DNA from: a virus | Direction: 5' to 3' (one strand) | Length of the DNA stretch: 64,000 nucleotides | Virus record (IMG/VR): IMGVR_UViG_3300022891_000002 | Span: 62,001 to 126,000 of that record | Part shown: one piece after another, positions 1-64,000 of the stretch | How the letters are laid out: each line of letters starts with the position of its first letter | Numbering within the stretch: position 1 is the stretch's first letter | Made by a program: the position numbers and the translations under genes | Notes under the pieces: model-generated | Databases searched by the model: none | What the model was told of the DNA's origin: nothing | The model's input: only the letters and a program-made list of their open reading frames with translations

Positions 1-2
1 TT

Positions 3-3000
3 TTAGTAGCTCTTAAAGAGATTGGAGTAGAAACTGAAAAAGCTCTTACAGCAGATTCAATTGATTTCAATAAGTTTGAAGAGAACTTGGGAATGTATGT
101 TGAATCTTTAAATGCAGTTGCAGAAAGTGGAGAAGCTACAAGTGAAGAAATAGCTAAGAAGTTTGAGAATGTCTACAACCAAATGAAAGGTAGAGTTACT
201 CCGGCTGCCTACAAAGATTTAACTGAGACTCTAATTGGTTATGAAAAAGCGGCTTCGGAACAACGAATCAGCTATATTGGAATGGAAACTTCTGCTCTTG
301 AACAACAGAAGAAATATGGATTCTTACTAGAAACAGATTATATAGAGCAAATTAATAAACTCAATATTCAAACTTCTGAAGAAAATATTAAGAATAAGAA
401 AATAGAACTAGCTAGGTTACTTACTTTATACAAAGAATCAGCTCCTCAAGTAGTTAAAGCTAAAGCAGAATTAGAAGCTCTCGAACTGAATCTTTCAAGT
501 CAAAAGTCCAATAATCCCGTAGAAATTGCTAAAGCTCAAAGCAAAGAAAGATTTGATACTTTAAAGAAAGAACTTGAACTAGGAACTATAACTAGGAGAC
601 AGTTTATTGAAGAAGAACTCAAAGATTCTAGAACTCTTTATGAAACTCAGCTAGTAGAAAAACAAAAAACTCTTACGGAATTACTAAAAGATGAAGTTAA
701 AAATGCTAAAGCTATCAAAGCTCTTCGTAAATCTATGGAGTCAGATGAGCAAGACTTTAACTTAAATCTATTAGAAATTAACAGAAGGAGAATAGAAGAA
801 CAATTTAAGCTACAAACTAATGCTTTAGGTAAGAGAGAGCTTGAAGCTAGAAAAGACGCTCTTAACGGAAATACTAAAGAGGAACTTGAATCTGTCCGTA
901 AATTAGAAACAGATAAGATTGCTCTAAACATTCAGACTTTAGAAGCTAGGTTAGCAGTAGAAAAACAAGGAAGTGAGAAGTTCTTAGAAATAGAGAAACA
1001 GTTATCAGAAGCTCGACTATCTTTACAAGAAACTCAAGTTAAACAATCTAAAGATAGAACTAATGAAGAGATTGAGAGAAAGAAAAGTGAGTTAAACACT
1101 ATAGCTGCTCTTGAAGAACGCAACAATATTCGTGGTACTAGCAATAAAAGTCTTGAGAATACTCGTCAACTAAGAGAGAAAGAAGTTCAGTTATCTATTG
1201 ATTCTATTAACTCCCAAATTGCTCTGACTGAAAAAGGAAGTAAGGAAAGGTTAGCTCTTGAACAACAGTTAGTTCTCGAAGTTAATAAGTTACAGAAGAC
1301 TCAATTTGATAACCAGAAAGAAAGACTAGAACAATCCTTAGAAGATAGACGTAAAAAGTTAGAAGCTAAACAAATGGATTTAGAGAAGAATTCTATTAAA
1401 GGTACTACTGATGAAGATATTGAAGCTAGCAGAAAGTTAAAAGAAGAGGAAATCAATTCTACTATTGAAACTCTTAAGCAAAGGTCAGCTCTGTATCGTG
1501 AAGGTAGCAAAGAGAGAGTTGCTCTTGAACAAGAAATAGCTAAAGAAACTCTTAGGTTAGATAAGCAAGTCTATGAAAATCAAAAGTCTAGATTACAGAC
1601 TCAAATAGATAACAAGAAGAAAGCTTTTAAGGATAGTCAACTAGCTCTAGAAAAACTTTTGGTACTTGGAACCTCTACTGAAGATTCTAAGAAAGTTCGT
1701 GCATCTAAAGAGCAAGAAATTCAACTGACTATTGAAGGTATTAAACAAGAAATTAACTTAACTAAAGCGGGTTCTACTCAAAGAAAAGACTTAGAACGTA
1801 GCTTAAGAGAAGAGTTACTTAAGTTAGATAAACAAAGAATAGCAAATAAGAGAGATTTAATCGATGAAGAGATATCTTTAGAAAAAACTAAGATTACTAA
1901 AATCCAGTCTCTACTTGAACGTTCTACTATTGGCGGAACTTTTGAGAAAGATTTAGAAAAGATAAGAGAACTTAAAGTCAAGGAAACTCAAATTGTAATT
2001 CAATCTATTCAGAAGCAATTAGCAACTTACAAGTTAGGTAGCAAAGAGAGATTAAATTTAGAAGCAGCTTTAACTCAAGAGATTACTAAGTTACAAAAGA
2101 TTCAGTTTGGTAACAAGAAAGAGAAGCTAGAATCCCAACTTGAAGATGCAAAAAATAAATTAGATAAGCAGATTGCATTAAAAGAAGCTGCTCTAGTAGA
2201 TGGTGCAACTGAAAACGAACTTAAGATAGTAGAAGCTGCAAAAATAAAAGAGACACAGCTTACTATTGACTCTCTTAAAAAGCAGATAAATCTTTATAAA
2301 GTTGGTAGTAAAGAACGTCTTGCATTAGAAGTAAATCTACAAAAAGAAATCAACAATCTTAGGAAACAAACTTTAGATAAAGAAAAGAATTTAATTCAAA
2401 CTAATTTAGAGTTCAAGAAAACTCGAATTGATTTGGACAATATTGAGCAAGAGAAGAAACTTCTGAGAGGAGATACGGATAGAGAAAGTTTTGAAGATAA
2501 GTTAACTGCTTCATCTCAAAGAGTAAATCTATTACAACAAGATGCGTTTACCAAACAACTTAAACTCTATCAAAAAGGAAGTAGAGAATATTTAGATATT
2601 TTGAAAAATCTTTCCCAGCTTCAAGTAGATTACCAAAAGTCAGTAGTAGACAAAGCTATTCGTGATATTGACAGAATTACTAAAGCTCAGAACAACTCAA
2701 TAGAAGCTCAGAAAATATTTATTACTCGTCAACTTAGTTCTAGTGATAACTTAACTAAGGAACTTCAAGAGCAAATTAAACTTGAGGATTCTCGAAGTTC
2801 AGTAGTTAAAGCTACAGCGGACTATCAAGTTGGTTTATTAGAACTAGCTAAAAGGTCAACTGGAGATGTAGAGAAAAGAGCTAAAATTGATGTTCAAATA
2901 GCTGAATTAAAACAAAAGTCTCTATTAGAAGCTCAAGAGTTAGAAATTAATTCTATTAAGAACAACGCAATTATTAATGAAGCTGCCTTGGAAAGAGAAC

Positions 3001-4823
3001 GAATCCAAATCAGCCTTAATAGATTAGAGCTTGATAGAAGTAAGTTACAGACTGAAGCAGAACTAAGGAAAGCTAAGTTAAATAAGTTAGATTCAGCAGC
3101 AATAGAAGCTCTCCAGTTACAGCTAGACTCTATTAATGACCAATATGACGCTCTTGGTAGAAGTGAAAATCTTATTTCTACTCAAATTGCTAATCAAGCT
3201 GAAATTAGTCAAAATCAAATTAGAGTCATTAAGCAACAGCAAGATTTAGCTCAAAAGAATAGTGCGTTAGACGTTGAACAAGCTAAACAAGGTCTTATCA
3301 TTGCAGGTTACGAGAAACAGCTCTCACAACTTAAGATGAAAGGAACGTTAATAGAAGCCAATGCAAATAAAGAAAAAGTTATTGGTGACTTGCTAACTAA
3401 AGCTTACGACACTCAGATTGCTCTATTAAATAGTAGAAAGGAATTAATGGACTCTACTCTTGGCTCTATTGATACTTTGTACGGAATTGAGCAGTCAATG
3501 GCTAAATCTGACTTAACTAAAGACAAGTTAGCTAGAGAACAGGCTAAAGATAAACTGACTTTCCTAGAACTTCAACAAAGAATGGAGAATGAAAGTTTTA
3601 ATCTAGAAAAAGCTAAGAATAAGATTGTAAGAGAGAGACAAAAAGTAGAGCTAACTATTGCAGAAATTAATGCTAAACAAGCTCTTGCAATGTCCAAAGC
3701 AGAAGAAGCTAGAACTAACGCTAGAAAAGATGCTACTGATGAAGAGAAATTAGCATCTCGATTAGCCGTTGAATCTGCGGAACAAGGAATTTTAGCAGCT
3801 AAAGCAAATAAGGAACTAGCTATTGAAGTATCTAAAATAGAAGAACAATCCGAGAAGAATAAAGAACTAATTAATGCTCGGAACCAAAGAAATCAAAGAC
3901 TACAAGCAGAAATGGCAGTTGCACAAACTACTACTAATACCGCTGATGATAGTCAAGTAAGAGGCAAAGCTCAGAGATTCAGAGAGTTAGATGAAAGAAG
4001 TATAGGAGATAATAATTTAACTTCTAATACTCAATCACAAGTAGAGAAGATACTTAAAGAATTTAGTGAGTCTATGAGGTCACGTAAGCCGATTGAGGAA
4101 ATATCTACTACTAACCTTACTAACCCTCTAAGTACAGATACTCAGCCCAAGAATAATATCTCACCTACTAACATCCTAGGTATTGGTGGACTAGGTAGAG
4201 GTGTTACAACAAGTTCAGGTACTAATAGAGATAATGATAAGACTAAGAAAGATAGTAAGGACAGTACAGCTAGTTCTATATCTAATTTAAGTAAGTCTAT
4301 TGATAAAGCAGAGAAGTCTATTACTAAAAAATTAGGATTAGATACTCAATCACTTATAAAGACTTTCAACATTAATAGTAAGACACTTAATAAACTAATA
4401 GAGGTAAGTGTAAAGAACATAGGTAAGAATATTACTACTGCTACTAATACTATTACTGGCACAACCCTTAAAGGTAATAAAGTAATTAAACCACCTAAGC
4501 CAAAGAAAGGACAAATCGTACCTGACTCACTTAGAACTATTAGAGAAGCTATTACTAACTTTAAGTTGTCAGTAGACAAGTCTAATGTAGCTAAAAAGAA
4601 AGAAGCTGATATTAGATATAAAGAAGAACAGAAAGATAATGATAAGTTACAGAAGTCAATTGAACAACTAATAGATAAGATTGAGGAACATATTGAGAAA
4701 GGTGGTAACGTAAACATTACTTCTCCTATATCTGTCACTGGTGGAGGAGATAAGAACACAGGTATAGAGATTAACAAGCACTTATTTGGATTAGCTGAGA
4801 AGATTAGAAGGAGGCAAAACTAA
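3..4823 (+). CDS. Tail tape measure-like coiled-coil protein (5' end outside window)
   Basis: The frame is open from base 3, so the gene starts left of the window; at least 1,606 residues are visible. Nearly all of it is charged K/E/Q/L-rich coiled coil with no enzyme motif. A G-S-(K/x)-E-R-L-x-L-E anchor recurs at bases 969, 1236, 1503, 1770, 2037, 2304 and 2577, i.e. every 89 codons (91 for the last step), marking tandem degenerate repeats. The last ~280 residues are Ser/Thr/Asn-rich and less helical. Size, repeats and position just before tail genes fit a tape measure protein that sets tail length and spans the tail tube. The N-terminal part, where membrane segments or a TMP domain would help, is not visible, so another large coiled-coil virion protein remains possible. 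Its stop overlaps the next start by one base (TAATG). Confidence 0.75.
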   Translation, partial: LVALKEIGVETEKALTADSIDFNKFEENLGMYVESLNAVAESGEATSEEIAKKFENVYNQMKGRVTPAAYKDLTETLIGYEKAASEQRISYIGMETSALEQQKKYGFLLETDYIEQINKLNIQTSEENIKNKKIELARLLTLYKESAPQVVKAKAELEALELNLSSQKSNNPVEIAKAQSKERFDTLKKELELGTITRRQFIEEELKDSRTLYETQLVEKQKTLTELLKDEVKNAKAIKALRKSMESDEQDFNLNLLEINRRRIEEQFKLQTNALGKRELEARKDALNGNTKEELESVRKLETDKIALNIQTLEARLAVEKQGSEKFLEIEKQLSEARLSLQETQVKQSKDRTNEEIERKKSELNTIAALEERNNIRGTSNKSLENTRQLREKEVQLSIDSINSQIALTEKGSKERLALEQQLVLEVNKLQKTQFDNQKERLEQSLEDRRKKLEAKQMDLEKNSIKGTTDEDIEASRKLKEEEINSTIETLKQRSALYREGSKERVALEQEIAKETLRLDKQVYENQKSRLQTQIDNKKKAFKDSQLALEKLLVLGTSTEDSKKVRASKEQEIQLTIEGIKQEINLTKAGSTQRKDLERSLREELLKLDKQRIANKRDLIDEEISLEKTKITKIQSLLERSTIGGTFEKDLEKIRELKVKETQIVIQSIQKQLATYKLGSKERLNLEAALTQEITKLQKIQFGNKKEKLESQLEDAKNKLDKQIALKEAALVDGATENELKIVEAAKIKETQLTIDSLKKQINLYKVGSKERLALEVNLQKEINNLRKQTLDKEKNLIQTNLEFKKTRIDLDNIEQEKKLLRGDTDRESFEDKLTASSQRVNLLQQDAFTKQLKLYQKGSREYLDILKNLSQLQVDYQKSVVDKAIRDIDRITKAQNNSIEAQKIFITRQLSSSDNLTKELQEQIKLEDSRSSVVKATADYQVGLLELAKRSTGDVEKRAKIDVQIAELKQKSLLEAQELEINSIKNNAIINEAALERERIQISLNRLELDRSKLQTEAELRKAKLNKLDSAAIEALQLQLDSINDQYDALGRSENLISTQIANQAEISQNQIRVIKQQQDLAQKNSALDVEQAKQGLIIAGYEKQLSQLKMKGTLIEANANKEKVIGDLLTKAYDTQIALLNSRKELMDSTLGSIDTLYGIEQSMAKSDLTKDKLAREQAKDKLTFLELQQRMENESFNLEKAKNKIVRERQKVELTIAEINAKQALAMSKAEEARTNARKDATDEEKLASRLAVESAEQGILAAKANKELAIEVSKIEEQSEKNKELINARNQRNQRLQAEMAVAQTTTNTADDSQVRGKAQRFRELDERSIGDNNLTSNTQSQVEKILKEFSESMRSRKPIEEISTTNLTNPLSTDTQPKNNISPTNILGIGGLGRGVTTSSGTNRDNDKTKKDSKDSTASSISNLSKSIDKAEKSITKKLGLDTQSLIKTFNINSKTLNKLIEVSVKNIGKNITTATNTITGTTLKGNKVIKPPKPKKGQIVPDSLRTIREAITNFKLSVDKSNVAKKKEADIRYKEEQKDNDKLQKSIEQLIDKIEEHIEKGGNVNITSPISVTGGGDKNTGIEINKHLFGLAEKIRRRQN

Positions 4824-5413
4824 TGGCAACTTTTCAAGATATAGATGACCCAGTAATACTAGGACAACACGGTAGAGAAGATGATTTAACTAAGTGTTTT
4901 CCTTTTACTCGGAAGTTATGTTTCTTAAACGAGAAAAATTTATTAGAAGGTACCGAGATAGGTAAAGAAGTTCTATATACTATCAGAGGTAAATCTTATA
5001 TCTGTCTATTTCTTGAACCTAATGCGTATCAAGTAATTATTGAAGGGGAAGCTACTCGAATGGCACCTACTGGTTCAGGTTCTTATGTTAAATATTCCTT
5101 AATTAGGAAAGGATTTACTGCTCAATTTGATTATACACTTACTGACGTTATGGTTTCTATAGACAAAATAGCTAAAGATGCGATTAAAGAGAAGAAGTTT
5201 GTAGAAGTAATAGATTATGTAAGACCTGAAACCGAGAATTATGATATTGGCTACACAATCCGAAAAGGACTAATCTACTTACCTCTACAATATACTGGAC
5301 AAATGAGTGGGGAGAAAACAGTTGATAATATAACTAAACCTACTACTCGGCCTATTCTTACCCCTGAAGGATTTACTCTTACTTTTACTGAGAATTCTTA
5401 TCGGATGGGTTAG
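4823..5413 (+). CDS. Putative tail protein downstream of tape measure
   Basis: A 196-residue soluble protein whose ATG shares a base with the tape measure stop, so it is translationally coupled to it; the sequence GGAGG lies about 10 bases upstream. It is rich in beta-prone segments and has no signal peptide, membrane segment or catalytic motif that I recognise. Small proteins directly after the tape measure are often distal-tail or baseplate components, and that position is the only functional clue. Its 3' end overlaps the convergent gene at 5385 by 29 bases. Confidence 0.55.
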   Translation: MATFQDIDDPVILGQHGREDDLTKCFPFTRKLCFLNEKNLLEGTEIGKEVLYTIRGKSYICLFLEPNAYQVIIEGEATRMAPTGSGSYVKYSLIRKGFTAQFDYTLTDVMVSIDKIAKDAIKEKKFVEVIDYVRPETENYDIGYTIRKGLIYLPLQYTGQMSGEKTVDNITKPTTRPILTPEGFTLTFTENSYRMG

Positions 5414-5708
5414 AAAACATTTCCATATCAAAAGGAGAAGGGCCAATACCGTTATAGTAATCTTGTAAAGCAAAAGAGTAATATATAGCTTTACCTATTT
5501 CTTCATCGGTTAGAGATTTATTTACCCACTCATTAAACTTCTCTTCTCCCCATTTAGCTTTTAACTTAGAATAGAGTCGGGTTTTTATTTCTTTACATTC
5601 CTTTTCATAATCGAAAGGTATCATAGGAGAGTTTTCTATCTCTTTTATATAGCTATGAAGATTTTCTAACGGGTTACTGTTATTAAAATCTTTCCATTTA
5701 TTAACCAT
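5385..5708 (-). CDS. Hypothetical protein, 107 aa
   Basis: Acidic and aromatic-rich soluble protein, last gene of the minus-strand block 5385-7892. Its central part, with a DYEKECKEIKTRLYSKLKAK stretch, looks helical. Its end runs 29 bases into the 3' end of the convergent tail gene. No family recognised. Confidence 0.7.
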   Translation of the reverse strand: MVNKWKDFNNSNPLENLHSYIKEIENSPMIPFDYEKECKEIKTRLYSKLKAKWGEEKFNEWVNKSLTDEEIGKAIYYSFALQDYYNGIGPSPFDMEMFSNPSDKNSQ

Positions 5709-5713
5709 ATTAC

Positions 5714-6016
5714 TTACTCTTCTCTAATTAAAATCACTTTAGTTTCATCTTCAATAGGTTCAGGAAAATTAGGATAGTACCACTCATCACTTACTAACTT
5801 AAACCTACTTTTACAGTTAGAACAAGTACAGAACTCTCTTTTTCCCGTAAAGTATGTCTGTAAACTACCATACTCTTCTAGCTCAATATACTTTCCCTTA
5901 CAAATAGGACATTCTTCTAAATAATTATCCGTTGTTTCATTACATAAATCACAACAATAGTCTGAGTCTATTACAACATCTAAAACTTTCTTGACTATTA
6001 ATCTATTACCTGTCAT
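5714..6016 (-). CDS. Zinc-ribbon protein (paralogue of 48567-49070)
   Basis: A 100-residue protein with three Cys pairs: CDLC near residue 19, CPIC near 36 and CSNC near 61, suggesting two zinc-binding sites. A protein encoded at 48567-49070 shares the same arrangement, including CCD-x-CNE, CPICK and the segment FKLVS before WY, so the two are paralogues. Zinc ribbons of this kind bind nucleic acid or protein; no specific role can be assigned. It lies in a run of small minus-strand genes interrupting the tail module. Confidence 0.75.
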   Translation of the reverse strand: MTGNRLIVKKVLDVVIDSDYCCDLCNETTDNYLEECPICKGKYIELEEYGSLQTYFTGKREFCTCSNCKSRFKLVSDEWYYPNFPEPIEDETKVILIREE

Positions 6017-6175
6017 CTACTTACCTTCCTTCAATCGTTTAGTTTCATAATGCCTTAAGAACTTAGTCAACATCTCTTTAAGTTTAGGTAAAGCTATATC
6101 GGAGTAATCAAACACAATTTCGTTAAATAACTCATCACACTCATTTCTTAATTCGTCTTTTTCTTGTTCAGTCAT
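6017..6175 (-). CDS. Small hypothetical protein, 52 aa
   Basis: Short frame with ATG at 6175 and TAG at 6017, overlapping the upstream gene's TGA at 6168 and ending directly before the zinc-ribbon gene's ATG. Highly charged, with a predicted helix carrying LPKLKEMLTKFLRHY. It fills what would otherwise be a gap in a tightly packed block. Function unknown. Confidence 0.65.
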   Translation of the reverse strand: MTEQEKDELRNECDELFNEIVFDYSDIALPKLKEMLTKFLRHYETKRLKEGK

Positions 6176-6371
6176 ATCTCTTTAACTTGTTATACTTAGC
6201 TTTTACTGATATTAGATAAGATACTACTTCTTTCATTGACTCCGGATGAAAGTTTAGTAGCTCCCATAGTAAAGTATGTATGTTATCTATTTCTTCTGCT
6301 TCTTTACTTGTGACCTCCTTATATAGTCTTGAGTATAGGAAGTCATTAGTAGATGTTCCTTTCTTAGTCAT
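6168..6371 (-). CDS. Small hypothetical protein, 67 aa
   Basis: Helical protein with the segment LLWELLNFHPESMKEVVSYL. Similar L-L-x(4-6)-P-E/R-S-x2-E-V patterns occur in the small proteins at 6601, 39349 and 44562, suggesting a loose family of short helical proteins. Its ATG overlaps the stop of the next upstream gene by four bases. Function unknown. Confidence 0.7.
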   Translation of the reverse strand: MTKKGTSTNDFLYSRLYKEVTSKEAEEIDNIHTLLWELLNFHPESMKEVVSYLISVKAKYNKLKRYD

Positions 6372-6598
6372 AACCTCCTTGACTTAAGCTCTAAGGCTAT
6401 TCTTTCTTGTAGATATATAATATCACTAAGAATATTAGTAAGCTTATCTCTTATAGCAGGTAATCTCTCATCTACTATAATCTGCAATGTTCTATAGTCT
6501 TTCTCTTCTTCTACTGACTTCTCTAACTGTTCTAACTCATAGGTATATTGTTTATGCTCAGCTCTTAATATCTCTAGTTGTTGTTCATTAGTAGTCAT
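6368..6598 (-). CDS. Small coiled-coil protein, 76 aa
   Basis: Almost the whole chain is a predicted coiled coil (EQLEILRAEHKQYTYELEQL near the start, then an ERLPAIRDKL segment). No enzyme or DNA-binding motif. ATGA-type overlap with the downstream gene. Function unknown. Confidence 0.75.
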   Translation of the reverse strand: MTTNEQQLEILRAEHKQYTYELEQLEKSVEEEKDYRTLQIIVDERLPAIRDKLTNILSDIIYLQERIALELKSRRL

Positions 6599-6600
6599 AG

Positions 6601-6732
6601 TTAATTCCCTAAGTTTAGTGCTAAGCTAGATACTTCATCAATACTTCTAGGATACTTAGTTAGTAACTTACCTAATAACTCAAAACATTTAGTTACTCTA
6701 CTTGTATAACTATCTTCATTACTCAAGGTCAT
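6601..6732 (-). CDS. Small hypothetical protein, 43 aa
   Basis: Short frame with ATG at 6732, inside the 3' end of the upstream gene, and TAA at 6601. It carries CFELLGKLLTKYPRSIDEV, resembling the C-terminal helix of neighbours at 6168 and 39349. No clear ribosome binding site is visible, so translation is presumably coupled to the overlapping upstream gene. Confidence 0.55.
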   Translation of the reverse strand: MTLSNEDSYTSRVTKCFELLGKLLTKYPRSIDEVSSLALNLGN

Positions 6733-7000
6733 AATATTTATTTATATCCACTACATCTTTTGGATTCTGTAAACTATCTTGTAGTTTTATTACTTTAACT
6801 AAAGTTCTATCTACGTGTCTACTCATTAAAAGCTGCCAATTTCTAATCTTTACCAGTTCCATCTTTAACTCATATACATTACTAGGACTATCTACTATAT
6901 ACAAGTTATCTATATTCTCTATATTTTTCTTAAGTGAGTTAATATACTCCTCTAATTTAACTAAATACTCGTAAGCTATAGATTCAGATATACTACTCAT
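6719..7000 (-). CDS. Hypothetical helical protein, 93 aa
   Basis: Predicted all-helical (segments AYEYLVKLEEYINSLKKNIE and ELVKIRNWQLLMSRHVDRTL). No recognised domain. It overlaps both neighbours by a few bases, as usual in this block. Confidence 0.7.
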   Translation of the reverse strand: MSSISESIAYEYLVKLEEYINSLKKNIENIDNLYIVDSPSNVYELKMELVKIRNWQLLMSRHVDRTLVKVIKLQDSLQNPKDVVDINKYYDLE

Positions 7001-7256
7001 TCCCCTTCACCTTCCTTACTTGTTTCTTTTCTCTTGAGTATAATACCTTTAAATAGTTTATTACCTCATTTAATATATCTGAGTAGATGTCTCTCCCACC
7101 CAATAAGTCTACTAACTCATGAGCTACTTCTCTCTTCTCAATATTAGTTCTCATCCTTATAAATGCAAACCAATCAGTATAGTCATCTGCACAAGAGACT
7201 ACTAATCTTCCATCAGGTAACTTCTTATATCTAGGTTCCTGCTTCATCTTCTTCAT
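6993..7256 (-). CDS. Hypothetical basic protein, 87 aa
   Basis: Lys/Arg-rich protein with a central DDYTDWFAFIRMRTN segment and a basic C-terminus. The start lies within the 3' end of the gene at 7231-7389 (26-base overlap). No family recognised. Confidence 0.65.
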   Translation of the reverse strand: MKKMKQEPRYKKLPDGRLVVSCADDYTDWFAFIRMRTNIEKREVAHELVDLLGGRDIYSDILNEVINYLKVLYSREKKQVRKVKGNE

Positions 7257-7389
7257 CTAAATTATTCTCTAATTGGTAAATAAAGTCTAGTAATACTTCA
7301 TAAAGGTTCTTATAGAAGTAAGGTAGAGAATTACAGTAATCTTGCTCTATAGCTTCTATAAGTTCTAAACATTTAACTCTATTGCTCAT
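7231..7389 (-). CDS. Small acidic protein, 52 aa
   Basis: ATG at 7389, TAG at 7231; it fills the gap between two annotated frames and overlaps both. Contains CLELIEAIEQDY, a tyrosine-rich middle and a very acidic end (NLDEEDEAGT). Function unknown. Confidence 0.6.
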   Translation of the reverse strand: MSNRVKCLELIEAIEQDYCNSLPYFYKNLYEVLLDFIYQLENNLDEEDEAGT

Positions 7390-7612
7390 TTTCTCTCTCC
7401 ATTACTTCCTGAATACTAAAGAAAACAGCGTTAGTCATTCCATATAAAGCAGCAGTGTATTTTTGCATTAACTTAATTCTTTCCATTAGCTCTTTTGGGT
7501 TACTACTTCCGTTACTCATATTACTAGCTATTAGTTGTATATAAGTAGCAGTTTTGTAGAAGTCAGTAAGATAATGCTGGATTAATAACTCTACGTGACT
7601 CTCGTTAGTCAT
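7379..7612 (-). CDS. Hypothetical helical protein, 77 aa
   Basis: I place the start at the ATG at 7612 (MTNESHVELL) because AGGAG lies about seven bases upstream; a longer reading begins at 7627. Helical, with a segment LMERIKLMQKYTAALYG. Overlaps both neighbours. No recognised domain. Confidence 0.7.
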   Translation of the reverse strand: MTNESHVELLIQHYLTDFYKTATYIQLIASNMSNGSSNPKELMERIKLMQKYTAALYGMTNAVFFSIQEVMERENEQ

Positions 7613-7892
7613 CTTCTTTCTCCTCATCTAGTACATAAGATAAAGGTTTCTTACGTCCTTTATACTGAGCTTTCACAGTAAATGTTCGTTTCTTTTTAGG
7701 AAACATAAATGTCCAGATATCTAACACATTTACTTCCGAGGACTCATCTTCACAATTCCATAACCTAAGTTCCTCATTAGATAGAGGTTCAAAGAAAGCA
7801 TCTGCTAACTTACTTTGTAATAGACCTAGAGTACCTGGTCTATTACTAATAAACTTATCTATTAAGTCCAATTCTTTTTGTGTTAGTCTCAT
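7605..7892 (-). CDS. Hypothetical protein, 95 aa
   Basis: First gene of the minus-strand block ending at 5385. The N-terminal third is helical (QKELDLIDKFIS), followed by a tryptophan-containing segment and a basic strand (PKKKRTFTVKAQYKGRKKP). Only 24 bases separate its start from the divergent + gene at 7917, so that gap must hold any promoters. Function unknown. Confidence 0.7.
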   Translation of the reverse strand: MRLTQKELDLIDKFISNRPGTLGLLQSKLADAFFEPLSNEELRLWNCEDESSEVNVLDIWTFMFPKKKRTFTVKAQYKGRKKPLSYVLDEEKEDD

Positions 7893-7916
7893 AGAAGGTC
7901 TTTTCCTTATTTACTT

Positions 7917-8324
7917 ATGTTCAAGATAACTCGTAACTCTACTACTTCCAACACTATTCTCGAAGGCGAGGTCTACTCGACTATATCTCCATCATCTATA
8001 TCAGTACCTTGCTTTCAATTAACTAACAGCCTTCCTACTCTAACTAACTTTACTCCTATGTTTCAACTAGAACATATGAATGAAGTAGCTGAGACAGTAG
8101 ATGACTTTGTATTTAGTCTCAGTACAGTACCTTCTCAGTATCAAGTAGTAGAACTAGATATCTTATCTACTAATCTCATAGAAGACCTAGATAACTTGTA
8201 CTTTAATGGTGGTAAGTATCAGAACTTATTGTCCTTAGATGAGTTTAGTTTCGTTACTAATGTAGATGATTCGTTAGTACCTGAAGTAGACTCCTTACCT
8301 ATAGAAGAAAGAGAAAGCACTTAA
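7917..8324 (+). CDS. Hypothetical protein in tail module, 135 aa
   Basis: Acidic, Ser/Thr/Leu-rich + strand protein between the minus-strand blocks, in the same orientation as the tail genes, so possibly virion-associated. It resembles small baseplate or tail-associated proteins only in composition and place. Its last bases overlap the convergent gene at 8321 (four bases). Confidence 0.6.
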   Translation: MFKITRNSTTSNTILEGEVYSTISPSSISVPCFQLTNSLPTLTNFTPMFQLEHMNEVAETVDDFVFSLSTVPSQYQVVELDILSTNLIEDLDNLYFNGGKYQNLLSLDEFSFVTNVDDSLVPEVDSLPIEEREST

Positions 8325-8710
8325 ACATCTAATACAAGGAGTTGTTCGTGATAATCTAAAGTATCATCTGACATATAACTTACATTCCTATCTGTTAAAG
8401 GATGTTGCACTAAATACTGTTTACTTTTTCTGAGTATTTCTATTACTCCTTCATAAGTTATCTCATCATAGAGCATCCAAGTTCTGAACTTAGCTTCTTG
8501 AGTAATATCTATTAGACTTTTAAGGTCTATAGGTAATCTCTTAGCTATATAACTAGCAGCTTCATACGCAACACTTATGCTAATAGATTGGTCTAACTTA
8601 TCTACCCACCAACTAGGTAAACCTATAGCTCTTATAAACTCTTTTGAAAAACCTAACTTCTCTAACTTGCTATATAACTCAGTCATCGTTAATTTGTCAT
8701 TTACCTTCAT
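8321..8710 (-). CDS. Hypothetical helical protein, 129 aa
   Basis: A single minus-strand gene wedged between two + strand tail genes: it overlaps the 7917 gene at its 3' end and starts only six bases from the divergent ATG at 8717. Soluble, mostly helical (TMTELYSKLEKLGFSKEFI). No domain recognised. Confidence 0.7.
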   Translation of the reverse strand: MKVNDKLTMTELYSKLEKLGFSKEFIRAIGLPSWWVDKLDQSISISVAYEAASYIAKRLPIDLKSLIDITQEAKFRTWMLYDEITYEGVIEILRKSKQYLVQHPLTDRNVSYMSDDTLDYHEQLLVLDV

Positions 8711-8716
8711 ATTACT

Positions 8717-11407
8717 ATGTCTCCTAAGTCACCTTTAAACAGTATAATTACTTCTACTAATCAATTACCTCCTGAACAAGTAACTAAACTAGCTACAAGT
8801 CCAGGTACATTTCTCTTCAACCCTGTTACTCAGAAAGTTCTTCTCTGTTGTAAGGTAAATACTAAGATTACTCAAGACCCATTACCTCTTAAGATACTTA
8901 AAAATAAAGAGATATTCATAAGTAATCAAATTGAACTACCTGACTTCATAGTAGAACATAAGTTAGTTGGTGGCTTTACCATTAGTAGAAGTTTTGAGAG
9001 TCATCCAACTATATCTTTCAAACTAATGTGTAGTAGAGATGAGATAGATGAGGTACGTGAGAAGTTTAGAGATAGATTTGATATTAAGTATATCTTCTAT
9101 GGAATTCCCTTTAGACTGACTAACTATTCAGAAGTTATTGGGGAAAGAGTTGTCTATCCAGAAGGACATTACGATATAGACTTATCCTTTACAGGTTGGT
9201 ATGAGAAGTTAATCAATCAACCTTTGTTTGTTAAAAATAGAGGTACAAGTAACACAACTAATAAACCTTTTGAAGCTCCTGAATGTAGATTAGATGGAAA
9301 TAGTAAAGCAAATAGTGAGCTGGCTAACTCACTCAACAAACCAGATGAATTAGTAGTACCTCTTAGTTCTTATGCAAGTAGGTTAGGTTTTAGTTACTTA
9401 GGTTATGACTTCTTATGTAACTATCAGAAACCTGTATCTCCTGACCTAACTACTACTTTTGCTAGTGAGTTAGATAGTAGAAAGAGAACTAAAGGTCTTT
9501 ATGTACTTTACTCATCTGATGAAGGTATTAAAACTATTAGTTGGGCAACACCTTCTAAATTTAAGGTAAGAGAAGATAGAATAGTTCCTCCTGTTAGTTA
9601 TTCAGATAATATGAGTGAGTTAGGATATAAACCTTCTGAACTCTCATGGAATAAGTCAGATGAAGAACCTTTAGATACTAATGAAGAAGATACTTATCAG
9701 AATACTATTCCTCAATGGCTACAACTAAATATTAGAGTAAAAAAATCTATTAGTGACCCGGATAATGCAAGTTCACCTCCTAACGAGGAAGGATTACTTA
9801 AGACAGTTGACCTTAACTATGATGCTTCAGGAAAGATAAAAGTTAAGACTACTACTAAGAGAGAAGGCACAACTATCATTTGGGAGAAGATAGAGACTTG
9901 GGGATTCATGTACTTATCTAAGGATATTGTTATCACTAGAGACGGAGAAAGTATATTAGAAGCTTCTCCTAGTAACTATTGGGGACTAACTGAATCTCAA
10001 GAAACTACTTACATATTTGATTCCGCTACTGGCTACTACTTAGGTAACTCAATAACCGGATGGAAAATGTGTAGATATAAGCAGGAGTCTTCTACTGAAA
10101 CAGCTAAGTTAGAACAAGAGAAACAAGCAATAGCCGACCCATTAAGTAAACTCTTTGAATCAGATGAAGTAGTTAGAGGTGAAAAGTTATATGAGTTAAA
10201 CCAAGTAATAGATTGTTATAGATTTAGAGCTATTCCGATTAGTGGGGGAACTCAGTTTATACTACGCCAAAATAGAGACTACTACCAAGACGCTAATAAC
10301 TCATCTCCTAACATTCCTTATCAAGTTTGTACTAATGATGGAAAGTTAATTACTAAATATATGCGTGACCCGACTTGGGTAGAACCAATGTATGTAGGAG
10401 AAGAATACACTTTCTACTCTTGTTACTCTAGAACAGAAGACCCAGCAAACTTAGCACTTAGAAGAGAATTTAGAGACTCACCCCCTGAAACTGTTACTGA
10501 TAATCCTATTTATAATCCACCTTTAACTACTGGTAGAGAGATGGAGATATATAAAAAAGTCTTTATTCATAGAAGTAAATCTACTATTCAAGAGGAAGGA
10601 TTAGGTTTTACTTCTACTGGTTCATCAGTTAAAGATAATTTTATAGGAGATGGTAAAGATGGAATAGAAGAGAAATACGAGACTCACATTACTGAACGTT
10701 CGGCTCAAGATAGTAACTTTAGAAATGCTTCTACTAACATCCGAATAGAAGATGGAAGTGGTAGACCTCCAGAAGCGACAAGGAAACAACTACCTTTTGT
10801 ACCTAAAACTGAGGAGAGCTTAAAGGAGAACTCAGATGTTTACTACACAATGACCGAAACTAAACGTAAAGATGCCGTACAATCGCAACCTAAAGATACT
10901 TACAGACATCTATTAATTACTCAAGGTTATAACGTTAATGACCCAATACAAGGTTCTGTCTCTTACAATACTAAACACAAATCCGAAGCATTCTTAGGTG
11001 CAATTACTGATTTAGAGATAGATGATATGAATAATAATTGTTCTATTTCTTTAACTACTCTATTTAGACCTGAAATGATAGAAGGTAGTAAAGTTACTTT
11101 TAACTATTCTTGGGATGCTTGGAAGTGTCGAATTATAAGTAATAGTAGTAGTGTAAATATTGTAGGTTATCAAGAACTAGAAGATGGTACATTACTTACT
11201 CAGGTTACTGGTTCTACTTCTCTTAGTTTAGGTATAGATAGTAGTTTGGGTAGCTTAACCTCATTAACTAAAGTCAAACTACCTAGAGAAAACGTTGAAC
11301 CTATCAAGACTAACAATCCTAATGAAGCATATATATTTGATATGTACACAAGAGGAAAAGAGTTAGGTAAGATAGCTTATGGGTTTGGAAGTAGATATTC
11401 AGGATAG
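8717..11407 (+). CDS. Putative tail hub or baseplate protein, 896 aa
   Basis: Large beta-rich + strand protein in the tail module. The first ~170 residues (ending around YDIDLSFTGWYEKL) look like a compact domain of the type found in tail-hub or distal-tail proteins; the middle is Ser/Thr/Pro-rich with low-complexity linkers, and the C-terminal ~100 residues return to ordered strands ending AYGFGSRYSG. I see no lysozyme, peptidase or pyocin-knob motif. Role inferred from size, composition and position after the tape measure and before the fibre genes. Its 3' end overlaps the convergent gene at 11377 by 31 bases. Confidence 0.5.
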   Translation: MSPKSPLNSIITSTNQLPPEQVTKLATSPGTFLFNPVTQKVLLCCKVNTKITQDPLPLKILKNKEIFISNQIELPDFIVEHKLVGGFTISRSFESHPTISFKLMCSRDEIDEVREKFRDRFDIKYIFYGIPFRLTNYSEVIGERVVYPEGHYDIDLSFTGWYEKLINQPLFVKNRGTSNTTNKPFEAPECRLDGNSKANSELANSLNKPDELVVPLSSYASRLGFSYLGYDFLCNYQKPVSPDLTTTFASELDSRKRTKGLYVLYSSDEGIKTISWATPSKFKVREDRIVPPVSYSDNMSELGYKPSELSWNKSDEEPLDTNEEDTYQNTIPQWLQLNIRVKKSISDPDNASSPPNEEGLLKTVDLNYDASGKIKVKTTTKREGTTIIWEKIETWGFMYLSKDIVITRDGESILEASPSNYWGLTESQETTYIFDSATGYYLGNSITGWKMCRYKQESSTETAKLEQEKQAIADPLSKLFESDEVVRGEKLYELNQVIDCYRFRAIPISGGTQFILRQNRDYYQDANNSSPNIPYQVCTNDGKLITKYMRDPTWVEPMYVGEEYTFYSCYSRTEDPANLALRREFRDSPPETVTDNPIYNPPLTTGREMEIYKKVFIHRSKSTIQEEGLGFTSTGSSVKDNFIGDGKDGIEEKYETHITERSAQDSNFRNASTNIRIEDGSGRPPEATRKQLPFVPKTEESLKENSDVYYTMTETKRKDAVQSQPKDTYRHLLITQGYNVNDPIQGSVSYNTKHKSEAFLGAITDLEIDDMNNNCSISLTTLFRPEMIEGSKVTFNYSWDAWKCRIISNSSSVNIVGYQELEDGTLLTQVTGSTSLSLGIDSSLGSLTSLTKVKLPRENVEPIKTNNPNEAYIFDMYTRGKELGKIAYGFGSRYSG

Positions 11408-11775
11408 CAATCTACGTACATAGTTTTATTTTCCTCATTCCATCTACTACCTACCTCTCTTACATAGTAGTATTTGGATTTAAGTAACTTAATAGGTTGA
11501 GTATAGACTGCAAATTTATCTGCTAAGTAGAAACAATCAAACATTTTATTTATGCATTCTTCTATATCGGAGTTATCCACTTCCCACCAAACAACACTAT
11601 TATCACCAAAATAATCAATTCTATCAAAGCTATAGTATTTGGAATAACCAGATTTGTGTAATAGATAAAAAGTTATTCTAGTAACTTTTTCATCAGGATA
11701 GTCTGCTAATTCTATATTAATATCGGGTTTTTCTTCAGATAGATACCTTTGCTTGCCATGAATAGTTATTTTCAT
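11377..11775 (-). CDS. Hypothetical protein, paralogue of 34744-35082
   Basis: 132-residue protein beginning MKITIHGKQRYL; the protein at 34744-35082 begins MKITIWGKQYPL and shares a similar length and a late F-x2-A-(E/D)-x-F element. The neighbour at 12000 has a comparable middle (FDSSDYKEYGDSKIIW against FDRIDYFGDNSVVWW). These look like members of one diverged beta-rich family spread over the genome. Function unknown. Confidence 0.7.
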   Translation of the reverse strand: MKITIHGKQRYLSEEKPDINIELADYPDEKVTRITFYLLHKSGYSKYYSFDRIDYFGDNSVVWWEVDNSDIEECINKMFDCFYLADKFAVYTQPIKLLKSKYYYVREVGSRWNEENKTMYVDCYPEYLLPNP

Positions 11776-12000
11776 TTACTTTATCTCAAATAAGTTGTTA
11801 TCTATATACCTAATTAACTTATCTTTTGCTTCATCTACTGAATTAGCTACTACATTAAAATAAATCTTACTGTTAGGAGTGTTCTTACCTACTAAACCGT
11901 AGTAATTTTTAATAGCTAGAGTAAGATGATTTTTACTAGCTGTTGTCATCTCAGAGATTTCTATTCTGTAACCTTTATGTATTAAAGATAATATTCCCAT
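11776..12000 (-). CDS. HicB-like small protein, 74 aa
   Basis: Fits the pattern of the recurrent family described at 39349: an opening strand IHKGYRIEIS, a middle strand, then a helix with SVDEAKDKLIRYIDNN. This is the layout of HicB antitoxins (a partial RNase H-like fold), but no HicA toxin or DNA-binding C-terminus is seen. Its ATG shares a base with the upstream gene's stop (TAATG). Family membership is inferred by eye. Confidence 0.55.
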   Translation of the reverse strand: MGILSLIHKGYRIEISEMTTASKNHLTLAIKNYYGLVGKNTPNSKIYFNVVANSVDEAKDKLIRYIDNNLFEIK

Positions 12001-12389
12001 TACAGCTCCTCTTCAGATAAATAAACCTCTACTACTTCACCATTACAATCATTAGCTTCATAAAACACTTGACCATATTGTTTCATAGCTTTACAAATAG
12101 TTAAAATGATTTCTTCTGCCATTCCCCAATAATTAACACTCCAGATGATTTTAGAATCTCCGTATTCTTTATAGTCACTACTATCAAAAGAAACACCTAG
12201 TATTCTAGATTCGTTGTTGACTTTAAAATAGATGTGAAAAGACCTAAAGATAGGATTACACTTAATATCGGGAAAGCTACTTGTCTTATCTAGAAAAATC
12301 ATTTCTCCAGTAGAATACTTCTTAACCAATTCAGTTAAAGTCTCTTCCATTGTACTTAAGACAGCAAAGATATCTTTCTTCTCTGTCAA
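12000..12389 (-). CDS. Hypothetical protein, 129 aa
   Basis: The longest reading starts with TTG at 12389; an internal ATG at codon 14 is an alternative. Beta-rich middle (SFHIYFKVNNESRIL) followed by a helix and an acidic C-terminus (EVYLSEEEL). It shows weak likeness to the 11377 protein. Function unknown. Confidence 0.65.
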   Translation of the reverse strand: MTEKKDIFAVLSTMEETLTELVKKYSTGEMIFLDKTSSFPDIKCNPIFRSFHIYFKVNNESRILGVSFDSSDYKEYGDSKIIWSVNYWGMAEEIILTICKAMKQYGQVFYEANDCNGEVVEVYLSEEEL

Positions 12390-12416
12390 TACAAATCCGG
12401 TTGTTGAAACTCCCCT

Positions 12417-12953
12417 CTATTTAACCTCTACTGTTTTATCTGTTTTCTTGATTAACTGTCTAAAGTCGTGAGGAAATATAATATCTTTACTGTTCCAAAA
12501 TCCTAACTTAGCTCTGTTACTTAAAGCCGTTTGTTTAATAATGTTTAGTAGAATATCTAACTCTCTGTCGCTATACTCATATCTTTCAGTAGGCAAATAG
12601 TAACTAACAGCCATTCCTAGCTTACATAGCTCTACTTGAATATTAGTTTTTAGAGATACTTTCTCGACGTAACAATCCACTATCCATCTACCATAAATAT
12701 CTAGAAGTACAGGAATGATTATTATAGGTTTGTTGGCTAGTAAGTTGATAAGAGCAGTTTTAGCTAAATCCCCATAACTCCAATGTTCTAATATTTTAGG
12801 TTCTGTACTATTCTGGAATTTCTTCCTGACTTCAGGGGCATCTATCCACTGCAATCTAGCTTTAAAAGTCTCTCCTTCAAAGTTTAGTTCTAAAGTATCT
12901 CCATCTAATACAGATACTAAGTTACATTTATGTTGATTTCCTGGTTTTAGCAT
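12417..12953 (-). CDS. Thermonuclease (SNase)-family nuclease
   Basis: 178 residues matching the staphylococcal nuclease fold: VLDGDT at residues 15-20, ARLQWIDAPE at 32-41 and YGRW at 87-90. The three catalytic positions of the family (Arg33, Glu41, Arg89 here) and metal-binding Asp residues (17/19 and 38) are all present, so a Ca2+-dependent DNase/RNase is expected. There is no signal peptide, so it probably acts inside the infected cell, for example in host DNA degradation or nucleotide recycling. It sits two bases from the frameshift-linked gene pair. Confidence 0.88.
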   Translation of the reverse strand: MLKPGNQHKCNLVSVLDGDTLELNFEGETFKARLQWIDAPEVRKKFQNSTEPKILEHWSYGDLAKTALINLLANKPIIIIPVLLDIYGRWIVDCYVEKVSLKTNIQVELCKLGMAVSYYLPTERYEYSDRELDILLNIIKQTALSNRAKLGFWNSKDIIFPHDFRQLIKKTDKTVEVK

Positions 12954-12954
12954 T

Positions 12955-13662
12955 TTAAGGTATCAATCCATTTATTCTCATTAACTGTCTCATTAAGAAC
13001 TGAGCTTTTCTATCTGTAATTCCTGCTCGACTAAGCCCAATATTAATTTCTCCTGGTGCGCCTAAAAATGTATCTCGTAAATCTCTACTATTAGTAGCAA
13101 AATCTTTAGCTTTTTGAGTAGCATCTTTAATCTCAGGCTCCATTACTCTTGCTACTCTTTTAGCTAATTCTCTTCTACTTAATTTTCTATAATCAACTCC
13201 TTCTTTAGTCATTAATTCGTCAAAGTTATCGTGAATCCTGCTTAACCTCTCAGAGTAACCTTTTGGATTAGTAGATTGTAGATTACCTGACCTAACCTCA
13301 TTTAATAAAGTTCTTATAATCTTGGGTTTAACTACACGAGCATAAATAAGTTGTTCTGTACCTCTAGACAGCCCTCTTGCAGTAACTCTAATTGCACCTC
13401 TTCTACCAGATATAGCTTGAAGTGCTTTTTCCCACTCTTCAGCTTTTACTTGAATTCCTAACTTCTCTGCTTCTGGGTCTTTAGCTACTTTGTTTATCTG
13501 TGCGATAGCATTACCCATCAAACTCTTTCTTTCTGTTACTGAAGCAATAGCCAGCTCTTGTATTTTTTCTCTATCTTGAATAGCAGCTTTAGTTCTATCT
13601 ATTAGTAGAAGGTTACGTCTAGAAGGAGAAGGTACGATATCATCTAGTTTTTTTTTACGGTT
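12955..13662 (-). CDS. Downstream frame of a probable -1 frameshifted gene
   Basis: The frame is open from 13662 to the stop at 12955, about 47 codons further upstream than its first candidate starts (TTG at 13521, ATG at 13518). The upstream part reads as ordinary protein (LDDIVPSPSRRN, then AAIQDREKIQELAIASVTER) and overlaps the end of the 13644-14351 frame at a run of nine A residues (13648-13656 on this strand). The simplest reading is that ribosomes slip -1 there, joining both frames into about 465 residues. Helical, basic, with no recognised domain. Internal initiation at 13518 is an alternative, with only a weak purine-rich site before it. Confidence 0.6.
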   Translation of the reverse strand, partial: NRKKKLDDIVPSPSRRNLLLIDRTKAAIQDREKIQELAIASVTERKSLMGNAIAQINKVAKDPEAEKLGIQVKAEEWEKALQAISGRRGAIRVTARGLSRGTEQLIYARVVKPKIIRTLLNEVRSGNLQSTNPKGYSERLSRIHDNFDELMTKEGVDYRKLSRRELAKRVARVMEPEIKDATQKAKDFATNSRDLRDTFLGAPGEINIGLSRAGITDRKAQFLMRQLMRINGLIP

Positions 13663-14351
13663 TCATCTGAAATAGCTTTCTCTCTCTTGAGTCTATCTTT
13701 TACTTTTCTAGTTGCTTTATCTAATTTACCTTCTGAATTATCTACTAACCTGACAATAGAGGTTCTCTCTGGAGGTCTACCTAAACTTCCTTTCTTAGCT
13801 GGAGCTAATAGGGCTTTTTCAACTTGTAATATAGTCTGCATTTCTACTGGAAGAGATTGGTATGCTTTTTGTGCGTTACTTACTTGAATCACTTTATCCT
13901 CTGCATTTCTAGTTTTTCTTTGTGGTTTTTGTAATAAACTTCTTTCTTGTGGTTTTTTAGCAGGAGTTAGTAACTTGTTTCCTTCAGACTTCTTAGTAAC
14001 TAACTGACTCTCCTTTTGTATTTTAGTTAATATAGGAGTTTCCCAAGGGTCACTTATTAAGTTTTGAGATTTCTTACCTTGAGTTAATAGTTTAGTGTCT
14101 GGAACTTTAGTAGATTTTACATTAACTACCATATCACTAGCTTTCTTACCAAATGAAGGTAACTTAAGACCTTTCTTTTTAGCTAGTAACCCTGCTCCTA
14201 CTAATAAACCTGCCCCTCCTACTGCCAAAGCTATTTTCTTACTTCTGTTCTCATCTTTCTTACGGAAGAAGTCATCTACTCGTATTACTTTAAATCCACT
14301 CTTTCCTTTACTTACTCGGTTATGTCCTTTTACTCTATTCTTTCCAAACAT
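13644..14351 (-). CDS. Basic protein with one membrane-like segment; 0-frame of frameshift pair
   Basis: 235 residues, Lys/Arg-rich, with one Gly/Ala/Leu-rich hydrophobic stretch (IALAVGGAGLLVGAGLLA, about residues 41-58) followed by KKK, which could span a membrane. The remainder is basic, Pro/Ser-rich and probably disordered. It ends V-K-K-N-stop exactly where the A9 run lies, and the -1 frame continues open for about 230 codons. Function unknown; a virion-internal or membrane-associated protein would fit the composition. Confidence 0.65.
   Translation of the reverse strand: MFGKNRVKGHNRVSKGKSGFKVIRVDDFFRKKDENRSKKIALAVGGAGLLVGAGLLAKKKGLKLPSFGKKASDMVVNVKSTKVPDTKLLTQGKKSQNLISDPWETPILTKIQKESQLVTKKSEGNKLLTPAKKPQERSLLQKPQRKTRNAEDKVIQVSNAQKAYQSLPVEMQTILQVEKALLAPAKKGSLGRPPERTSIVRLVDNSEGKLDKATRKVKDRLKREKAISDETVKKN
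13648..13656 (-). promoter_or_regulatory. A9 homopolymer, candidate -1 frameshift site
   Basis: On the minus strand GTA is followed by AAA AAA AAC TAG in the zero frame. Slipping back one base on the A run gives AAA CTA GAT GAT and bypasses the TAG at 13644. Homopolymer A runs are well-known slippery sites. A sequencing or natural indel in the run would look the same. Confidence 0.5.
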
Positions 14352-14389
14352 ATAAGATACAATTAGTTAGACACTATCAGTATATCAAA

Positions 14390-14542
14390 ATGGAAGAACA
14401 ATTAATAAGTAAGATACTTGAGATATTAAAGAAAGATAAGATAACTATTAAAGGTAACGTTCTAACTATTGGAGGTAAAGAGATTAAGCTATCTAAAGGT
14501 GGAAGTCAGAAGATTACTACTAGAATTACTCAACTAAGATAG
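14390..14542 (+). CDS. Small protein, 50 aa, start of fibre operon
   Basis: ATG at 14390, TAG at 14542, eight bases before the next ATG; its stop overlaps the AGGAG ribosome site of that gene. The chain is a short amphipathic helix (EQLISKILEILKKDK) followed by beta-prone, Gly/Lys-rich sequence ending KITTRITQLR. Probably cotranscribed with the fibre gene. Function unknown. Confidence 0.65.
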   Translation: MEEQLISKILEILKKDKITIKGNVLTIGGKEIKLSKGGSQKITTRITQLR

Positions 14543-14550
14543 GAGATATC

Positions 14551-17055
14551 ATGGCAGTTACTTATGCAAATAGTAGAATAGTTCTTCCCAGTAGTTGTTG
14601 GTCAATTGTTCCTTCTACTGGTGGTTCCCTATCTGCTACTAATCTCTACTTCTCACTTCAGACAGAAAATAGAATAGGTAGAAACTTACAATTAGTATCC
14701 TCTTTAGTAAGTATAGCTACTAACAACAAAGTAACTATAACGATTAACTCTCAAGCCAAATTACCAACTGAGGAGATATTTAGTTATGTAATTGGGGTTT
14801 CTACTTCTTCTGTTCCAAATACGTTTAGTCAAATAGCTAAAATTCCAGTAACATCATCTACTACTTTTCCATTAGTTTTAGTTATCAGTCGAGATATATT
14901 CTTAAAAACTGGTTATATAACGTCAGATAATCCTAGCGATACTCCTTCTGCGGATTTACTTCATGGAATGCGAATTGGGTATAACGGAACTGGATTAGTT
15001 TATGAATATGACAGTTTAGATTCAACTTCAGCAGTAGATAATCAAGAAACTCTTTTAGCAAGCACTGGTAAGCGATTTAAGGCTAGAGGAGGTTTCTCCA
15101 CTTATATATCCTCAGTTTATGACGTAGACGGTTCTAGGCTCGATTTAAGAGAAGAAAATGATATCAATCCTATTCTTAATAGTTACGGGGCAGATGGAGG
15201 AGATTCTGGCTTTATTAGGCTATGGGTTGACAATGCTAGTGGAAGTGTAGCAGTTGGAACTAGAATTACTCTAACTGTTAAACTAAATGAAAACGTAAAG
15301 ACTAACTTATTTGATAGGAAGATTCGCTATATATTTGAAGGAATAGTAGATTTAAATACTTGTGTTCTTAGGAATACTTTAAGAGATGGAATTACACCTT
15401 TTGAGAAGCTAGGTATTCCATTAGTCTTTAACTCTAATAACCCTAACTTTGCGTTAGAAGAAGATTTACTAATTGGGGAAGCTTTATCTTTTAGTTTCTA
15501 TTTAAATTTTTTAGGAGCAGAACTCAATGACTTTATCCCAGAAGGTTCTATTATTTCTATTTACCCTTCTTTTGTTTCTAATATAGGTAGCTATGTAGCA
15601 GGAGGAGAGATAATAGGTGACTGTATCTTTAGTGAAGGTGGTAGACGTAGAGTATTGCCTTCTACTACTAATACAGGTCTTGAAGTGATGTCCGGTAGTG
15701 GACTAATTAAGAACTATACTTTTCCTCTATTACCTAAAACTACTATCTTAGGATTAATACCTAATACTGCTAATCAAAAAGTTTTTATCAATAACTTAGG
15801 TAACTGCTTTTTAGCTCCTACTAACCTACCTAACTCATCTGCTATTAGAGCTATTGTATCTACTACTTCTGGTCAGACCTCTGTTACTAGCTGGAGTAGT
15901 TATGTACCTATTACTCAAAATAGTAACTTTACACTTACCTTAACTTTACCTACCTTAGTCAGAAGTAATTATCCAGATGTAATTGCTAATAATTCTACTA
16001 CTTTCATTATTGGTAAATATGTAATATATGTACAAAAACAGTCTAACTCTGAGGTGAGAAGATTTGAAGTAAACTATAACAGTAATACTTCTAACAACAC
16101 TTTCTCTATCAACTTACTAGATTGGAATAGTGGAGTAGTTGTAAGTAGTGTACCTTCTACGACTAACTTAAGTAATGAGTTTAATCTATATGACTTACCT
16201 TATTTTGTTATTAGTAGTGGATTAGGAAGTGGATTTAGTATAGGTAGTTATAGATTTAGTATTGCTTATGCCTACGATGGAAATCAAGTAACGTCTATTA
16301 GTCATGATATTGCTAAAGGATGTATAGTAGAGCTTGATATGCCCTTATCTCAGGCACTTAATAATATGAAGTACCTAGGTGAGCCTTTATTTAAGGAACA
16401 ACTAACATTACTAGATACTACTTATATACCTGACGGACAAAGAAGGTCGTTAAAAGGAACTAATAATGAGTATCTAGACTTAATATTTTATAAGTATCAG
16501 ACTGGAGCAGGAGATAATGTTACTAGCTTTAAACCCGGAACTTTACCTTCTAGCTCTCCTGGTATTTGGAAAGAAAAAGAAAGTGGTCTTAATCTAGACC
16601 AAGTAAGTGCTTATGTTTACTCTACTATCTTTCCTAATATCTCTACTTTAAATTCCTATATTAAATCAGTAGACGAAAGTATGATTCCTCTTATATTAGC
16701 TTTAGGAGGTGGAGGAAACAGTAGTAATCAAGGAACATCTATTAGCAGTGGAAATACCGGAAGTAGTAGCTTATCTCCTTTAGTAGTTAGTGGTAGTTCT
16801 ATTAATCCAGATATTAATGTAGCGACTAATTATGTCTTTAATACAACTGGAACAATTAGTAATATAAATAACCCAACTAATATTATGGACGGAGGTAGAT
16901 TTAATATACAGACTAATAATACTGGAATATACAACTTTGGCAATCAGTATAAGTTAGCTGAGAATTATACCAGTGTGTTCTTAGAAGGTAGAGCAGACAT
17001 TAGAGCAGTTGACCGTGGTACACTTGTAGATATAATGATTTTTAGTACGTGGTGA
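14551..17055 (+). CDS. Putative tail fibre or baseplate-associated protein, 834 aa
   Basis: Ser/Thr/Asn/Gly-rich, strongly beta-prone protein with AGGAG six bases before the ATG. No enzymatic motif. The last ~130 residues, after a glycine/serine linker (LALGGGGNSSNQ), look like a separate module ending DIRAVDRGTLVDIMIFSTW, as expected for a receptor-binding or trimerising tip. Starts the + strand fibre cluster 14551-20251. Assigned by composition and place only. Confidence 0.55.
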   Translation: MAVTYANSRIVLPSSCWSIVPSTGGSLSATNLYFSLQTENRIGRNLQLVSSLVSIATNNKVTITINSQAKLPTEEIFSYVIGVSTSSVPNTFSQIAKIPVTSSTTFPLVLVISRDIFLKTGYITSDNPSDTPSADLLHGMRIGYNGTGLVYEYDSLDSTSAVDNQETLLASTGKRFKARGGFSTYISSVYDVDGSRLDLREENDINPILNSYGADGGDSGFIRLWVDNASGSVAVGTRITLTVKLNENVKTNLFDRKIRYIFEGIVDLNTCVLRNTLRDGITPFEKLGIPLVFNSNNPNFALEEDLLIGEALSFSFYLNFLGAELNDFIPEGSIISIYPSFVSNIGSYVAGGEIIGDCIFSEGGRRRVLPSTTNTGLEVMSGSGLIKNYTFPLLPKTTILGLIPNTANQKVFINNLGNCFLAPTNLPNSSAIRAIVSTTSGQTSVTSWSSYVPITQNSNFTLTLTLPTLVRSNYPDVIANNSTTFIIGKYVIYVQKQSNSEVRRFEVNYNSNTSNNTFSINLLDWNSGVVVSSVPSTTNLSNEFNLYDLPYFVISSGLGSGFSIGSYRFSIAYAYDGNQVTSISHDIAKGCIVELDMPLSQALNNMKYLGEPLFKEQLTLLDTTYIPDGQRRSLKGTNNEYLDLIFYKYQTGAGDNVTSFKPGTLPSSSPGIWKEKESGLNLDQVSAYVYSTIFPNISTLNSYIKSVDESMIPLILALGGGGNSSNQGTSISSGNTGSSSLSPLVVSGSSINPDINVATNYVFNTTGTISNINNPTNIMDGGRFNIQTNNTGIYNFGNQYKLAENYTSVFLEGRADIRAVDRGTLVDIMIFSTW

Positions 17056-17252
17056 AAATAAATATGCAAATTGACCAACAGGAATATACTCAGAAATTAG
17101 CAGAAACTTATTATAGACAATCCATTAGTTTTTATACTGAATTAATTGACTTACAAGTTAAACTAGACTTTGCAGAAAAAAAGATACAAGAATTAAAGTC
17201 TAAGTTATTAGAACAAGAGGTAGTAGATGTCGATACGACCACTAATACTTAA
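17049..17252 (+). CDS. Small coiled-coil protein between fibre genes
   Basis: Overlaps the 3' end of the preceding gene; possible starts are GTG 17049, GTG 17052 or ATG 17064. The chain is one coiled coil (LIDLQVKLDFAEKKIQELKS) of the type used for trimerisation or as a fibre chaperone. It ends 26 bases inside the next gene, so the three genes are translationally linked. Function inferred from context. Confidence 0.65.
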   Translation: MVKINMQIDQQEYTQKLAETYYRQSISFYTELIDLQVKLDFAEKKIQELKSKLLEQEVVDVDTTTNT

Positions 17253-18480
17253 AGATGGAGTATACACAATACCTAGAAGCTCTACAGATACCAATAACAT
17301 TGTAGATTCATTAGGAGTAGTAGATACAAGTAGAAATCAAACTATTGGAGGTGTAAAAACTTTTAGTAGTCCTTTTGTGCTATCTTCTACTACCGGAACT
17401 TCTATAGGAACTATTTGGAGAAACGTAGATACTTTAGAATATAAAGACAGCACTAATACTACCAAGATTATTCTTAATAGTGCAGGTAATCTATCCAATC
17501 TCTCCAATAAACAAATAGCTTTAAATAACTTAGTAGGTACTCAGACTGCTAATAAAGTTCTTAGAAGTGATGGCACTAATATTACTCTTTCTTCTATTGC
17601 TTTAGATACCGATGTTACTAATGTCTTACCTATAACCAGTGGGGGAACAGGCAGTAATAGTCAAAACTTTGTAGATATAAGCACAAATCAGAACATAGCA
17701 GGAAATAAATATTTCAATAGATTAATTAATATAGGAGTTAATTCTTCATTAACTATAAGTCAGTATACTAATTCTGATATTCAAACATTTAATAGTGCTA
17801 ATGCTTTAAATATTTTAAGTGGTAGTTTTACTGCTTCTGCTAATTTAGCGGCTACGTTACCAATCTATTTAACTGATGTAGAAATTAACTCAGCTAATAC
17901 TAATACGTTAGGTCTTACAATTGGACATCAATACCGAATTAGAAATTTTGGTACTGGATTAGTTAGTAACTTACAAGGTGGTAGATTTACAGCTCTCAAT
18001 AGTGGAACAGGAAATGTAAGTGTTTTAGATGGAGGTTATTTTTTAAGTAGACAGGAAGGGACTGGTTCTACTACTACGGTAACAGGAGGTAACTTTCTAG
18101 CTCAGATTACAGTAGGAACTGCAAATGCAATCAATGGTGTATATGTAACTGTCTCTAGTTCTGCTGCCACTACTTTAACAACTGCAAGAGGGATTTATGT
18201 TACTGCTTCTTCATCTAACACTACTCCAGCTACTGACTGTATAGGAATAGATATTGCTAGTATTACGGGAACTGCAACTAACAAATATGCAATTAGAACA
18301 GGTACTGGTAGAGTGGTTATAGGAGATACTACTGCTACTACTTCTACTACTACGGGTTCCTTAGTTACAGGAGGAGGTATTGCTGCTGGAGGAGGGATTA
18401 GCGCTAATCTACCTACTTCTTCTGCGGGTCTATTAGCTGGTGCAATGTGGAGAAGTGGAAACGACGTTAAAATAGTATAA
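17227..18480 (+). CDS. Putative tail fibre protein, 417 aa
   Basis: Thr/Ser/Gly/Asn-rich repetitive beta protein. An early GVKTFSSPF element and the C-terminal run GDTTATTSTTTGSLVTGGGI resemble the shaft and tip-proximal regions of phage fibres, where they mark intertwined trimeric strands. No peptidase or chaperone domain is visible. The start ATG lies inside the preceding coiled-coil gene. Confidence 0.65.
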   Translation: MSIRPLILKDGVYTIPRSSTDTNNIVDSLGVVDTSRNQTIGGVKTFSSPFVLSSTTGTSIGTIWRNVDTLEYKDSTNTTKIILNSAGNLSNLSNKQIALNNLVGTQTANKVLRSDGTNITLSSIALDTDVTNVLPITSGGTGSNSQNFVDISTNQNIAGNKYFNRLINIGVNSSLTISQYTNSDIQTFNSANALNILSGSFTASANLAATLPIYLTDVEINSANTNTLGLTIGHQYRIRNFGTGLVSNLQGGRFTALNSGTGNVSVLDGGYFLSRQEGTGSTTTVTGGNFLAQITVGTANAINGVYVTVSSSAATTLTTARGIYVTASSSNTTPATDCIGIDIASITGTATNKYAIRTGTGRVVIGDTTATTSTTTGSLVTGGGIAAGGGISANLPTSSAGLLAGAMWRSGNDVKIV

Positions 18481-18484
18481 AACA

Positions 18485-18775
18485 ATGCCAATAAATATAA
18501 CTGACCCAGAAACAAATATTACTGAATCTCATGCTTCTGAACGTTTAGAAATTAATCTATCCGTAGCTAATGAAATAGTAGAAAATATGCAAATGATTAT
18601 TTACTTTAACATTCGGACTTTACTAGAAGATGTTGAGGTAGCTCCTAAATACTGGGATGGTCAAAAACCTTTAATACTTAGCTGTAAAGACAATCCTGAA
18701 CTAACAGAAGCTATGAAAACAATTCAAAAACATATAGGTTTAGAAAGATATAAACAGCTTACAAAAGAGGGATAA
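18485..18775 (+). CDS. Hypothetical protein in fibre cluster, 96 aa
   Basis: Acidic, helical protein four bases after the fibre gene stop and directly abutting the next ATG. Contains SERLEINLSVANEIVENMQM and a C-terminal helix. Position suggests a small tail component or a fibre assembly factor. No domain recognised. Confidence 0.65.
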   Translation: MPINITDPETNITESHASERLEINLSVANEIVENMQMIIYFNIRTLLEDVEVAPKYWDGQKPLILSCKDNPELTEAMKTIQKHIGLERYKQLTKEG

Positions 18776-19159
18776 ATGCCAACTCTATTAAAAACAGAAA
18801 CACAAACTCTCAATGTAGCACCGACTACCTTATTCCAAGCAACTCCTACAACTACCTTTATCATTGCTAAAGTTCTACTAAAAAATGAAAAATCTGAAGC
18901 TGCTAAAGTTACTGTTAAACTAAATAACTTAGAAATAGTTAAAGATTTTAATTTACCTATTTTTAATCAAGAACCTTTAGAGTTAAATTCTATTTCTAAA
19001 TTGAAACTTGAAGGCACAGATATCTTAGAAATAACTATTATTCCTAGTTCTATGTCAGGTTCAGTGGCTTTTGGTTTAATTGGTGGTTATCCTTGGTACA
19101 CAACAGTCGAACCAAATGCAGCTACAATAATAATGACTTATGTTAAACAAACTATTTAA
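18776..19159 (+). CDS. Hypothetical beta-sandwich-like virion protein, 127 aa
   Basis: Starts immediately after the previous stop. Predicted almost entirely beta, with regular hydrophobic alternation and no cysteine; this resembles small virion decoration or fibre-attachment proteins, but no family is recognised. Placed by position in the fibre cluster. Confidence 0.6.
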   Translation: MPTLLKTETQTLNVAPTTLFQATPTTTFIIAKVLLKNEKSEAAKVTVKLNNLEIVKDFNLPIFNQEPLELNSISKLKLEGTDILEITIIPSSMSGSVAFGLIGGYPWYTTVEPNAATIIMTYVKQTI

Positions 19160-19168
19160 AAATATATT

Positions 19169-19744
19169 ATGGCTTATCAAGTAACTCAAGGTTCAGGTAC
19201 GTGGATAGCAGGAGAAACTTATGTAGATTCTGGAACTGGACTAACTTATCATGTTCCGGTTATTACTAATAAAACTCTTTCTGTTGTAGGAACAAATACG
19301 GGTGGTATAGGAACTACCGCTTATGCAGCTAATCAAGTAATGGGAACTTCTCAATTCACTTTCCCAGGAGTAGCACTTAAAGCTGGTCTTGGAGGTGTAA
19401 TTCAAAATGCTTCTCTTTACTGTGCTGTTGTATCTACAGGTCAATATATAATTAGACTATTTGATAAACCACTAACTACTTCTACTTTTACAGATAGACA
19501 AGCCTACTCATTGTTTAATATACCTGATAGTGAAGCTCAATCTTTTGTAGGAGATATTGAATTCTCTTTTCCTCTTGCTTCTGCTAATAATACTCTTTAT
19601 TCAGTAACAGGAGTAGGAATGAGTTTTACTACGGATTCTGCTGGTTCACCTAATTTATATGGAGTTCTATTATCTAGAAATGCTCATACTTTAGCTGGAG
19701 CTACTGGGCAAGATATCAGAATTAATTTAGAAATTCTCTTATAA
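19169..19744 (+). CDS. Putative virion/fibre-associated beta protein, 191 aa
   Basis: Gly/Thr/Ser-rich beta protein in the fibre cluster, nine bases after the preceding stop. It has regular strand-turn alternation and ends with DIRINLEILL, typical of a compact virion beta sandwich. No catalytic motif. Confidence 0.6.
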   Translation: MAYQVTQGSGTWIAGETYVDSGTGLTYHVPVITNKTLSVVGTNTGGIGTTAYAANQVMGTSQFTFPGVALKAGLGGVIQNASLYCAVVSTGQYIIRLFDKPLTTSTFTDRQAYSLFNIPDSEAQSFVGDIEFSFPLASANNTLYSVTGVGMSFTTDSAGSPNLYGVLLSRNAHTLAGATGQDIRINLEILL

Positions 19745-19747
19745 AAA

Positions 19748-20251
19748 ATGAAAATAACTACTTTATCTAAAATAACTCCTTTAGTAGAAATGTCTTCTCC
19801 TACTCTACTTCAATGTAGAACTGGAGAATGTGGCGGATGTCCCAATAATACAGGTAAATTAATTTGGGTTCCTAGAAAGAATAGTGCGGATAGTACCTTT
19901 ACTGAGACTTTTAAATTTCAATATAACTTCTTTGATAAGAGTGCAGAAGGTTCGAGTCCTGTCAAGTATAATATTACCGATGGAAACACTACTATTAATG
20001 GGACAAGTGCAAGTTATAGTAATAGACCTGACAAAGCTTGGGCAGTAGCAAATAACGCAATTATGTCAAATCCTACATTAACACCTTCTTTAATGAGTGG
20101 AACGGCTTTTCTTACTCATAGTTTTCTTTTCAATGGAGGTGGTGGTTGGTTATTTTTTAGACAACCTAATCCAGCAATTAGTAATGTTCATGATGCTTTA
20201 TGTTTTGAGTATAATCATGAAAAGAAACTAATTACCTTCCGTTCATTCTGA
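19748..20251 (+). CDS. Putative small tail/adhesin protein with N-terminal Cys cluster
   Basis: 167 residues. Near the N-terminus, CRTGECGGCP places three cysteines in eight residues (a fourth possible Cys lies just before); this could bind metal or form disulphides. The rest is beta-rich and aromatic, ending in a GGGGWLFFRQ stretch. Last gene of the fibre cluster; its 3' end overlaps the convergent HigA-like gene by nine bases. Confidence 0.55.
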   Translation: MKITTLSKITPLVEMSSPTLLQCRTGECGGCPNNTGKLIWVPRKNSADSTFTETFKFQYNFFDKSAEGSSPVKYNITDGNTTINGTSASYSNRPDKAWAVANNAIMSNPTLTPSLMSGTAFLTHSFLFNGGGGWLFFRQPNPAISNVHDALCFEYNHEKKLITFRSF

Positions 20252-20509
20252 TAAACTATCCCAAATATCTACTTTTCTTTGTAAATTTATGAGGAGTTGG
20301 ACAGGTATTCCTAGCTTATTCTCTATCTCTTTTACCCAATAATAAGTAATAGGTCTTTCTCCTTTTAGGATTTCATCTAGCTCTAAGTTATAAAGATACA
20401 AATCTCTAATATTAATTCCTCTATCTTCTAGGATATCTATTACAATAGAGCCAGGATGTAGAGGTCTTATTTTTCTTTGCATTACATTAAATACAAAATT
20501 TACAGACAT
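20243..20509 (-). CDS. HigA/VapI-like helix-turn-helix protein, 88 aa
   Basis: ATG at 20509 is preceded by AGGAAG eight bases upstream; a GTG at 20518 would lengthen it by three codons. The segment RKIRPLHPGSIVIDILEDRG matches the opening of HigA/VapI-type antitoxins (P-x-H-P-G-x-x-L-x-E), followed by a degenerate XRE helix-turn-helix and a closing helix near IPVQLLINLQRK. HigA proteins repress their own operon and neutralise HigB RNase, but no HigB lies beside it. It starts only 15 bases from the divergent ATG at 20524, so it might control that gene. Confidence 0.65.
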   Translation of the reverse strand: MSVNFVFNVMQRKIRPLHPGSIVIDILEDRGINIRDLYLYNLELDEILKGERPITYYWVKEIENKLGIPVQLLINLQRKVDIWDSLSE

Positions 20510-20523
20510 ATTAAACACTTCCT

Positions 20524-23499
20524 ATGAATGATGACCAAGTAGTTTTCAAAATCCTGAAGTTACTAGAAAATAATACTGCTTTTATTGGTTACGCAATAAA
20601 CGGTGGAATTGGAACAAAGATAAATGTCCGAAATACTGAAACAGGGAAAACTATTCAAGCTTTATCTATTAATGTAGATTCTAGTGGAGAAGTTTTAGTA
20701 GTTAAAGATTCTAATGATGGTAAATATAAAGCAGTTACTTTTAAATCTGCTGAACAAATTACGGAGAGAATTATACAGCTAAGAAAGACTAAGCCAATAG
20801 ATGATAAGAAAACTATCGAATACACCGACTCAGATATTGAAGTTTTTTATTTATTTGTGAAATTGATAGATACAGGTTCTCCATATCCTACTCAATTACA
20901 ATCTACTTGGATAAGAAAAGGTAGCTCTTGTACTCAGTTTGTAGGTGCTTATGAGAGATGTAATTATGCTGCTAAAGACACTATTAATGGGGTAGATTAT
21001 ACAGGATTGCCTTATGAACCTTATTTTTCACTTACAGATTGTCTTAATAATGACTTAAGTAGAGATGCCCGAACACCTCATGGTGGTAGAGATGAACAAG
21101 GTATGGGAGCGGGTACTGTAGTTTACAGCTCACGAGTTACAGCCGATGAAGAACAAAGAATAAAAGGCGCATTACTATCTCATGATGGCGAGTTCGGTAC
21201 AACTTTTGCGGATAGATTTGGTTACGCTAGTATTTTAGATTGTTCTGGGGCAATGTATATTGAGGGTTGGCAATATTCTAATAGTTTAAAAACTGGAGAA
21301 CCTTACTTACATTGTGACTTTGGTTTTTTGCCGGGTTTTTCCAATGAGTGTACCTTAGAAATGCAGATAGCAGGATATTGTGATTCAAGAGGTTATATTA
21401 ATAGTAAAACTCCTCCACCTGGAACACCTGGAGTAGGAAGTATCGATAATAGCTGGGCATACGAATATGGTTGGATAAATCTACCTTATAGTTTTATGTA
21501 TAAAAGACATTTTCAACCTCTTTATGTAGACGGAGACTTCGCCAGAGGTACTTTCTTGATTCTAGAAATTAATCCTTTAACTCAAACACCTCTCATTCCT
21601 GAAGGTTTATTTCCCTGGATTTCTGGTTGTCCACCTGTTCCTAACGGCCCGTATAATGGCAGTGGGGGTAATAGGTTTCCTCAAGGCCCACCTCCACCTA
21701 AAAGACGTGATATGAAACTATCTACTCATAAAGCCGAAATCTGGCTAGGTAGTAGTAAAAAAGAAGAAGCTATTAAATTGTATGAGTTAGGTGCTAGCGA
21801 TTTATTTTCTGGAATGTACAATGCTTTTATTCTAAGAGCTAATGAAACTCAAGTAGATATAAATAGTAGACTAGGAAGAAGCACCAGTCTTACTCAAGAA
21901 GAACAGTTACGTCATGATAAATTCTATGAAAATTGTAATAAAAATATAATTGACTTACGAATTGACCCTAGAGTCTGGGTATTTATAATAGACAACATTC
22001 CTAACTCAGATTTTGGTGTTAGACCTGCTGTAGACATTGATATTCCTGCTACAGACCCTAAAAATATCAATTTACAACAAATGATAAATAATCTATATAA
22101 CAGAACTATTAATCTGACTATTGTAGATAAAAAAACTCAAATTGTACATTTAAAACTAGGTCTAACTCCTAAAAATACGTTGAGCAATACAGATTGTAAA
22201 GGTGTATCTAATACTAGCAATCCAACTCCTGCAAACGATTTAATTTCTAGTCAAAGCTGGGAGTATCAAAAAACAGTAACAATAAAGATTACAGACTGGG
22301 AAATAGAAAGTATTAGTAATAACTTGGATACTAGCTCCCTACCTACTGAAACATGGAACAAACAATACATAGAAAAAAAATATTTTACTTCTTTTGGTAG
22401 AAGCTGGTCTACTTTTGGAACAGGATTAGGAGGTGGACTATTCAAAACAGACCGTGATTTTGCTAATGATATTCTTTTACAGTCAGATAGCAGTATATTT
22501 CTAACTAATTTAACATCAGGTAATAACTATGAACAGTACAATTACAGCCAATCTAAATCTCCTACAGAAAATAATCTAGACCTTAGACTCTTTCCAAATA
22601 GTTGTTTTCTCATAGCTAAACCTAATTCATCTGCTGACGCGAATAGGTTAGTTCTTAAGTCTACTAATAGTTGGTGGGCTTTATGGGATAGAAGCATCTT
22701 GGACAGTAAAAATAAACGTTTAAGCTCTATAGTAGGTTACGATGTCAACTATTATCAAATAATTACAAGTTACGGTTTAAGTCCTAATTTGACATATACA
22801 GGTACTAATAATATTAGACAAATAAGTAATGAAAGCTATTTTGAATATCTAACTACTCGACCTAAAAAATACGTACCTTCCAATATTAGAAGCATACGGA
22901 ATAAATTAATACCTACTGCTGATAATGACGCTGCGACTCTACTTACTAGAAATAGTATATTAAATAGTTACGGATTAAACCACTTTTATGTCTATGTAAA
23001 TAATAATTGGTCTAAATACGCAACTAACAGATTAGATGGAATATCTCTCCCTTTTATTGGAGAATCTTCTCTTTTTTACTCTTTAGGCACTTACTACGAC
23101 ACTAGAGAAAATCTATTATTAGCAGATAAGTTCTTCTCTTCTCCGTCTGAAAGAATAAGCACTCGTCAATGGTTTAACAGATTATGGGGACAATTTATTT
23201 TTGATGGTTCTATTAAAGTAGATGTGGATTCTTATAAAAAAGTTGAATTTCAACATCCAAACAATCCTGCACAATACATAAAATATACTGTCTCGTCTCA
23301 AAACAGTAATAGTGAGTATAATTTTATACTAGGTACTCCTCAACAAGAATTAGAAACCGTTCTTACACCTGGAGTTCTAGACGTAACAAAACAAGTTCCC
23401 ATCAAAAAACCTACTAATGTAGAACTAGACCCAAACATGAGCTTCCTCGTATACCTGTATCCGTTCGTGGAAGTTAAGAAAAAGACTAAGGAAATCTAG
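20524..23499 (+). CDS. Putative large tail adhesin, 991 aa
   Basis: Large Asn/Ser/Tyr-rich protein, longest of the fibre-type genes, with no signal peptide or enzyme motif that I recognise. The N-terminal ~110 residues look globular; a proline-rich stretch (PNGPYNGSGG, then QGPPPPKRR near residue 395) separates N- and C-terminal halves; the C-terminus is beta-rich, closing with a lysine-rich tail. Likely a receptor-binding or baseplate protein, judged by size, composition and position downstream of the fibre cluster. Confidence 0.5.
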   Translation: MNDDQVVFKILKLLENNTAFIGYAINGGIGTKINVRNTETGKTIQALSINVDSSGEVLVVKDSNDGKYKAVTFKSAEQITERIIQLRKTKPIDDKKTIEYTDSDIEVFYLFVKLIDTGSPYPTQLQSTWIRKGSSCTQFVGAYERCNYAAKDTINGVDYTGLPYEPYFSLTDCLNNDLSRDARTPHGGRDEQGMGAGTVVYSSRVTADEEQRIKGALLSHDGEFGTTFADRFGYASILDCSGAMYIEGWQYSNSLKTGEPYLHCDFGFLPGFSNECTLEMQIAGYCDSRGYINSKTPPPGTPGVGSIDNSWAYEYGWINLPYSFMYKRHFQPLYVDGDFARGTFLILEINPLTQTPLIPEGLFPWISGCPPVPNGPYNGSGGNRFPQGPPPPKRRDMKLSTHKAEIWLGSSKKEEAIKLYELGASDLFSGMYNAFILRANETQVDINSRLGRSTSLTQEEQLRHDKFYENCNKNIIDLRIDPRVWVFIIDNIPNSDFGVRPAVDIDIPATDPKNINLQQMINNLYNRTINLTIVDKKTQIVHLKLGLTPKNTLSNTDCKGVSNTSNPTPANDLISSQSWEYQKTVTIKITDWEIESISNNLDTSSLPTETWNKQYIEKKYFTSFGRSWSTFGTGLGGGLFKTDRDFANDILLQSDSSIFLTNLTSGNNYEQYNYSQSKSPTENNLDLRLFPNSCFLIAKPNSSADANRLVLKSTNSWWALWDRSILDSKNKRLSSIVGYDVNYYQIITSYGLSPNLTYTGTNNIRQISNESYFEYLTTRPKKYVPSNIRSIRNKLIPTADNDAATLLTRNSILNSYGLNHFYVYVNNNWSKYATNRLDGISLPFIGESSLFYSLGTYYDTRENLLLADKFFSSPSERISTRQWFNRLWGQFIFDGSIKVDVDSYKKVEFQHPNNPAQYIKYTVSSQNSNSEYNFILGTPQQELETVLTPGVLDVTKQVPIKKPTNVELDPNMSFLVYLYPFVEVKKKTKEI

Positions 23500-23511
23500 T
23501 CTCAAGTATAA

Positions 23512-23582
23512 AGCGAATAAAGAGACTCGAACTCTTGACTTCTAGTTGGAAGCTAGAAATATTACCACTATACTATATTCGC
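23512..23582 (-). tRNA. tRNA-Gly (anticodon UCC)
   Basis: Minus strand folds as a cloverleaf: acceptor GCGAATA pairs with TATTCGC, anticodon stem TCTAG/CTAGA holds loop CTTCCAA with anticodon TCC, and the T arm is GAGTTCGAGTCTC. No CCA is encoded. UCC reads GGA, a codon common in AT-rich phage genes, so it may supplement the host pool. It follows the large adhesin gene. Confidence 0.88.
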
Positions 23583-23583
23583 T

Positions 23584-23661
23584 TGGTGTCAGATTATGGA
23601 ATCGAACCACATTAATGTCTCCTTATGGTTGGAGATGAGTAACCGTTTCTCTATTTCTGAC
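23584..23661 (-). tRNA. tRNA, probably CAU anticodon (Met/Ile), atypical anticodon arm
   Basis: Two bases from the tRNA-Gly gene. Acceptor GTCAGA pairs with TCTGAC, the T arm is TGTGG-TTCGATT-CCATA, and discriminator A plus CCA are encoded (bases 23584-23587). The D arm is short (GAG/CTC). The anticodon stem TCTCC/GGAGA leaves an eight-base loop AACCATAA, in which CAT is the most natural anticodon but CCA (Trp) is possible. One acceptor pair is mismatched. It could be functional or decaying. Confidence 0.7.
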
Positions 23662-23693
23662 TAATCTACGCTAGCACAAACTAATTAATCTTG

Positions 23694-24527
23694 TCAATCA
23701 TTATTTTGAATATACATCTGCTTAGCTAACTCATTTATTGCAGGAACTACTTTGTCCATGTTCATAGAATAAAGATTAGCACAAGAAAAAGAGTTAAGTT
23801 CTATTACTCCTATCCCTTTATTACTCATACCAATATCAACTGTAAAAGCTCTATCCGGAATTAAAACACTATTAGAGAAACTACGTAACGCATTTTCTAA
23901 TAGAAGTTTAGCTCCTTGGTACATTCCACTTTTAGGAGTATCCGAATATCTGATATAATCAACTATCTTTCTATCTACTACTAGAAATCTATACTCATCT
24001 TTTATATTTTTTTTACTAGCTTGAATTATTACTCTACTCTCTTCTAATCTCAACTTCTCTAACTCAGATTTAGTAAATAGTCCACCAGTAAAAATTTTAT
24101 CTCCTTCATTAGGTCGGAAAAAGAACTTCTTAGTAGTATCTCCTTCTCTACAATGTCTTTTTAAGATAGAAGGTAGAGTTATTGTCCAATCTTTATTTAG
24201 TAGATAGCCATTCCAACTAGGATAGTAGTTAAGACAATCAAAATTCTTAAGTGTACAAATAGCACCTGGGTCTAAAGGGTATTGATTAATTTCTTTAGCT
24301 AGTCTGAGACTTCCTATAAATATAGTAGCTACTTCATAATCTACTAAACCTCCAAACTTATCGTTATAGTCATAGGACATTACTTCTTGGTAAGTAGTTT
24401 CTTTATAATAGATATCTTTTTCTTTTAGGTACTCTACTAATCTATCTGTGTAGCTCAAGATATTTCTTTCAATTATCCACCTAACTTCTAGTTCTTTAGT
24501 CATAGTACCATTCCTCATACCAAGCAT
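23694..24527 (-). CDS. ATP-grasp protein of the R2K type
   Basis: 277 residues; the ATG at 24503 (MTKELEVRW) overlaps the upstream stop and has GAGG before it, so it may be the true start. The C-terminal half has ATP-grasp features: FFFRPNEGDKIFTGG, a lysine-containing strand VIIQASKKNIKDEYRFLVV, then AFTVDIGM and GVIELNSFSCANLY, which supply metal-binding acidic/Asn residues. R2K-clade ATP-grasp proteins, common in large phages, are predicted to form amide bonds by ATP-dependent ligation. The substrate is unknown; neighbours (ferritin-like protein, sulfotransferase-glycosyltransferase) suggest a modification pathway. No transport signal. Confidence 0.75.
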   Translation of the reverse strand: MLGMRNGTMTKELEVRWIIERNILSYTDRLVEYLKEKDIYYKETTYQEVMSYDYNDKFGGLVDYEVATIFIGSLRLAKEINQYPLDPGAICTLKNFDCLNYYPSWNGYLLNKDWTITLPSILKRHCREGDTTKKFFFRPNEGDKIFTGGLFTKSELEKLRLEESRVIIQASKKNIKDEYRFLVVDRKIVDYIRYSDTPKSGMYQGAKLLLENALRSFSNSVLIPDRAFTVDIGMSNKGIGVIELNSFSCANLYSMNMDKVVPAINELAKQMYIQNND

Positions 24528-24744
24528 GATTATTTCCTTTTCTCCAACCTAACTCTTCTAATTTTTTTAAATCCTCATTATCAAAATCTTTAGAGTCAGC
24601 AGAAAGACTAATAATATAAGTAGGTACATAAAAAGTTTCAGTTTCTATACTCATCTCTGCTGTACAATCATATCTCATAAATATAGCTATACCTTTAAGT
24701 AAGTTAGCTAGGTTAGTACATTGAGGTTCTTGTATATTAATCAC
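24496..24744 (-). CDS. Hypothetical protein, 82 aa
   Basis: Small acidic soluble protein ending with an aromatic WYEEWYYD tail. Overlaps the downstream ATP-grasp gene, so the two are probably cotranslated. No domain recognised. Confidence 0.7.
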   Translation of the reverse strand: MINIQEPQCTNLANLLKGIAIFMRYDCTAEMSIETETFYVPTYIISLSADSKDFDNEDLKKLEELGWRKGNNHAWYEEWYYD

Positions 24745-24922
24745 TATTTTCCTCCTCTACTAACTCAGTATTTATTGAAATAATGGTATAAGACTCTTTC
24801 ATGTTTTCTATAGCATTACTAAGTTTTGAGATACCATTAATTACAAACTTTTGAGTGTACTTATAGTTATACTGCTCATTTGAACCTTTACGTCTAAAAA
24901 CTATAACAACTTCATACTTCAT
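24737..24922 (-). CDS. Hypothetical protein, 61 aa
   Basis: The ATG at 24922 is preferred because GAAGGAG lies ten bases upstream; a longer reading starts at 24946. Beta-prone (MKYEVVIVFRRKGSN), then a helix. Overlaps both neighbours. It opens somewhat like the HicB-like small proteins but lacks their full pattern. Confidence 0.65.
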   Translation of the reverse strand: MKYEVVIVFRRKGSNEQYNYKYTQKFVINGISKLSNAIENMKESYTIISINTELVEEENSD

Positions 24923-25421
24923 GACTACTATGCTCCTTCTCTTCACTTCTAATAGTTGATAAAATTTTTATGTCTAAGTCATAGACCTTATTTTGAGTAA
25001 CATAACTAAGACACTTAACTAACCATAATAAGACTGAGTAATATAGATAAGCAATCTTTTCTCCTTTAGTTACATAGCTTAGAAGCTCTTTAGTAGAGTA
25101 ACTAGATGCTGACCTACCTCTAAAGATTAAGTAGAATAGTATATTTCTCTTACTTACCTGTATATTAGTCTTAGTAACCTTACTATCTACTACTACTTTC
25201 TCTATTAGATACTTAGTAGGTATACTCCAACCTCTCTTATTCCTCAAAGCGAGGTTCCGACGAGCTAATAAACTAAACAACATTTTACTATGCTTCTTCT
25301 CATCTACTGACATCTGATAGAAGTAAGAAGAATACTCATCACCTCTCTTACTCACCTTTCTATAGAAGTTGGATAAGGAGTATTCATAAATAGCTAATTT
25401 ATAATAGATATGACTTAACAA
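24912..25421 (-). CDS. Ferritin-like (rubrerythrin-type) diiron protein
   Basis: 169 residues predicted as four helices with spaced carboxylate/His ligands: E13 in helix 1, DEKKH in helix 2, a Glu in helix 3 (TKELLSYVTKGEK) and SEEKEH in helix 4. Two E-x-x-H motifs are the signature of ferritin-like diiron carboxylate proteins, which include oxidases, hydroxylases and iron stores. The longest reading starts at TTG 25421 inside the upstream fusion gene, implying coupled translation. Next to an ATP-grasp ligase and a sulfotransferase-glycosyltransferase, it may oxidise a modification intermediate; that is inference. Confidence 0.65.
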   Translation of the reverse strand: MLSHIYYKLAIYEYSLSNFYRKVSKRGDEYSSYFYQMSVDEKKHSKMLFSLLARRNLALRNKRGWSIPTKYLIEKVVVDSKVTKTNIQVSKRNILFYLIFRGRSASSYSTKELLSYVTKGEKIAYLYYSVLLWLVKCLSYVTQNKVYDLDIKILSTIRSEEKEHSSHEV

Positions 25422-27132
25422 GAGTTTTTAACTTAGATACTACAACTCTCATTATAAAGCTGTAATCTAAGTCTTTTATATGTTCTAACTTAAGGTTCTT
25501 AGTAGAGAAGTAATACAAGTAGAGTCTAGTAAATACTCTCTTAAACCTTCTTGTCTCTACTACATAACTATCTAACACCTTTTTTCCATTATTTACTTGA
25601 AGTTCCTTATTAGTAGATAGTGAGTTAGGTAGTTGTCTGTACGTAACTAAATACTCCTTAGTACATTTGAATGTTGCTACCTTAGCTAGTTGAATAAGGA
25701 AATCCCAATCTTCACATCCGTTATACTCAACATTAAACCTAATATTATGTTCTTCTATTACTGAAGCTTTAACAAAGATATTAGAACCACAAGTAAGGAA
25801 GTTATACTCTAATGCGTCTTCATAAACATCTCCATTACAAATCTTACTATGATTCTTAGTTATTTCCCCATCTTTATCTATTAAAACTCTAGAATATACA
25901 CAATCTATATAAGGATATTTTTTAAATGTAGCCACTGACTTTTCTACTAATGTTGAATCCCATACATCATCTGCATCACAGAAGGAGACAATATCATAAG
26001 GAAAAGGTAGACCTCTATTTCTAGCTTCTGAAACACCAAAATGGTTTTGAGTAAATACACTAATTTTATATTTACTACTCTCATCTAATGAATTAATGTA
26101 CTTATCTACTACTTCTAGACTACTATCTGTACTCCCATCATCTACTATCATTATGTATATCTTCTGATATGTCTGATTAAGTAATGAAGATAGTGTCGCT
26201 TCTATGTACCTCTCCTTGTTATAAAGCGGAACTACTATAGTAACTAAAGGACTTTTCTCTACTTCTATTATTTGTTTTTTAGTAACTAAGTCATATACAT
26301 TAGTCTTCTTACTTGACTCACTAAAATAATTACTTATGTACTTTATCTCTTCCTTATGGTCATTAACTAAACTATTTACATTACTAAGTCTCTCTTTATT
26401 AACTACATCTACTTCTTTAAATAAGTTACTATGTTGTTCTTCTTCTAATACTTGAGGTAATACTTTAGTTAGGTTACTTACTCTATTAACTAACAGACCT
26501 CGAATATCTGAATCACTTAGGTCAAGATGTAGCTCATTAACTAAGAAATTGTATAATGTAAAGTAAGCATCTTCAGTTAAACCTCTATAAGTTACGTGGA
26601 AATGGTAAGGTATAATTATGTTCTGATGATACCAACTAATTTTAACTAACTCATCTGAAATATCTTTTCCATATACGTGTCTTTTTACTAAAGAGAGATT
26701 TGGTTCATGAGTCTTAGTAATTAAATTATGATATATATTTACTAATGATTCTTCATACTTCTCACAAGCTCCTAATATATCTTCTACCTCTAATACGTCT
26801 TTAGCTCTTAATATAGATAGAACTGTAGGAACTGGCGGGCGAGTAACATAGATAACATGAATATCTCTCTTACATACCTTCCTCAGTTGCTCTATTATGT
26901 CTAAGTAATGTACGTGTTCAGGAGTTTTTTCTATTACTATCTCTTCTTGTATTGAATCAAAGATATTAGCTAAATATTCAATAAGGTCAGTAGGTGAGAA
27001 ATTAAAAGGATTAGTTAGGCATTTAGTTTCATAAAGTATTTTAGTATTTTTCAATCCACATAGGTAGCTTAGTAGAAGTGTAGTACCTGACCTTGGTGAA
27101 CCCAAAATGAATATTAGTTTCTTATTATTCAT
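25399..27132 (-). CDS. Sulfotransferase-family / GT2 glycosyltransferase fusion
   Basis: 577 residues with two domains. The N-terminal ~200 residues begin LIFILGSPRSGTTLLLSY, the 5'-phosphosulfate-binding loop (PRSGTT) of PAPS-dependent sulfotransferases, with FVxRPP-like and helical elements after it. From about residue 285 a family 2 glycosyltransferase follows: PLVTIVVPLYNKERYIEATL, then IVDDGSTD and a DADD metal-binding motif, and a GCEDWDF acceptor-site motif. This would transfer a sugar from a nucleotide-sugar and a sulfate from PAPS, for instance onto a virion or host-surface glycan. The fusion itself is unusual. Confidence 0.85.
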   Translation of the reverse strand: MNNKKLIFILGSPRSGTTLLLSYLCGLKNTKILYETKCLTNPFNFSPTDLIEYLANIFDSIQEEIVIEKTPEHVHYLDIIEQLRKVCKRDIHVIYVTRPPVPTVLSILRAKDVLEVEDILGACEKYEESLVNIYHNLITKTHEPNLSLVKRHVYGKDISDELVKISWYHQNIIIPYHFHVTYRGLTEDAYFTLYNFLVNELHLDLSDSDIRGLLVNRVSNLTKVLPQVLEEEQHSNLFKEVDVVNKERLSNVNSLVNDHKEEIKYISNYFSESSKKTNVYDLVTKKQIIEVEKSPLVTIVVPLYNKERYIEATLSSLLNQTYQKIYIMIVDDGSTDSSLEVVDKYINSLDESSKYKISVFTQNHFGVSEARNRGLPFPYDIVSFCDADDVWDSTLVEKSVATFKKYPYIDCVYSRVLIDKDGEITKNHSKICNGDVYEDALEYNFLTCGSNIFVKASVIEEHNIRFNVEYNGCEDWDFLIQLAKVATFKCTKEYLVTYRQLPNSLSTNKELQVNNGKKVLDSYVVETRRFKRVFTRLYLYYFSTKNLKLEHIKDLDYSFIMRVVVSKLKTLVKSYLL

Positions 27133-27325
27133 ATACTTTACTTAGAATTTGGTACTTACCTATTAAGACATTAACGTTACCTACACAAGTAGTTATAGAG
27201 TCACCTACTCCTATAAGCTCTTTATTAGTAACTCTTTTCTTGAGTAATGCTAGTCGTTGCTCAACTTCTTCTATTTCAGATAATAAAGTCTCTTGAACAA
27301 TACCAAACTCTTCTTGTCTTTTCAT
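27125..27325 (-). CDS. Small coiled-coil protein, 66 aa
   Basis: Mostly one coiled coil (LLSEIEEVEQRLALLKKRV). ATGA-type overlap with the upstream gene and overlap with the downstream fusion gene. Function unknown. Confidence 0.7.
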   Translation of the reverse strand: MKRQEEFGIVQETLLSEIEEVEQRLALLKKRVTNKELIGVGDSITTCVGNVNVLIGKYQILSKVYE

Positions 27326-27564
27326 AAGTAGTACCTTGTCATTGGTGAATAACCTTCTCTAGCTCTGTCACTAAACCAAAAAGTAGTTGTTAGAGAGTCA
27401 TCGTCTATCTCTTCTTCTCTGTACCAAACATACTCTACTTTATCTATATCTACTGTAGTTAACAAGAACCTCTCCTCTTCATCATTCCTTAAGTAGATAC
27501 TTCCTTCCTCAATATCTTCCTTTATATGTTCACTAACTGCATCTACAAACTCTTCTTTATCCAC
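27322..27564 (-). CDS. Acidic hypothetical protein, 80 aa
   Basis: Very acidic chain containing KEDIEEGSIYL and an aromatic strand-rich second half (VEYVWYREEEI), overlapping both neighbours. It could be a DNA-mimic-like acidic protein or a small regulator, but nothing specific is recognised. It is not a HigB toxin: no RelE-fold motif. Confidence 0.65.
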   Translation of the reverse strand: MDKEEFVDAVSEHIKEDIEEGSIYLRNDEEERFLLTTVDIDKVEYVWYREEEIDDDSLTTTFWFSDRAREGYSPMTRYYL

Positions 27565-27763
27565 ATGACCATCTGAGTAATAACCACAAATACTCTACAT
27601 CTTCTGTACCAGTAATAGATAACTCTTGATTCTTTTCCTCTCTTAGTCTTTGTAAACCAAGGTAGGTATAGATTAAAAACAACTCTTTGTTAATAAATCC
27701 CTCGACATATATATAATCTACCTTTTTGGTTATATCATCTTCTATCACATAAAAAGTATTCAT
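27557..27763 (-). CDS. Hypothetical protein, 68 aa
   Basis: Small protein beginning MNTFYVIEDDITKKVDYIYV, with a hydrophobic helix in the middle. Directly follows the HigA-like gene with a four-base overlap, the position where a toxin would be expected, but its sequence lacks HigB features. Function unknown. Confidence 0.65.
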   Translation of the reverse strand: MNTFYVIEDDITKKVDYIYVEGFINKELFLIYTYLGLQRLREEKNQELSITGTEDVEYLWLLLRWSCG

Positions 27764-28152
27764 AAGAAGTTCTTGTAATTTACACTGAAAAACTGACCTA
27801 ATGTTTTTGCTTGAGCTTTTGATATCTCTCTCTTACCATTGAGAACCTCAGATACTACCCCTTTACTACCAATAATTCCTACTAAATCTTTCTGTTTGTA
27901 ATCGTGTAAATCCATACAACCTTTTAAGAATTCAAGAGGTTCTAATTCAGGAACAGGATAATGTTCAGTTTCATACTTTTCAATCAAGATACATAGTAGT
28001 TCATAGATAGCAATTTCTTCTGAAGTTTTCTCTTTATCGAAAAAATATGGCTCTACTAATTTTACATATTTATCTAACTCTTCCTCTGACTCAATAGGCT
28101 TGATAATAATTTCAGAAAATAGTCTGATATATTCTTCTTGGTTGAAAGTCAT
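27760..28152 (-). CDS. HigA-type antitoxin/XRE regulator
   Basis: 130 residues with the characteristic order of longer HigA proteins: a helical N-terminal half (IYELLCILIEKYETEHYPVP), the linker P-x-L-E-P-L-E-F-L-K, then an XRE helix-turn-helix (QKDLVGIIGSKGVVSEVLNG-KR, about residues 85-106). Family members repress their own promoter and neutralise a HigB RNase. No toxin gene flanks it, so it may act as an orphan regulator or neutralise a host toxin. A palindrome sits in the 85-base gap before the divergent helicase gene, a likely operator. Confidence 0.82.
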   Translation of the reverse strand: MTFNQEEYIRLFSEIIIKPIESEEELDKYVKLVEPYFFDKEKTSEEIAIYELLCILIEKYETEHYPVPELEPLEFLKGCMDLHDYKQKDLVGIIGSKGVVSEVLNGKREISKAQAKTLGQFFSVNYKNFL

Positions 28153-28170
28153 GTGATTAATCTCCTCAAG

Positions 28171-28201
28171 TTTCTACTTTTTTAGAAATATAAGCTATAA
28201 T
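28171..28201 (+). promoter_or_regulatory. Putative operator/promoter of helicase gene and HigA-like gene
   Basis: A perfect 6-bp inverted repeat TTTCTA-N6-TAGAAA (28171-28188) lies in the divergent gap, followed by a consensus-like -10 TATAAT at 28196-28201 pointing toward the helicase gene. The -35 is weak. A palindrome just upstream of a HigA-type regulator gene fits autoregulation that would also control the divergent gene. Confidence 0.45.
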
Positions 28202-28237
28202 GTTAGTATGTCCAAATAAAAAAGGTGTCTCGAATTT

Positions 28238-29917
28238 ATGTACTACTCAGACAAATACTCGGAAATTCCAAACGGAATAGTTAATAAAGCAGCTACAGGT
28301 ATAGGTTTAACCAGTTTTGCCTTAGAAAATGAAGTTCCGACCGTAGTTGTTACTCCCACAGTAGCAATGATTAAAAATAAGGTTTCCCAGTATCCAAACA
28401 ATAGAAGATTAGATTCAGTAATAGGACTTTACCAAGGAGTTTCTTTAAATAGCATTAAAGACTATATAGGAAAAACTACTGTCCCAAAGATAATGGTTAC
28501 TTATGACAGTTTTTATAAAGTAGCTCCTTTAATAGATAGTAGTTACCAAATAATTGTGGATGAGTTTTCTGAACTGCTAGACGCATATAACTACAGAAAT
28601 AAAGCAATATCCAAGCTATTAATTGAAATTCAGAAATTTAATAGAGTCTCTTATGTATCAGCTACTCCAACTAAAACAGAATATTTACCTCCTCAGTTAA
28701 AAGAACTACCTTATACTACTTTAATCTGGGATGATTTAACCAAAATCAATATTGACTTATTACATAAGAAGCGTCCTATTCAAACTGTTAGAGCTTTAAT
28801 TAATAAATATAAAAGTGGTTTAGTAGAGATTAATGGAATAAAGAGTGAAGCAGGCTATTTCTTTGTTAACAGCGTTCGGATGATTAAAGAAATATGTGAG
28901 AAAGCCGAACTACTAAACTCGGAAGTAAGAATTATTTGTGCGGATACAGATAAGAATAAACGGACATTAGGAGACTATGATATCTCTACTTCTCTTGACC
29001 CAGAGACTATGTTCACGTTTATTACTTCCTGTAGTTTTAAAGGATTAGATTTCTACAGTGAACGAGGAGTAGTCTTTGTAGTATCTAATAATACTAATAC
29101 TCATACATTAGTAACTATAGACACTGACATTATCCAAATAGCAGGTAGAATAAGAAATCCAACAAATCCCTTTAGAAACTATCTATGTCATATCTTCAAT
29201 ATCAATCCTTTAAGTCTAACAAGAGAAGAGTTCGTAAGAGTAACTGAAGAAAAGATAAAGCAAAGTAATACTCTACTACAAGGATATAGTAAGCTTACTG
29301 ATGAAGAAAGAGCCTTATTTCTATCTACTCAAAACTTAGAAAACTTCTATATTTCTGTTACAGAAGACGGAGTTCCTTACTATGATGAGATGTTGTACTT
29401 ATTAGATAAACGCAGATACGAAGATATAGCCCAAGTCTATAAAGATGGTTTATCTGTCAATAGTTATTACTCCTCTCTAGATAAAGTTGATATCTTACCT
29501 TCTACTAAACTAGACATTGATTACCTAGTTAATAACTCTTTTTATTCTCTTTGCAAAACTGCTGTTGAAGGGAAAGGTGATTTAGAAGTTATCTACGAAC
29601 AATTTCCTTTAATTAAAGAGGCTATAGAAAAGCTAGGAGTAGAAAGAGTTAAATGTTTAGGATTTAATAATACTAAAATACAACATGAAATCGACGACTA
29701 CAATAAGAAAGACTCTGTTAGAACAGTTGTACTAAAAGAAATAGAAAGAGATAGGTTCTATAGTTGTAAAGATATAAAGATAGCTCTTGGATATATTTAT
29801 ACTCGCTTAGGGGTACGTGCAACTGCTAAAGCTACGGACATCTTAGAATACTGTAACGCTAAACTTTGTTGTAAAAAAATAAATGATAAATCTGTGAAAG
29901 GTTATCTTGTAGAGTAA
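28238..29917 (+). CDS. SF2 helicase-like protein with altered Walker A
   Basis: 559 residues with superfamily 2 order: motif I region AATGIGLT (about residues 18-25) lacks the Walker A lysine, an IVDEF motif II, SATP motif III and QIAGRIR motif VI near residue 305. The remaining ~240 residues are unique. The protein at 40852-42639 shares the same order, so they are paralogues. Missing Lys suggests weak or altered ATP use. Plausible jobs are DNA or RNA remodelling during replication or transcription, but a remodeller without ATPase is not excluded. A terminator-like hairpin follows the stop. Confidence 0.75.
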   Translation: MYYSDKYSEIPNGIVNKAATGIGLTSFALENEVPTVVVTPTVAMIKNKVSQYPNNRRLDSVIGLYQGVSLNSIKDYIGKTTVPKIMVTYDSFYKVAPLIDSSYQIIVDEFSELLDAYNYRNKAISKLLIEIQKFNRVSYVSATPTKTEYLPPQLKELPYTTLIWDDLTKINIDLLHKKRPIQTVRALINKYKSGLVEINGIKSEAGYFFVNSVRMIKEICEKAELLNSEVRIICADTDKNKRTLGDYDISTSLDPETMFTFITSCSFKGLDFYSERGVVFVVSNNTNTHTLVTIDTDIIQIAGRIRNPTNPFRNYLCHIFNINPLSLTREEFVRVTEEKIKQSNTLLQGYSKLTDEERALFLSTQNLENFYISVTEDGVPYYDEMLYLLDKRRYEDIAQVYKDGLSVNSYYSSLDKVDILPSTKLDIDYLVNNSFYSLCKTAVEGKGDLEVIYEQFPLIKEAIEKLGVERVKCLGFNNTKIQHEIDDYNKKDSVRTVVLKEIERDRFYSCKDIKIALGYIYTRLGVRATAKATDILEYCNAKLCCKKINDKSVKGYLVE

Positions 29918-29924
29918 GGTTACT

Positions 29925-29948
29925 GGGAGTTTTAGGACTCCCTTTCTT
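29925..29948 (+). terminator. Rho-independent terminator-like hairpin after helicase gene
   Basis: Stem GGGAGT (29925-29930) pairs with ACTCCC (29937-29942), loop TTTAGG, followed by a T-rich TTTCTTAT stretch. It lies directly downstream of the helicase-like stop and before the portal-like gene. Confidence 0.7.
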
Positions 29949-30004
29949 ATCTACTTCTTTGGTATGTTAAAGTTTACAAAGGAGAAATAAACTATCAACT
30001 AATA

Positions 30005-31309
30005 ATGAAAACAAAACTACAACCTACCAGACAATTTGAAGAACAGTTATACACAACTAATCATTCCTCTAAGATATCTAAGTTATCTGACTCTACTATT
30101 CAAGAAATTAGTTGGGAAGGTAAGTATACTGTAGATGACTTAATCCACTTCATTCACAAAGACCCAATAGCAAAAGCTTGCGTAGATGTAAAATGTTTGA
30201 GAGCTGCTAATACATTCGGTACTTATCAACATAGTAAACCAGATATTACGGACTTCATGCAAGATATGTTCGGTAATATGAGAGATACATTAAAGAAAAG
30301 TGTAGCTGAATTATCTATTGCTCCTGCTCTTGGTTTTTCTGTAGCTGAAATCAATTTCAAGATGGATAAAGAAGGATATTTAAAACTAGAAAGTATCTAT
30401 CCATTAAGTTTAGAGAGAGTCAAATTTAAGGGTTCAAAAGGATATATTGAGTGGGTTCTTTATAATGACAGACATAAATCTAACATTCATATCCCATACA
30501 AGAAAGTCATTCATGTAACCAACTCTGCTGCTACTACATTCAACGACCCATTTGGAAATGCTGAGGCTGGACTGGCTTATCCATTTTGGAAGGCTAAAGT
30601 AGCTATTTTTGGAGACATGATTATTTCTACTAGAAACTTAGCTACTGGTATTTTAGTGGGAAGAGTTGATAGTGCTGCTACTATTAATGCTACAGTGACA
30701 GATGCTTATGGTAACACTCTAATGGGAAGAGACGGTCAACCTCTTCGGAAAAATGCAGCTCAAGTAATGTATGACAAGTTAAGTAATGTAGAAAACAACA
30801 CAATTATTGTTACCGATAAAGCTAATGAGATTACCGCTCTTAATGTTCCTGATGGTAGTCAGTCATGGGATATCTCTCTTAATAGATTTGATAAACTAAT
30901 TCATAGAGCATTTGGAGTTCCTCAATTAATCTTTGAAGAAGGTAGCGGTTCAATTGGAGTAGCAACACTATCAGTAAAACAATCTACTTTACTTGATGCG
31001 AATATAGAAGTTGTAGTAAATCAAATTCAAGACCAAATCATTGAGAAAATCTGTAAACCAATAATTATTAACAACTTTGGTAAACAGAAAGATTACGGTA
31101 AATTTACTATTGATTCTTCTTCCGACCCAGGAGTAGAAATGCAGCAATTGCAAAACATATTTACTGCGGTATCAATGGGAATTCTATCAGCAGATGACCC
31201 TGTAATAAATAATAGAATTAGAGGAATACTAGGACTTCCATTACAAACTGAACAAGAGATAGAAGAAGCAAAAGCTCTGAAGCAAATAGAACAACAAAGC
31301 CAAATTTAA
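30005..31309 (+). CDS. Portal-like protein (DUF935/Mu gp29-type fold likely)
   Basis: 434 residues with the layout of siphophage/myophage portal proteins: an N-terminal helix-rich part (VDDLIHFIHKDPIAKACVDV), a long central segment, then FGVPQLIFEEGSGSIGVATL near residue 300, and a long helix (LLDANIEVVVNQIQDQIIEK). The GxGSIG-x-ATLS region is typical of DUF935/Mu gp29-type portals. Portals form the dodecameric ring that docks terminase and tail. No other head gene is recognised nearby: the gene stands alone between a helicase gene and a convergent minus block. Confidence 0.7.
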   Translation: MKTKLQPTRQFEEQLYTTNHSSKISKLSDSTIQEISWEGKYTVDDLIHFIHKDPIAKACVDVKCLRAANTFGTYQHSKPDITDFMQDMFGNMRDTLKKSVAELSIAPALGFSVAEINFKMDKEGYLKLESIYPLSLERVKFKGSKGYIEWVLYNDRHKSNIHIPYKKVIHVTNSAATTFNDPFGNAEAGLAYPFWKAKVAIFGDMIISTRNLATGILVGRVDSAATINATVTDAYGNTLMGRDGQPLRKNAAQVMYDKLSNVENNTIIVTDKANEITALNVPDGSQSWDISLNRFDKLIHRAFGVPQLIFEEGSGSIGVATLSVKQSTLLDANIEVVVNQIQDQIIEKICKPIIINNFGKQKDYGKFTIDSSSDPGVEMQQLQNIFTAVSMGILSADDPVINNRIRGILGLPLQTEQEIEEAKALKQIEQQSQI

Positions 31310-31349
31310 ACGACTAACAGGAGTTAATGCCACCAGCTATGTAGTTTTA

Positions 31350-31583
31350 TTAGTAAGGTTCACCCGGATATTTATATTCTCTTACTTGAAGAAATAAATT
31401 TTTAGCATCTTCCAAAGGTTTCTCTAATTCTTTTAACTGCTTTTCAAATTCATCTGTCTTGTCACAAAATGTTACACAATCATCGAGAGCATCTTCTAAC
31501 TTATCTAGTTCATCATATTTAGAAAATACTAAATCTAATAATAATTCAAATTGTTCCTTGGTTAAATCTAGTTCTACTTTCAT
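31350..31583 (-). CDS. Acidic helical protein, 77 aa
   Basis: Strongly acidic, two or three helices (LTKEQFELLLDLVFSKYDEL, then KQLKELEKPLEDAKNLF). Last gene of the minus-strand early block. A tiny + frame of five codons lies just beyond its end. Function unknown. Confidence 0.7.
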   Translation of the reverse strand: MKVELDLTKEQFELLLDLVFSKYDELDKLEDALDDCVTFCDKTDEFEKQLKELEKPLEDAKNLFLQVREYKYPGEPY

Positions 31584-31771
31584 TCTTCCTTTTCTTCTGG
31601 AGATTTTTCAGTATCTTTATCTTTAGGAGATAGCCGTTCCATCTCATCTAAATATCCTCTAAGTACGTGAGGGGGAAATTTGTAAGCATTAGCTATTATA
31701 TCCTCATCAGAAATATAGACGATATTCTCTGAACTATCTGAATTATTTTCTTTATTTTTATCATTTGTCAT
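31580..31771 (-). CDS. Acidic hypothetical protein, 63 aa
   Basis: Asp/Glu/Asn/Ser-rich with low-complexity ends and a central PPHVLRGYLDEMERL helix. ATGA overlap with the next gene. Probably partly disordered. Function unknown. Confidence 0.65.
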   Translation of the reverse strand: MTNDKNKENNSDSSENIVYISDEDIIANAYKFPPHVLRGYLDEMERLSPKDKDTEKSPEEKEE

Positions 31772-31776
31772 ATTAA

Positions 31777-32181
31777 TTACTCTTCTTCTACTAAAGTATA
31801 TGACTCACAACCACATTCAGGACACTCAATAGTATCTGCATCAAACATCCAATCATCATAATAATCTCCCTCCTTATCGCAGATATTACATTTAACTTGT
31901 TGACTAATATATTGAAAAGGATAAAGACCACTAATACATCTTTTATCTAACGCGTTTAACAATTCTGAAACAGTAGAAGTAGAAACATTTAGAGAATAGA
32001 GATTCTTACCTTTCTCAAAATATATGTCTACTTCAGAATGTTTACCTAATACTTCACCAAAGAAAACTGTTCTTTTATCTAGGAACTTATCTATTTCTTC
32101 CTCAGTAGCAATAAATAACCCTTCAACATCTCCCATTCTTCCGTAATCTTCTGAGAATTTCCACAATTCTAGTTGAGTCAT
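31777..32181 (-). CDS. Hypothetical protein with C-terminal zinc ribbon, 134 aa
   Basis: An N-terminal part with EGLFIATEEEIDKFLDKRTV and FFGEVLGKHSEVDIYF resembles a small phage/bacterial domain whose function I do not know. The C-terminus has CNIC (about residue 104) and CPEC (about 124), a zinc-ribbon pattern. Two other zinc-ribbon proteins occur in this window (5714, 48567). Role unknown. Confidence 0.75.
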   Translation of the reverse strand: MTQLELWKFSEDYGRMGDVEGLFIATEEEIDKFLDKRTVFFGEVLGKHSEVDIYFEKGKNLYSLNVSTSTVSELLNALDKRCISGLYPFQYISQQVKCNICDKEGDYYDDWMFDADTIECPECGCESYTLVEEE

Positions 32182-32193
32182 ATTAGTTCCTTC

Positions 32194-32445
32194 CTAATTT
32201 GCTAATGATTCTAACCAAGCTTGAACTTCATCTCTACTTATTTTTCTTAAGACTCTTTCTTTAGATTCAGGTACGTATTTTATGTACGAGACTGCATCTT
32301 TTATTGCTGCTTGTAGTTCTATTTGAAATTCTGGATTACCTCTTTCTACTTCTTCTAGTTTTCTATTAATCTCAACCTCATCATTTAGGTTAGTTACACC
32401 GATACTTAGTAAATAGTCTTCCCACTCTTTATCTTTGTTATTCAT
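32194..32445 (-). CDS. Hypothetical helical protein, 83 aa
   Basis: Small helical soluble protein, overlapping the ThyX gene start by four bases (ATGA) and likely cotranslated with it. Contains QIELQAAIKDAVSYIKYV and ends in a Trp-containing helix. No domain recognised. Confidence 0.65.
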   Translation of the reverse strand: MNNKDKEWEDYLLSIGVTNLNDEVEINRKLEEVERGNPEFQIELQAAIKDAVSYIKYVPESKERVLRKISRDEVQAWLESLAN

Positions 32446-33245
32446 GGTTTTAGCTTCTTGTAATTGTTGTTCTTAACTAACTCATAAACTCCAAATTTCT
32501 CAAGAACTAATCTATCTAGTAGATGTATATCATAAGCATCTTCAAAGTTAAACAGACACTTAGATATAATTGGACACTCCATCATGAAACAATCCCTAAT
32601 AGCTTCACATACTAATCTAGTTTCTTTTTGAGCGGTTTCATGCAGTCTTTGATTGAGAGTAGTAATCCATTCTCTTAAAGTCCCATTGAAAATAATTTTA
32701 GTAGTTGCACATTCCGGAAGTAACATTCTAGAAGTTTCGCGACTTACTCCACTAGCTAAGCACTTTTCATAAGTAGATTTAATTTGACTAAGTATACTTC
32801 TACTTTCTTCTGTAGCCTCAGCTAAAATACGATTTTTTTCTTCATCAAACCAATTATCGTCTGATTGATAGGTAATAGTAGCTAACACTTCTTCACTACT
32901 TTGTCTATTATTTTTACATTGTTTTCTAAATTCTACCTCTTCAAAACTGGCTATCTCTGCATATCTTTGACTTAATTCCTGTGGACGTAGTGACCAATGC
33001 CGTAACAACTGTCTACCTACAGCTCTACTTGTAACAATCTCAATCCCTAAGTTAGTAGTTGTAAATACACTCCAATGTCCTTCTGAAATACAATGTCTTA
33101 ATAACTTATGTGGCTCATTAAATAACTCATTAATTTCTCTACTAGAGCTGAGTCTTGCTATTCCTACAGTTATCTCATCTAAAGATTTACCTTCGTACTC
33201 TGTCCCTTTATAACCTTCTGTCTTAGTTATTAATCTTACTTGCAT
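32442..33245 (-). CDS. thyX: ThyX flavin-dependent thymidylate synthase
   Basis: 267 residues, usual length for the family. The ThyX signature appears as RHWSLRPQELSQRY at residues 82-95, with RQLL before it; the classical motif is R-H-R-x7-S, so the third residue here is Trp rather than Arg. Other conserved family segments include ITVGIARLSSS and EWITTLNQRLHETAQKETR, with the conserved Arg after it. ThyX makes dTMP from dUMP using FAD, NAD(P)H and methylenetetrahydrofolate. Together with dUTPase and ribonucleotide reductase it supplies thymidine for an AT-rich genome. Confidence 0.92.
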   Translation of the reverse strand: MQVRLITKTEGYKGTEYEGKSLDEITVGIARLSSSREINELFNEPHKLLRHCISEGHWSVFTTTNLGIEIVTSRAVGRQLLRHWSLRPQELSQRYAEIASFEEVEFRKQCKNNRQSSEEVLATITYQSDDNWFDEEKNRILAEATEESRSILSQIKSTYEKCLASGVSRETSRMLLPECATTKIIFNGTLREWITTLNQRLHETAQKETRLVCEAIRDCFMMECPIISKCLFNFEDAYDIHLLDRLVLEKFGVYELVKNNNYKKLKP

Positions 33246-33257
33246 TAGTTTAGCTCC

Positions 33258-34016
33258 TTATAGGTCATACATTCTTTCCTCTACTATTTGGTAACAATCA
33301 TCGTAATATCTAGCTTCTCTTTCATCTAGCATCGGATTATATTGATTCCAACATTCATCTTCTTTTCTTTCTCTTTCTACTTCACGTAACTCTTCTCGAT
33401 ACTCAGCTAGTTGTATTGCCCACTCTTCTAATAGCTCTCTTTTTCTTAAAGAACTGTGTCTAGGTAATTCATCATTTTCAAGGTTAACTTCATCACCGTA
33501 AAGATTTTCAAGATATTCCCATAGCAGAGGAATGAAGTATTTAGTAGAAGTCTTACTATATAACAGCTCCTTAAATCGAGGAAACTCTTTCTCATACATC
33601 TTATAGAGCTTGTCATTATTATCAATGCTAAACTCTGTATTTACTATTCTGTCAGCTAATTTAATAACTAAAGCTGCTTCATTATCTTTTATCTTAGGAG
33701 CAGTCTTTTCTAATATTTCTTTACGATTAGTTCCTTTCTCATTTGTAACTGCTAAAACTAAATCTGCTACTTTTTTACCAAATTGAATTAATAGAGTCTC
33801 ATAAGTAGTCTCTGTATCTTCAATGGAGTCATGCAGCCAACTAGCAGCTAAAATAGTTTCATCAGCAATTCCAAAATCTAGTAGAGTTAGGTATACTTCT
33901 TTTAGATGAACATAGTAGTCGAGTCTTTGAGGAGACCCGTCTTCGGAAGGTAGCTCCCCGTAGAACTGATTTCTATGAACTAATTTTGCGAATTCTTCAG
34001 CTCTTTTGACTAACAT
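33258..34016 (-). CDS. SpoT/MESH1-like HD-domain phosphohydrolase
   Basis: 252 residues; His37, the HD pair His62-Asp63, Glu66-Asp67 in LHDSIEDT and Asp122 in KLADRIVN are spaced as in the hydrolase domain of RelA/SpoT and stand-alone MESH1-type enzymes. There is no synthetase or TGS domain. Such enzymes remove the 3' pyrophosphate from (p)ppGpp; related HD enzymes hydrolyse other nucleotides, so substrate is inferred. A phage could use it to block host stringent signalling or recycle nucleotides. The C-terminal ~90 residues are acidic and have no recognised domain. Confidence 0.75.
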   Translation of the reverse strand: MLVKRAEEFAKLVHRNQFYGELPSEDGSPQRLDYYVHLKEVYLTLLDFGIADETILAASWLHDSIEDTETTYETLLIQFGKKVADLVLAVTNEKGTNRKEILEKTAPKIKDNEAALVIKLADRIVNTEFSIDNNDKLYKMYEKEFPRFKELLYSKTSTKYFIPLLWEYLENLYGDEVNLENDELPRHSSLRKRELLEEWAIQLAEYREELREVERERKEDECWNQYNPMLDEREARYYDDCYQIVEERMYDL

Positions 34017-34025
34017 AATTCCTCT

Positions 34026-34325
34026 TTAAGGTAATGAATATAAATCAGATAAAAGAGAATCCAATCTTACTTTAGTGTCTTCTACCTGAAACTCTAAATA
34101 TTTTCTAAACTTCTCTAGAAAGTTATCTACCTCTTCTTTCATTTTAGCTATTAAAGGTTCTTCTCCAATTTCCCAAGTAATGACTTTGTTGTAGTAATGG
34201 TGATTAGTCCACCAAATATACTTGTCAAACTTTTTATGATAGATAGTACCTACCCAATTTTCACTCTCAAATTTACTTTCACAAGTAGATAGATAGAATC
34301 CTTTATATAAAAAAGTCTTCCTCAT
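34026..34325 (-). CDS. HicB-like domain protein, 99 aa
   Basis: Opens FLYKGFYLSTCESKFESENW then VGTIYHKK and, after about 55 residues, a helix with LIAKMKEEVDNFLEKF, matching the strand-strand-helix pattern of the recurrent HicB-like family (see 39349). An additional helix follows. No DNA-binding domain is present. Confidence 0.5.
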   Translation of the reverse strand: MRKTFLYKGFYLSTCESKFESENWVGTIYHKKFDKYIWWTNHHYYNKVITWEIGEEPLIAKMKEEVDNFLEKFRKYLEFQVEDTKVRLDSLLSDLYSLP

Positions 34326-34747
34326 TAGTCCTCTCCTAAGTTACTATCATTCATCCAATTAAGACAACTAATAACTACATCCCCATGACACTTCTCATTC
34401 TCCTTACACCAACAAGCTAGTTTAAGAGGGTACTTATCTAGTTCTTGCTTAGACTTAACATTTCTTAATAACTCATTAAGTTCTTCTTTAGCTTCTGTGT
34501 TGTTTTGTACTTGCTCCCACAACCACCTTCTATACTTCTCTACTACTTCTTCTCTTGTACCATCTTTGTTAATATAAAATGGATTAGCTAATAGGCTTCC
34601 TAGTAATTCTGGATAACCTTTAGCTTTGATAGCTCTACCAATGTAAATAATATCTGGATAGTCTTTGGGTTCTAATGATAACTTAGTCAGATAACTTTTT
34701 ACTGATGGTTTCTTTATACAGACTCTTTTTATGTCTAGTTTATTCAT
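34325..34747 (-). CDS. DUF4326-family protein
   Basis: 140 residues with the DUF4326 pattern: YIGRAIKAKG near residue 35, LLANPFYINKDGTREEVVEK then YRRWL, and LACWCKENEKCHGDVV close to the C-terminus. The family is widespread in bacteria and phages and its activity is not established to my knowledge; the conserved Cys/His suggest an enzyme or metal site. The ATG abuts the stop of the upstream gene by four bases. Confidence 0.88.
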   Translation of the reverse strand: MNKLDIKRVCIKKPSVKSYLTKLSLEPKDYPDIIYIGRAIKAKGYPELLGSLLANPFYINKDGTREEVVEKYRRWLWEQVQNNTEAKEELNELLRNVKSKQELDKYPLKLACWCKENEKCHGDVVISCLNWMNDSNLGED

Positions 34748-35082
34748 TTTACTATCTCCATTTCACTACTTATCCATCTATTGCTAGCATTTACAACATT
34801 TCTATCCCTAAAGAAAAGAGTAAACGATTCAGCTTTCTCAAAATTATCAAATAAAAACTGTAAATCTTCTGTATCTCCTTGGTCTGGACGAATCTTAAGT
34901 CCATAATCTGAATATTCAAATCTCACACTAAAGAAGAACCCGTTAATATAGAAACCCATACTAACTAAATCGCTATCTTTAGCTTTATTTCTTTCCATAG
35001 TTTCAATACCAGGAAAGCTTAGATGTAAATCTTTAGTATCTAGCCTTAAAGGATATTGCTTACCCCAGATAGTTATTTTCAT
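34744..35082 (-). CDS. Hypothetical protein, paralogue of 11377-11775
   Basis: 112 residues starting MKITIWGKQYPL, beta-rich. Resembles the 132-residue protein at 11377-11775 (same start, similar closing FxLFFRDRNVV segment). Function unknown. Confidence 0.7.
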   Translation of the reverse strand: MKITIWGKQYPLRLDTKDLHLSFPGIETMERNKAKDSDLVSMGFYINGFFFSVRFEYSDYGLKIRPDQGDTEDLQFLFDNFEKAESFTLFFRDRNVVNASNRWISSEMEIVK

Positions 35083-35405
35083 AATCTACTAATTTGAATA
35101 TTTAAAATAGTGTTTCTAGATTCAATTTTTTCTATTTTCTCTACTAACTCAGGTAAACTTTCTAATAGATTTTCTACTGAATATTGCTCACCATCTGTAC
35201 AAGGATATTCTTCTCCAGATTCCCAAGATAAGTAGATAGAATATTTCATCTTTTCTACTTCTTCACGAAACTTCTTTGTTAATAACTCAAAACTATCTTC
35301 CCGTACACTAATACCTAATTCTCTACAAATACCCCAATACTTATTATTTGGTTGAGCATAACATTCTAATTCATAACCTCTAAAAGTATAAATATTATCT
35401 GTCAT
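35079..35405 (-). CDS. HicB-like domain protein, 108 aa
   Basis: I choose the ATG at 35405 (MTDNIYTFRGYELECYA) because GGAG lies eight bases upstream; a longer reading starts at 35429. The pattern is FRGYELECY, then YWGICRELG, then LLTKKFREEVEKM: strand, strand, helix as in HicB. A C-terminal extension carries LLESLPELVEKI. Member of the repeated family; no toxin partner visible. Confidence 0.65.
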   Translation of the reverse strand: MTDNIYTFRGYELECYAQPNNKYWGICRELGISVREDSFELLTKKFREEVEKMKYSIYLSWESGEEYPCTDGEQYSVENLLESLPELVEKIEKIESRNTILNIQISRL

Positions 35406-35498
35406 AGTTAAGTCTCCTAAACACAACAAAGAGAGCTAAGAAGAACTGCCTCCTTTCAGTCATCTTTCCAACTCTCTGCTACTTCTATTACCGGATTA

Positions 35499-36449
35499 TT
35501 ATTCTTTACCAGTTAATTTAAGATAAAGATTATATTGAGCTTCTAATCTATCTACATAACTTTCTAATGATTTCTTTAAATCTCCCCAACTATTTTCTAC
35601 AAATGGAGTGGGATTATCAACTCCTCTAAGAATTCCTTTACAATATACTGGGTCATCCATTAATTCCAGGACTATTTCTTTATAAATCCAAGTCTCTTTT
35701 TCTTTCTTCAACTCTTCTAATTGAGCAGATATTCTAGCTTGTAGTTGTTCTAACTCTTGAATCTTCTCTTGTTTAGGAGTTAACATCTTTCTTTGTACTT
35801 TTTCTTTCTCTTTTACCACTCTTTCTATTCTGCTATCACAAAGCTGCTGTATTTCTCTTGTACTACTTGCAATACATTTAAAGATAGAATTCTTATGGAA
35901 CTGAACACTCCCAAAGAAACTATTACTATTAGCTCTCTCTCCTTTAATTATTACTTTGTAACCCTGATACTCATAATCTTTTTTAATTATTACTTTGTAA
36001 CCCTGATACTCATAATCTTTCCAATCTACCCAATCAGTACAATACTCATCTACAAATCTCTGAAACTTTGAGACTACTTTATCGTAATGAATACTTTCAA
36101 AACTTTTATTGTATGGTTTAAATTCTCCTATTTCTCCTATATAAAAAACTTTCTTATCTCTAGCTCTTTCTCTAGCGGTAAGAAACATTCTTTCCCCTTT
36201 ATAAGTAATTATACTGGTAGTACCTCTCCAAGCTCTTTTAATATCTTCATAAGTTAGGTCTTTCATATTCTTCTCCATTAGTTTATCTACATTAGACCTA
36301 AAATATTTTAGAATCTTCTCAATATCTGAGTTACCTGAATAATACTCTTGACCATTAACAGTGTAGTTAGCGGTATAATAGTTCTCTTTCTTCTTCGTAA
36401 CTGTTATAAAATGATTTTTGTACTTAAAGACTTTACCGAACTCTCTCAT
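35499..36449 (-). CDS. Protein with three HicB-like domains, 316 aa
   Basis: Three successive units follow the HicB-like pattern: residues ~8-55 (FKYKNHFITVT ... FRSNVDKL), ~75-135 (ITYKGERMFLTARE ... KFQRFVDEY) and ~145-210 (YEYQGYKVII ... VQFHKN). The third unit starts with an exact in-frame duplication of 13 residues (KDYEYQGYKVIIK), caused by a 39-base tandem repeat at 35946-36023. The last ~100 residues hold a coiled coil. A multi-domain version is informative for the family's fold. Function unknown. Confidence 0.65.
   Translation of the reverse strand: MREFGKVFKYKNHFITVTKKKENYYTANYTVNGQEYYSGNSDIEKILKYFRSNVDKLMEKNMKDLTYEDIKRAWRGTTSIITYKGERMFLTARERARDKKVFYIGEIGEFKPYNKSFESIHYDKVVSKFQRFVDEYCTDWVDWKDYEYQGYKVIIKKDYEYQGYKVIIKGERANSNSFFGSVQFHKNSIFKCIASSTREIQQLCDSRIERVVKEKEKVQRKMLTPKQEKIQELEQLQARISAQLEELKKEKETWIYKEIVLELMDDPVYCKGILRGVDNPTPFVENSWGDLKKSLESYVDRLEAQYNLYLKLTGKE
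35946..36023. repeat. 39-bp perfect tandem duplication in triple HicB-like gene
   Basis: Two adjacent copies, 35946-35984 and 35985-36023, with the second imperfect only in its last bases. The duplication is in frame, adding 13 residues. Perfect identity indicates a very recent replication-slippage event. Confidence 0.9.
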
Positions 36450-36451
36450 AG

Positions 36452-37216
36452 CTACATCTCACTAGACAACTTCAATATCTGCTCAATAGAACTTCTATAC
36501 TCCTCTTTCATAGGTAAATCCTCATTTACCTTTAACCTTCTCCTAGTAGTCAAGACTTCTTCTTTAGTTAACGGGTTATAACCAGTCTTCTCATAAGTTT
36601 CCCAATAGATTCCAGTACCTCTTCTCTGCCAAGTAGGAACCTCATTGAAATTAATCCCATTCTCAAATAGAAGTTCATTCTTAAACTCTCTAGTCTTCTC
36701 ATCTAATATATTTGTAGCTTTTCTAGCTGAATGACCTGAACTTCTTAAAGTCCAGTAGCTATAACCATTTAACGCACATCTTGTAGCATCAGCTTGTCTC
36801 CATAAGAAATAGTCAACTACTTGAGATTTATTAACTAAAGAAATAAGTCTACTATCAAAACTAATTATTGAACCAGATAGATTAGTAAAAGTAGAACTAG
36901 CAATACTAGCAGAGATAGACACTAACTTCTCTACACTTCTATTAAATAAATCCCAATCTGTAGGAAATAAAATAGATATCTCATCACTTTCTGTGTAACC
37001 GTAAATTCCACCTAACTCAGTAACTAATGCTTTAGTAGTCTCAACCATCCAAGAGTGAAACGTTAAATCAAAAGGTTTATCAAATTTAGAGTTGTAGGTA
37101 AAATTAGAAAATGAACGTCCATCTACTCTAATTACTGTATAAGTCTCAGGAAGTAATTTAAGATTGTGGAAATACTCTAATGAACGCATTTTAGCTTCAA
37201 AAACATCATTATTCAT
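36452..37216 (-). CDS. Thg1-like 3'-5' nucleotidyl polymerase
   Basis: 254 residues with Thg1-family motifs: RVDGRSFSNF at 30-39, YTESDEISIL at 74-83 (Asp32, Asp78 and Glu79 are the expected metal ligands), a DSRLI strand and a QADATRCALNGYSYWTLR helix. Thg1 adds G to the 5' end of tRNA-His; bacterial and archaeal Thg1-like proteins repair truncated tRNA 5' ends by templated 3'-5' polymerisation. A phage copy could repair tRNAs damaged by host defence or edit phage tRNAs. It is next to a possible NADAR-like gene. Confidence 0.87.
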   Translation of the reverse strand: MNNDVFEAKMRSLEYFHNLKLLPETYTVIRVDGRSFSNFTYNSKFDKPFDLTFHSWMVETTKALVTELGGIYGYTESDEISILFPTDWDLFNRSVEKLVSISASIASSTFTNLSGSIISFDSRLISLVNKSQVVDYFLWRQADATRCALNGYSYWTLRSSGHSARKATNILDEKTREFKNELLFENGINFNEVPTWQRRGTGIYWETYEKTGYNPLTKEEVLTTRRRLKVNEDLPMKEEYRSSIEQILKLSSEM

Positions 37217-37744
37217 TTAGCTCTCCTTTTTATACAACAAATCTCTCAACTCACTAAAATAAGGAACTAACGCTTCTATTCCTTCTCTTACAACTACCTT
37301 AATAACTTCAGCTTGACAGAAAGGAAAATAACCTGCAAAGGGGTCTTCAAAATCATCAAAATCTTTAGCATAAACTAATTTCTGAGGATTTTCTTTTAAG
37401 TGTTTATACCACAACATTACGTAATACTGAATTCCATAATCGTCTATTACAAAACTATTACCTTGTTCGTTAGACTTAACTGGTAGATTTAACTTTCCTA
37501 TTTGCCAACTTACCTGTCTTATTCTCAGTTTTTCACAACTTTTAACATCTCTCCAACTAGAAGGGGCATCACAAGTATCAAATCTCTTTGCACATTGATA
37601 ATGGTTCTCGATTGAATCTTTCTTGCCAAACGCAGTTACATAACAAAAGAAGGGACTGAACTCTTTATTTCCTTTAGAGTGACATTGAAGAATCCTCTTA
37701 CCCTCTTCAACTCTAAATTCACCTTCAAATACTTTCTTGTACAT
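37217..37744 (-). CDS. Possible NADAR/DUF6939-like protein
   Basis: 175 residues; the ATG at 37744 avoids overlap and has a GAGAG sequence before it. The stretch EFSPFFCYVTAFGKKDSIEN then HYQCAKRF recalls the NADAR signature (aromatic loop, E-x-H-Y-Q-x-x-K), and the closing part with a D-P-F-A-G-Y and Q-A-E-V-I-K-V recalls DUF6939 proteins. NADAR enzymes remove ADP-ribose from nucleic acid. This is a weak match by eye, so enzyme activity is only a suggestion. Confidence 0.38.
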   Translation of the reverse strand: MYKKVFEGEFRVEEGKRILQCHSKGNKEFSPFFCYVTAFGKKDSIENHYQCAKRFDTCDAPSSWRDVKSCEKLRIRQVSWQIGKLNLPVKSNEQGNSFVIDDYGIQYYVMLWYKHLKENPQKLVYAKDFDDFEDPFAGYFPFCQAEVIKVVVREGIEALVPYFSELRDLLYKKES

Positions 37745-37745
37745 A

Positions 37746-38165
37746 TTAATTCTCTCTAGCAAAATGGTCGTAATATACTAACTCATCTTCTTCATTTAGA
37801 AAACCGTAAACACAATACTCCTCATTAAAATCAGAGGTACTTGTAACTTCTCTTATTTCACTTAAATTACCAGGAACAAAAGGATAGAAACTTCCCCATT
37901 TCTTGTGATAAAACTTTCTACTATAAATTGGTCGAGTATTAGTCGTATCACTAAGTATTCGTTCTGGCCTATTAAAAGTTATATCGTCGTTCTCATTAAT
38001 GACATAGCCAACAGCAACTTTTATAGGTCGGTAAACTCCAAACTCAATATTGTCTTTATAAACTGGTCTAAGTATCTCTTTTCTTGACGGAACTCTTTCT
38101 ACTACTGGTTCTTCTGATTCTGGTTCACTTTTAGTTCCAAAGAAATAGCCACGAAACATTCCCAT
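37746..38165 (-). CDS. Protein with two VGYxxxND-type repeats, 139 aa
   Basis: The segments IKVAVGYVINENDDITFNRP and VYGFLNEEDELVYYDHF follow the pattern (V/I)-G-(Y/F)-(L/I/V)-x2-(N/E)-(D/N)-(E/D)-x-(V/I)-x-(Y/F), shared with proteins at 44233, 46951 and 47599. The N-terminal ~40 residues are charged and probably flexible. The pattern suggests a repeated beta hairpin. Function unknown. Confidence 0.65.
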   Translation of the reverse strand: MGMFRGYFFGTKSEPESEEPVVERVPSRKEILRPVYKDNIEFGVYRPIKVAVGYVINENDDITFNRPERILSDTTNTRPIYSRKFYHKKWGSFYPFVPGNLSEIREVTSTSDFNEEYCVYGFLNEEDELVYYDHFAREN

Positions 38166-38180
38166 AATAATTCTCCTAAA

Positions 38181-38345
38181 CTAACTACCAATCAAATCAT
38201 TTACTTGTTCCCGAAAACTCTTCTCTAATCCATCCTTACTCTTACTAGATATATAAATTCCTAACTTTTCACATTCTCCATCATATTGTTCAGACATTGA
38301 GTTATAAGTAATAACTAATTCGTACCCTTTATAGCTGTAATACAT
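38181..38345 (-). CDS. HicB-like small protein, 54 aa
   Basis: Short frame, ATG 38345, TAG 38181. Contains SYKGYELVITYNS, then QYDGECEKLG and LEKSFREQVNDLIGS: the full strand-strand-strand-helix layout of the HicB-like family in minimal form. The clearest short member, along with 39349. Confidence 0.7.
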   Translation of the reverse strand: MYYSYKGYELVITYNSMSEQYDGECEKLGIYISSKSKDGLEKSFREQVNDLIGS

Positions 38346-38352
38346 TTTTATG

Positions 38353-38508
38353 CTAACTAACAGAGTTTACGTATCTAACAAAATCTCTCTTCAACTCATC
38401 CTCATAATCAAAGTTATTACTATAATTCAATTCTCTACAAGTACCGTAATAGATACAGTTATCTTTGAAATAAACTAACTCGTACTTTAGATAGAAATAA
38501 CTATTCAT
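38353..38508 (-). CDS. HicB-like small protein, 51 aa
   Basis: ATG 38508, TAG 38353. YLKYELVYFK, then YYGTCRELNYS and LKRDFVRYVN follow the family pattern. Seven bases after it lies the start of the 38345 member. It precedes or follows a protein (38526) whose paralogue at 39989 has a HicB-like domain fused in front. Confidence 0.7.
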   Translation of the reverse strand: MNSYFYLKYELVYFKDNCIYYGTCRELNYSNNFDYEDELKRDFVRYVNSVS

Positions 38509-38525
38509 TGTTTTTCTCCTCTCCT

Positions 38526-39065
38526 CTAATATAAATAAAATACAGGATTCATTAAATTATAGTTTTCGTAATCTGTACCTAATATATCTAACAACTTTTG
38601 AGGTACTTCATCTCCAAATAAACTCCTAGACGTAAAACAAGACTTCTCATCTCTACTAAAGAAATACTCTAAACCTTTATTCAAAATCATTTTCTCGCAG
38701 AAATAATACCAGTTAAGAGAATATATCTCAATTAGGAAACGTAGAAGCTCGTTAATTTTGTATTTACTGATATTAAGTTCATTTAACTGAATAGACTCAA
38801 CAATCTCTTTACTGTTAGATAAACAAACTACAGCAGGATAAATATAAGAAGAATCTAATTTGTACAACTTATACTCAATAGCAGTAGATAAATAATTAGG
38901 GATAGATTTATAAGTTTGCTGGTTTCTATTAGCTAACCAATGATTGCTCTTTAAATCTACTAAATATTCAGTTCCATTTTCAGACCGAACATTTGGTGAG
39001 GTAATACTGATAGCAGGTAAACCAAACCTACCTTCTTTAGTGTCAAATATAGTGTCTTGATTCAT
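38526..39065 (-). CDS. Hypothetical protein, paralogue of the C-terminal part of 39989-40699
   Basis: 179 residues. It aligns by eye with residues ~60-236 of the 39989 protein: FDTKEGRFGLPAISI against FDTHKKFLSLPVVSI, and VPQKLLDILGTDYENYN against VPQKLLDILDTDFGNYM, both ending NPVFYLY or NPLFYLY. The paralogue has an extra N-terminal HicB-like domain that this one lacks. Helical, soluble, function unknown. Confidence 0.72.
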   Translation of the reverse strand: MNQDTIFDTKEGRFGLPAISITSPNVRSENGTEYLVDLKSNHWLANRNQQTYKSIPNYLSTAIEYKLYKLDSSYIYPAVVCLSNSKEIVESIQLNELNISKYKINELLRFLIEIYSLNWYYFCEKMILNKGLEYFFSRDEKSCFTSRSLFGDEVPQKLLDILGTDYENYNLMNPVFYLY

Positions 39066-39070
39066 TTTGT

Positions 39071-39352
39071 TTACTCCTCATCTAATAAATAGAATTCAAT
39101 ATAAGTTCCATCCGTAAAGATAAATCTATTCTTCCCCTCTACTTTTTCATTACTCTTAATTATTTTACCTAAATAAGATTGAGATAAATTTAACTGCTCA
39201 CTAACTGGAAAATAATAAGGATAAAGATTGTTACCTTTAGCAAACATTAATAGTAGATAGTAAGGAGTTCCATAACCACTATCTACAAGTAAGTCTGATA
39301 CTAAGCCATACTCAATCTTGAATAATCTAGCTCCATTTAATTTATCCGTCAT
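39071..39352 (-). CDS. Hypothetical protein, 93 aa
   Basis: Begins MTDKLNGARLFKIEYGLVSD and carries GNNLYPYYFPVSEQLNL. The ATG overlaps the upstream gene's stop by four bases. It has a vague likeness to the middle part of the 31777 protein (GKNLYSLNVS). Function unknown. Confidence 0.65.
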   Translation of the reverse strand: MTDKLNGARLFKIEYGLVSDLLVDSGYGTPYYLLLMFAKGNNLYPYYFPVSEQLNLSQSYLGKIIKSNEKVEGKNRFIFTDGTYIEFYLLDEE

Positions 39353-39657
39353 TTGATTCTCCCTCGATATTGATTATGTAACCTATCCAACACTTCAATA
39401 ACTTCCGGTAAAGCTTCTGGATAATAACGAAGCATAGAGTTGAACAAATCTTGAGCTAGTATCTCTTGACCATATTGAATCTGTTCTTTTTCTTTTATAG
39501 CATTATCAACTAATTTTTTAAAATCTTTCTTTAGATAATCTGTGTCTGAACTCGTATCTTCATACCCTAATTCTTCACATTTTCCACTGTAATAATAGCC
39601 ATGAAATTCTACAACTAGAAGGTAGCCTTTATATAAGAAATTATTATTCTCTTCCAT
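39349..39657 (-). CDS. HicB-like domain protein, 102 aa
   Basis: Clear example of the repeated family. FLYKGYLLVVEFHG (first strand), YYSGKCEELGYED (second strand), then a helix DFKKLVDNAIKEK. HicB antitoxins show the same order K-Y-x-G-Y-x2-x-V, F-x-G-x(8-10), then L-x3-F-x3-V-D. A C-terminal helical segment SMLRYYPEALPEVIEVL follows. Likely partial RNase H-like fold; role inferred only. Confidence 0.68.
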   Translation of the reverse strand: MEENNNFLYKGYLLVVEFHGYYYSGKCEELGYEDTSSDTDYLKKDFKKLVDNAIKEKEQIQYGQEILAQDLFNSMLRYYPEALPEVIEVLDRLHNQYRGRIK

Positions 39658-39671
39658 TTTGATTTTCCTCT

Positions 39672-39884
39672 TTATTTGTTAACTGACTGATAAAAATTCT
39701 CATCCCAAGAAGACAATAATTCTGCTGTATCTTCATCGTCAAATACTTGAATTAGTGCATCTACAGCATTTGATATTTTCTCTACTCTATCTGATGAATT
39801 TAATCCCCTATCACAATCTCCTCTAAGAGCAATACTTTTACCAACACATTCCATGATTTTTCTTTCACGACGAGTTAATAACAT
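39672..39884 (-). CDS. Hypothetical helical protein, 70 aa
   Basis: Begins MLLTRRERKIMECVGKSIAL, a basic helix that might bind nucleic acid, and ends in an acidic segment. Preceded by AGGAG. The last gene before a 104-base gap. Function unknown. Confidence 0.65.
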   Translation of the reverse strand: MLLTRRERKIMECVGKSIALRGDCDRGLNSSDRVEKISNAVDALIQVFDDEDTAELLSSWDENFYQSVNK

Positions 39885-39978
39885 TGTTTTCTCCTTATTA
39901 ATTAGTAGAAATAGAATGTAGACATTTCTTGAAATCTGTGGACTATATTTAGTACAAATTTTAGAAAAAGTCTACACT

Positions 39979-40009
39979 CCACTATTGTTTAATACAAGTA
40001 GAATAGTGG
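39979..40009 (-). terminator. Terminator-like hairpin containing the 39989 stop
   Basis: Eight-base perfect stem CCACTATT (39979-39986)/AATAGTGG (40002-40009); the 15-base loop contains the stop codon of the 39989 gene. Only a modest T run follows, so efficiency is uncertain. Confidence 0.45.
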
Positions 40010-40699
40010 ATTAGCACACATATAATTACCAAAATCTGTATCTAAAATATCTAGTAACTTTTGTGGCACCACATCTTCCTCTCTAGCACAATACGTGTCC
40101 CCAAATAAATCCTCTGTTTCAAATTTAGATTTCTCATCTCTACTAAGTAGATAGGCTAACCCTTTAGTATTTATTATTGCTATACAAAAATCAATCCACA
40201 TTTCAGGATTAATTTCCAGCAGTTGACGTAACACTTTATTTACTACTTCTCTCGTTGCTTTTAGTTCTGACTGTTGGATAGATTCAATTATCTTAGTGTC
40301 AAAAGTAGTATAAGAAGAAATACTGTACGCACCTAACTTAAACAATTTACTCTCTATAGCAGTAGCTAAATGCTTTGGTACATCTTTATTACAATTACGT
40401 CCCCACTGTAACCAATAACGACTTTCTACATCTACTACATACTCTGTTCCCTTAATACTCACAACAGGTAAACTAAGAAACTTTTTATGAGTATCAAATA
40501 TATCTGCTCCTAATTCTTCTATTCTTTCGTCTACTAATTGTTCAAATTTCTTTTTTAGGTTAGATACGGTATCTGTAGTGAAATTATACTTGTACTGGTC
40601 TACTTTTACTAACTCAACAATTTCCCCTACTAGACAATTTCTATCTAAATCAGTTGTTATTTTAAGAGTAAAACCTTCGTATCTTAGTGTATCAGTCAT
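39989..40699 (-). CDS. HicB-like domain fused to a paralogue of 38526-39065
   Basis: 236 residues. N-terminal ~60 residues match the HicB-like family: LRYEGFTLKITTD, then VGEIVELVKVDQY and VSNLKKKFEQLVDERI. Residues ~60-236 are paralogous to the whole 38526 protein, ending with FGNYMCANPLFYLY. The fusion links the two modules functionally (one is separate in the other paralogue). The gene diverges from the second helicase-like gene across a 153-base gap that holds a promoter and repeats. Confidence 0.72.
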   Translation of the reverse strand: MTDTLRYEGFTLKITTDLDRNCLVGEIVELVKVDQYKYNFTTDTVSNLKKKFEQLVDERIEELGADIFDTHKKFLSLPVVSIKGTEYVVDVESRYWLQWGRNCNKDVPKHLATAIESKLFKLGAYSISSYTTFDTKIIESIQQSELKATREVVNKVLRQLLEINPEMWIDFCIAIINTKGLAYLLSRDEKSKFETEDLFGDTYCAREEDVVPQKLLDILDTDFGNYMCANPLFYLY

Positions 40700-40752
40700 A
40701 AATTTTGTTTCCTTTTTACTGTTACTTTTTTATTATCAGCTAAATCCACTAA

Positions 40753-40771
40753 GCCCACAGATTAATAAAAA
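40753..40771. repeat. 19-bp direct repeat, left copy flanking helicase 2
   Basis: GCCCACAGATTAATAAAAA; the copy at 42675-42693 differs at one base (GCCCAG). The two copies flank the second helicase gene, suggesting a duplicated or inserted cassette. Confidence 0.6.
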
Positions 40772-40791
40772 TTACCGCAAATTATCTAGAG

Positions 40792-40822
40792 TTGCTACTT
40801 TTTAAATAATTTGTGATATACT
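40792..40822 (+). promoter_or_regulatory. Promoter of helicase-like gene 2
   Basis: A -35 like TTGCTA (40792-40797), a 19-base spacer, and a -10 TATACT (40817-40822) lie upstream of the ATG at 40852. This places the GTG at 40813 inside the promoter, supporting the downstream ATG. Two copies of TTACCGCAA flank it (40772, 40839), possible operator sites. Confidence 0.55.
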
Positions 40823-40851
40823 ATAAAGGTACACGAATTTACCGCAACTCA

Positions 40852-42639
40852 ATGATTATTATCGACGCACCTCCTAATTCCCGTTATTGTTCAGAATTTA
40901 TGACTGAACTGCCTAAAGGGATAATTGACAAACATGAAACTGGTGTAGGAGCATCAGTATTAGCTCTTGAAGACCAAAATCCGTACATCTTAGCAGTTCC
41001 TACTATTGAGATTATCAGAAACAAAGTAGAGCAATATCCTAACTATAGAAGAGAAGAAAAGATATTTGGTTTTTATGGTGGAGTTAAAGAAAGAGATTTA
41101 CTTTTCTATGCGAACTCTACTAAAATCCCAAAGATAATGGTTACTTATGATAGTTTTGATAGAGTTTCTAAATTGCTATCTAGTGATAAAGATAAATATA
41201 GAGTTCTAGTAGATGAGTTCTCTGACTTATTAGATGCTTACTCTTATAGAGATGCAGCAATTGACAGGTTACTTAATGCGGTTAAAGATTTTGATTATGT
41301 AACTTATATCTCGGCTACTCCTATTAAGTCTGAATACTACCCAGAATGTTTGAAGGGATTGGATGAGTATCAGATTAACTGGGGAGAATATACAAAAGTC
41401 AAAGTAGAAAGGAAGAAGACTAATAAACCTTACCAGTTAGCTTGTAATATTATTGAGGCGTATAAAGCTGCTGGGGATGAAGGTATTAAAATGCCTAACG
41501 GTCAGTATAGTAAGTCCGCTTATTTCTTTGTTAACTCCGTAAATTCAATTCTAAATATAATAGAAGCTGCGGATTTACGTCCTAGTGAAGTTCGAGTTAT
41601 TTGTGCTAATAACAAAGTTAACCAAAGCAAGATGGACTTATTTCAAATAGAAAAAGCACTTGACCCAGAGAAGAAATTCAACTTTATAACTTCTACGGCT
41701 TTTAAAGGATGTGACTTCTACTCCGAAACTGGAGTTATCTATGTAGTTAGCAATACTCAGAATAAGAACACTTTAATTTCTATTGACACTGATATCAGAC
41801 AAATAGCTGGTAGAATTAGAACTCTTAGTAATCCTTTTAGGAAGGAAATTTATCATCTTTACAATACTGACTCTAGCTTATTATCTCAGGAAGAGTTTGA
41901 CGAATTAATTAAAACCAAGGTAGAGCAAACTACTAATCTACTATCTCTCTACCACAAAGGTAATGAATCTGAGCAGAAAGCTTTCTTAATAGATTGGGAG
42001 AGTAATACTAAATATGGTTACTCAGATGATAACTATATTAGTAAAAGTATTGATGGTGAACTCTACTTCAATCACTATATGATGCTCAATGATAAGAGAA
42101 GATGGGAAATATCTAGTAACGTCTACAGAGATGGATTAAGTGTTAGAGAAGCTTATGTAGAAGCCGGATTTGAATTAGTAGCTAATGACCAGGACTTCGT
42201 TAACGTTCAAAATGAAAACAGTTTTATTCATAGACTAAGTAGTAAGTCTTTCAAATCTAATTGTTTGAGCTATATTGATAATGAAAACGAGAGGGTCTAC
42301 TTAGGAGATAGATTCCCTCTCATCAAAGAAAGTTATGAACAACTAGGAGCTGAGAGAATGAAAGCTGTCAACTATCTACCGGACAGACTTAAGAACGAGC
42401 TTAAGTTTAAGAACGTAGATATTCAACAGTGTATCAAATCTGAGCTAAGAAGACTACTAGCTGTAGGAGAGGTTTACACACTATCTCACCTAAAGACTGT
42501 AATTAACGATGTCTATACACGACTACACTTAAGCAAAAAAGGTAAAGCTAGTGATGTTACCCAGTATTGCTCTACTAGAACTAAGAGTATTCGGATAGAT
42601 GGAAAGACAGTTAAAGTAATGGAGATTTTAGAAGAATAA
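40852..42639 (+). CDS. SF2 helicase-like protein 2, paralogue of 28238
   Basis: 595 residues from the ATG at 40852; an upstream GTG at 40813 would overlap the promoter. Shares motif order with the 28238 protein: HETGVGASVLALE (motif I region without the Walker A lysine), LVDEFSDLLDAY, SATPIKSEY, and IRQIAGRIRTL. The remainder is diverged. The paralogues may have split roles, for instance DNA and RNA targets. The gene sits alone in opposite orientation to its neighbours between 19-bp direct repeats. Confidence 0.75.
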   Translation: MIIIDAPPNSRYCSEFMTELPKGIIDKHETGVGASVLALEDQNPYILAVPTIEIIRNKVEQYPNYRREEKIFGFYGGVKERDLLFYANSTKIPKIMVTYDSFDRVSKLLSSDKDKYRVLVDEFSDLLDAYSYRDAAIDRLLNAVKDFDYVTYISATPIKSEYYPECLKGLDEYQINWGEYTKVKVERKKTNKPYQLACNIIEAYKAAGDEGIKMPNGQYSKSAYFFVNSVNSILNIIEAADLRPSEVRVICANNKVNQSKMDLFQIEKALDPEKKFNFITSTAFKGCDFYSETGVIYVVSNTQNKNTLISIDTDIRQIAGRIRTLSNPFRKEIYHLYNTDSSLLSQEEFDELIKTKVEQTTNLLSLYHKGNESEQKAFLIDWESNTKYGYSDDNYISKSIDGELYFNHYMMLNDKRRWEISSNVYRDGLSVREAYVEAGFELVANDQDFVNVQNENSFIHRLSSKSFKSNCLSYIDNENERVYLGDRFPLIKESYEQLGAERMKAVNYLPDRLKNELKFKNVDIQQCIKSELRRLLAVGEVYTLSHLKTVINDVYTRLHLSKKGKASDVTQYCSTRTKSIRIDGKTVKVMEILEE

Positions 42640-42674
42640 CTGCGGTAATTTTTATAAACGTCTATGACTCGTAT

Positions 42675-42693
42675 GCCCAGAGATTAATAAAAA
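42675..42693. repeat. 19-bp direct repeat, right copy
   Basis: GCCCAGAGATTAATAAAAA, 18 of 19 bases identical to 40753-40771, same orientation. Confidence 0.6.
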
Positions 42694-42705
42694 AGTAGCA
42701 GTTAG

Positions 42706-42775
42706 GAGTGATAGGTTATTATTCAAGATATGTTTAGATGTTTCTAAATTTAACTCAAATAATAGTCTACCACTC
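42706..42775. repeat. Long imperfect hairpin between convergent genes
   Basis: Arms 42706-42723 and 42758-42775 match at 15 of 18 positions, and the 34-base loop contains a second small inverted repeat (TTTAG...CTAAA). It sits in the 165-base gap between the helicase 2 stop and the next minus gene. It may terminate both transcripts or be a structured RNA. Nothing else is seen in the gap apart from one TTACCGCA-type site and the direct repeat. Confidence 0.5.
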
Positions 42776-42804
42776 TCTATAAGTTGATTAGAAATTAGAA
42801 GTTT

Positions 42805-43182
42805 TTAAATCTTATATCCTGAGAAGAAATGTCCTTTTACTTCATCAGGACTGCTTAGATAAAATGCGTTTTTGTAGAGATTATAGATATTATTAATTTT
42901 CATATCTATGGTAACTGCATCATAATCATTAGCATCTATCTCTTCTCTTAGTATTTCTAGCTGTCTTTCATATTGAACCATTAATGGATTGTTTATAAGC
43001 TTAAAGTGTTTTCTATTTTCTCTCCTTATGTCTAGATGTTTCTTGAATTGACTTTGTAATCTTTCTACAGAAGTATCTTTCTTGAAGAAATAGACGTTTG
43101 AACAAATACCATAAACAAATCCATTTGCTTCAGTTACAGTCATAAAGATATCGTCATCTTCGATTAGAGATTCAACTGTCAT
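42805..43182 (-). CDS. HicB-like domain protein, 125 aa
   Basis: N-terminal segments DDIFMTVTEANG, FVYGICSNVYF and VERLQSQFKKHLD follow the HicB-like pattern, though the first strand is diverged. The C-terminal half is helical. Isolated by structured gaps on both sides. Function unknown. Confidence 0.5.
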   Translation of the reverse strand: MTVESLIEDDDIFMTVTEANGFVYGICSNVYFFKKDTSVERLQSQFKKHLDIRRENRKHFKLINNPLMVQYERQLEILREEIDANDYDAVTIDMKINNIYNLYKNAFYLSSPDEVKGHFFSGYKI

Positions 43183-43268
43183 AATTCTTCCTCTAGTTAA
43201 GATTTTGTATCAGGTATCTACAAGGGTATAGGCTACAAGAATGAGATTGTTTCTACATTGATTTATTA

Positions 43269-43286
43269 GGGAGAAACTAATCTCCC
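43269..43286 (-). terminator. Terminator-like hairpin after 43301 gene
   Basis: GGGAGA (43269-43274)/TCTCCC (43281-43286) with loop AACTAA; on the minus strand it follows the 43301 stop by 14 bases. The following A/T-rich run is moderate. The whole 118-base gap 43183-43300 also holds only this and unremarkable sequence. Confidence 0.6.
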
Positions 43287-43300
43287 TTTCTATTATCTAC

Positions 43301-43669
43301 TTATTCTTTCTTACTGGTTGATTCAAAATACTCTCGTCTAATATCTGCTTCACTTAAATCTAATAAATCACCGAATAACTCATGAATACTTTTAAGTTCT
43401 TGTGCCGTTCTACTAGCAGAAAAAGTAACAGAATCAAAAGATAAAGCTCTTAAATACGAGTAATATGTATGAAGTATTTTATCTTTGTAGGTTATTCTAG
43501 AATCTACTTCTTTCTTAAACTTGTTAAAAAGATTGTCTACATTAGTACCTTTAAAGACATAAGTAGGTGAAAATTCTGGACAAGTGCTTTCATAATAAGT
43601 AATACCGTCATCTTCTGCTAATGTAGCTACTCTTAATAGATAGCCTTTGTACTTCAATTCGTCTGACAT
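43301..43669 (-). CDS. HicB-like domain protein, 122 aa
   Basis: LKYKGYLLRVATL, then ITYYESTCPEFSPTYVFKG and LFNKFKKEVDSRI: strand, long strand with a C-x-x-F segment, helix. This is close to the HicB pattern. C-terminal extension helical. Function unknown. Confidence 0.62.
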   Translation of the reverse strand: MSDELKYKGYLLRVATLAEDDGITYYESTCPEFSPTYVFKGTNVDNLFNKFKKEVDSRITYKDKILHTYYSYLRALSFDSVTFSASRTAQELKSIHELFGDLLDLSEADIRREYFESTSKKE

Positions 43670-43727
43670 AATTTTGTTATCTGTTTTGATTTAGTTTGCT
43701 GAAATGTAGACGCACCCTATTATTTAT

Positions 43728-44216
43728 CTACTCCTCAACTACTTTCTCATAAACCTTTACTACTTTAACTTCTTCTCTACAAGTCAATAAATAACAAGTT
43801 TCGGTAATATCAGGTTTCCAATCTCCAGTATCATATTTACCTCCTCCAAAGTAATAAGTAAATCCTATAAAGTAATCAGATAGACCAGTTATAGGAATAG
43901 CTAATTCTTTACTTGGATATTCGTAATCGTCGTCTCTAGTACCTGTTTCTGCTCCTATATCCACTAGGTCAGACTTCATATCCGAGATAGTGTCAGATAG
44001 AAATCCAGTATCATATATTTCGTGATATAGGTTTTCACAGAATTCCTCATCAAAGTCAATACTTATTATTTTCTGGATGTCTACTTCTAGAGATTTGATA
44101 TCTTCTTCTAAGTTAGTATGGAATCTAATATAATCTTTATATCTATCTCTTCTTTTTATTTCTTCCCAGACTTTAAGTAGAATCTCTCTGTACAAATAGG
44201 AGGTAGCTTTCTTCAT
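43728..44216 (-). CDS. Hypothetical protein, 162 aa
   Basis: Acidic protein; N-terminal half helical (YREILLKVWEEIKRRDRYKD), then strand-rich with two aromatic segments (FIGFTYYFGGGKYD). No domain recognised. ORF start has a GGAG-like site upstream. Confidence 0.65.
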   Translation of the reverse strand: MKKATSYLYREILLKVWEEIKRRDRYKDYIRFHTNLEEDIKSLEVDIQKIISIDFDEEFCENLYHEIYDTGFLSDTISDMKSDLVDIGAETGTRDDDYEYPSKELAIPITGLSDYFIGFTYYFGGGKYDTGDWKPDITETCYLLTCREEVKVVKVYEKVVEE

Positions 44217-44232
44217 TATTCTTTCTCCTTAG

Positions 44233-44526
44233 TTATAGATACTGGTCATAAAATACAATATCATCATTAAGGTCAATATAACCAATAGAACAGTTTAATC
44301 CATCAACAATAGTAGTAATCTCTTTAACTTCTTTAACTTCGGATAACCAACGATAACTACATTCACCATAATCCCCATTAGTATAGAAACAGATATCGTA
44401 GAGATTTACATGAGTCACTCTATTTTTAAGAGGTTTGTGGAATATTACTTCGTTGTTAGAGTTCAATATTCCAACTTCTACGAATTTATCAGTACCATCC
44501 GGGGACTTAAATACTTTTTCGGTCAT
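44233..44526 (-). CDS. Protein with two VGYxxxND-type repeats, 97 aa
   Basis: VEVGILNSNNEVIFHKPLK and CSIGYIDLNDDIVFYDQYL are two copies of the (V/I)-G-(Y/I)-(L/I)-x2-N-(D/N)-x-(V/I)-(I/F) motif found also at 37746, 46951 and 47599. Likely two beta hairpins. Function unknown. Confidence 0.68.
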   Translation of the reverse strand: MTEKVFKSPDGTDKFVEVGILNSNNEVIFHKPLKNRVTHVNLYDICFYTNGDYGECSYRWLSEVKEVKEITTIVDGLNCSIGYIDLNDDIVFYDQYL

Positions 44527-44561
44527 TCTTTCTCTCCAATACCTTCTTCTTTCTTAACTCG

Positions 44562-44816
44562 TCAGAGACTCGTTCCGAGAAACTTGAAACCTAATAACAA
44601 CTGTAAAAGCTCGTTAGCAGATTCAGGAGTATTCTTTAGTATTTTTTGAACTAGGAAGATACAGGGTTCTACAGTCCTCTTCTCTTCTACTCCTTGGACA
44701 AATCTATCTTCTATTTGTTGAACATAAATAGAATCTGCATAATCTTTAATTTCTGGTTGATTGAGTATTTCTGCTATTGAGTTAAGTGATTCTTGTAACT
44801 GTTCTTCGTTAGTCAT
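44562..44816 (-). CDS. Hypothetical helical protein, 84 aa
   Basis: All-helical, with LVQKILKNTPESANELLQLL resembling the segment in the 6168 protein. Overlaps the start of the 44813 gene by four bases on the other side. Function unknown. Confidence 0.65.
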   Translation of the reverse strand: MTNEEQLQESLNSIAEILNQPEIKDYADSIYVQQIEDRFVQGVEEKRTVEPCIFLVQKILKNTPESANELLQLLLGFKFLGTSL

Positions 44817-44989
44817 TTCTTTCTATTTACTATTTCTTTTCTAGCTTCAGTAGCAATTATTTTTACAGAAACCCACTTATCTATTAAAGTGTCATCTCCG
44901 TAGTGTCCCAATGCTTCTAAGATAGAAACAGCATCCTTTTCGTCTATCTCTTTAAGAAACTTTTTACCTATCATTTCTTCTATACTCAT
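44813..44989 (-). CDS. Small hypothetical protein, 58 aa
   Basis: ATG 44989, TGA 44813, overlapping the next gene's ATG (ATGA). Sequence KFLKEIDEKDAVSILEAL is helical and acidic-basic mixed. Function unknown. Confidence 0.68.
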   Translation of the reverse strand: MSIEEMIGKKFLKEIDEKDAVSILEALGHYGDDTLIDKWVSVKIIATEARKEIVNRKK

Positions 44990-44993
44990 TTAT

Positions 44994-45215
44994 TTAATCC
45001 CGAAATGCTAAAGCTTCATTCCTAACTTCTTCCTCATATTCTCTATCTACAACTTTTATAAACTCATCTATAGCAGGTGAGTAGCTACCATAATATCCAC
45101 AAAAATTAAAACATAGATTTTTACAAGTACCTTTGATGAAAGATATCCCGTTAAGCTTTGGATGAATTTCTACTTCTAATTTGTAACCTAAATACTCAAC
45201 AATTAGCTTTTTCAT
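44994..45215 (-). CDS. HicB-like small protein, 73 aa
   Basis: VEYLGYKLEVEIHPK, then FIKGTCKNLCFNFCGYYG and IDEFIKVVDREYEEEV follow the family pattern, with several cysteines. Its ATG overlaps the TGA of the frame at 45212-45385 by four bases (ATGA). Confidence 0.66.
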   Translation of the reverse strand: MKKLIVEYLGYKLEVEIHPKLNGISFIKGTCKNLCFNFCGYYGSYSPAIDEFIKVVDREYEEEVRNEALAFRD

Positions 45216-45385
45216 TTCTTTTTCCTCTCAATGTTCCAGATTAAGAAAATAACAGGTAATAACAATAAAGCTGCAACAATAGGTAAGTCGAGCCATTCGT
45301 TACCCGTTAGTGAGTGATAAGTAGTTAGTTCAATCTCATCATGTTTTGAATGAAAATCTGCTCAGTGCCAATAGATAGGATTCAT
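45212..45385 (-). pseudogene. Single-span membrane protein frame interrupted by in-frame TGA
   Basis: A frame of 56 sense codons runs from an ATG at 45385 (which shares a base with the upstream stop, TAATG) to a TGA at 45212 that overlaps the next gene's ATG. After M-N-P-I-Y-W-H there is TGA (45362-45364), then 48 codons with a clear membrane segment (LPIVAALLLLPVIFLIW) and a basic end (NIERKKK). Both borders fit a normal gene, so this is either a fresh nonsense mutation or a read-through stop. The genome otherwise uses TGA as a stop. Confidence 0.6.
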
Positions 45386-45621
45386 TATCTACTCATCCAA
45401 AATAAATAACTGTTACTTTCACTTTCTCTTCGGTCATCTTCTTTCTTCCATAATCGGATATATTCATTAACTAATCTTCTAAATTCAGGTATTACATAGT
45501 CATATCCTTTTGAAGTATTAACTGCGTAACAGATTTTATCACAGTTAGCTACTATACGAGTTCCTGCTTCTTGATGTACCTCTTCTAGTTCTAAGATGTA
45601 GTTTTTATATTCTAGTTTCAT
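45385..45621 (-). CDS. HicB-like small protein, 78 aa
   Basis: LEYKNYILELEEVHQ, then IVANCDKICYAV and PEFRRLVNEYIRL: strand, strand, helix as in the family. Preceded by AGGAG. Ends directly at the membrane-protein frame. Confidence 0.62.
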   Translation of the reverse strand: MKLEYKNYILELEEVHQEAGTRIVANCDKICYAVNTSKGYDYVIPEFRRLVNEYIRLWKKEDDRRESESNSYLFWMSR

Positions 45622-45808
45622 TGTCTTCTCCTATAATTCCCACTTCTTTTTCATATTCTTCTTTACTCAACCATTCACTAGCTAAATCGTTCAGTAGTTC
45701 TTTAGCTAGATTTTCTAGTAACCAAGCTCTTTCTTTTAAAGGTTTCTTTTGAGCTTCTTCTAGTCGTCTTTTATATGTGTAATAGAAATCACTGTTAATA
45801 CTCATCAT
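45605..45808 (-). CDS. Hypothetical helical protein, 67 aa
   Basis: Helical, basic-to-acidic: YKRRLEEAQKKPLKERAWLL and a second amphipathic helix. Two adjacent ATGs are possible starts, after GGAG. Overlaps the next gene by 17 bases. Function unknown. Confidence 0.65.
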   Translation of the reverse strand: MMSINSDFYYTYKRRLEEAQKKPLKERAWLLENLAKELLNDLASEWLSKEEYEKEVGIIGEDNETRI

Positions 45809-46277
45809 CTATTTCTCCTATCATTTTATTAAGATAAATTACTTCCTTCTTCCATTTTTCTACTTCAGCTTGTAGTTGTATATTTTCTTCTGCTAACTGA
45901 TTTTGATATTTATAGTTAATCTGGTTATCTACTTGTCTTTCTAATTCTGTTAGTAGATGAGTAAGGGAATCGGATTCCAATCCTATAACATCTATTTCGT
46001 CATTAAGCAATATATCCCCTACTAAAGTATTTCTCTCTGCGTCTAACCAAACTTTGAACTTGTAATCTCTATAATCAACCCAAAGAATATGGTTTTCTAT
46101 TTCAGATAACAGCTTTTCTTCTTTTTTAATAGAAAGTAGTAAGTCAGCAACTAATTCTTGGATTGTTTCTATTACAGGATACTCATTACAAACCCTATCC
46201 CAACCATCATCATTAGTAATAGACTTGAAGTTTTTAACAATACTGCGATAACGTTGCATTTGCTTTTTACTATTCAT
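45795..46277 (-). CDS. Protein with internal HicB-like domain and coiled coil, 160 aa
   Basis: Residues ~60-125 include VDYRDYKFKVWLDAERNTLV, GDILLNDEID and LLTELERQVDNQI, matching the HicB-like pattern in the middle of the chain. The flanks are helical; the end (EENIQLQAEVEKWKKEV) is a coiled coil. Suggests that the HicB-like unit is used as a module. Function unknown. Confidence 0.55.
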   Translation of the reverse strand: MNSKKQMQRYRSIVKNFKSITNDDGWDRVCNEYPVIETIQELVADLLLSIKKEEKLLSEIENHILWVDYRDYKFKVWLDAERNTLVGDILLNDEIDVIGLESDSLTHLLTELERQVDNQINYKYQNQLAEENIQLQAEVEKWKKEVIYLNKMIGEIDDEY

Positions 46278-46464
46278 TTCCTTCTCCGGATAAATCTAAA
46301 TCATCTAATCTAACGAACTCTGAATTATCTTGTTTTGCCACTTCTACAGATACTTCAAATGCTTCATGGTCAGGTAAATTTAATTCTTGAGTTGCAAAGT
46401 CGTAAGATGCTAAGTCAAACTCTGTTAAGTTAAGATTATTTGGGTCAGTCATAATTTTTCTCAT
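46270..46464 (-). CDS. Acidic hypothetical protein, 64 aa
   Basis: Very acidic, with FDLASYDFATQELNLPDHEA; could be disordered. Possible starts at 46464 or at the fifth codon (46452). Overlaps the next gene by eight bases. Confidence 0.6.
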   Translation of the reverse strand: MRKIMTDPNNLNLTEFDLASYDFATQELNLPDHEAFEVSVEVAKQDNSEFVRLDDLDLSGEGNE

Positions 46465-46470
46465 CTTCTA

Positions 46471-46896
46471 TTAATAGAAAATATTTAGAGCATAGTCATA
46501 CTTATCTAACTCAATCTTTGTTTCTATGAATTGAGATAAATAATCTACTTGTTCTTGAGTAGTTATTTCTGCTCCATCTTCACCAAATATTAATCCTACT
46601 TCTTTTAGTTTTTTCTCGGTTATAGAGTTAGGTAATGCTTCTTCTCCTAATCTATCTTGATAGTCTTCTTCTTCACTAATTTTGTTATACCAATTTAAGA
46701 CTATTTCTTTAGTAAATTTCTCACTAAATGTATATTTATTCTCTTCTTCTTTTTGCTCAATATAATCAAGCATTTGTTGAGCGATTCTATCTAGTTTCCT
46801 TATCGCTGTTCCACATTCAGGATGAAATGATAATCCTTTACCATCAATATAGTCTCTAATTTCTTCTAACTGTTCACTAAATTCTTGATAAGTCAT
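46471..46896 (-). CDS. Hypothetical helical protein, 141 aa
   Basis: MTYQEFSEQLEEIRDYID opens like the neighbour at 46951 (MTYKHFEREI), and both have a helix near QQMLDYIEQKEEE or KEMLSHIKEQEEK, so the N-terminal regions are probably paralogous. The C-terminal half is acidic and helical. Function unknown. Confidence 0.67.
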   Translation of the reverse strand: MTYQEFSEQLEEIRDYIDGKGLSFHPECGTAIRKLDRIAQQMLDYIEQKEEENKYTFSEKFTKEIVLNWYNKISEEEDYQDRLGEEALPNSITEKKLKEVGLIFGEDGAEITTQEQVDYLSQFIETKIELDKYDYALNIFY

Positions 46897-46950
46897 TGTT
46901 TTTCTCCCTATTAGAGAGCTTAGTTACTTTACTCTCATATAAACTACTAA

Positions 46951-47586
46951 TTACTCTTTGTTAGCTATTTGGTTGTAGTAAATAAGTTCACCATCATCAT
47001 TCAAATAACCTATTACTGAATAAGGGACTTTAGGAGAACTACTATAAGTAGAAGGAGAATATTGAATGGTGTTTTGACTAATTACCTCATTAATCTCTTT
47101 AGTATCTTTACCGTTATGAGAGTTAGTGATTGGTACATACTCCTCACAACTTCTGTATCCTCTAACCATGAAACCTGGAAGATATCTAACTAATGTATCT
47201 GGCTTTTCTCCTAAGAGGAGGTCTGCCGACTCTACAAATTCTGTATCTGGTTCGTTTTCAGAACGAGTCTCAGACGAGTTAAATACCATGTTGTCATTTA
47301 AATCTAAGTAACCTACTTGAACTAAAGCATTTTTAGTAGAAGAGCTATCTTTGTAGTAGCAAGAAGTTACATACTTGTATACTCCTCTTGTTTTCATTAG
47401 GATTTCTTTTTCCATTTTCTTTTCCTCAGTTTTGTTCAAAATAGATACAAGTCCTTCCTTCTCTTCTTGTTCTTTAATATGACTCAACATTTCTTTTGCT
47501 AGTTTCCAAAGTCCTTCTATATTACAATGGCTACTCCAATCTTCTTCTTGCCTTAGTATCTCACGTTCAAAATGTTTATAAGTCAT
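46951..47586 (-). CDS. Protein with paralogous N-terminus and two VGYxxxND-type repeats
   Basis: 211 residues. N-terminal ~45 resemble the 46471 protein. Further on, ALVQVGYLDLNDNMVFNSSE and YSVIGYLNDDGELIYYNQIA are two repeat units of the family shared with 37746, 44233 and 47599. The middle is flexible. This shows that the repeat is a mobile domain, attached to different helices. Function unknown. Confidence 0.66.
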   Translation of the reverse strand: MTYKHFEREILRQEEDWSSHCNIEGLWKLAKEMLSHIKEQEEKEGLVSILNKTEEKKMEKEILMKTRGVYKYVTSCYYKDSSSTKNALVQVGYLDLNDNMVFNSSETRSENEPDTEFVESADLLLGEKPDTLVRYLPGFMVRGYRSCEEYVPITNSHNGKDTKEINEVISQNTIQYSPSTYSSSPKVPYSVIGYLNDDGELIYYNQIANKE

Positions 47587-47598
47587 TTGTTCTCTCCT

Positions 47599-47709
47599 TT
47601 AGTTAACAAGCCTATCGTAATAAATCACTTCTACTATTCCTGCTTTATGCTCTACATAACCAATAACTCCTTTTCTTACCTGAAGTAATTGCTTAGATAT
47701 ATCTGGCAT
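47599..47709 (-). CDS. Single-repeat VGYxxxND-type protein, 36 aa
   Basis: ATG 47709, TAA 47599. The segment GVIGYVEHKAGIVEVIYYDR is one repeat unit. Same motif as the longer members at 37746, 44233 and 46951. Short but in the tightly packed block with a good pattern match. Confidence 0.55.
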   Translation of the reverse strand: MPDISKQLLQVRKGVIGYVEHKAGIVEVIYYDRLVN

Positions 47710-47717
47710 GGTTTCTC

Positions 47718-48296
47718 CTATTCGTAAATAGTTCTAAATGTAAGATTAATTCTCGGTTCTACTTTCCTAGATGTCTTAAGAATTGAGTGTTGCCAATAAT
47801 GTTGAGTTTCTCCTCTCATGACTAATAAACTTCCAGATGTAAGAGAGATAGATTCTTTATAGTCTAAGTATTTGTGCTTTAATTTGAAGTCTCTAGTAGC
47901 ACCAAAACTAATAGAAGCAATTACAGGATTTCTACCTAACTCTTTTTCATCGTCAGAATGCCAAGAAACAAAATCTTGACCATCTCGATAGAGATTTAGT
48001 AGAACACTATTAAACGGATGAACCACTCTTTCTTCTACCGCAGATTTTAGAGATAAAAGAGTTGGAGTCCAAGCATTTGGTTCTAATCTAAGTCCTGAAT
48101 AAGTGTAAGGTGCGTCCCCATACCAAGCTGTTAACCTAGGAATTTGTACTTCTCTTCCTGAAAAGTTGAGAGTTTTAGTTTCCCATTTGATGTCTTTTAG
48201 TAGTTTAGTGTAGAAGTAGTGACTATCAAACTCATCAAAGAAGTTAGGATAATAAGTAATATCCGAGTTGGGCAAGTCATAAGTTATAGTGTTCAT
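47718..48296 (-). CDS. alkB: AlkB-type Fe(II)/2-oxoglutarate dioxygenase
   Basis: 192 residues. Iron ligands His113 and Asp115 (WHSDDE), the distal His170 (QHYWQH) and the 2-oxoglutarate-binding Arg in RINLTFR (182-188) are all in place. The substrate-side strands (PRLTAWYGDAPYTYSG) are typical. AlkB removes alkyl damage from bases in DNA and RNA. In phages it is thought to protect the genome or RNAs from alkylation damage. It is next to a hairpin terminator. Confidence 0.9.
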   Translation of the reverse strand: MNTITYDLPNSDITYYPNFFDEFDSHYFYTKLLKDIKWETKTLNFSGREVQIPRLTAWYGDAPYTYSGLRLEPNAWTPTLLSLKSAVEERVVHPFNSVLLNLYRDGQDFVSWHSDDEKELGRNPVIASISFGATRDFKLKHKYLDYKESISLTSGSLLVMRGETQHYWQHSILKTSRKVEPRINLTFRTIYE

Positions 48297-48306
48297 AAGA
48301 AGAAAG

Positions 48307-48350
48307 ACTCCCTATTATTAGTAGAGAGCCTTATAAGTTGGGTAGGGAGT
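48307..48350 (-). terminator. Hairpin between 48354 and alkB
   Basis: ACTCCCTA (48307-48314) pairs with TAGGGAGT (48343-48350), an eight-base perfect stem with a 28-base loop. It lies just after the 48354 gene and before alkB on the minus strand. Confidence 0.55.
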
Positions 48351-48353
48351 TAG

Positions 48354-48563
48354 TTAGAAGTTGAAAGGATTATCTTTCTCTTCATTTTTAAGTTTTGCTA
48401 GCGCTTCTTGATATTCTTTAGATTCTCTTACTTTAGCTACCATCTCTTCCATAGCTTCATTTTCTGTGAGATATACTGTTTTCTTTACTATTTCTACCTC
48501 AGGAGTTCTAGCAAAGATGTTTAACTTAAGAAATGCTCGGACAATAGATTCTCTTACGCTCAT
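48354..48563 (-). CDS. Small charged protein, 69 aa
   Basis: Begins MSVRESIVRAFLKLNIFART, then a charged helix (VKKTVYLTENEAMEEMVAK) and a lysine/asparagine-rich end. No domain recognised. Followed by a hairpin. Confidence 0.6.
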   Translation of the reverse strand: MSVRESIVRAFLKLNIFARTPEVEIVKKTVYLTENEAMEEMVAKVRESKEYQEALAKLKNEEKDNPFNF

Positions 48564-48566
48564 GAG

Positions 48567-49070
48567 TTATTCTCCTATTTTGAGTTTAGATATAAAACTA
48601 TAGTAGTTTGCTTTATCTACATCATCTCTTACACCGTTTTCTGCTTCTTCCTCTTCTTTACTTATTTGAACTACTCTAGGGTCTTCAGGATATCCATACC
48701 AACCTCCAGATACTAATTTAAAGTAACTCTTACATTCCTCACATTGAATAGTAATAGCTTCCCAACCCGATTCTACTAAACTAGAACTTTCATATATTCC
48801 TACGTTTTCAGTTTTACAGATAGGACAAATTTCTAGTTGATTGCTTATTATTTCGTTGCAAACATCACAGCAAATGTCAGAATCTAACTCTACTTCATAA
48901 ACTTTTCTTACTTGCCAGGTACTAAGAGTCTCTCTATACTGAGCTTTCATTAGTAACTTTTCTTCTTTAGTTTTCTCTCTGTATTTCTCATCTATCTCTT
49001 TTTGTCTTTCAATTTGGTTAAACTCCCACTTCTGCATTATGTCAAAGATATTATCTGGAAGTATACCCAT
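48567..49070 (-). CDS. Zinc-ribbon protein, paralogue of 5714-6016
   Basis: I choose the ATG at 49070 (GGAG eight bases upstream). The N-terminal ~60 residues are helical, highly charged; then CCDVCNEIISNQLEICPIC and CEECKSYFKLVSGGW. The latter matches the 5714 protein, which has CTCSNCKSRFKLVSDEW. The extra N-terminal helix distinguishes it. Zinc binding is likely; role unknown. Confidence 0.75.
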   Translation of the reverse strand: MGILPDNIFDIMQKWEFNQIERQKEIDEKYREKTKEEKLLMKAQYRETLSTWQVRKVYEVELDSDICCDVCNEIISNQLEICPICKTENVGIYESSSLVESGWEAITIQCEECKSYFKLVSGGWYGYPEDPRVVQISKEEEEAENGVRDDVDKANYYSFISKLKIGE

Positions 49071-49084
49071 AACTATTCTCCTCA

Positions 49085-49609
49085 TTAATCGTAAGTCACA
49101 TCTCTAGCTTGTTTATATGTAGGTCTTAGCTCTTTTAAACCACTACTTCCCCACCCTTTATCACCTCTGTCTTTATTTGGCAAGTCTTCTACTAGATTGA
49201 AGTTAATATCTGCTCGACTAGCTACTTGAATTTGAGCTACTCTGTCTCCAACTTCATAAGGAGGTAACTCAGGAACTACATGATAAAAGACAATTGAGTA
49301 TTCTCCAGTATATCCTTCATCTCCCGTTCCAATCCCGTTAGATAGAACTAATCCCGTTTTGGAGATAGAACTACGTGAACGAATTTGTAGCTCTGTATTT
49401 GGAGGAAGGTCAAGAGCAAAACCTAAGTGATATTTATATCCGTAAAGTTTATTACCTAGATAAACTCCTTTTTCTTTTATTATCGGAAATAATAACTCTT
49501 CTCTTCCAACAGCTACAACATCGTAACAAGAGTCAGATGGATTAGCTTTTGTGGGGACTTTAGCATTTGGATGTAGAAGTTTGATGCCTACTTGATGTGT
49601 TTGTGTCAT
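49085..49609 (-). CDS. dut: dUTPase
   Basis: 174 residues with the classical trimeric dUTPase motifs: PSDSCYDVVA (motif 1), IRSRSSISKTGL (motif 2), GIGTGDEGYTGEY (motif 3, with the catalytic Asp and nucleotide-specificity residues), GDRVAQIQV (motif 4) and RGDKGWGSSG (motif 5, Phe replaced by Trp). Removes dUTP and makes dUMP, the substrate for the ThyX encoded at 32442. Works in the cytoplasm during DNA replication. Confidence 0.93.
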   Translation of the reverse strand: MTQTHQVGIKLLHPNAKVPTKANPSDSCYDVVAVGREELLFPIIKEKGVYLGNKLYGYKYHLGFALDLPPNTELQIRSRSSISKTGLVLSNGIGTGDEGYTGEYSIVFYHVVPELPPYEVGDRVAQIQVASRADINFNLVEDLPNKDRGDKGWGSSGLKELRPTYKQARDVTYD

Positions 49610-49612
49610 ATT

Positions 49613-50056
49613 TTATTTTAATGAGTTTAACCAATTCTCACGTAATTGAATAGACGTAAGTAAATCCTCTAAATCAATTTGAATGTCTAACTCTTCCCAT
49701 TGAATTGCCCTGTCACCTAAGAGACTTACTTTTTCTATTTGTTCTTCAGTTTTACCTTTTAAACATTTAAACTCACTAATTTCTACAGTAAACCCGGTAA
49801 AGTGTTTTTGACCTGAGACTCTATATTCTTTCTCTAATTCAAAGAGTAAGTTTAGACTTTTAGTAGATTTCCAATACTCTACTTCAAAGATTTTCCAATA
49901 TATTTCTTTGTGCTTTTCCTTAGCTACTTTGATTTGGTCTTGTAGTTCTTGGTTATTCAGCCAAAAAGTATCATCTAACTCAGGAATATCAGACGTATCA
50001 ATGGCAGATTCTGGAATATTCTCTAATTCTTCAAGTCGTTTGCGCGAGATAGTCAT
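49613..50056 (-). CDS. Protein with BrnA-like N-terminus, 147 aa
   Basis: The first ~35 residues, MTISRKRLEELENIPESAID then TSDIPELDDTFW, closely resemble the opening of BrnA/CopG-like antitoxins, which share the block D-T/Y-S-D-I-P-E-L-D-D-x-F-W. The remaining ~110 residues are a different, helical and beta-mixed domain with no match. BrnA neutralises the BrnT RNase; there is no BrnT here. The ATG overlaps the TGA of the upstream tiny membrane gene by four bases. Confidence 0.6.
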   Translation of the reverse strand: MTISRKRLEELENIPESAIDTSDIPELDDTFWLNNQELQDQIKVAKEKHKEIYWKIFEVEYWKSTKSLNLLFELEKEYRVSGQKHFTGFTVEISEFKCLKGKTEEQIEKVSLLGDRAIQWEELDIQIDLEDLLTSIQLRENWLNSLK

Positions 50057-50136
50057 CTACTCAACTCCAATATAAAGATAATCCACAAAACTAAGATAAT
50101 AACAAAAGCTACAACTGTTATTAGTGTTTCTGTCAT
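50053..50136 (-). CDS. Tiny membrane protein, 27 aa
   Basis: ATG 50136 overlaps the upstream TGA and the TGA at 50053 overlaps the next ATG (ATGA both sides). The sequence is a single hydrophobic helix (LITVVAFVIILVLWIIFIL). Predicted single-span protein; role unknown. Confidence 0.65.
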   Translation of the reverse strand: MTETLITVVAFVIILVLWIIFILELSR

Positions 50137-50426
50137 ACTAATCTCTCATTGTCTAACTCTATAAAATCCGGATACTTCTTCCAATTATCTTTGTGAATTC
50201 CGTAAGCTTTATCTATGTTTATTACTGCTCCTTCATAGTCCGCACTTATCATCAAGTTATAACCGGAACAAAAAGATAGAACTACTAAGAAAATAGAAGC
50301 AGTAGAAGTAGTAATCACATAAGAACTACTATCCTCTACTAAGAACTTCTCTAATTGTTTCCTTACTTGATATTCAGAATGAGGTAAGCTATCTCTCTTG
50401 TAAGAAAATACAACTATCTTGTTCAT
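50133..50426 (-). CDS. Paralogue of 51465-51806, 97 aa
   Basis: Begins MNKIVVFSYKRDSLPHSEYQ; the 113-residue protein at 51465 opens almost identically (MNKTVYFYYKRDSLPHSEYQ). The shared following segment KFLVEDSSSYVITTSTASIF matches KFLEDEDRKEYKISTSTAVI. C-terminal parts diverge. Function unknown. Confidence 0.72.
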   Translation of the reverse strand: MNKIVVFSYKRDSLPHSEYQVRKQLEKFLVEDSSSYVITTSTASIFLVVLSFCSGYNLMISADYEGAVINIDKAYGIHKDNWKKYPDFIELDNERLV

Positions 50427-50665
50427 AATCTAGGAGTCTGTTCGTGTAAAATATAAAGCCAACTTTCATCACATCTATATACCTGAGCTAAAGTAGGTAT
50501 TAACCAACAGTAGTTACCTTGATTATTTTCCATTTCTTCCACTTGTTCAAAAGTTAGAGCTATTCCATGAATGTCTCTTAAGACTTTTATCAAATCACCA
50601 ATACTCATACAATGCTGAGTTCTAGCTTGGAAGATGATATTACCGAAATAGATTGGTTGTTGCAT
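50423..50665 (-). CDS. XRE-like helix-turn-helix protein, 80 aa
   Basis: Helices IGDLIKVLRDIHGIALTFEQ and LAQVYRCDESWLYIL have the order and spacing of a XRE-type HTH. It may be a small regulator. ATG directly overlaps the next gene's stop by four bases. Confidence 0.6.
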   Translation of the reverse strand: MQQPIYFGNIIFQARTQHCMSIGDLIKVLRDIHGIALTFEQVEEMENNQGNYCWLIPTLAQVYRCDESWLYILHEQTPRL

Positions 50666-50854
50666 TTAAATTACCTCTAAGAGAACTTTAAGAGAAACTA
50701 TGATTACCGTTATTACTATTCCGAAAAATCCAGCTATCAAGAAAGGGGAGATGTCATAGTCAACTTTAGATATCCAATCAATGACAAAAGCAAAGAGAAT
50801 ACTATAAATAGATAAAGCTAGAATTCCTGTGACTATTAATTCAAGAGATGTCAT
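50666..50854 (-). CDS. Two-span membrane protein, about 62 aa
   Basis: Start ATG at 50854 (a GTG at 50860 would add two codons). Two hydrophobic helices (LIVTGILALSIYSILFAFVI and LIAGFFGIVITVIIVSL) separated by a short hydrophilic turn. Last of a chain of small membrane-protein genes. Function unknown. Confidence 0.65.
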   Translation of the reverse strand: MTSLELIVTGILALSIYSILFAFVIDWISKVDYDISPFLIAGFFGIVITVIIVSLKVLLEVI

Positions 50855-50945
50855 CTTCACTCACTAATAGAGAAATCATAAAACCGATTGAAACTGCATA
50901 AAGAGTAGCAGTAAATCCAAAGAAAGCTAGGTCTATTGCGTTCAT
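50841..50945 (-). CDS. Tiny membrane protein, 34 aa
   Basis: ATG at 50945 is the internal Met of a longer frame; it overlaps the TGA at 50942 of the upstream tiny gene (ATGA), which makes this start likely. A single hydrophobic segment (LAFFGFTATLYAVSIGFMIS) is followed by acidic SEDDIS. Ends 14 bases inside the next gene. Confidence 0.6.
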   Translation of the reverse strand: MNAIDLAFFGFTATLYAVSIGFMISLLVSEDDIS

Positions 50946-51019
50946 ACAATTAATAGAAATAGAAGATAAGCAAAACTTATAATATAGACAAAACAGATAA
51001 GTCCGATAAATAAAAGCAT
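50942..51019 (-). CDS. Tiny membrane protein, 25 aa
   Basis: ATG 51019 and TGA 50942. The chain is essentially one hydrophobic helix (LFIGLICFVYIISFAYLLFL). Its ATG shares a base with the upstream TAA (TAATG), and it overlaps the next gene by ATGA. Linked overlaps support translation. Confidence 0.55.
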   Translation of the reverse strand: MLLFIGLICFVYIISFAYLLFLLIV

Positions 51020-51102
51020 TAGCTACCTTCAATAATCTCAATTAACTTAAGAATTCCAAAGATAAGAAAAAAGAAAAATCCAACCCAATAAAAGAAAGCC
51101 AT
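51019..51102 (-). CDS. Tiny membrane protein, 27 aa
   Basis: ATG 51102, TAA 51019. One hydrophobic, Phe-rich helix (FYWVGFFFFLIFGILKLI) with a short acidic tail. Four bases separate it from the upstream gene's stop. Confidence 0.55.
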   Translation of the reverse strand: MAFFYWVGFFFFLIFGILKLIEIIEGS

Positions 51103-51106
51103 AATT

Positions 51107-51262
51107 TTACTCCAAATTTAATAAATAATACCCAACAAATAGTCCTAGAAAAAACGAGAAAATAATAACTACTGCAATTTCAAAAGGAAGGATTATCAAT
51201 AAAGCAGCCATTACAAAACCTGTTAACAATCCCGGAATAGAGATGTACCAGTTGTTTCTCAT
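51107..51262 (-). CDS. Small two-span membrane protein, 51 aa
   Basis: ATG 51262 overlaps the TGA of the 51259 gene (ATGA). Hydrophobic segments IPGLLTGFVMAALLIILPF and VVIIFSFFLGLFVGYYLL with little hydrophilic sequence. Function unknown. Confidence 0.65.
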   Translation of the reverse strand: MRNNWYISIPGLLTGFVMAALLIILPFEIAVVIIFSFFLGLFVGYYLLNLE

Positions 51263-51480
51263 ACTTTCTCCTTGAAGACTTCACTACAGTAAACCCAGTC
51301 TTCTACTGTATCCCCAGCTACATCAAAAGTATTGCTACCGTGATATGAGTACCATCGTTTATCCCAGACATCATAGTAAACTACTTCATGCCATCGTGAT
51401 AACCCTAATTCAGATATTCTACTGATAATAGCTAGTACAGGTTCAAACTCTTCTGGTGGTTGTTTCATTTCAAAACCCAA
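51259..51480 (-). CDS. Hypothetical aromatic-rich protein, 73 aa
   Basis: Soluble, acidic, with SRWHEVVYYDVWDKRWYSYH, typical of small phage proteins that appear near Lambda-like DUF551 (W-x-x-x-x-x-Y-x-x-W) types; the match is only approximate. Overlaps the 51465 gene by 16 bases and the next gene by ATGA. Confidence 0.62.
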   Translation of the reverse strand: MGFEMKQPPEEFEPVLAIISRISELGLSRWHEVVYYDVWDKRWYSYHGSNTFDVAGDTVEDWVYCSEVFKEKV

Positions 51481-51806
51481 GTATAGTTCTTAAGGTCATC
51501 TTCAGAAGTCAAAAATAAGATTTCAAACGCTTTGTCTTCAATTTCAAAATCAAAACAGTTAGACCAATCGTTCATTTCCATACTTTTATCTAGTTTTAAT
51601 TCCAAATCTTCGTAGTAAGTAACTAGAGATAATCTATGAAGACGACAGAAAGCTCTAACTATGCTAAAGATTACCGCAGTTGAAGTAGATATCTTATATT
51701 CTTTTCTGTCTTCATCTTCTAGAAACTTATTAAAAGATTGTACTACTTGATATTCAGAATGAGGTAAACTATCTCTTTTATAGTAGAAATAAACTGTTTT
51801 GTTCAT
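51465..51806 (-). CDS. Paralogue of 50133-50426, 113 aa
   Basis: MNKTVYFYYKRDSLPHSEYQ at the start, with strong N-terminal similarity to the 50133 protein. A C-terminal extension (about 20 residues) follows. The pair flanks the membrane-protein gene chain, so the region may have arisen by duplication. Function unknown. Confidence 0.72.
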   Translation of the reverse strand: MNKTVYFYYKRDSLPHSEYQVVQSFNKFLEDEDRKEYKISTSTAVIFSIVRAFCRLHRLSLVTYYEDLELKLDKSMEMNDWSNCFDFEIEDKAFEILFLTSEDDLKNYTWVLK

Positions 51807-51826
51807 AACTTATTCTCCTAGTTATA

Positions 51827-51855
51827 TAAGAGGAGCTTATAAGAAACCCCTCTTA
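51827..51855 (-). terminator. Hairpin after the 51868 gene
   Basis: TAAGAGG (51827-51833) pairs with CCTCTTA (51849-51855), a seven-base stem with a 15-base loop. It is in the 61-base gap downstream of 51868 on the minus strand. Confidence 0.5.
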
Positions 51856-51867
51856 GTTATTGTTTAC

Positions 51868-52083
51868 TTATAAATCCATCAAACTCTCATCTAATTCATC
51901 AGTATCTATTCGGATTTTTGCTACCTCTTCTAGAAAGTTAGCTAAACATACACCTTCACTACCGAAATTATCTTTTGATTCTAGCCATTCATTTTTAGTA
52001 GAATCTAAAAGATATCTCCAAGTATAAGTGTAGTATCCGTAAACATCTCTAGTGCTAATAATCTTAAATACTTCTGTCTCCAT
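51868..52083 (-). CDS. Hypothetical acidic protein, 71 aa
   Basis: Start ATG 52083 (METEVFKIISTRD) has GGAG nine bases upstream; a longer reading begins at 52107. Strand-rich N-terminus with YGYYTYTWRYLLD, acidic C-terminus. Lies 24 bases after the NrdB stop. Function unknown. Confidence 0.65.
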   Translation of the reverse strand: METEVFKIISTRDVYGYYTYTWRYLLDSTKNEWLESKDNFGSEGVCLANFLEEVAKIRIDTDELDESLMDL

Positions 52084-52107
52084 TATCTTTTCTCCGGCAG
52101 TAAGCAA

Positions 52108-52836
52108 TCAGTAATAAGAAGGAAGATTTTGATTATCTAACTCAAAAAAGGCAGGCATTACGTAATTGGCTGTGTCTGATAATTCAGAGGCAACTCCTTG
52201 ATATAGCAATGTGTCGCTAGATTTCAACCACACATCAGGAAAACCGAACTTACCAGGAGAATTTAGAGTTTCTACAATCCACTCTACAGTACGTTTACGT
52301 AAACTATCAAGCGATTTAGAATAGCTATATCCTAAGTCCGCAGCAATTTGTCTGTTAGTAGAGACGTGAATATTTTCATCGTTAGAAATATCACGACTAA
52401 CTAATCTTAAACCTGCGTCACCAAATTTACGGAGGATAGGAAGGATTACAAAAAATACACTATTCTCAATCACCCAAGCTTTTACTACTGGGTGGTCAGG
52501 ATGGTCAATCCATTCTTTAGTTATAATACTCGCTTCATTCTCCATATTCTCATCTGTCAACTGATATACAGAATGAGCCATATTTAAGACTTCATCGTGA
52601 CGAAATTCATCTTCAATATTAGATTGCAATAGTTTAATAGCATCCTCGGATAGTCTTGACATCTCACGTTTACATCCTAATAGAATCCAATCTCCTACAG
52701 GAATTTCTAATGTTCGTAACGCGATTGCACGTCCAATAGTTTCTTCTGACCCTTCCATTACGGGAGATGGTTTACCGACGTTAGGTGTCCAAGGCTTCTT
52801 TTTAGCCAATAATTCAGAATAGAATGTATTTGTCAT
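52108..52836 (-). CDS. nrdB: Ribonucleotide reductase small subunit, class I-like, no radical Tyr
   Basis: 242 residues, shorter than bacterial NrdB (~340-375). Two E-x-x-H motifs (EFRH about residue 76 and ENIH about 156) plus Glu in WVIENSVF form the diiron ligand set of the ferritin-like R2 fold. The residue four after the first ligand His, the position of the radical Tyr in classical R2, is Leu (EFRHDEVL), so another cofactor scheme is likely (as in several Tyr-less subclasses). Pairs with the large subunit encoded immediately upstream at 52864. Resembles the short RNRs of cyanophages. Confidence 0.8.
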   Translation of the reverse strand: MTNTFYSELLAKKKPWTPNVGKPSPVMEGSEETIGRAIALRTLEIPVGDWILLGCKREMSRLSEDAIKLLQSNIEDEFRHDEVLNMAHSVYQLTDENMENEASIITKEWIDHPDHPVVKAWVIENSVFFVILPILRKFGDAGLRLVSRDISNDENIHVSTNRQIAADLGYSYSKSLDSLRKRTVEWIVETLNSPGKFGFPDVWLKSSDTLLYQGVASELSDTANYVMPAFFELDNQNLPSYY

Positions 52837-52863
52837 TATTTTATATTTTATAGTTAGTTAGCG

Positions 52864-54240
52864 TTATTCAGCACAAGAAGTACATAACCCATCAAGGTTA
52901 CACGACTCTACAGCAGTTGAAATATTATCCTCTGTGATTACACGACTCTTATCTAGAAAATCTTGCTCAATAGGTAAACGATAGTAAGTAGTTTTAAGTG
53001 GAGATGCCAACCAATCTGCAATGAAATCTTTATCTACTGTACAAGTGTTCCAAATGTTGAAACTAATCGCATGAGCCAAACCTGTTCTATCCATCATACT
53101 TTGCCATGCTTTCATCAATCGATATTGAACATCCCAACCAACCTCTCTTGCTGTTTCACCTTTAGGGTTATGTTCATAATTTGTAACTCCAAAAGTACCG
53201 CTATCCCGGTCAACTATATTGTTAATTGGAGGGCTAATTTCTGGAGCAGTAGTAAACATCTCTCTGTCACGGTTACGATAAGCCACAGAGGCAGTAGGAG
53301 CAATTGTAAAAGCACGTTGCATCCCATGTTTACACGCTACAATCTTAGCTTTATCAAACCCCTCTAATAAAGCATCTACAATAGCAACAGCATTAGATGA
53401 TAGGGAAGTAGATGAATTTTCAATATTGTATACTCTATTTTCTAACGCATCTACAAACTCTGAATATTTAACTTCTTCAATAGCGAGCAAATTAGCTAAT
53501 CCTAACACTCCTAAACCCACTTGCTTATCCTCGTTAGGTGATAAATATAATCCTTGTTTATCCACACCAGTTTGAGGATGTAACTCACATAGAAATTTCA
53601 TTCCATCTTCAAAAGCCTGGGCAATTTCATCAATCTTACACTTACCTAAATTAGTGTGGGAAAGTAGGCAAGAAGCTCTAGACGAAATTATTATTTCCAT
53701 GCACACGTTAGAGTAGAGACGATTACCGTCTTTATCCCATTGTTTCTTAGCTAACCATACTGACCCGTCTCTAACTTTCTGAATAATAAGGTCAATATGA
53801 GGTGATTCTAATAAATTTTCATCTACATACAGAGATTTCTTAGCCCAAGGTAAATCTTTAGGAGTAGCATTTAAAAAATCAACTAGGTCACTGTGATTGT
53901 AATCGAGATATACAACAACAGCCCCATTCTTATAGATACCTCCACGTCTTAGAATCTCGTTGAGTTGGCTATAGATTTGAGCAAAACTAACTGCACCACT
54001 CGCAACCAAACCTTTGCTATTAGTCGTACCTTTTGAACGTATATTAGACAAGTTAATTGCCACACCAGCACCATATCTTAGAGCGCCACTGGTAAATAAC
54101 CAACTTTGTTCAATCCCGTCTTTCCCTTCCATACTATCTTGCACATCAAACACGGTACAGGATACTGGAAGCCTGCCATCTGGGTTTTTCATCCAATCAG
54201 ATACGCGACCTGTAACAGCAATATTTTTAGGTTTTTTCAT
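52864..54240 (-). CDS. nrdA: Ribonucleotide reductase large subunit, short class I-like form
   Basis: 458 residues, much shorter than bacterial NrdA (~700-850), like compact RNRs of some cyanophages. Present: PVSC (Cys28) and SRASC (Cys191), the active-site redox pair; N-V-C-M-E (Asn178, Cys180, Glu182), the catalytic N-C-E triad; GAGVAINLSNIR and GGIYKNGAVVVYL barrel strands; FTIAPTASVAYRNR, the phosphate-binding loop; and a C-terminal CTSC pair for reduction. No ATP cone is present, so allosteric activity control is probably lost. It reduces ribonucleotides to deoxynucleotides together with the 52108 subunit. Confidence 0.85.
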   Translation of the reverse strand: MKKPKNIAVTGRVSDWMKNPDGRLPVSCTVFDVQDSMEGKDGIEQSWLFTSGALRYGAGVAINLSNIRSKGTTNSKGLVASGAVSFAQIYSQLNEILRRGGIYKNGAVVVYLDYNHSDLVDFLNATPKDLPWAKKSLYVDENLLESPHIDLIIQKVRDGSVWLAKKQWDKDGNRLYSNVCMEIIISSRASCLLSHTNLGKCKIDEIAQAFEDGMKFLCELHPQTGVDKQGLYLSPNEDKQVGLGVLGLANLLAIEEVKYSEFVDALENRVYNIENSSTSLSSNAVAIVDALLEGFDKAKIVACKHGMQRAFTIAPTASVAYRNRDREMFTTAPEISPPINNIVDRDSGTFGVTNYEHNPKGETAREVGWDVQYRLMKAWQSMMDRTGLAHAISFNIWNTCTVDKDFIADWLASPLKTTYYRLPIEQDFLDKSRVITEDNISTAVESCNLDGLCTSCAE

Positions 54241-54244
54241 AATT

Positions 54245-54460
54245 CTATTTCTCTTCTTTAATTGGTAAGTAAGTATTTACAATCCCGGCAGTAAAATCAG
54301 TCAAACCTAGCTGTATCAATTTCTCTTTTACATAACTTCTATCAATTTTTTTATACTTAACCGACACTAACTCGTTTTGTTCAAATTCATACAAAGCTTC
54401 AAGAACTAACCAGATTCCTTCATATTGACCAGAGAAGAAAGCAATTGTAGCACTATCCAT
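54245..54460 (-). CDS. Hypothetical protein, paralogue of part of 54473
   Basis: 71 residues; SYVKEKLIQLGLTDFTAGIV matches KYVIDKLTELELTEYVEPII of the upstream neighbour. Soluble, helical. Located just upstream of nrdA on the same strand. Function unknown. Confidence 0.66.
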   Translation of the reverse strand: MDSATIAFFSGQYEGIWLVLEALYEFEQNELVSVKYKKIDRSYVKEKLIQLGLTDFTAGIVNTYLPIKEEK

Positions 54461-54472
54461 TTAGTTAACCTC

Positions 54473-54823
54473 TCAGCTCACTAATAAATCGTTTGTATCT
54501 AAATAGTCTTGTACTAAATCTAGAATCTTGGAAGCTAAAGGTAATTTCCCCTGTACATAAGATTCATCACCTTTATAGGGATTATTAGTAATAAGCTCAT
54601 TAGCTATTAGTAAAGCTATTTTCTTTTTTAACTCCTCTTTAGTTATCTTGTAGTAGTTATTAATGATTGGTTCGACATACTCAGTAAGTTCTAATTCAGT
54701 TAATTTATCAATTACGTACTTTTTAGTTGGATAGACAGTAAACCCATCTTTCTCACTAAGTTGTTGCAATACTTCCATTACACCTTCTACTTTGGCAGAT
54801 TCATAGTTACTCATCTCATTCAC
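54473..54823 (-). CDS. Hypothetical helical protein, 116 aa
   Basis: Internal region is similar to the 54245 protein (see there). Mostly helical with an acidic end (DLVQDYLDTNDLLVS). The first Met may be codon 1 or 4. Probably cotranscribed with nrdA and nrdB. The 101-base gap on its 5' side shows no gene. Confidence 0.66.
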   Translation of the reverse strand: MNEMSNYESAKVEGVMEVLQQLSEKDGFTVYPTKKYVIDKLTELELTEYVEPIINNYYKITKEELKKKIALLIANELITNNPYKGDESYVQGKLPLASKILDLVQDYLDTNDLLVS

Positions 54824-54924
54824 CTACACTGGTTTTGATATTTTAACGTTCTTATATTAGTAGATTACGACTGATAAGCTATTCATTATTCTCTAAGTCT
54901 TTCTATTAGGTTTGTTTATGACGA

Positions 54925-57075
54925 TTATTTCTCATTCCAATTTTTACAAGTTAGTTTGTTAGGGTCAAAACATACATCTACCGGAATTGACTTAATCCAG
55001 TATCTCAATTCAGTATGTAAACAATTCATTACTGCACTATTAATCTCAAATGAATATTCAGATAAACCAATCCAGTTAAGTTCATCGTGGCAGTTATTAC
55101 AAAATCTAGCTTTCCAATGAGGATTATTAAAGAACTCTATCTCTGCTTTACCTTGAGCAAATTTAAGAATATCTGCTTCTCCACAGAGCCAAATTAGAGA
55201 AATAGAATCTGTATAAGGAACTTCATAAGTAGTATAGGTTTTACCTGTTTTAGTTGTAAAAGTCTTCTCTTGCTTTTTTAAATGTACCGTTCTATTAGTA
55301 AAAGTCTTACATTTACCGTAATGCCCTGAAGTAGGTTGACCATTAGCATTAAAGAAAGGGAATTCTATATTATACTTGTTACACTCTTTAACATAGTTTT
55401 GGATAAATTCGTAGAGTACATTATAAGTTTTTCTATAAGCTTGCTGAATTAATTTACATTGTTCTTCACTTACTTCTACCCCATTCTTTCTAAAGCTTGT
55501 TTGTATAGTTTTAGCTCCTGCCTGATTGAGACCTGAGTAATTAGCTTCCTTCCCGAACTTCCTGTACTTAGATATTAGTGGGTCAGGATTATCTTGTTTA
55601 TATAAAGTTACTGCTTCGTCATACCCAAAATTGTGACCATCATAAATAGCAATAGAGTTACCCATAATAATATGAGCATCTTTACCATTACCATAAATCT
55701 CTAATAATGTGGGGTCTTTAGATAATTCAGTACAGATTCTATAGTGACTCTGACTTAAATCCATAATTCCCAAAAAATAACCTTCTGGGGCTTTAAAGAA
55801 TGTTCTAAAGTCAGGTAATCCTTCTTCTTTAAAAAAACTTGGTGTTTTAGCTGGGTTCTGAAGTTGAGCGCCAATGTTAATAGCTTTCTTACTTCCCTTA
55901 GAATTTTTGTATTTTAAAGTACCATTACAACTTGACCTACCTGAACCTGAAGGAGTCATTTGTCTATAATTAGTACGAACAGAATAGAAGTCTTCCTCAG
56001 GATTCTTCCAAGCTACATCTCTTATACCTTCTGCATATTGAATAAGAACGTTCAAAGTCCTCATCCTTAGTAGAGCTTTAGCTTCTGGATACTTAACTCT
56101 TTTTAGTGCTTCTACGTCTAATGACTGTAATTTAAGCTCCGGCCATTTCTCATTAAAAGCTTGTCTTAGTAACTCTACTTGTCCCCAATTTACATCTGGA
56201 AAACTAACTGTGATAATCTCTTTATATTCTTCTAACTTTTTCCTATACTCAAAAACATTCTTTTCTAATAAATCCTTATCAATAGGAAAACCAAATACTT
56301 CCATTTCAATAAAAGCAGGAAGTACAAGAGATTCTGCCATTACGGAGTAATATAAGTCTTCTCTTATAACTAACTCCTGAATATATGGAAATAATTGTAG
56401 AGGTAAGATTGAGTCATTTCCTGAATAATTATACTTAGCATTTGAAATTCTCCATCCCCAATCTTCTTTCTGTTCACTCTTATCTATTTCAAATTTAGTG
56501 TTGAAAAGAATGTTTACTCGTTCAGTAATAGCTTTAAGAGAGTGAGATAATAAACATCTATCTTCTCTATTTTTAGATTTATTACCAGGGATTACTTCTA
56601 CTCCTGCCCAAATTACTTGCGAACATAACATTAAATCTCTACAGCACAGTATTTTAATACCTAAATGGTAGAGTAGAAAGTTACCATCAAACTTTAGATT
56701 AACCCCTACTACCGGGACTTTTAGATTCTCACATCTCTCTTTAAATACTTGGTAGAATCTACTAGCAAAAAACTCTTTCTTCTTTTCATCTATATTATCT
56801 AAGTTTCCACCTAAATCATATATTAGTGCATAATATTGACCATCTACCTTGATTCCTACTGAGATAAGTCTTATTAACCCAAACTTAAAATATAATGCGC
56901 TATATTCTTCGTCACCATGAGTTTCTAAGTCAGTAGAGAATATCTTAGCAACTGAGAACTTATCTACCCATTCATTCCATACTTTATCTTCTACTTTGCC
57001 ATGAACAATTATATTTGGCTCAAGAGGAACATCTTTTGCTAGTATATCTGACCACTTTAACTGTAGAGTTTTCAT
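54925..57075 (-). CDS. polA: Family A DNA polymerase with 3'-5' exonuclease
   Basis: 716 residues. Exonuclease motifs: FSTDLETHG (D49, E51), NLKFDGNFLLYHLG and YSGND. Polymerase motifs: A as IMDLSQSHYRI, B as RKFGKEANYSGLNQAGAKTI, C as CHDEL. No 5'-3' exonuclease domain, as usual for phage replicases. In motif A the usual D-Y-S-Q-I-E is D-L-S-Q-S-H, so the steric-gate Glu is His. Nevertheless the catalytic Asp (motif A) and Asp/Glu (motif C) are in place, so it is presumed active as the phage replicative polymerase. Confidence 0.93.
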   Translation of the reverse strand: MKTLQLKWSDILAKDVPLEPNIIVHGKVEDKVWNEWVDKFSVAKIFSTDLETHGDEEYSALYFKFGLIRLISVGIKVDGQYYALIYDLGGNLDNIDEKKKEFFASRFYQVFKERCENLKVPVVGVNLKFDGNFLLYHLGIKILCCRDLMLCSQVIWAGVEVIPGNKSKNREDRCLLSHSLKAITERVNILFNTKFEIDKSEQKEDWGWRISNAKYNYSGNDSILPLQLFPYIQELVIREDLYYSVMAESLVLPAFIEMEVFGFPIDKDLLEKNVFEYRKKLEEYKEIITVSFPDVNWGQVELLRQAFNEKWPELKLQSLDVEALKRVKYPEAKALLRMRTLNVLIQYAEGIRDVAWKNPEEDFYSVRTNYRQMTPSGSGRSSCNGTLKYKNSKGSKKAINIGAQLQNPAKTPSFFKEEGLPDFRTFFKAPEGYFLGIMDLSQSHYRICTELSKDPTLLEIYGNGKDAHIIMGNSIAIYDGHNFGYDEAVTLYKQDNPDPLISKYRKFGKEANYSGLNQAGAKTIQTSFRKNGVEVSEEQCKLIQQAYRKTYNVLYEFIQNYVKECNKYNIEFPFFNANGQPTSGHYGKCKTFTNRTVHLKKQEKTFTTKTGKTYTTYEVPYTDSISLIWLCGEADILKFAQGKAEIEFFNNPHWKARFCNNCHDELNWIGLSEYSFEINSAVMNCLHTELRYWIKSIPVDVCFDPNKLTCKNWNEK

Positions 57076-57349
57076 ATGTATACCTATCTACTGTTTTCCA
57101 GAAATCTTTTGCATAAGAATAAGGAGACTCACCTACTACAAATATGTCCATACTTTCTCCGTTTAAATAGATACACCCTGAGTAAGGAGCATCGCAATCA
57201 TCACCATACTGACTCTCTACTTTACAGACAAATCCCGCGTAATGTAAATCTTGGTTACAAAAATCTCTTTGCCATCTTATTAGCTCATCTATACCTACTA
57301 AGTTACTTAAATACTCTCGAATATCTTTGTGTTCTAAATTATTACTCAT
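57020..57349 (-). CDS. Hypothetical protein, 109 aa
   Basis: Overlaps polA by 56 bases, so they are probably coupled. Acidic and aromatic with DLHYAGFVCKVESQYGDDCD, three or four cysteines and a basic C-terminus. No domain recognised. Lies 50 bases from the divergent Acb2-like gene. Confidence 0.65.
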   Translation of the reverse strand: MSNNLEHKDIREYLSNLVGIDELIRWQRDFCNQDLHYAGFVCKVESQYGDDCDAPYSGCIYLNGESMDIFVVGESPYSYAKDFWKTVDRYTYENSTVKVVRYTSKRCSS

Positions 57350-57399
57350 CTTACTTCTCCTTATATGTTAAACTTTATTAGTTCCAATCAATTAGTTAC

Positions 57400-57654
57400 A
57401 TGACTCCTAAATTTTTGACCAAGTTAGAAGACTTATTTAGCTACCATCCTCCTAAGACTGATGAAGAAAGAGAACAACATAACGTAGTCAACCAAGCATC
57501 TATTGAATACGCAAAGTCACTAGCTCAAGTAGTAAAAAATCCTGCTGAGCTAACTACTATCCTTAGAGAAATTCAAAAGGTACGTATGTTAGCCAATGCT
57601 TCTGTATGTTACGAACGAGTAGGTATTAATTATCGAGACTTGTTCTCTGAGTAA
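57400..57654 (+). CDS. Acb2-like anti-CBASS cyclic-nucleotide sponge
   Basis: 84 residues resembling T4 Vs.4/Acb2: LTKLEDLFSYHPPKTDEERE, the segment ASIEYAKSLAQVVKN, and REIQKVRMLANASVCY, corresponding to the conserved L-x-x-A-V-M-W-A-N-A-x-I pattern. Acb2 forms hexamers that sequester cyclic di- and trinucleotides and so prevent activation of CBASS effectors. It is a solitary + gene opposite to all neighbours with its own terminator, which fits an early, independently expressed anti-defence gene. The loop carrying HPPK and the hexamer interface residues need alignment to confirm. Confidence 0.75.
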   Translation: MTPKFLTKLEDLFSYHPPKTDEEREQHNVVNQASIEYAKSLAQVVKNPAELTTILREIQKVRMLANASVCYERVGINYRDLFSE

Positions 57655-57670
57655 GGTTAGTAAGAGAAGG

Positions 57671-57699
57671 CCTCTAGAGTTTATTAGTAGTTCTAGAGG
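57671..57699 (+). terminator. Bidirectional terminator-like hairpin
   Basis: CCTCTAGA (57671-57678) pairs with TCTAGAGG (57692-57699), a perfect eight-base stem with a 13-base loop, then a T-rich run. It lies between the convergent Acb2-like and 57716 genes. Confidence 0.75.
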
Positions 57700-57715
57700 A
57701 TTCTTCTTTATCTAC

Positions 57716-58129
57716 TTACTTCAGGAACTCTTCTTCTATAATGTCTGCTATTTGTTCAAAAGATAATTTAAATCTATCATTGAGACTAATCAATGATACC
57801 TGCTCTCTATCTATATAAGACATACCTACTTTCTCCATCTGATACATAGGTAACTTAGAATTAGTAGTTTTTATCAGAACATTATTACAGTCAATACCTA
57901 GATAACCTAACATTGAGTTAGGAAGTACGCCACTACTACCACTAAACATATAACACTCTTTATCTGTAGGCTCCAGATTCCAATCAATACCTAAGTCTTT
58001 CTTACTAATATCACAAAAGACTCCTAAGCAACAAAACTCATCATTTATATTCCTAAGTGCTTTTCTTCCTTGCTTGTATTTACCACTTCTTAAAGCATCT
58101 ACACATTTCTGAATCCTTTCTCTATTCAT
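57716..58129 (-). CDS. Conserved phage-type hypothetical protein, 137 aa
   Basis: Start ATG 58129 has GGAGG nine bases upstream. Contains LRSGKYKQGRKALRNINDEF then CCLGVFCDI, and SGVLPNSMLGYLGI and LISLNDRFKLSFEQIADIIE, the recognisable blocks of a protein widespread in phages and prophages (often listed as conserved phage protein). Function unknown to me. Confidence 0.72.
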   Translation of the reverse strand: MNRERIQKCVDALRSGKYKQGRKALRNINDEFCCLGVFCDISKKDLGIDWNLEPTDKECYMFSGSSGVLPNSMLGYLGIDCNNVLIKTTNSKLPMYQMEKVGMSYIDREQVSLISLNDRFKLSFEQIADIIEEEFLK

Positions 58130-58565
58130 TGTCTTGTCCTCCCTCAGAACAATCAAACCAACTAATTAGATAAGACACACTTTCAGGTGTTAGTTTATAA
58201 CCTAAGATTTCTTCTCTGCTATCAAACCATGCACCTCTAATACTACTTCCCCAAGTCAAATACTGAATAAGGAACTGAACATAAACAATGTAAGTGTATT
58301 GCAACTCTTCATCATCAGGAAAAAGATAGTTTTGATTTGGCTTAGTAGGTACATCTTTCTTGTTATGGAAGTAATGAATACTCTTGATAATGTCCAATAT
58401 GTATTCCCCAATCTCTAAACTAAAGTCATCACAGTAAGTAGTTAAGTCTAAAACCTCATCAACTAGGAAAATTAGTCTTTTTTCCCTTTCTGTATATTCA
58501 TCAGGTTTAGATAAGCCCCAAACATAAAGGAAGTCTTCGTAACTATCTTTATGAGTAATATTCAT
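58122..58565 (-). CDS. Hypothetical acidic protein, 147 aa
   Basis: Strongly acidic, aromatic-rich helical protein (YIVYVQFLIQYLTWGS, IRGAWFDSREEILGYK). ATG overlaps the next gene by four bases. No domain. Confidence 0.65.
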   Translation of the reverse strand: MNITHKDSYEDFLYVWGLSKPDEYTEREKRLIFLVDEVLDLTTYCDDFSLEIGEYILDIIKSIHYFHNKKDVPTKPNQNYLFPDDEELQYTYIVYVQFLIQYLTWGSSIRGAWFDSREEILGYKLTPESVSYLISWFDCSEGGQDNE

Positions 58566-59035
58566 TGATTGTCACACATCCATCTATATAACTCCGTAAC
58601 TCTTTCAATAGCTAGCTCTAAATCCGGGTCATTTTTATATCTCATTTCACTAATATGAGCAGATACTCCGTTTCTATACTGCATTCTTTTATAATCATCC
58701 ATTAGATACAAGTACATAAACTTAGCAATATTATCTAAAACATTAACACTGAAGAAATTAGCTAATGAAGTTAGTGATTCATAAAAGACTATCTGAACTT
58801 GCATCCACATAATCTCAAAATGTTCTTTCATAGTTATCTCCTTGTAAGTAGTTGTCCAATTGTAAAACTCAATCCACAAGTCAGCTAACTCAAAATCAAA
58901 ATCTATTCTCAACTCACGAATTCTTAAAGCTGCATTATTTCTAGCTTCTAATCTTTCTGATTCACACATCCCTTTATAAGCCGTCTTCATCAGCCAAAGA
59001 GATATAGACTTAGCAATCTTATCTAGTAAAGTCAT
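58562..59035 (-). CDS. Protein with internal duplication, 157 aa
   Basis: Residues ~3-65 (LLDKIAKSISLWLMKTAYKG onward) and ~98-157 (VLDNIAKFMYLYLMDDYKRM onward) are similar in order and spacing, the second ending LYRWMCDN opposite IEFYNWTT, so the gene arose by tandem duplication and fusion. Helical, charged. Function unknown. Confidence 0.7.
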   Translation of the reverse strand: MTLLDKIAKSISLWLMKTAYKGMCESERLEARNNAALRIRELRIDFDFELADLWIEFYNWTTTYKEITMKEHFEIMWMQVQIVFYESLTSLANFFSVNVLDNIAKFMYLYLMDDYKRMQYRNGVSAHISEMRYKNDPDLELAIERVTELYRWMCDNQ

Positions 59036-59310
59036 TATTCAACATTAAACGCATCATATTCGTCAATCCATTCACAGGCAAACTTAATTATCTCCTCTAC
59101 TGAGAGATGAATGTCTATTACTTGATTAACTGACCTACCATACTTATAAATCCCAACATCATAGATACCTTCTTGTCTTGGGGTTACGTAGATTTCGTAC
59201 TCTTTGTACTGTACTAATTCCTCTTTTCTATTATCTTTGACTCCAAAAGCACATTTAACAATATTACCTAAAGCATTTTCTAAGTATTTATTTAAGTAAT
59301 TCATGTTCAT
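59035..59310 (-). CDS. HicB-like domain protein, 91 aa
   Basis: YKEYEIYVTPRQEG, then YDVGIYKYGRSVN and EEIIKFACEWIDEYDAF: the strand-strand-helix pattern with V-D/I-D-E-Y at the helix end, as in the family. Paralogous to the adjacent 59288 protein. Confidence 0.58.
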   Translation of the reverse strand: MNMNYLNKYLENALGNIVKCAFGVKDNRKEELVQYKEYEIYVTPRQEGIYDVGIYKYGRSVNQVIDIHLSVEEIIKFACEWIDEYDAFNVE

Positions 59311-59548
59311 CTACCCAAGTACGTCCTAACATCTCTACTATATCTCTAGTATCGTCGTCATCACCTACCCCTCTACATACTTCTTTTCCATCTTTATTGA
59401 CTTGCATAAAATAATATTTCTTCCCTGAAGTTCTCCACATAGCAGTTGTACATATCTCATAATCTTTGTAGATAAAACATTGAGGTCTATCTTCGTGGTT
59501 ATTTTCTGAAATAAACTGTTTTACTCTTCTCAACCAAACTTCTAACAT
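59288..59548 (-). CDS. HicB-like domain protein, 86 aa
   Basis: YKDYEICTTAMWRTS, then YYFMQVNKDGKEVC and IVEMLGRTWVDEHELL. Shares the closing W-(I/V)-D-E-(Y/H) with the next gene, with which it overlaps by 23 bases. Tandem pair of the family. Confidence 0.58.
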   Translation of the reverse strand: MLEVWLRRVKQFISENNHEDRPQCFIYKDYEICTTAMWRTSGKKYYFMQVNKDGKEVCRGVGDDDDTRDIVEMLGRTWVDEHELLK

Positions 59549-59608
59549 GAGTAACTCCTATTCTTAGTAGAAGTGGGCATAATCAAGTACACCCACTAAT
59601 AAAATAAA

Positions 59609-60403
59609 CTATTGTGCTTTTCTTGCTTTCTGTGCTTCTATAGCTGCTTCAATCTCTTTCTTGAGGTCATTAGCTACTTTGTTTAGCATTAGAATAGAGC
59701 TACCAAAGTTAACTATTTTCTTATCTACTTCTCTTCCAAGTCTAGTAGAACTTTTAATAATCTCATCTATCTTCTTGAACTTATCGCTTTCTGTAGTAGA
59801 ACCTTTACCTACATCTTCCCTAGTAAATATCCTTAGAGCTAGACCTGTATTAAGAGCAATTACCTTAACAGCAGCTCTCATACAGCTATCATTGATGTCT
59901 CTAATATCTGGATTGTAAACTGCATCATTAGTGTTACTCATTACCGGGAATAACATAGAAGGAGTTCTAAGTCCTGTAACTACATCTACTAAGTAAGGCA
60001 TAACTGCTACACCTCTATTGTCATAGTAGAGTTGGTCACTATACTCAGCAATCTCTTTCTTAAGACTCTTCTCTTTCTTCCAATCTTTCTCTTCTTTTAA
60101 GAGTTCTTGCTTTTCTACTATTAATTGTTCAAACCTGTCTTTAGCTTCCTTTTTAAGATTGTTCTCTAGTTTAAATGTAAGTAATCCACTACTATTTCTT
60201 TCAAATTCTACTACTAGATTAGGAAAATAACGCATTAGAAGATTCTTAGCAGCGCTCCAACTTAGATATTCTAGCTCTCCTTGACCAGGTTTAACGTAGA
60301 TGTGGTAAGCATAGTCGTAGTTATCGTAAGCAGCTATAAACTCTTCTTTTGAAATACTTAGATATACTGGTGTGGTTTGACTCATTTCATTCATCTTGTT
60401 CAT
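59609..60403 (-). CDS. Sak3-like single-strand annealing protein
   Basis: 264 residues; start is either codon 1 or the ATG at codon 7. The pattern YLSWSAAKNLLMRYFPNLVV, then GVAVMPYLVDVVTG and LRTPSMLFPVMSNTNDAVYN, IRDINDSCMRAAVKVIALNT then GLALRIF follows Sak3/DUF1071 recombinases. These promote annealing of complementary ssDNA, and act in phage recombination and repair. It sits next to helicase and primase genes, as expected for a replication-recombination block. The C-terminus is a helical tail. Confidence 0.82.
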   Translation of the reverse strand: MNKMNEMSQTTPVYLSISKEEFIAAYDNYDYAYHIYVKPGQGELEYLSWSAAKNLLMRYFPNLVVEFERNSSGLLTFKLENNLKKEAKDRFEQLIVEKQELLKEEKDWKKEKSLKKEIAEYSDQLYYDNRGVAVMPYLVDVVTGLRTPSMLFPVMSNTNDAVYNPDIRDINDSCMRAAVKVIALNTGLALRIFTREDVGKGSTTESDKFKKIDEIIKSSTRLGREVDKKIVNFGSSILMLNKVANDLKKEIEAAIEAQKARKAQ

Positions 60404-60431
60404 GATTTATATTATTTCCTAATGTCAACTT

Positions 60432-61835
60432 TTAAGATAGTGATTTTAAACGGTCTTGTTCTTCAACTGGTAGAAGTCTAAACACAACTTCTTTATCTCT
60501 AACAGACATTCCTTTAAATGCTTCAAATACTTCTTTCTTAGTAGTAGCAGTTTGTACTTGAACTGAGATATCCTGAAGTCTTAAATCTAACTCTTCTGCT
60601 TTGCCTAAGATACCTAAGTCTCCGTAGAGTTCTAGGATATAGTTCGGGATATAGTAGAAGTTTTTACCTTTACTTCTGTTACTCTCTAAAAAAGAACTCT
60701 CAAGTAGTCTATCTAAAGCTAACTCTAACTTTTCTAGACTTTCTACTGATAGTTGTTCTGCTATTTCCTCAATAGATAAACCTAAGTCTATTACTCCTTC
60801 TCTATTCTCTTCTTGCTTTAGTAATGTGATAATCTTAACTTCTAATGTGGTTAGGTCAGGTGTTACTCCTTCTTCTTCTAGTAACTTAAGTTCTTTTTTA
60901 AAATCAACTACAAAACTTGCACCTGTACCATCTCTAGGAGTAGTCTTTATTACCAATGATTTCTTAGAGTATTTCTCACCCTCATAGTAAGTAACATCCC
61001 AAAGCATATTAGCATTACCATCAAGAGCAGATGTACCTGATGACTTACCTCCTTTGTTATGGTGATGTAGAAGTATAATAGCTATATTCTGCCCGTTAGC
61101 GTAATCTTGTAGAAGTCCAGAGGGATTAGCCCAATCTGCACTATTTTCAGATACACTAGCAGACCTCATAGCAGCTCTTAACGTATCTACTACTATCAAA
61201 TCTACTTTATGTTTCTTAGAGAACTTCCTGACATCTCTCTTTATTTGGTCAATACCTTTAGCAATGTTAATCTGTCTAACAATGATTATCTTATCGTTTT
61301 CTATTAAGTCACGTACATCAGGATTATCATCATCATCAAATCTATTACTGAGGAATCTATTTCTTACTATAGTCATAGGTTCTTCAGCCTGATATACTAT
61401 AGTAATCCCACATCTCCTAGTAGGAAGACCTAAAAACTCCTTAGTAATGTAAATAGATTTAAGTAACGCATATATAAGTCTACTTTTACCTTGTTTAGCA
61501 GGCGCTCTTATTATAGTTACTCCAGTAGGAACTAACCTAGGAACGATAGAACCAGTTAACTCACTGTTCTTAAAGTTGATTACTTCCTTAATTGTGTAAT
61601 ACTTTTTAACGTCTAAAGTAGTGTTCCTTCTACTAAGATAGTGTCTAGTAACTGTTTGAACATCCTTTACACCTAAATTAACCCCATATATCTTGTGTAT
61701 CTTATCTAATGCGTATTCTAAATCAACTTCATCAAGAATATCTTCTTCCGCTCGTAGATGTAAATTATCTAATGCTTGAAGATACTGTTCTTTTATCTCA
61801 CTTATCTTGATATCGACTTGTATCTCTGAACTCAT
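60432..61835 (-). CDS. RepA-type replicative helicase (RecA-fold hexamer)
   Basis: 467 residues from the ATG 61835 (a GTG at 61847 is an alternative). The ATPase core: Walker A APAKQGKS near residue 115, an IVYQAEEP catalytic-Glu strand, LIVVDTLRA Walker B, and LLHHHNKGGKSSGTSALDGN, the RepA/RSF1010-like sensor and DNA-binding loop. The C-terminal ~130 residues are winged-helix-like. It unwinds DNA at the fork. Coupled to the primase gene by a 38-base overlap. Confidence 0.88.
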   Translation of the reverse strand: MSSEIQVDIKISEIKEQYLQALDNLHLRAEEDILDEVDLEYALDKIHKIYGVNLGVKDVQTVTRHYLSRRNTTLDVKKYYTIKEVINFKNSELTGSIVPRLVPTGVTIIRAPAKQGKSRLIYALLKSIYITKEFLGLPTRRCGITIVYQAEEPMTIVRNRFLSNRFDDDDNPDVRDLIENDKIIIVRQINIAKGIDQIKRDVRKFSKKHKVDLIVVDTLRAAMRSASVSENSADWANPSGLLQDYANGQNIAIILLHHHNKGGKSSGTSALDGNANMLWDVTYYEGEKYSKKSLVIKTTPRDGTGASFVVDFKKELKLLEEEGVTPDLTTLEVKIITLLKQEENREGVIDLGLSIEEIAEQLSVESLEKLELALDRLLESSFLESNRSKGKNFYYIPNYILELYGDLGILGKAEELDLRLQDISVQVQTATTKKEVFEAFKGMSVRDKEVVFRLLPVEEQDRLKSLS

Positions 61836-62832
61836 CTTCAAATACACTCACTAGGTTACTATCAGGAAACTCAGTTATAAAATCTGCCACATCATAACCT
61901 CTCTTAAAATCTAGTCCGCACCCTATGGGCTGTAACAGTTTAGTTCTTAAATCAAATATCTTACATGGTAGTCTCATTTCCCATACTGCTTTCTGAAATA
62001 TTAATGCTTTCTGCATTCCTTTAGCGTCTAAGTCAGGTAAGTAAAGGAACTGAAGAACATTAGGTATCTTACTTCTACTAACCTCTATGACTTCTTGTAT
62101 TTTAGTAATAGATGTTGTGTAACTACCTAATAGACTCATTGCTTCTATACCTTTGTAGTTTAGGTACTCAACACATTTCTCCCCCTCAGCCACTATTATT
62201 AGTTCACTTACTAATGTTCTTTGGTTAGTAAATATAGGAAATATTCCTTCACCTATACCATTAACCCATTGATAGTTAAACACTAATATAGAAACTACTA
62301 AGTAGATACCTAGTTGAATAGACAGAGAAATTATAAGAAATTTTATGGATACACCTTCATTAAGTAACCTACCTGTCTGAGGTATAACTACTTTCTTACC
62401 ATTAGACTTAAGACGATTAATTCTCTTAGTTCTTTGGTTAGTAGAGTATTGGTATAGAACTATTCCATCTAAGTCTTGGTATTTATTGTTGAGGTCATTT
62501 AGTAAAGAGGGATTAGCTACTATACTTAGCTTTAAGTTACTTAGGTTAGGTACTGACTCTACTACTTTAGGAACTTGTTTTGCTTTAGGTACATAAGTAA
62601 TTCCTGAGTCTTGGTATATAAAAGCAGTTATCCTTTTAGTATCGCAGGTACATTTATAGTTCTTATAGTAAGAAGTTACCTTATTTATCTTAAGCCCTTT
62701 ACTTCCACATAACGGACATATATACTCCATCCATGAAGGGTACTCTTTAACAAGTTCCAGACGTTGCTCAAATAGTTCTATTACATCCACATATAACCTC
62801 CTTGGTAGTAGAGATAGTGAAGTAAGCTCCAT
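61798..62832 (-). CDS. DNA primase with Toprim domain and hydrophobic insert
   Basis: 344 residues. Zinc-binding: CPLC (39-42) with CTC (61-63). Toprim: AEGEKCVEYL (216 and 218 Glu) and LPDLDAKG (267 and 269 Asp). Between the two, residues ~162-186 (SIKFLIISLSIQLGIYLVVS onward) form an unexpected hydrophobic segment that could span a membrane. The primase makes RNA primers for lagging-strand synthesis. Overlaps the helicase gene. A TM segment in a primase is not usual. Confidence 0.82.
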   Translation of the reverse strand: MELTSLSLLPRRLYVDVIELFEQRLELVKEYPSWMEYICPLCGSKGLKINKVTSYYKNYKCTCDTKRITAFIYQDSGITYVPKAKQVPKVVESVPNLSNLKLSIVANPSLLNDLNNKYQDLDGIVLYQYSTNQRTKRINRLKSNGKKVVIPQTGRLLNEGVSIKFLIISLSIQLGIYLVVSILVFNYQWVNGIGEGIFPIFTNQRTLVSELIIVAEGEKCVEYLNYKGIEAMSLLGSYTTSITKIQEVIEVSRSKIPNVLQFLYLPDLDAKGMQKALIFQKAVWEMRLPCKIFDLRTKLLQPIGCGLDFKRGYDVADFITEFPDSNLVSVFEDEFRDTSRYQDK

Positions 62833-62875
62833 AGGTCAAAGATAACTTACAGAGCTTAGTAGATTATTTAATTAC

Positions 62876-63523
62876 TTATGTTTCTAACGAGACAATATAA
62901 GAAATACTTAAGCCTTTGTCTTCTTGCTCTTTCTTCCATTTATAGAAGTCTTTTAAAGAACATTCCGTAAACTTTTCACCCCATTCATCTTTATTTAATG
63001 TATAGCCTTCTTTTTCCTCTAATCTTTCCTCAATCCACTTAGCTGTAGGTGTTAAATAGGTTTCTTCCCAATAGTTATGCTCCTCATCTAGTAATTCTAT
63101 GTTTCCCTCAATATGGAGAATTACAGGGTAAACCTCTCTACAGTAAAACCAGTCCTTTTCTAAAGACCTTCTAGTGTAGTAATAGACATTATTCCACCAA
63201 CTCCTTTTAGAAAAACTAGAATCAAATACTGCACTTCCAAAGAAATACTTAGAATTTGAAAAGAATTGTTTAGTAGAGGTTTTAATTGCTTCCCAAAGGT
63301 AGAGTCTTAGTAGATTAGGAAAATGTGAGTATTTATCGTCAGCCCCTGTTTTTAAGTAGAAATCAATAAAAGGAGGGAACTCAGGAGTGTTGTATAATCT
63401 TAGTCTATTTCTATCTTTAGGCTCTCCCCAGAAATCATGGGGCATATAACTTACAGGAGTTACCCAAAAACCTTCACCATCAAAGTTTCTAAGTTTAACT
63501 TGAGTAGATATAACGTCTTTCAT
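62876..63523 (-). CDS. Hypothetical protein, paralogue of 63526 frame, 215 aa
   Basis: Aromatic- and Trp-rich soluble protein. Segments SAVFDSSFSKRSWWNNVYYY and WFYCREVYPVILHIEGNIEL match SNVFDSWFPNRTWEWWDKYL and WFYAADVFSHTLHLEGNIEV of the neighbour. Ends ISYIVSLET, like YYITSLET there. Function unknown; a pair produced by tandem duplication. Confidence 0.72.
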   Translation of the reverse strand: MKDVISTQVKLRNFDGEGFWVTPVSYMPHDFWGEPKDRNRLRLYNTPEFPPFIDFYLKTGADDKYSHFPNLLRLYLWEAIKTSTKQFFSNSKYFFGSAVFDSSFSKRSWWNNVYYYTRRSLEKDWFYCREVYPVILHIEGNIELLDEEHNYWEETYLTPTAKWIEERLEEKEGYTLNKDEWGEKFTECSLKDFYKWKKEQEDKGLSISYIVSLET

Positions 63524-63525
63524 TT

Positions 63526-64000
63526 TTATGTCTCCAGTGATGTAATATAATAAACTTCATAACCTTTATCTATTTGTTCTTGTCTCCACTTCCAGAACTT
63601 CTCTTCAGCTACTTTATCTTCTTCCTCATCAAACGTCCAAACATGAAATCTTTCTTTTAGTCTCTCTTCTATATATAAAGAACTTGGAGGTAAGTAACCT
63701 ATATAAGAGTCATCTCCCCAACTAATGTACTTGTCTACATTTGACCAATCTACTTCTATATTTCCTTCAAGATGTAGAGTATGGGAAAAAACATCTGCTG
63801 CATAAAACCAACTATGAGTTAGTTCTCTATCTACTAGATATTTATCCCACCATTCCCAAGTTCTATTAGGAAACCAAGAATCAAAAACATTTGAACCCGT
63901 AAAACTTTGAATGTTATCTAAAAAGATGTCTACAGGAACTCTCGCTGCTTTAACTAATTTACAAAATCTAAAACACCAGAGTTGTAAATAGTGATATTTC
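63526..64000 (-). CDS. Paralogue of 62876-63523 (5' end outside window)
   Basis: Open from the window edge to the TAA at 63526, two bases from the ATG of the 62876 gene. About 157 residues visible, homologous throughout to that protein (see there). Incomplete at its N-terminus. Confidence 0.75.
   Translation of the reverse strand, partial: KYHYLQLWCFRFCKLVKAARVPVDIFLDNIQSFTGSNVFDSWFPNRTWEWWDKYLVDRELTHSWFYAADVFSHTLHLEGNIEVDWSNVDKYISWGDDSYIGYLPPSSLYIEERLKERFHVWTFDEEEDKVAEEKFWKWRQEQIDKGYEVYYITSLET

Follow-up and report, generated by a model that had tools for sequence, protein, structure and literature searches.

In many bacterial genomes, selection against slippage becomes apparent at a tract length of nine A residues. 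Avoidance of A and T runs has been ascribed to polymerase slippage on 9A/9T (PMC1088944). In Thermus thermophilus dnaX, transcriptional slippage on such an A9 run gives rise to tau and gamma (PMC1088944). Transcriptional frameshifting on A11 in Citrobacter rodentium tssM1 yields two protein lengths, both of which are needed, as is their ratio (PMC4256274), and at Shigella spa13/spa32 the slip affects the translation of the downstream gene (PMC5009743). In a proven IS case, slippage on A_AAA_AAC occurs without an established stimulator (PMC4066793). Within the SEA-PHAGES set, 2397 of the 2476 joined genes are tail-assembly chaperones (PMC10885494).

Here we describe a phage gene whose coding sequence passes from one reading frame to another at nine consecutive A residues (A9). 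We estimate a probability of just under 0.6 that this one gene yields two products with a common N-terminus through putative transcriptional slippage on the run.

Genomic setting and layout of the gene

The stretch of DNA analysed, referred to as the window, comprises bases 62001-126000 (64 kb) of a 150-kb virus record. This tailed phage has its nearest named relatives, judged from two genes, among phages of filamentous cyanobacteria at ~22-25% amino acid identity; the Nodularia phages (genus Ravarandavirus) are closest, followed by Planktothrix PaV-LD and Aphanizomenon CL131. Two long plus-strand tail-region genes (8717-11407 and 14551-17055) flank the A9 gene, which is transcribed in the opposite direction to them. 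The homologue of 8717-11407 in Nodularia phage 2AV2 is 2AV2_43, which is directly followed by 2AV2_42, with no gene between them. A 50-aa ORF lies on the plus strand between the divergent genes of the window (14390-14542), and a similar small ORF is found in the same position in all four relatives described below. Elsewhere in the window, at 52864-54240, a ribonucleotide-reductase-like protein measures only 458 aa and matches stretches of several RNR families.

The A9 gene is neither directly upstream of nor co-directional with the tape-measure gene, in agreement with an earlier sequence-only reading that had set it apart from tail-assembly chaperones. For the tail-assembly chaperone G/GT of this phage, the probable pair lies upstream of the window at L027:10320-11128 (genome 56320-57128), where two overlapping ORFs with a -1 offset (L027:10320-10823 and 10754-11128) lie just upstream of the tape-measure start.

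On the minus strand, the junction of the A9 gene reads GAT GAA ACC GTA AAA AAA AAC TAG ATG, with the zero-frame TAG stop immediately after the AAC codon (Table 1). Reading this strand confirms what the sequence-only reading had reported, namely a frame that ends in V-K-K-N-stop at the run. From 13656, the -1 frame continues for 233 codons without a stop, ~46 of which precede its first Met, close to the roughly 230 and 47 codons given earlier; the downstream ORF as called covers 12955-13521. Joined, the two frames would encode about 465 aa. The long form has the junction sequence ...DETVKKKLDDIVPSPSR, and the short form the C-terminus ...VKKN. Computed translation of window transcripts returns the long protein for 10, 7 or 13 A residues and a product of 235-237 aa for 8, 9, 11 or 12. 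The earlier expectation that either 8 or 10 A residues would restore a single frame therefore holds for 10 (and also for 7) but fails for 8, which stops after 236 aa.

Table 1. Features of the A9 locus in window coordinates
Feature	Position	Strand	Remarks
SNase-like nuclease gene	12417..12953	-	PF00565; its start is 1 nt beyond the predicted long product's stop
-1 frame, C-terminal part of the predicted long product	12955..13656	-	continuous with ORF1 in L011
~46 codons of the -1 frame before the first Met	13518..13656	-	purifying selection, window/L002
Zero-frame ORF, predicted short product, 235 aa, Lys-rich	13644..14351	-	homologous ORF1 in L002, L003 and L004
A9, putative slip-site	13648..13656	-	in-frame A_AAA_AAA and A_AAA_AAC; A9 in the same gene in 5/5 genomes

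Features of the encoded protein

The protein starts with the conserved N-terminal motif VKGHNRxxKGKxGFKVxxVxDFFRKK, followed by a hydrophobic segment and a linker rich in Lys; the C-terminal half is conserved and is predicted, with low confidence, to be helical. The hydrophobic segment, previously described as membrane-like, is found in all five copies (residues 40-58 in the window; KD19 1.8-2.2). Pfam and PHROG searches matched neither half; CRA and phrog_13284 were rejected as the family, with scores below any useful level. A PDB profile search with the protein likewise gave no match. AlphaFold pLDDT values were 45 for the full ORF of L011, a relative described below, and 44 for the C-terminal half, and a BFVD fold search produced no match at E <= 0.001; we thus make no claim about the fold. 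A virion or membrane-associated role would be a guess.

A series of proteins with glycine-rich hydrophobic segments, several of which start with MRKI[IT]F, is encoded in L027:439-5516 (genome 46-51.5 kb). Encoded upstream of the tail genes, the L027 protein at 2563-3804 terminates in KVKGFSRKNKSGKWSNVKSFIRDKIKK, which resembles the N-terminal motif of the A9 gene; 12 of 2000 shuffles were as good.

Conservation in related phages

Scanning 2.9 million IMG/VR contigs yielded four relatives (L002, L003, L004 and L011). Queries with the two flanking genes brought up no further phages, so that five genomes are known and all of them carry the gene. The earlier statement that the pair has no known match stands for named phages, to which tblastn gave no match, but not for these four uncultivated relatives. 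A search of genome contigs matched neither the A9 gene nor the neighbouring tail gene.

The gene is split in the window, L002, L003 and L004, at about 72% amino acid identity, and the net -1 offset is identical in these four copies. At the homologous place, L002 carries GTAAAAAAAAACTAG (248 aa, or 476 aa after the shift) and L003 carries GTAAAAAAAAAGTAG (234 aa, or 464 aa shifted). In L004, the original run is lost and the place is read through in frame (ESDILLDDIVP). Here, GCTAAAAAAAAACAATAA lies ~105 codons upstream of the homologous place, giving 228 or 565 aa, and A9 is the sole feature that the moved site shares with the original one. L011 contains both halves in a single 548-aa ORF and keeps A9 at the homologous place (TTAAAAAAAAACAAG) though no shift is needed. 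Computed slippage at this run leads to a stop within a few codons (325-327 aa), and a slip at a second A9 further upstream would give 113-115 aa. The tract is exactly nine residues long in all five genomes; none has 8 or 10.

Between the run and the downstream Met (near 13518), the codons evolve as protein-coding sequence in the -1 frame, with a dN of 0.14 and a dS of 1.66 between the window and L002 (dN/dS about 0.09), and 0.11 and 0.61 respectively between L003 and L004 (dN/dS 0.19). In shifted control frames over the same bases, the purifying pattern disappears. Such selection on codons ahead of the Met points to translation by read-in from upstream, and bears out the earlier view that ordinary coding sequence precedes the first downstream start. 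Together with the single ORF of L011, it shows that the two frames form one gene encoding one protein, the full-length product of which is needed. Likewise, the -1 shift at A9 to a ~465-residue protein, as first proposed, gains support from the four relatives, one of which has an uninterrupted ORF. The comparative evidence marks this as a genuine frame-slip gene that has been conserved.

The long-form stop of the window, L002, L003 and L004 lies only a few bases from the start of the next gene, and the slip may therefore also affect translation of that gene. It is an SNase in the window and L002 but a member of other families in L003 and in L004; directly at the SNase-homologous place of L011, no gene was identified.

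Rarity of long A-runs

Apart from A9, neither strand of the 64-kb window contains an A or T homopolymer of at least nine residues. The other window ORFs contain no A>=9 run, compared with 3.8 expected from synonymous-codon shuffling (a count of zero arose in 0.3% of shuffles), and L027 contains one, with 4.5 expected from codon shuffling; this depletion test covered phage genes, and the loci of the relatives are each too small to decide. In these genes, A>=9 is thus under-represented in coding regions, one of the criteria used for functional transcriptional-slippage genes (PMC1088944). Across the five genomes (643 kb), nine A>=9 runs occur, six of them within this gene. The remaining three comprise one harmless in-frame run and two intergenic ones.

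Shuffling the gene's own codons produces A>=9 in 70% of trials for the window and in 55-97% across the gene copies. Since a Lys-rich protein favours A-runs, A9 is not improbable by itself. What appears to exceed chance is the conservation of A9 together with the conserved frame offset in the relatives.

In the other ORFs of these phages, runs of A and T are avoided in all codon phases, with A7/A8+ runs avoided most in the slippery phase (phase 2). In-frame A_AAA_AAC is depleted in the window ORFs and L027-L031 (2 observed, 13.4 expected), and A_AAA_AAT is depleted less (23 observed, 29 expected). The depletion of A_AAA_AAC may reflect ribosomal slipping in the host.

Mechanism of slippage

We strongly infer that slippage occurs at A9. 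On the nine-A template, standard decoding would meet the stop right after the run and give the short 235-aa protein. Realignment of RNA polymerase on the T9 template would add one A to the mRNA, bringing the C-terminal frame into register and giving the ~465-aa protein. The long form would add the conserved, mostly helical C-terminal half, so that the slip would set the ratio of short to long form. Searches of the phages, of which the first had a control without signal, turned up neither a T7-like nor a multisubunit RNA polymerase gene, and for this reason the slipping enzyme is presumed to be that of the host.

At about two to one, we infer that the slipping machine is RNA polymerase rather than the ribosome. 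This is favoured by the full A9 in all five copies, by the relocated L004 site, by the retention of A9 in L011 without need of a shift, as in Thermus dnaX, by the rarity of A>=9 outside this gene, by the fact that both A and T runs are avoided whatever the codon phase, by the tract length of nine, which Thermus dnaX also uses, and by the lack of both a conserved RNA structure and a shared Shine-Dalgarno. For RNA structure downstream of A9, the five genomes gave z values of -0.02, -2.8, 0.2, -0.5 and 0.36, with a stable hairpin in L002 alone; no 3' structure and, by eye, no 5' Shine-Dalgarno-like element was common to all sites.

Programmed -1 ribosomal frameshifting, in which tandem tRNAs would slip and leave the mRNA unchanged, is a close though less likely rival. 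Each break has a proper in-frame X_XXY_YYZ heptamer at the overlap (A_AAA_AAC in the window and L002, A_AAA_AAG in L003, A_AAA_AAA in L004), and the stop lies directly 3' of it in the window, L002 and L003. However, A7 would suffice for such a heptamer, whereas a full A9 is present in five of five genomes and is all that the moved L004 site has in common with the others. The depletion of A_AAA_AAC in other phage ORFs and the strongest avoidance of A-runs in phase 2 would suit a slipping ribosome, but every codon phase and T-runs are likewise avoided. The L002 hairpin is a candidate stimulator without a counterpart common to the sites; given the unstimulated cases on record (PMC4066793), this point is not absolute. 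Polymerase and ribosomal slippage could also act together. The -1 slippage originally read from the sequence thus stands as a net shift, with slippage by RNA polymerase at least as likely as by the ribosome.

It is very improbable that A9 is a DNA contingency tract that switches the gene by changes in tract length within the phage population. Homopolymers are hypermutable, and L011 could be taken as 'on' and the four other genomes as 'off', but the tract is constant at nine in all five, and flanking indels rather than tract length separate the two states. Even less credible is a second, separate protein translated from the Met near 13518. This Met is conserved in five of five genomes; it is internal to the single ORF of L011, however, follows ~46 codons that are themselves conserved as protein, and has no conserved ribosome-binding site before it in the aligned sequences. 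Hardly any weight falls on a broken gene, in which a recent mutation would have inactivated the gene by splitting it and left the C-terminal frame, which has no obvious start site of its own, as a relic: the split is common to four genomes at ~72% amino acid identity, dN/dS is low on either side of the ATG, and L004 retains the offset at a relocated break. Sequencing or assembly error, to which homopolymers are prone, is negligible, as exactly nine A residues occur at the break in four separately named contigs, one break sits elsewhere (L004), and none of the other A8-A11 runs in these genomes interrupts a gene. Decay and error alike are made unlikely by the retention of the split and A9 in the relatives, by selection, and by the rarity of A>=9 elsewhere.

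Comparison with known systems

Returning to transcriptional slippage, we tentatively suggest, at somewhat below an even chance, that a dsDNA phage family has maintained a nine-A site of transcriptional slippage in a gene other than the chaperone, giving two protein lengths in a set ratio. The site would have moved in L004 and the default been swapped in L011, with the two-product output kept. The family is a natural experiment, with the same site, a moved site and an inverted default, and polymerase and ribosomal slippage can thus be told apart. Gene callers will list such slip genes as two unrelated ORFs.

Frame-slip genes are already known as a kind, and most annotated phage frameshift genes are tail-assembly chaperones; here, a conserved frame-slip is found in another, unnamed phage gene outside that usual setting. 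Like the G/GT pair of the tail-assembly chaperones, the A9 gene is a phage gene with a -1 offset extension. Unlike that pair, it lies in another place and on the other strand than the tail genes. A poly-A frame break is also described for the Campylobacter phage methyltransferase CPt10_0091, with transcriptional slippage suggested to give the full-length product; the passage concerned presents a suggestion from a single genome and cites no conserved split in relatives (PMC2853527).

As in Shigella mxiE and spa13 (PMC1088944, PMC5009743), the product would be extended at its C-terminus and a downstream gene lies at or near its end. The genes are unrelated, however, and mxiE slips on a U run. 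The likeness to tssM1 (PMC4256274) lies in a zero-frame stop just past the poly-A run and in an inserted A that restores the C-terminal domain. Whereas tssM1 has A11, encodes a T6SS membrane protein and is proven by experiment, the present case involves A9 in a phage gene and comparative evidence.

The proteins of Thermus dnaX and the A9 gene are unrelated, and slippage in the latter is proposed from sequence comparison. The two systems nevertheless share a run of nine A residues, a short and a long product, predicted in the case of the A9 gene, that begin with the same N-terminus, and nearby stops in the other frames (PMC1088944). Unlike in dnaX, the default in the window, L002, L003 and L004 would be the short form, and the slip would produce the long one. 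L011 follows the same logic as Thermus dnaX, with the long form as the default.
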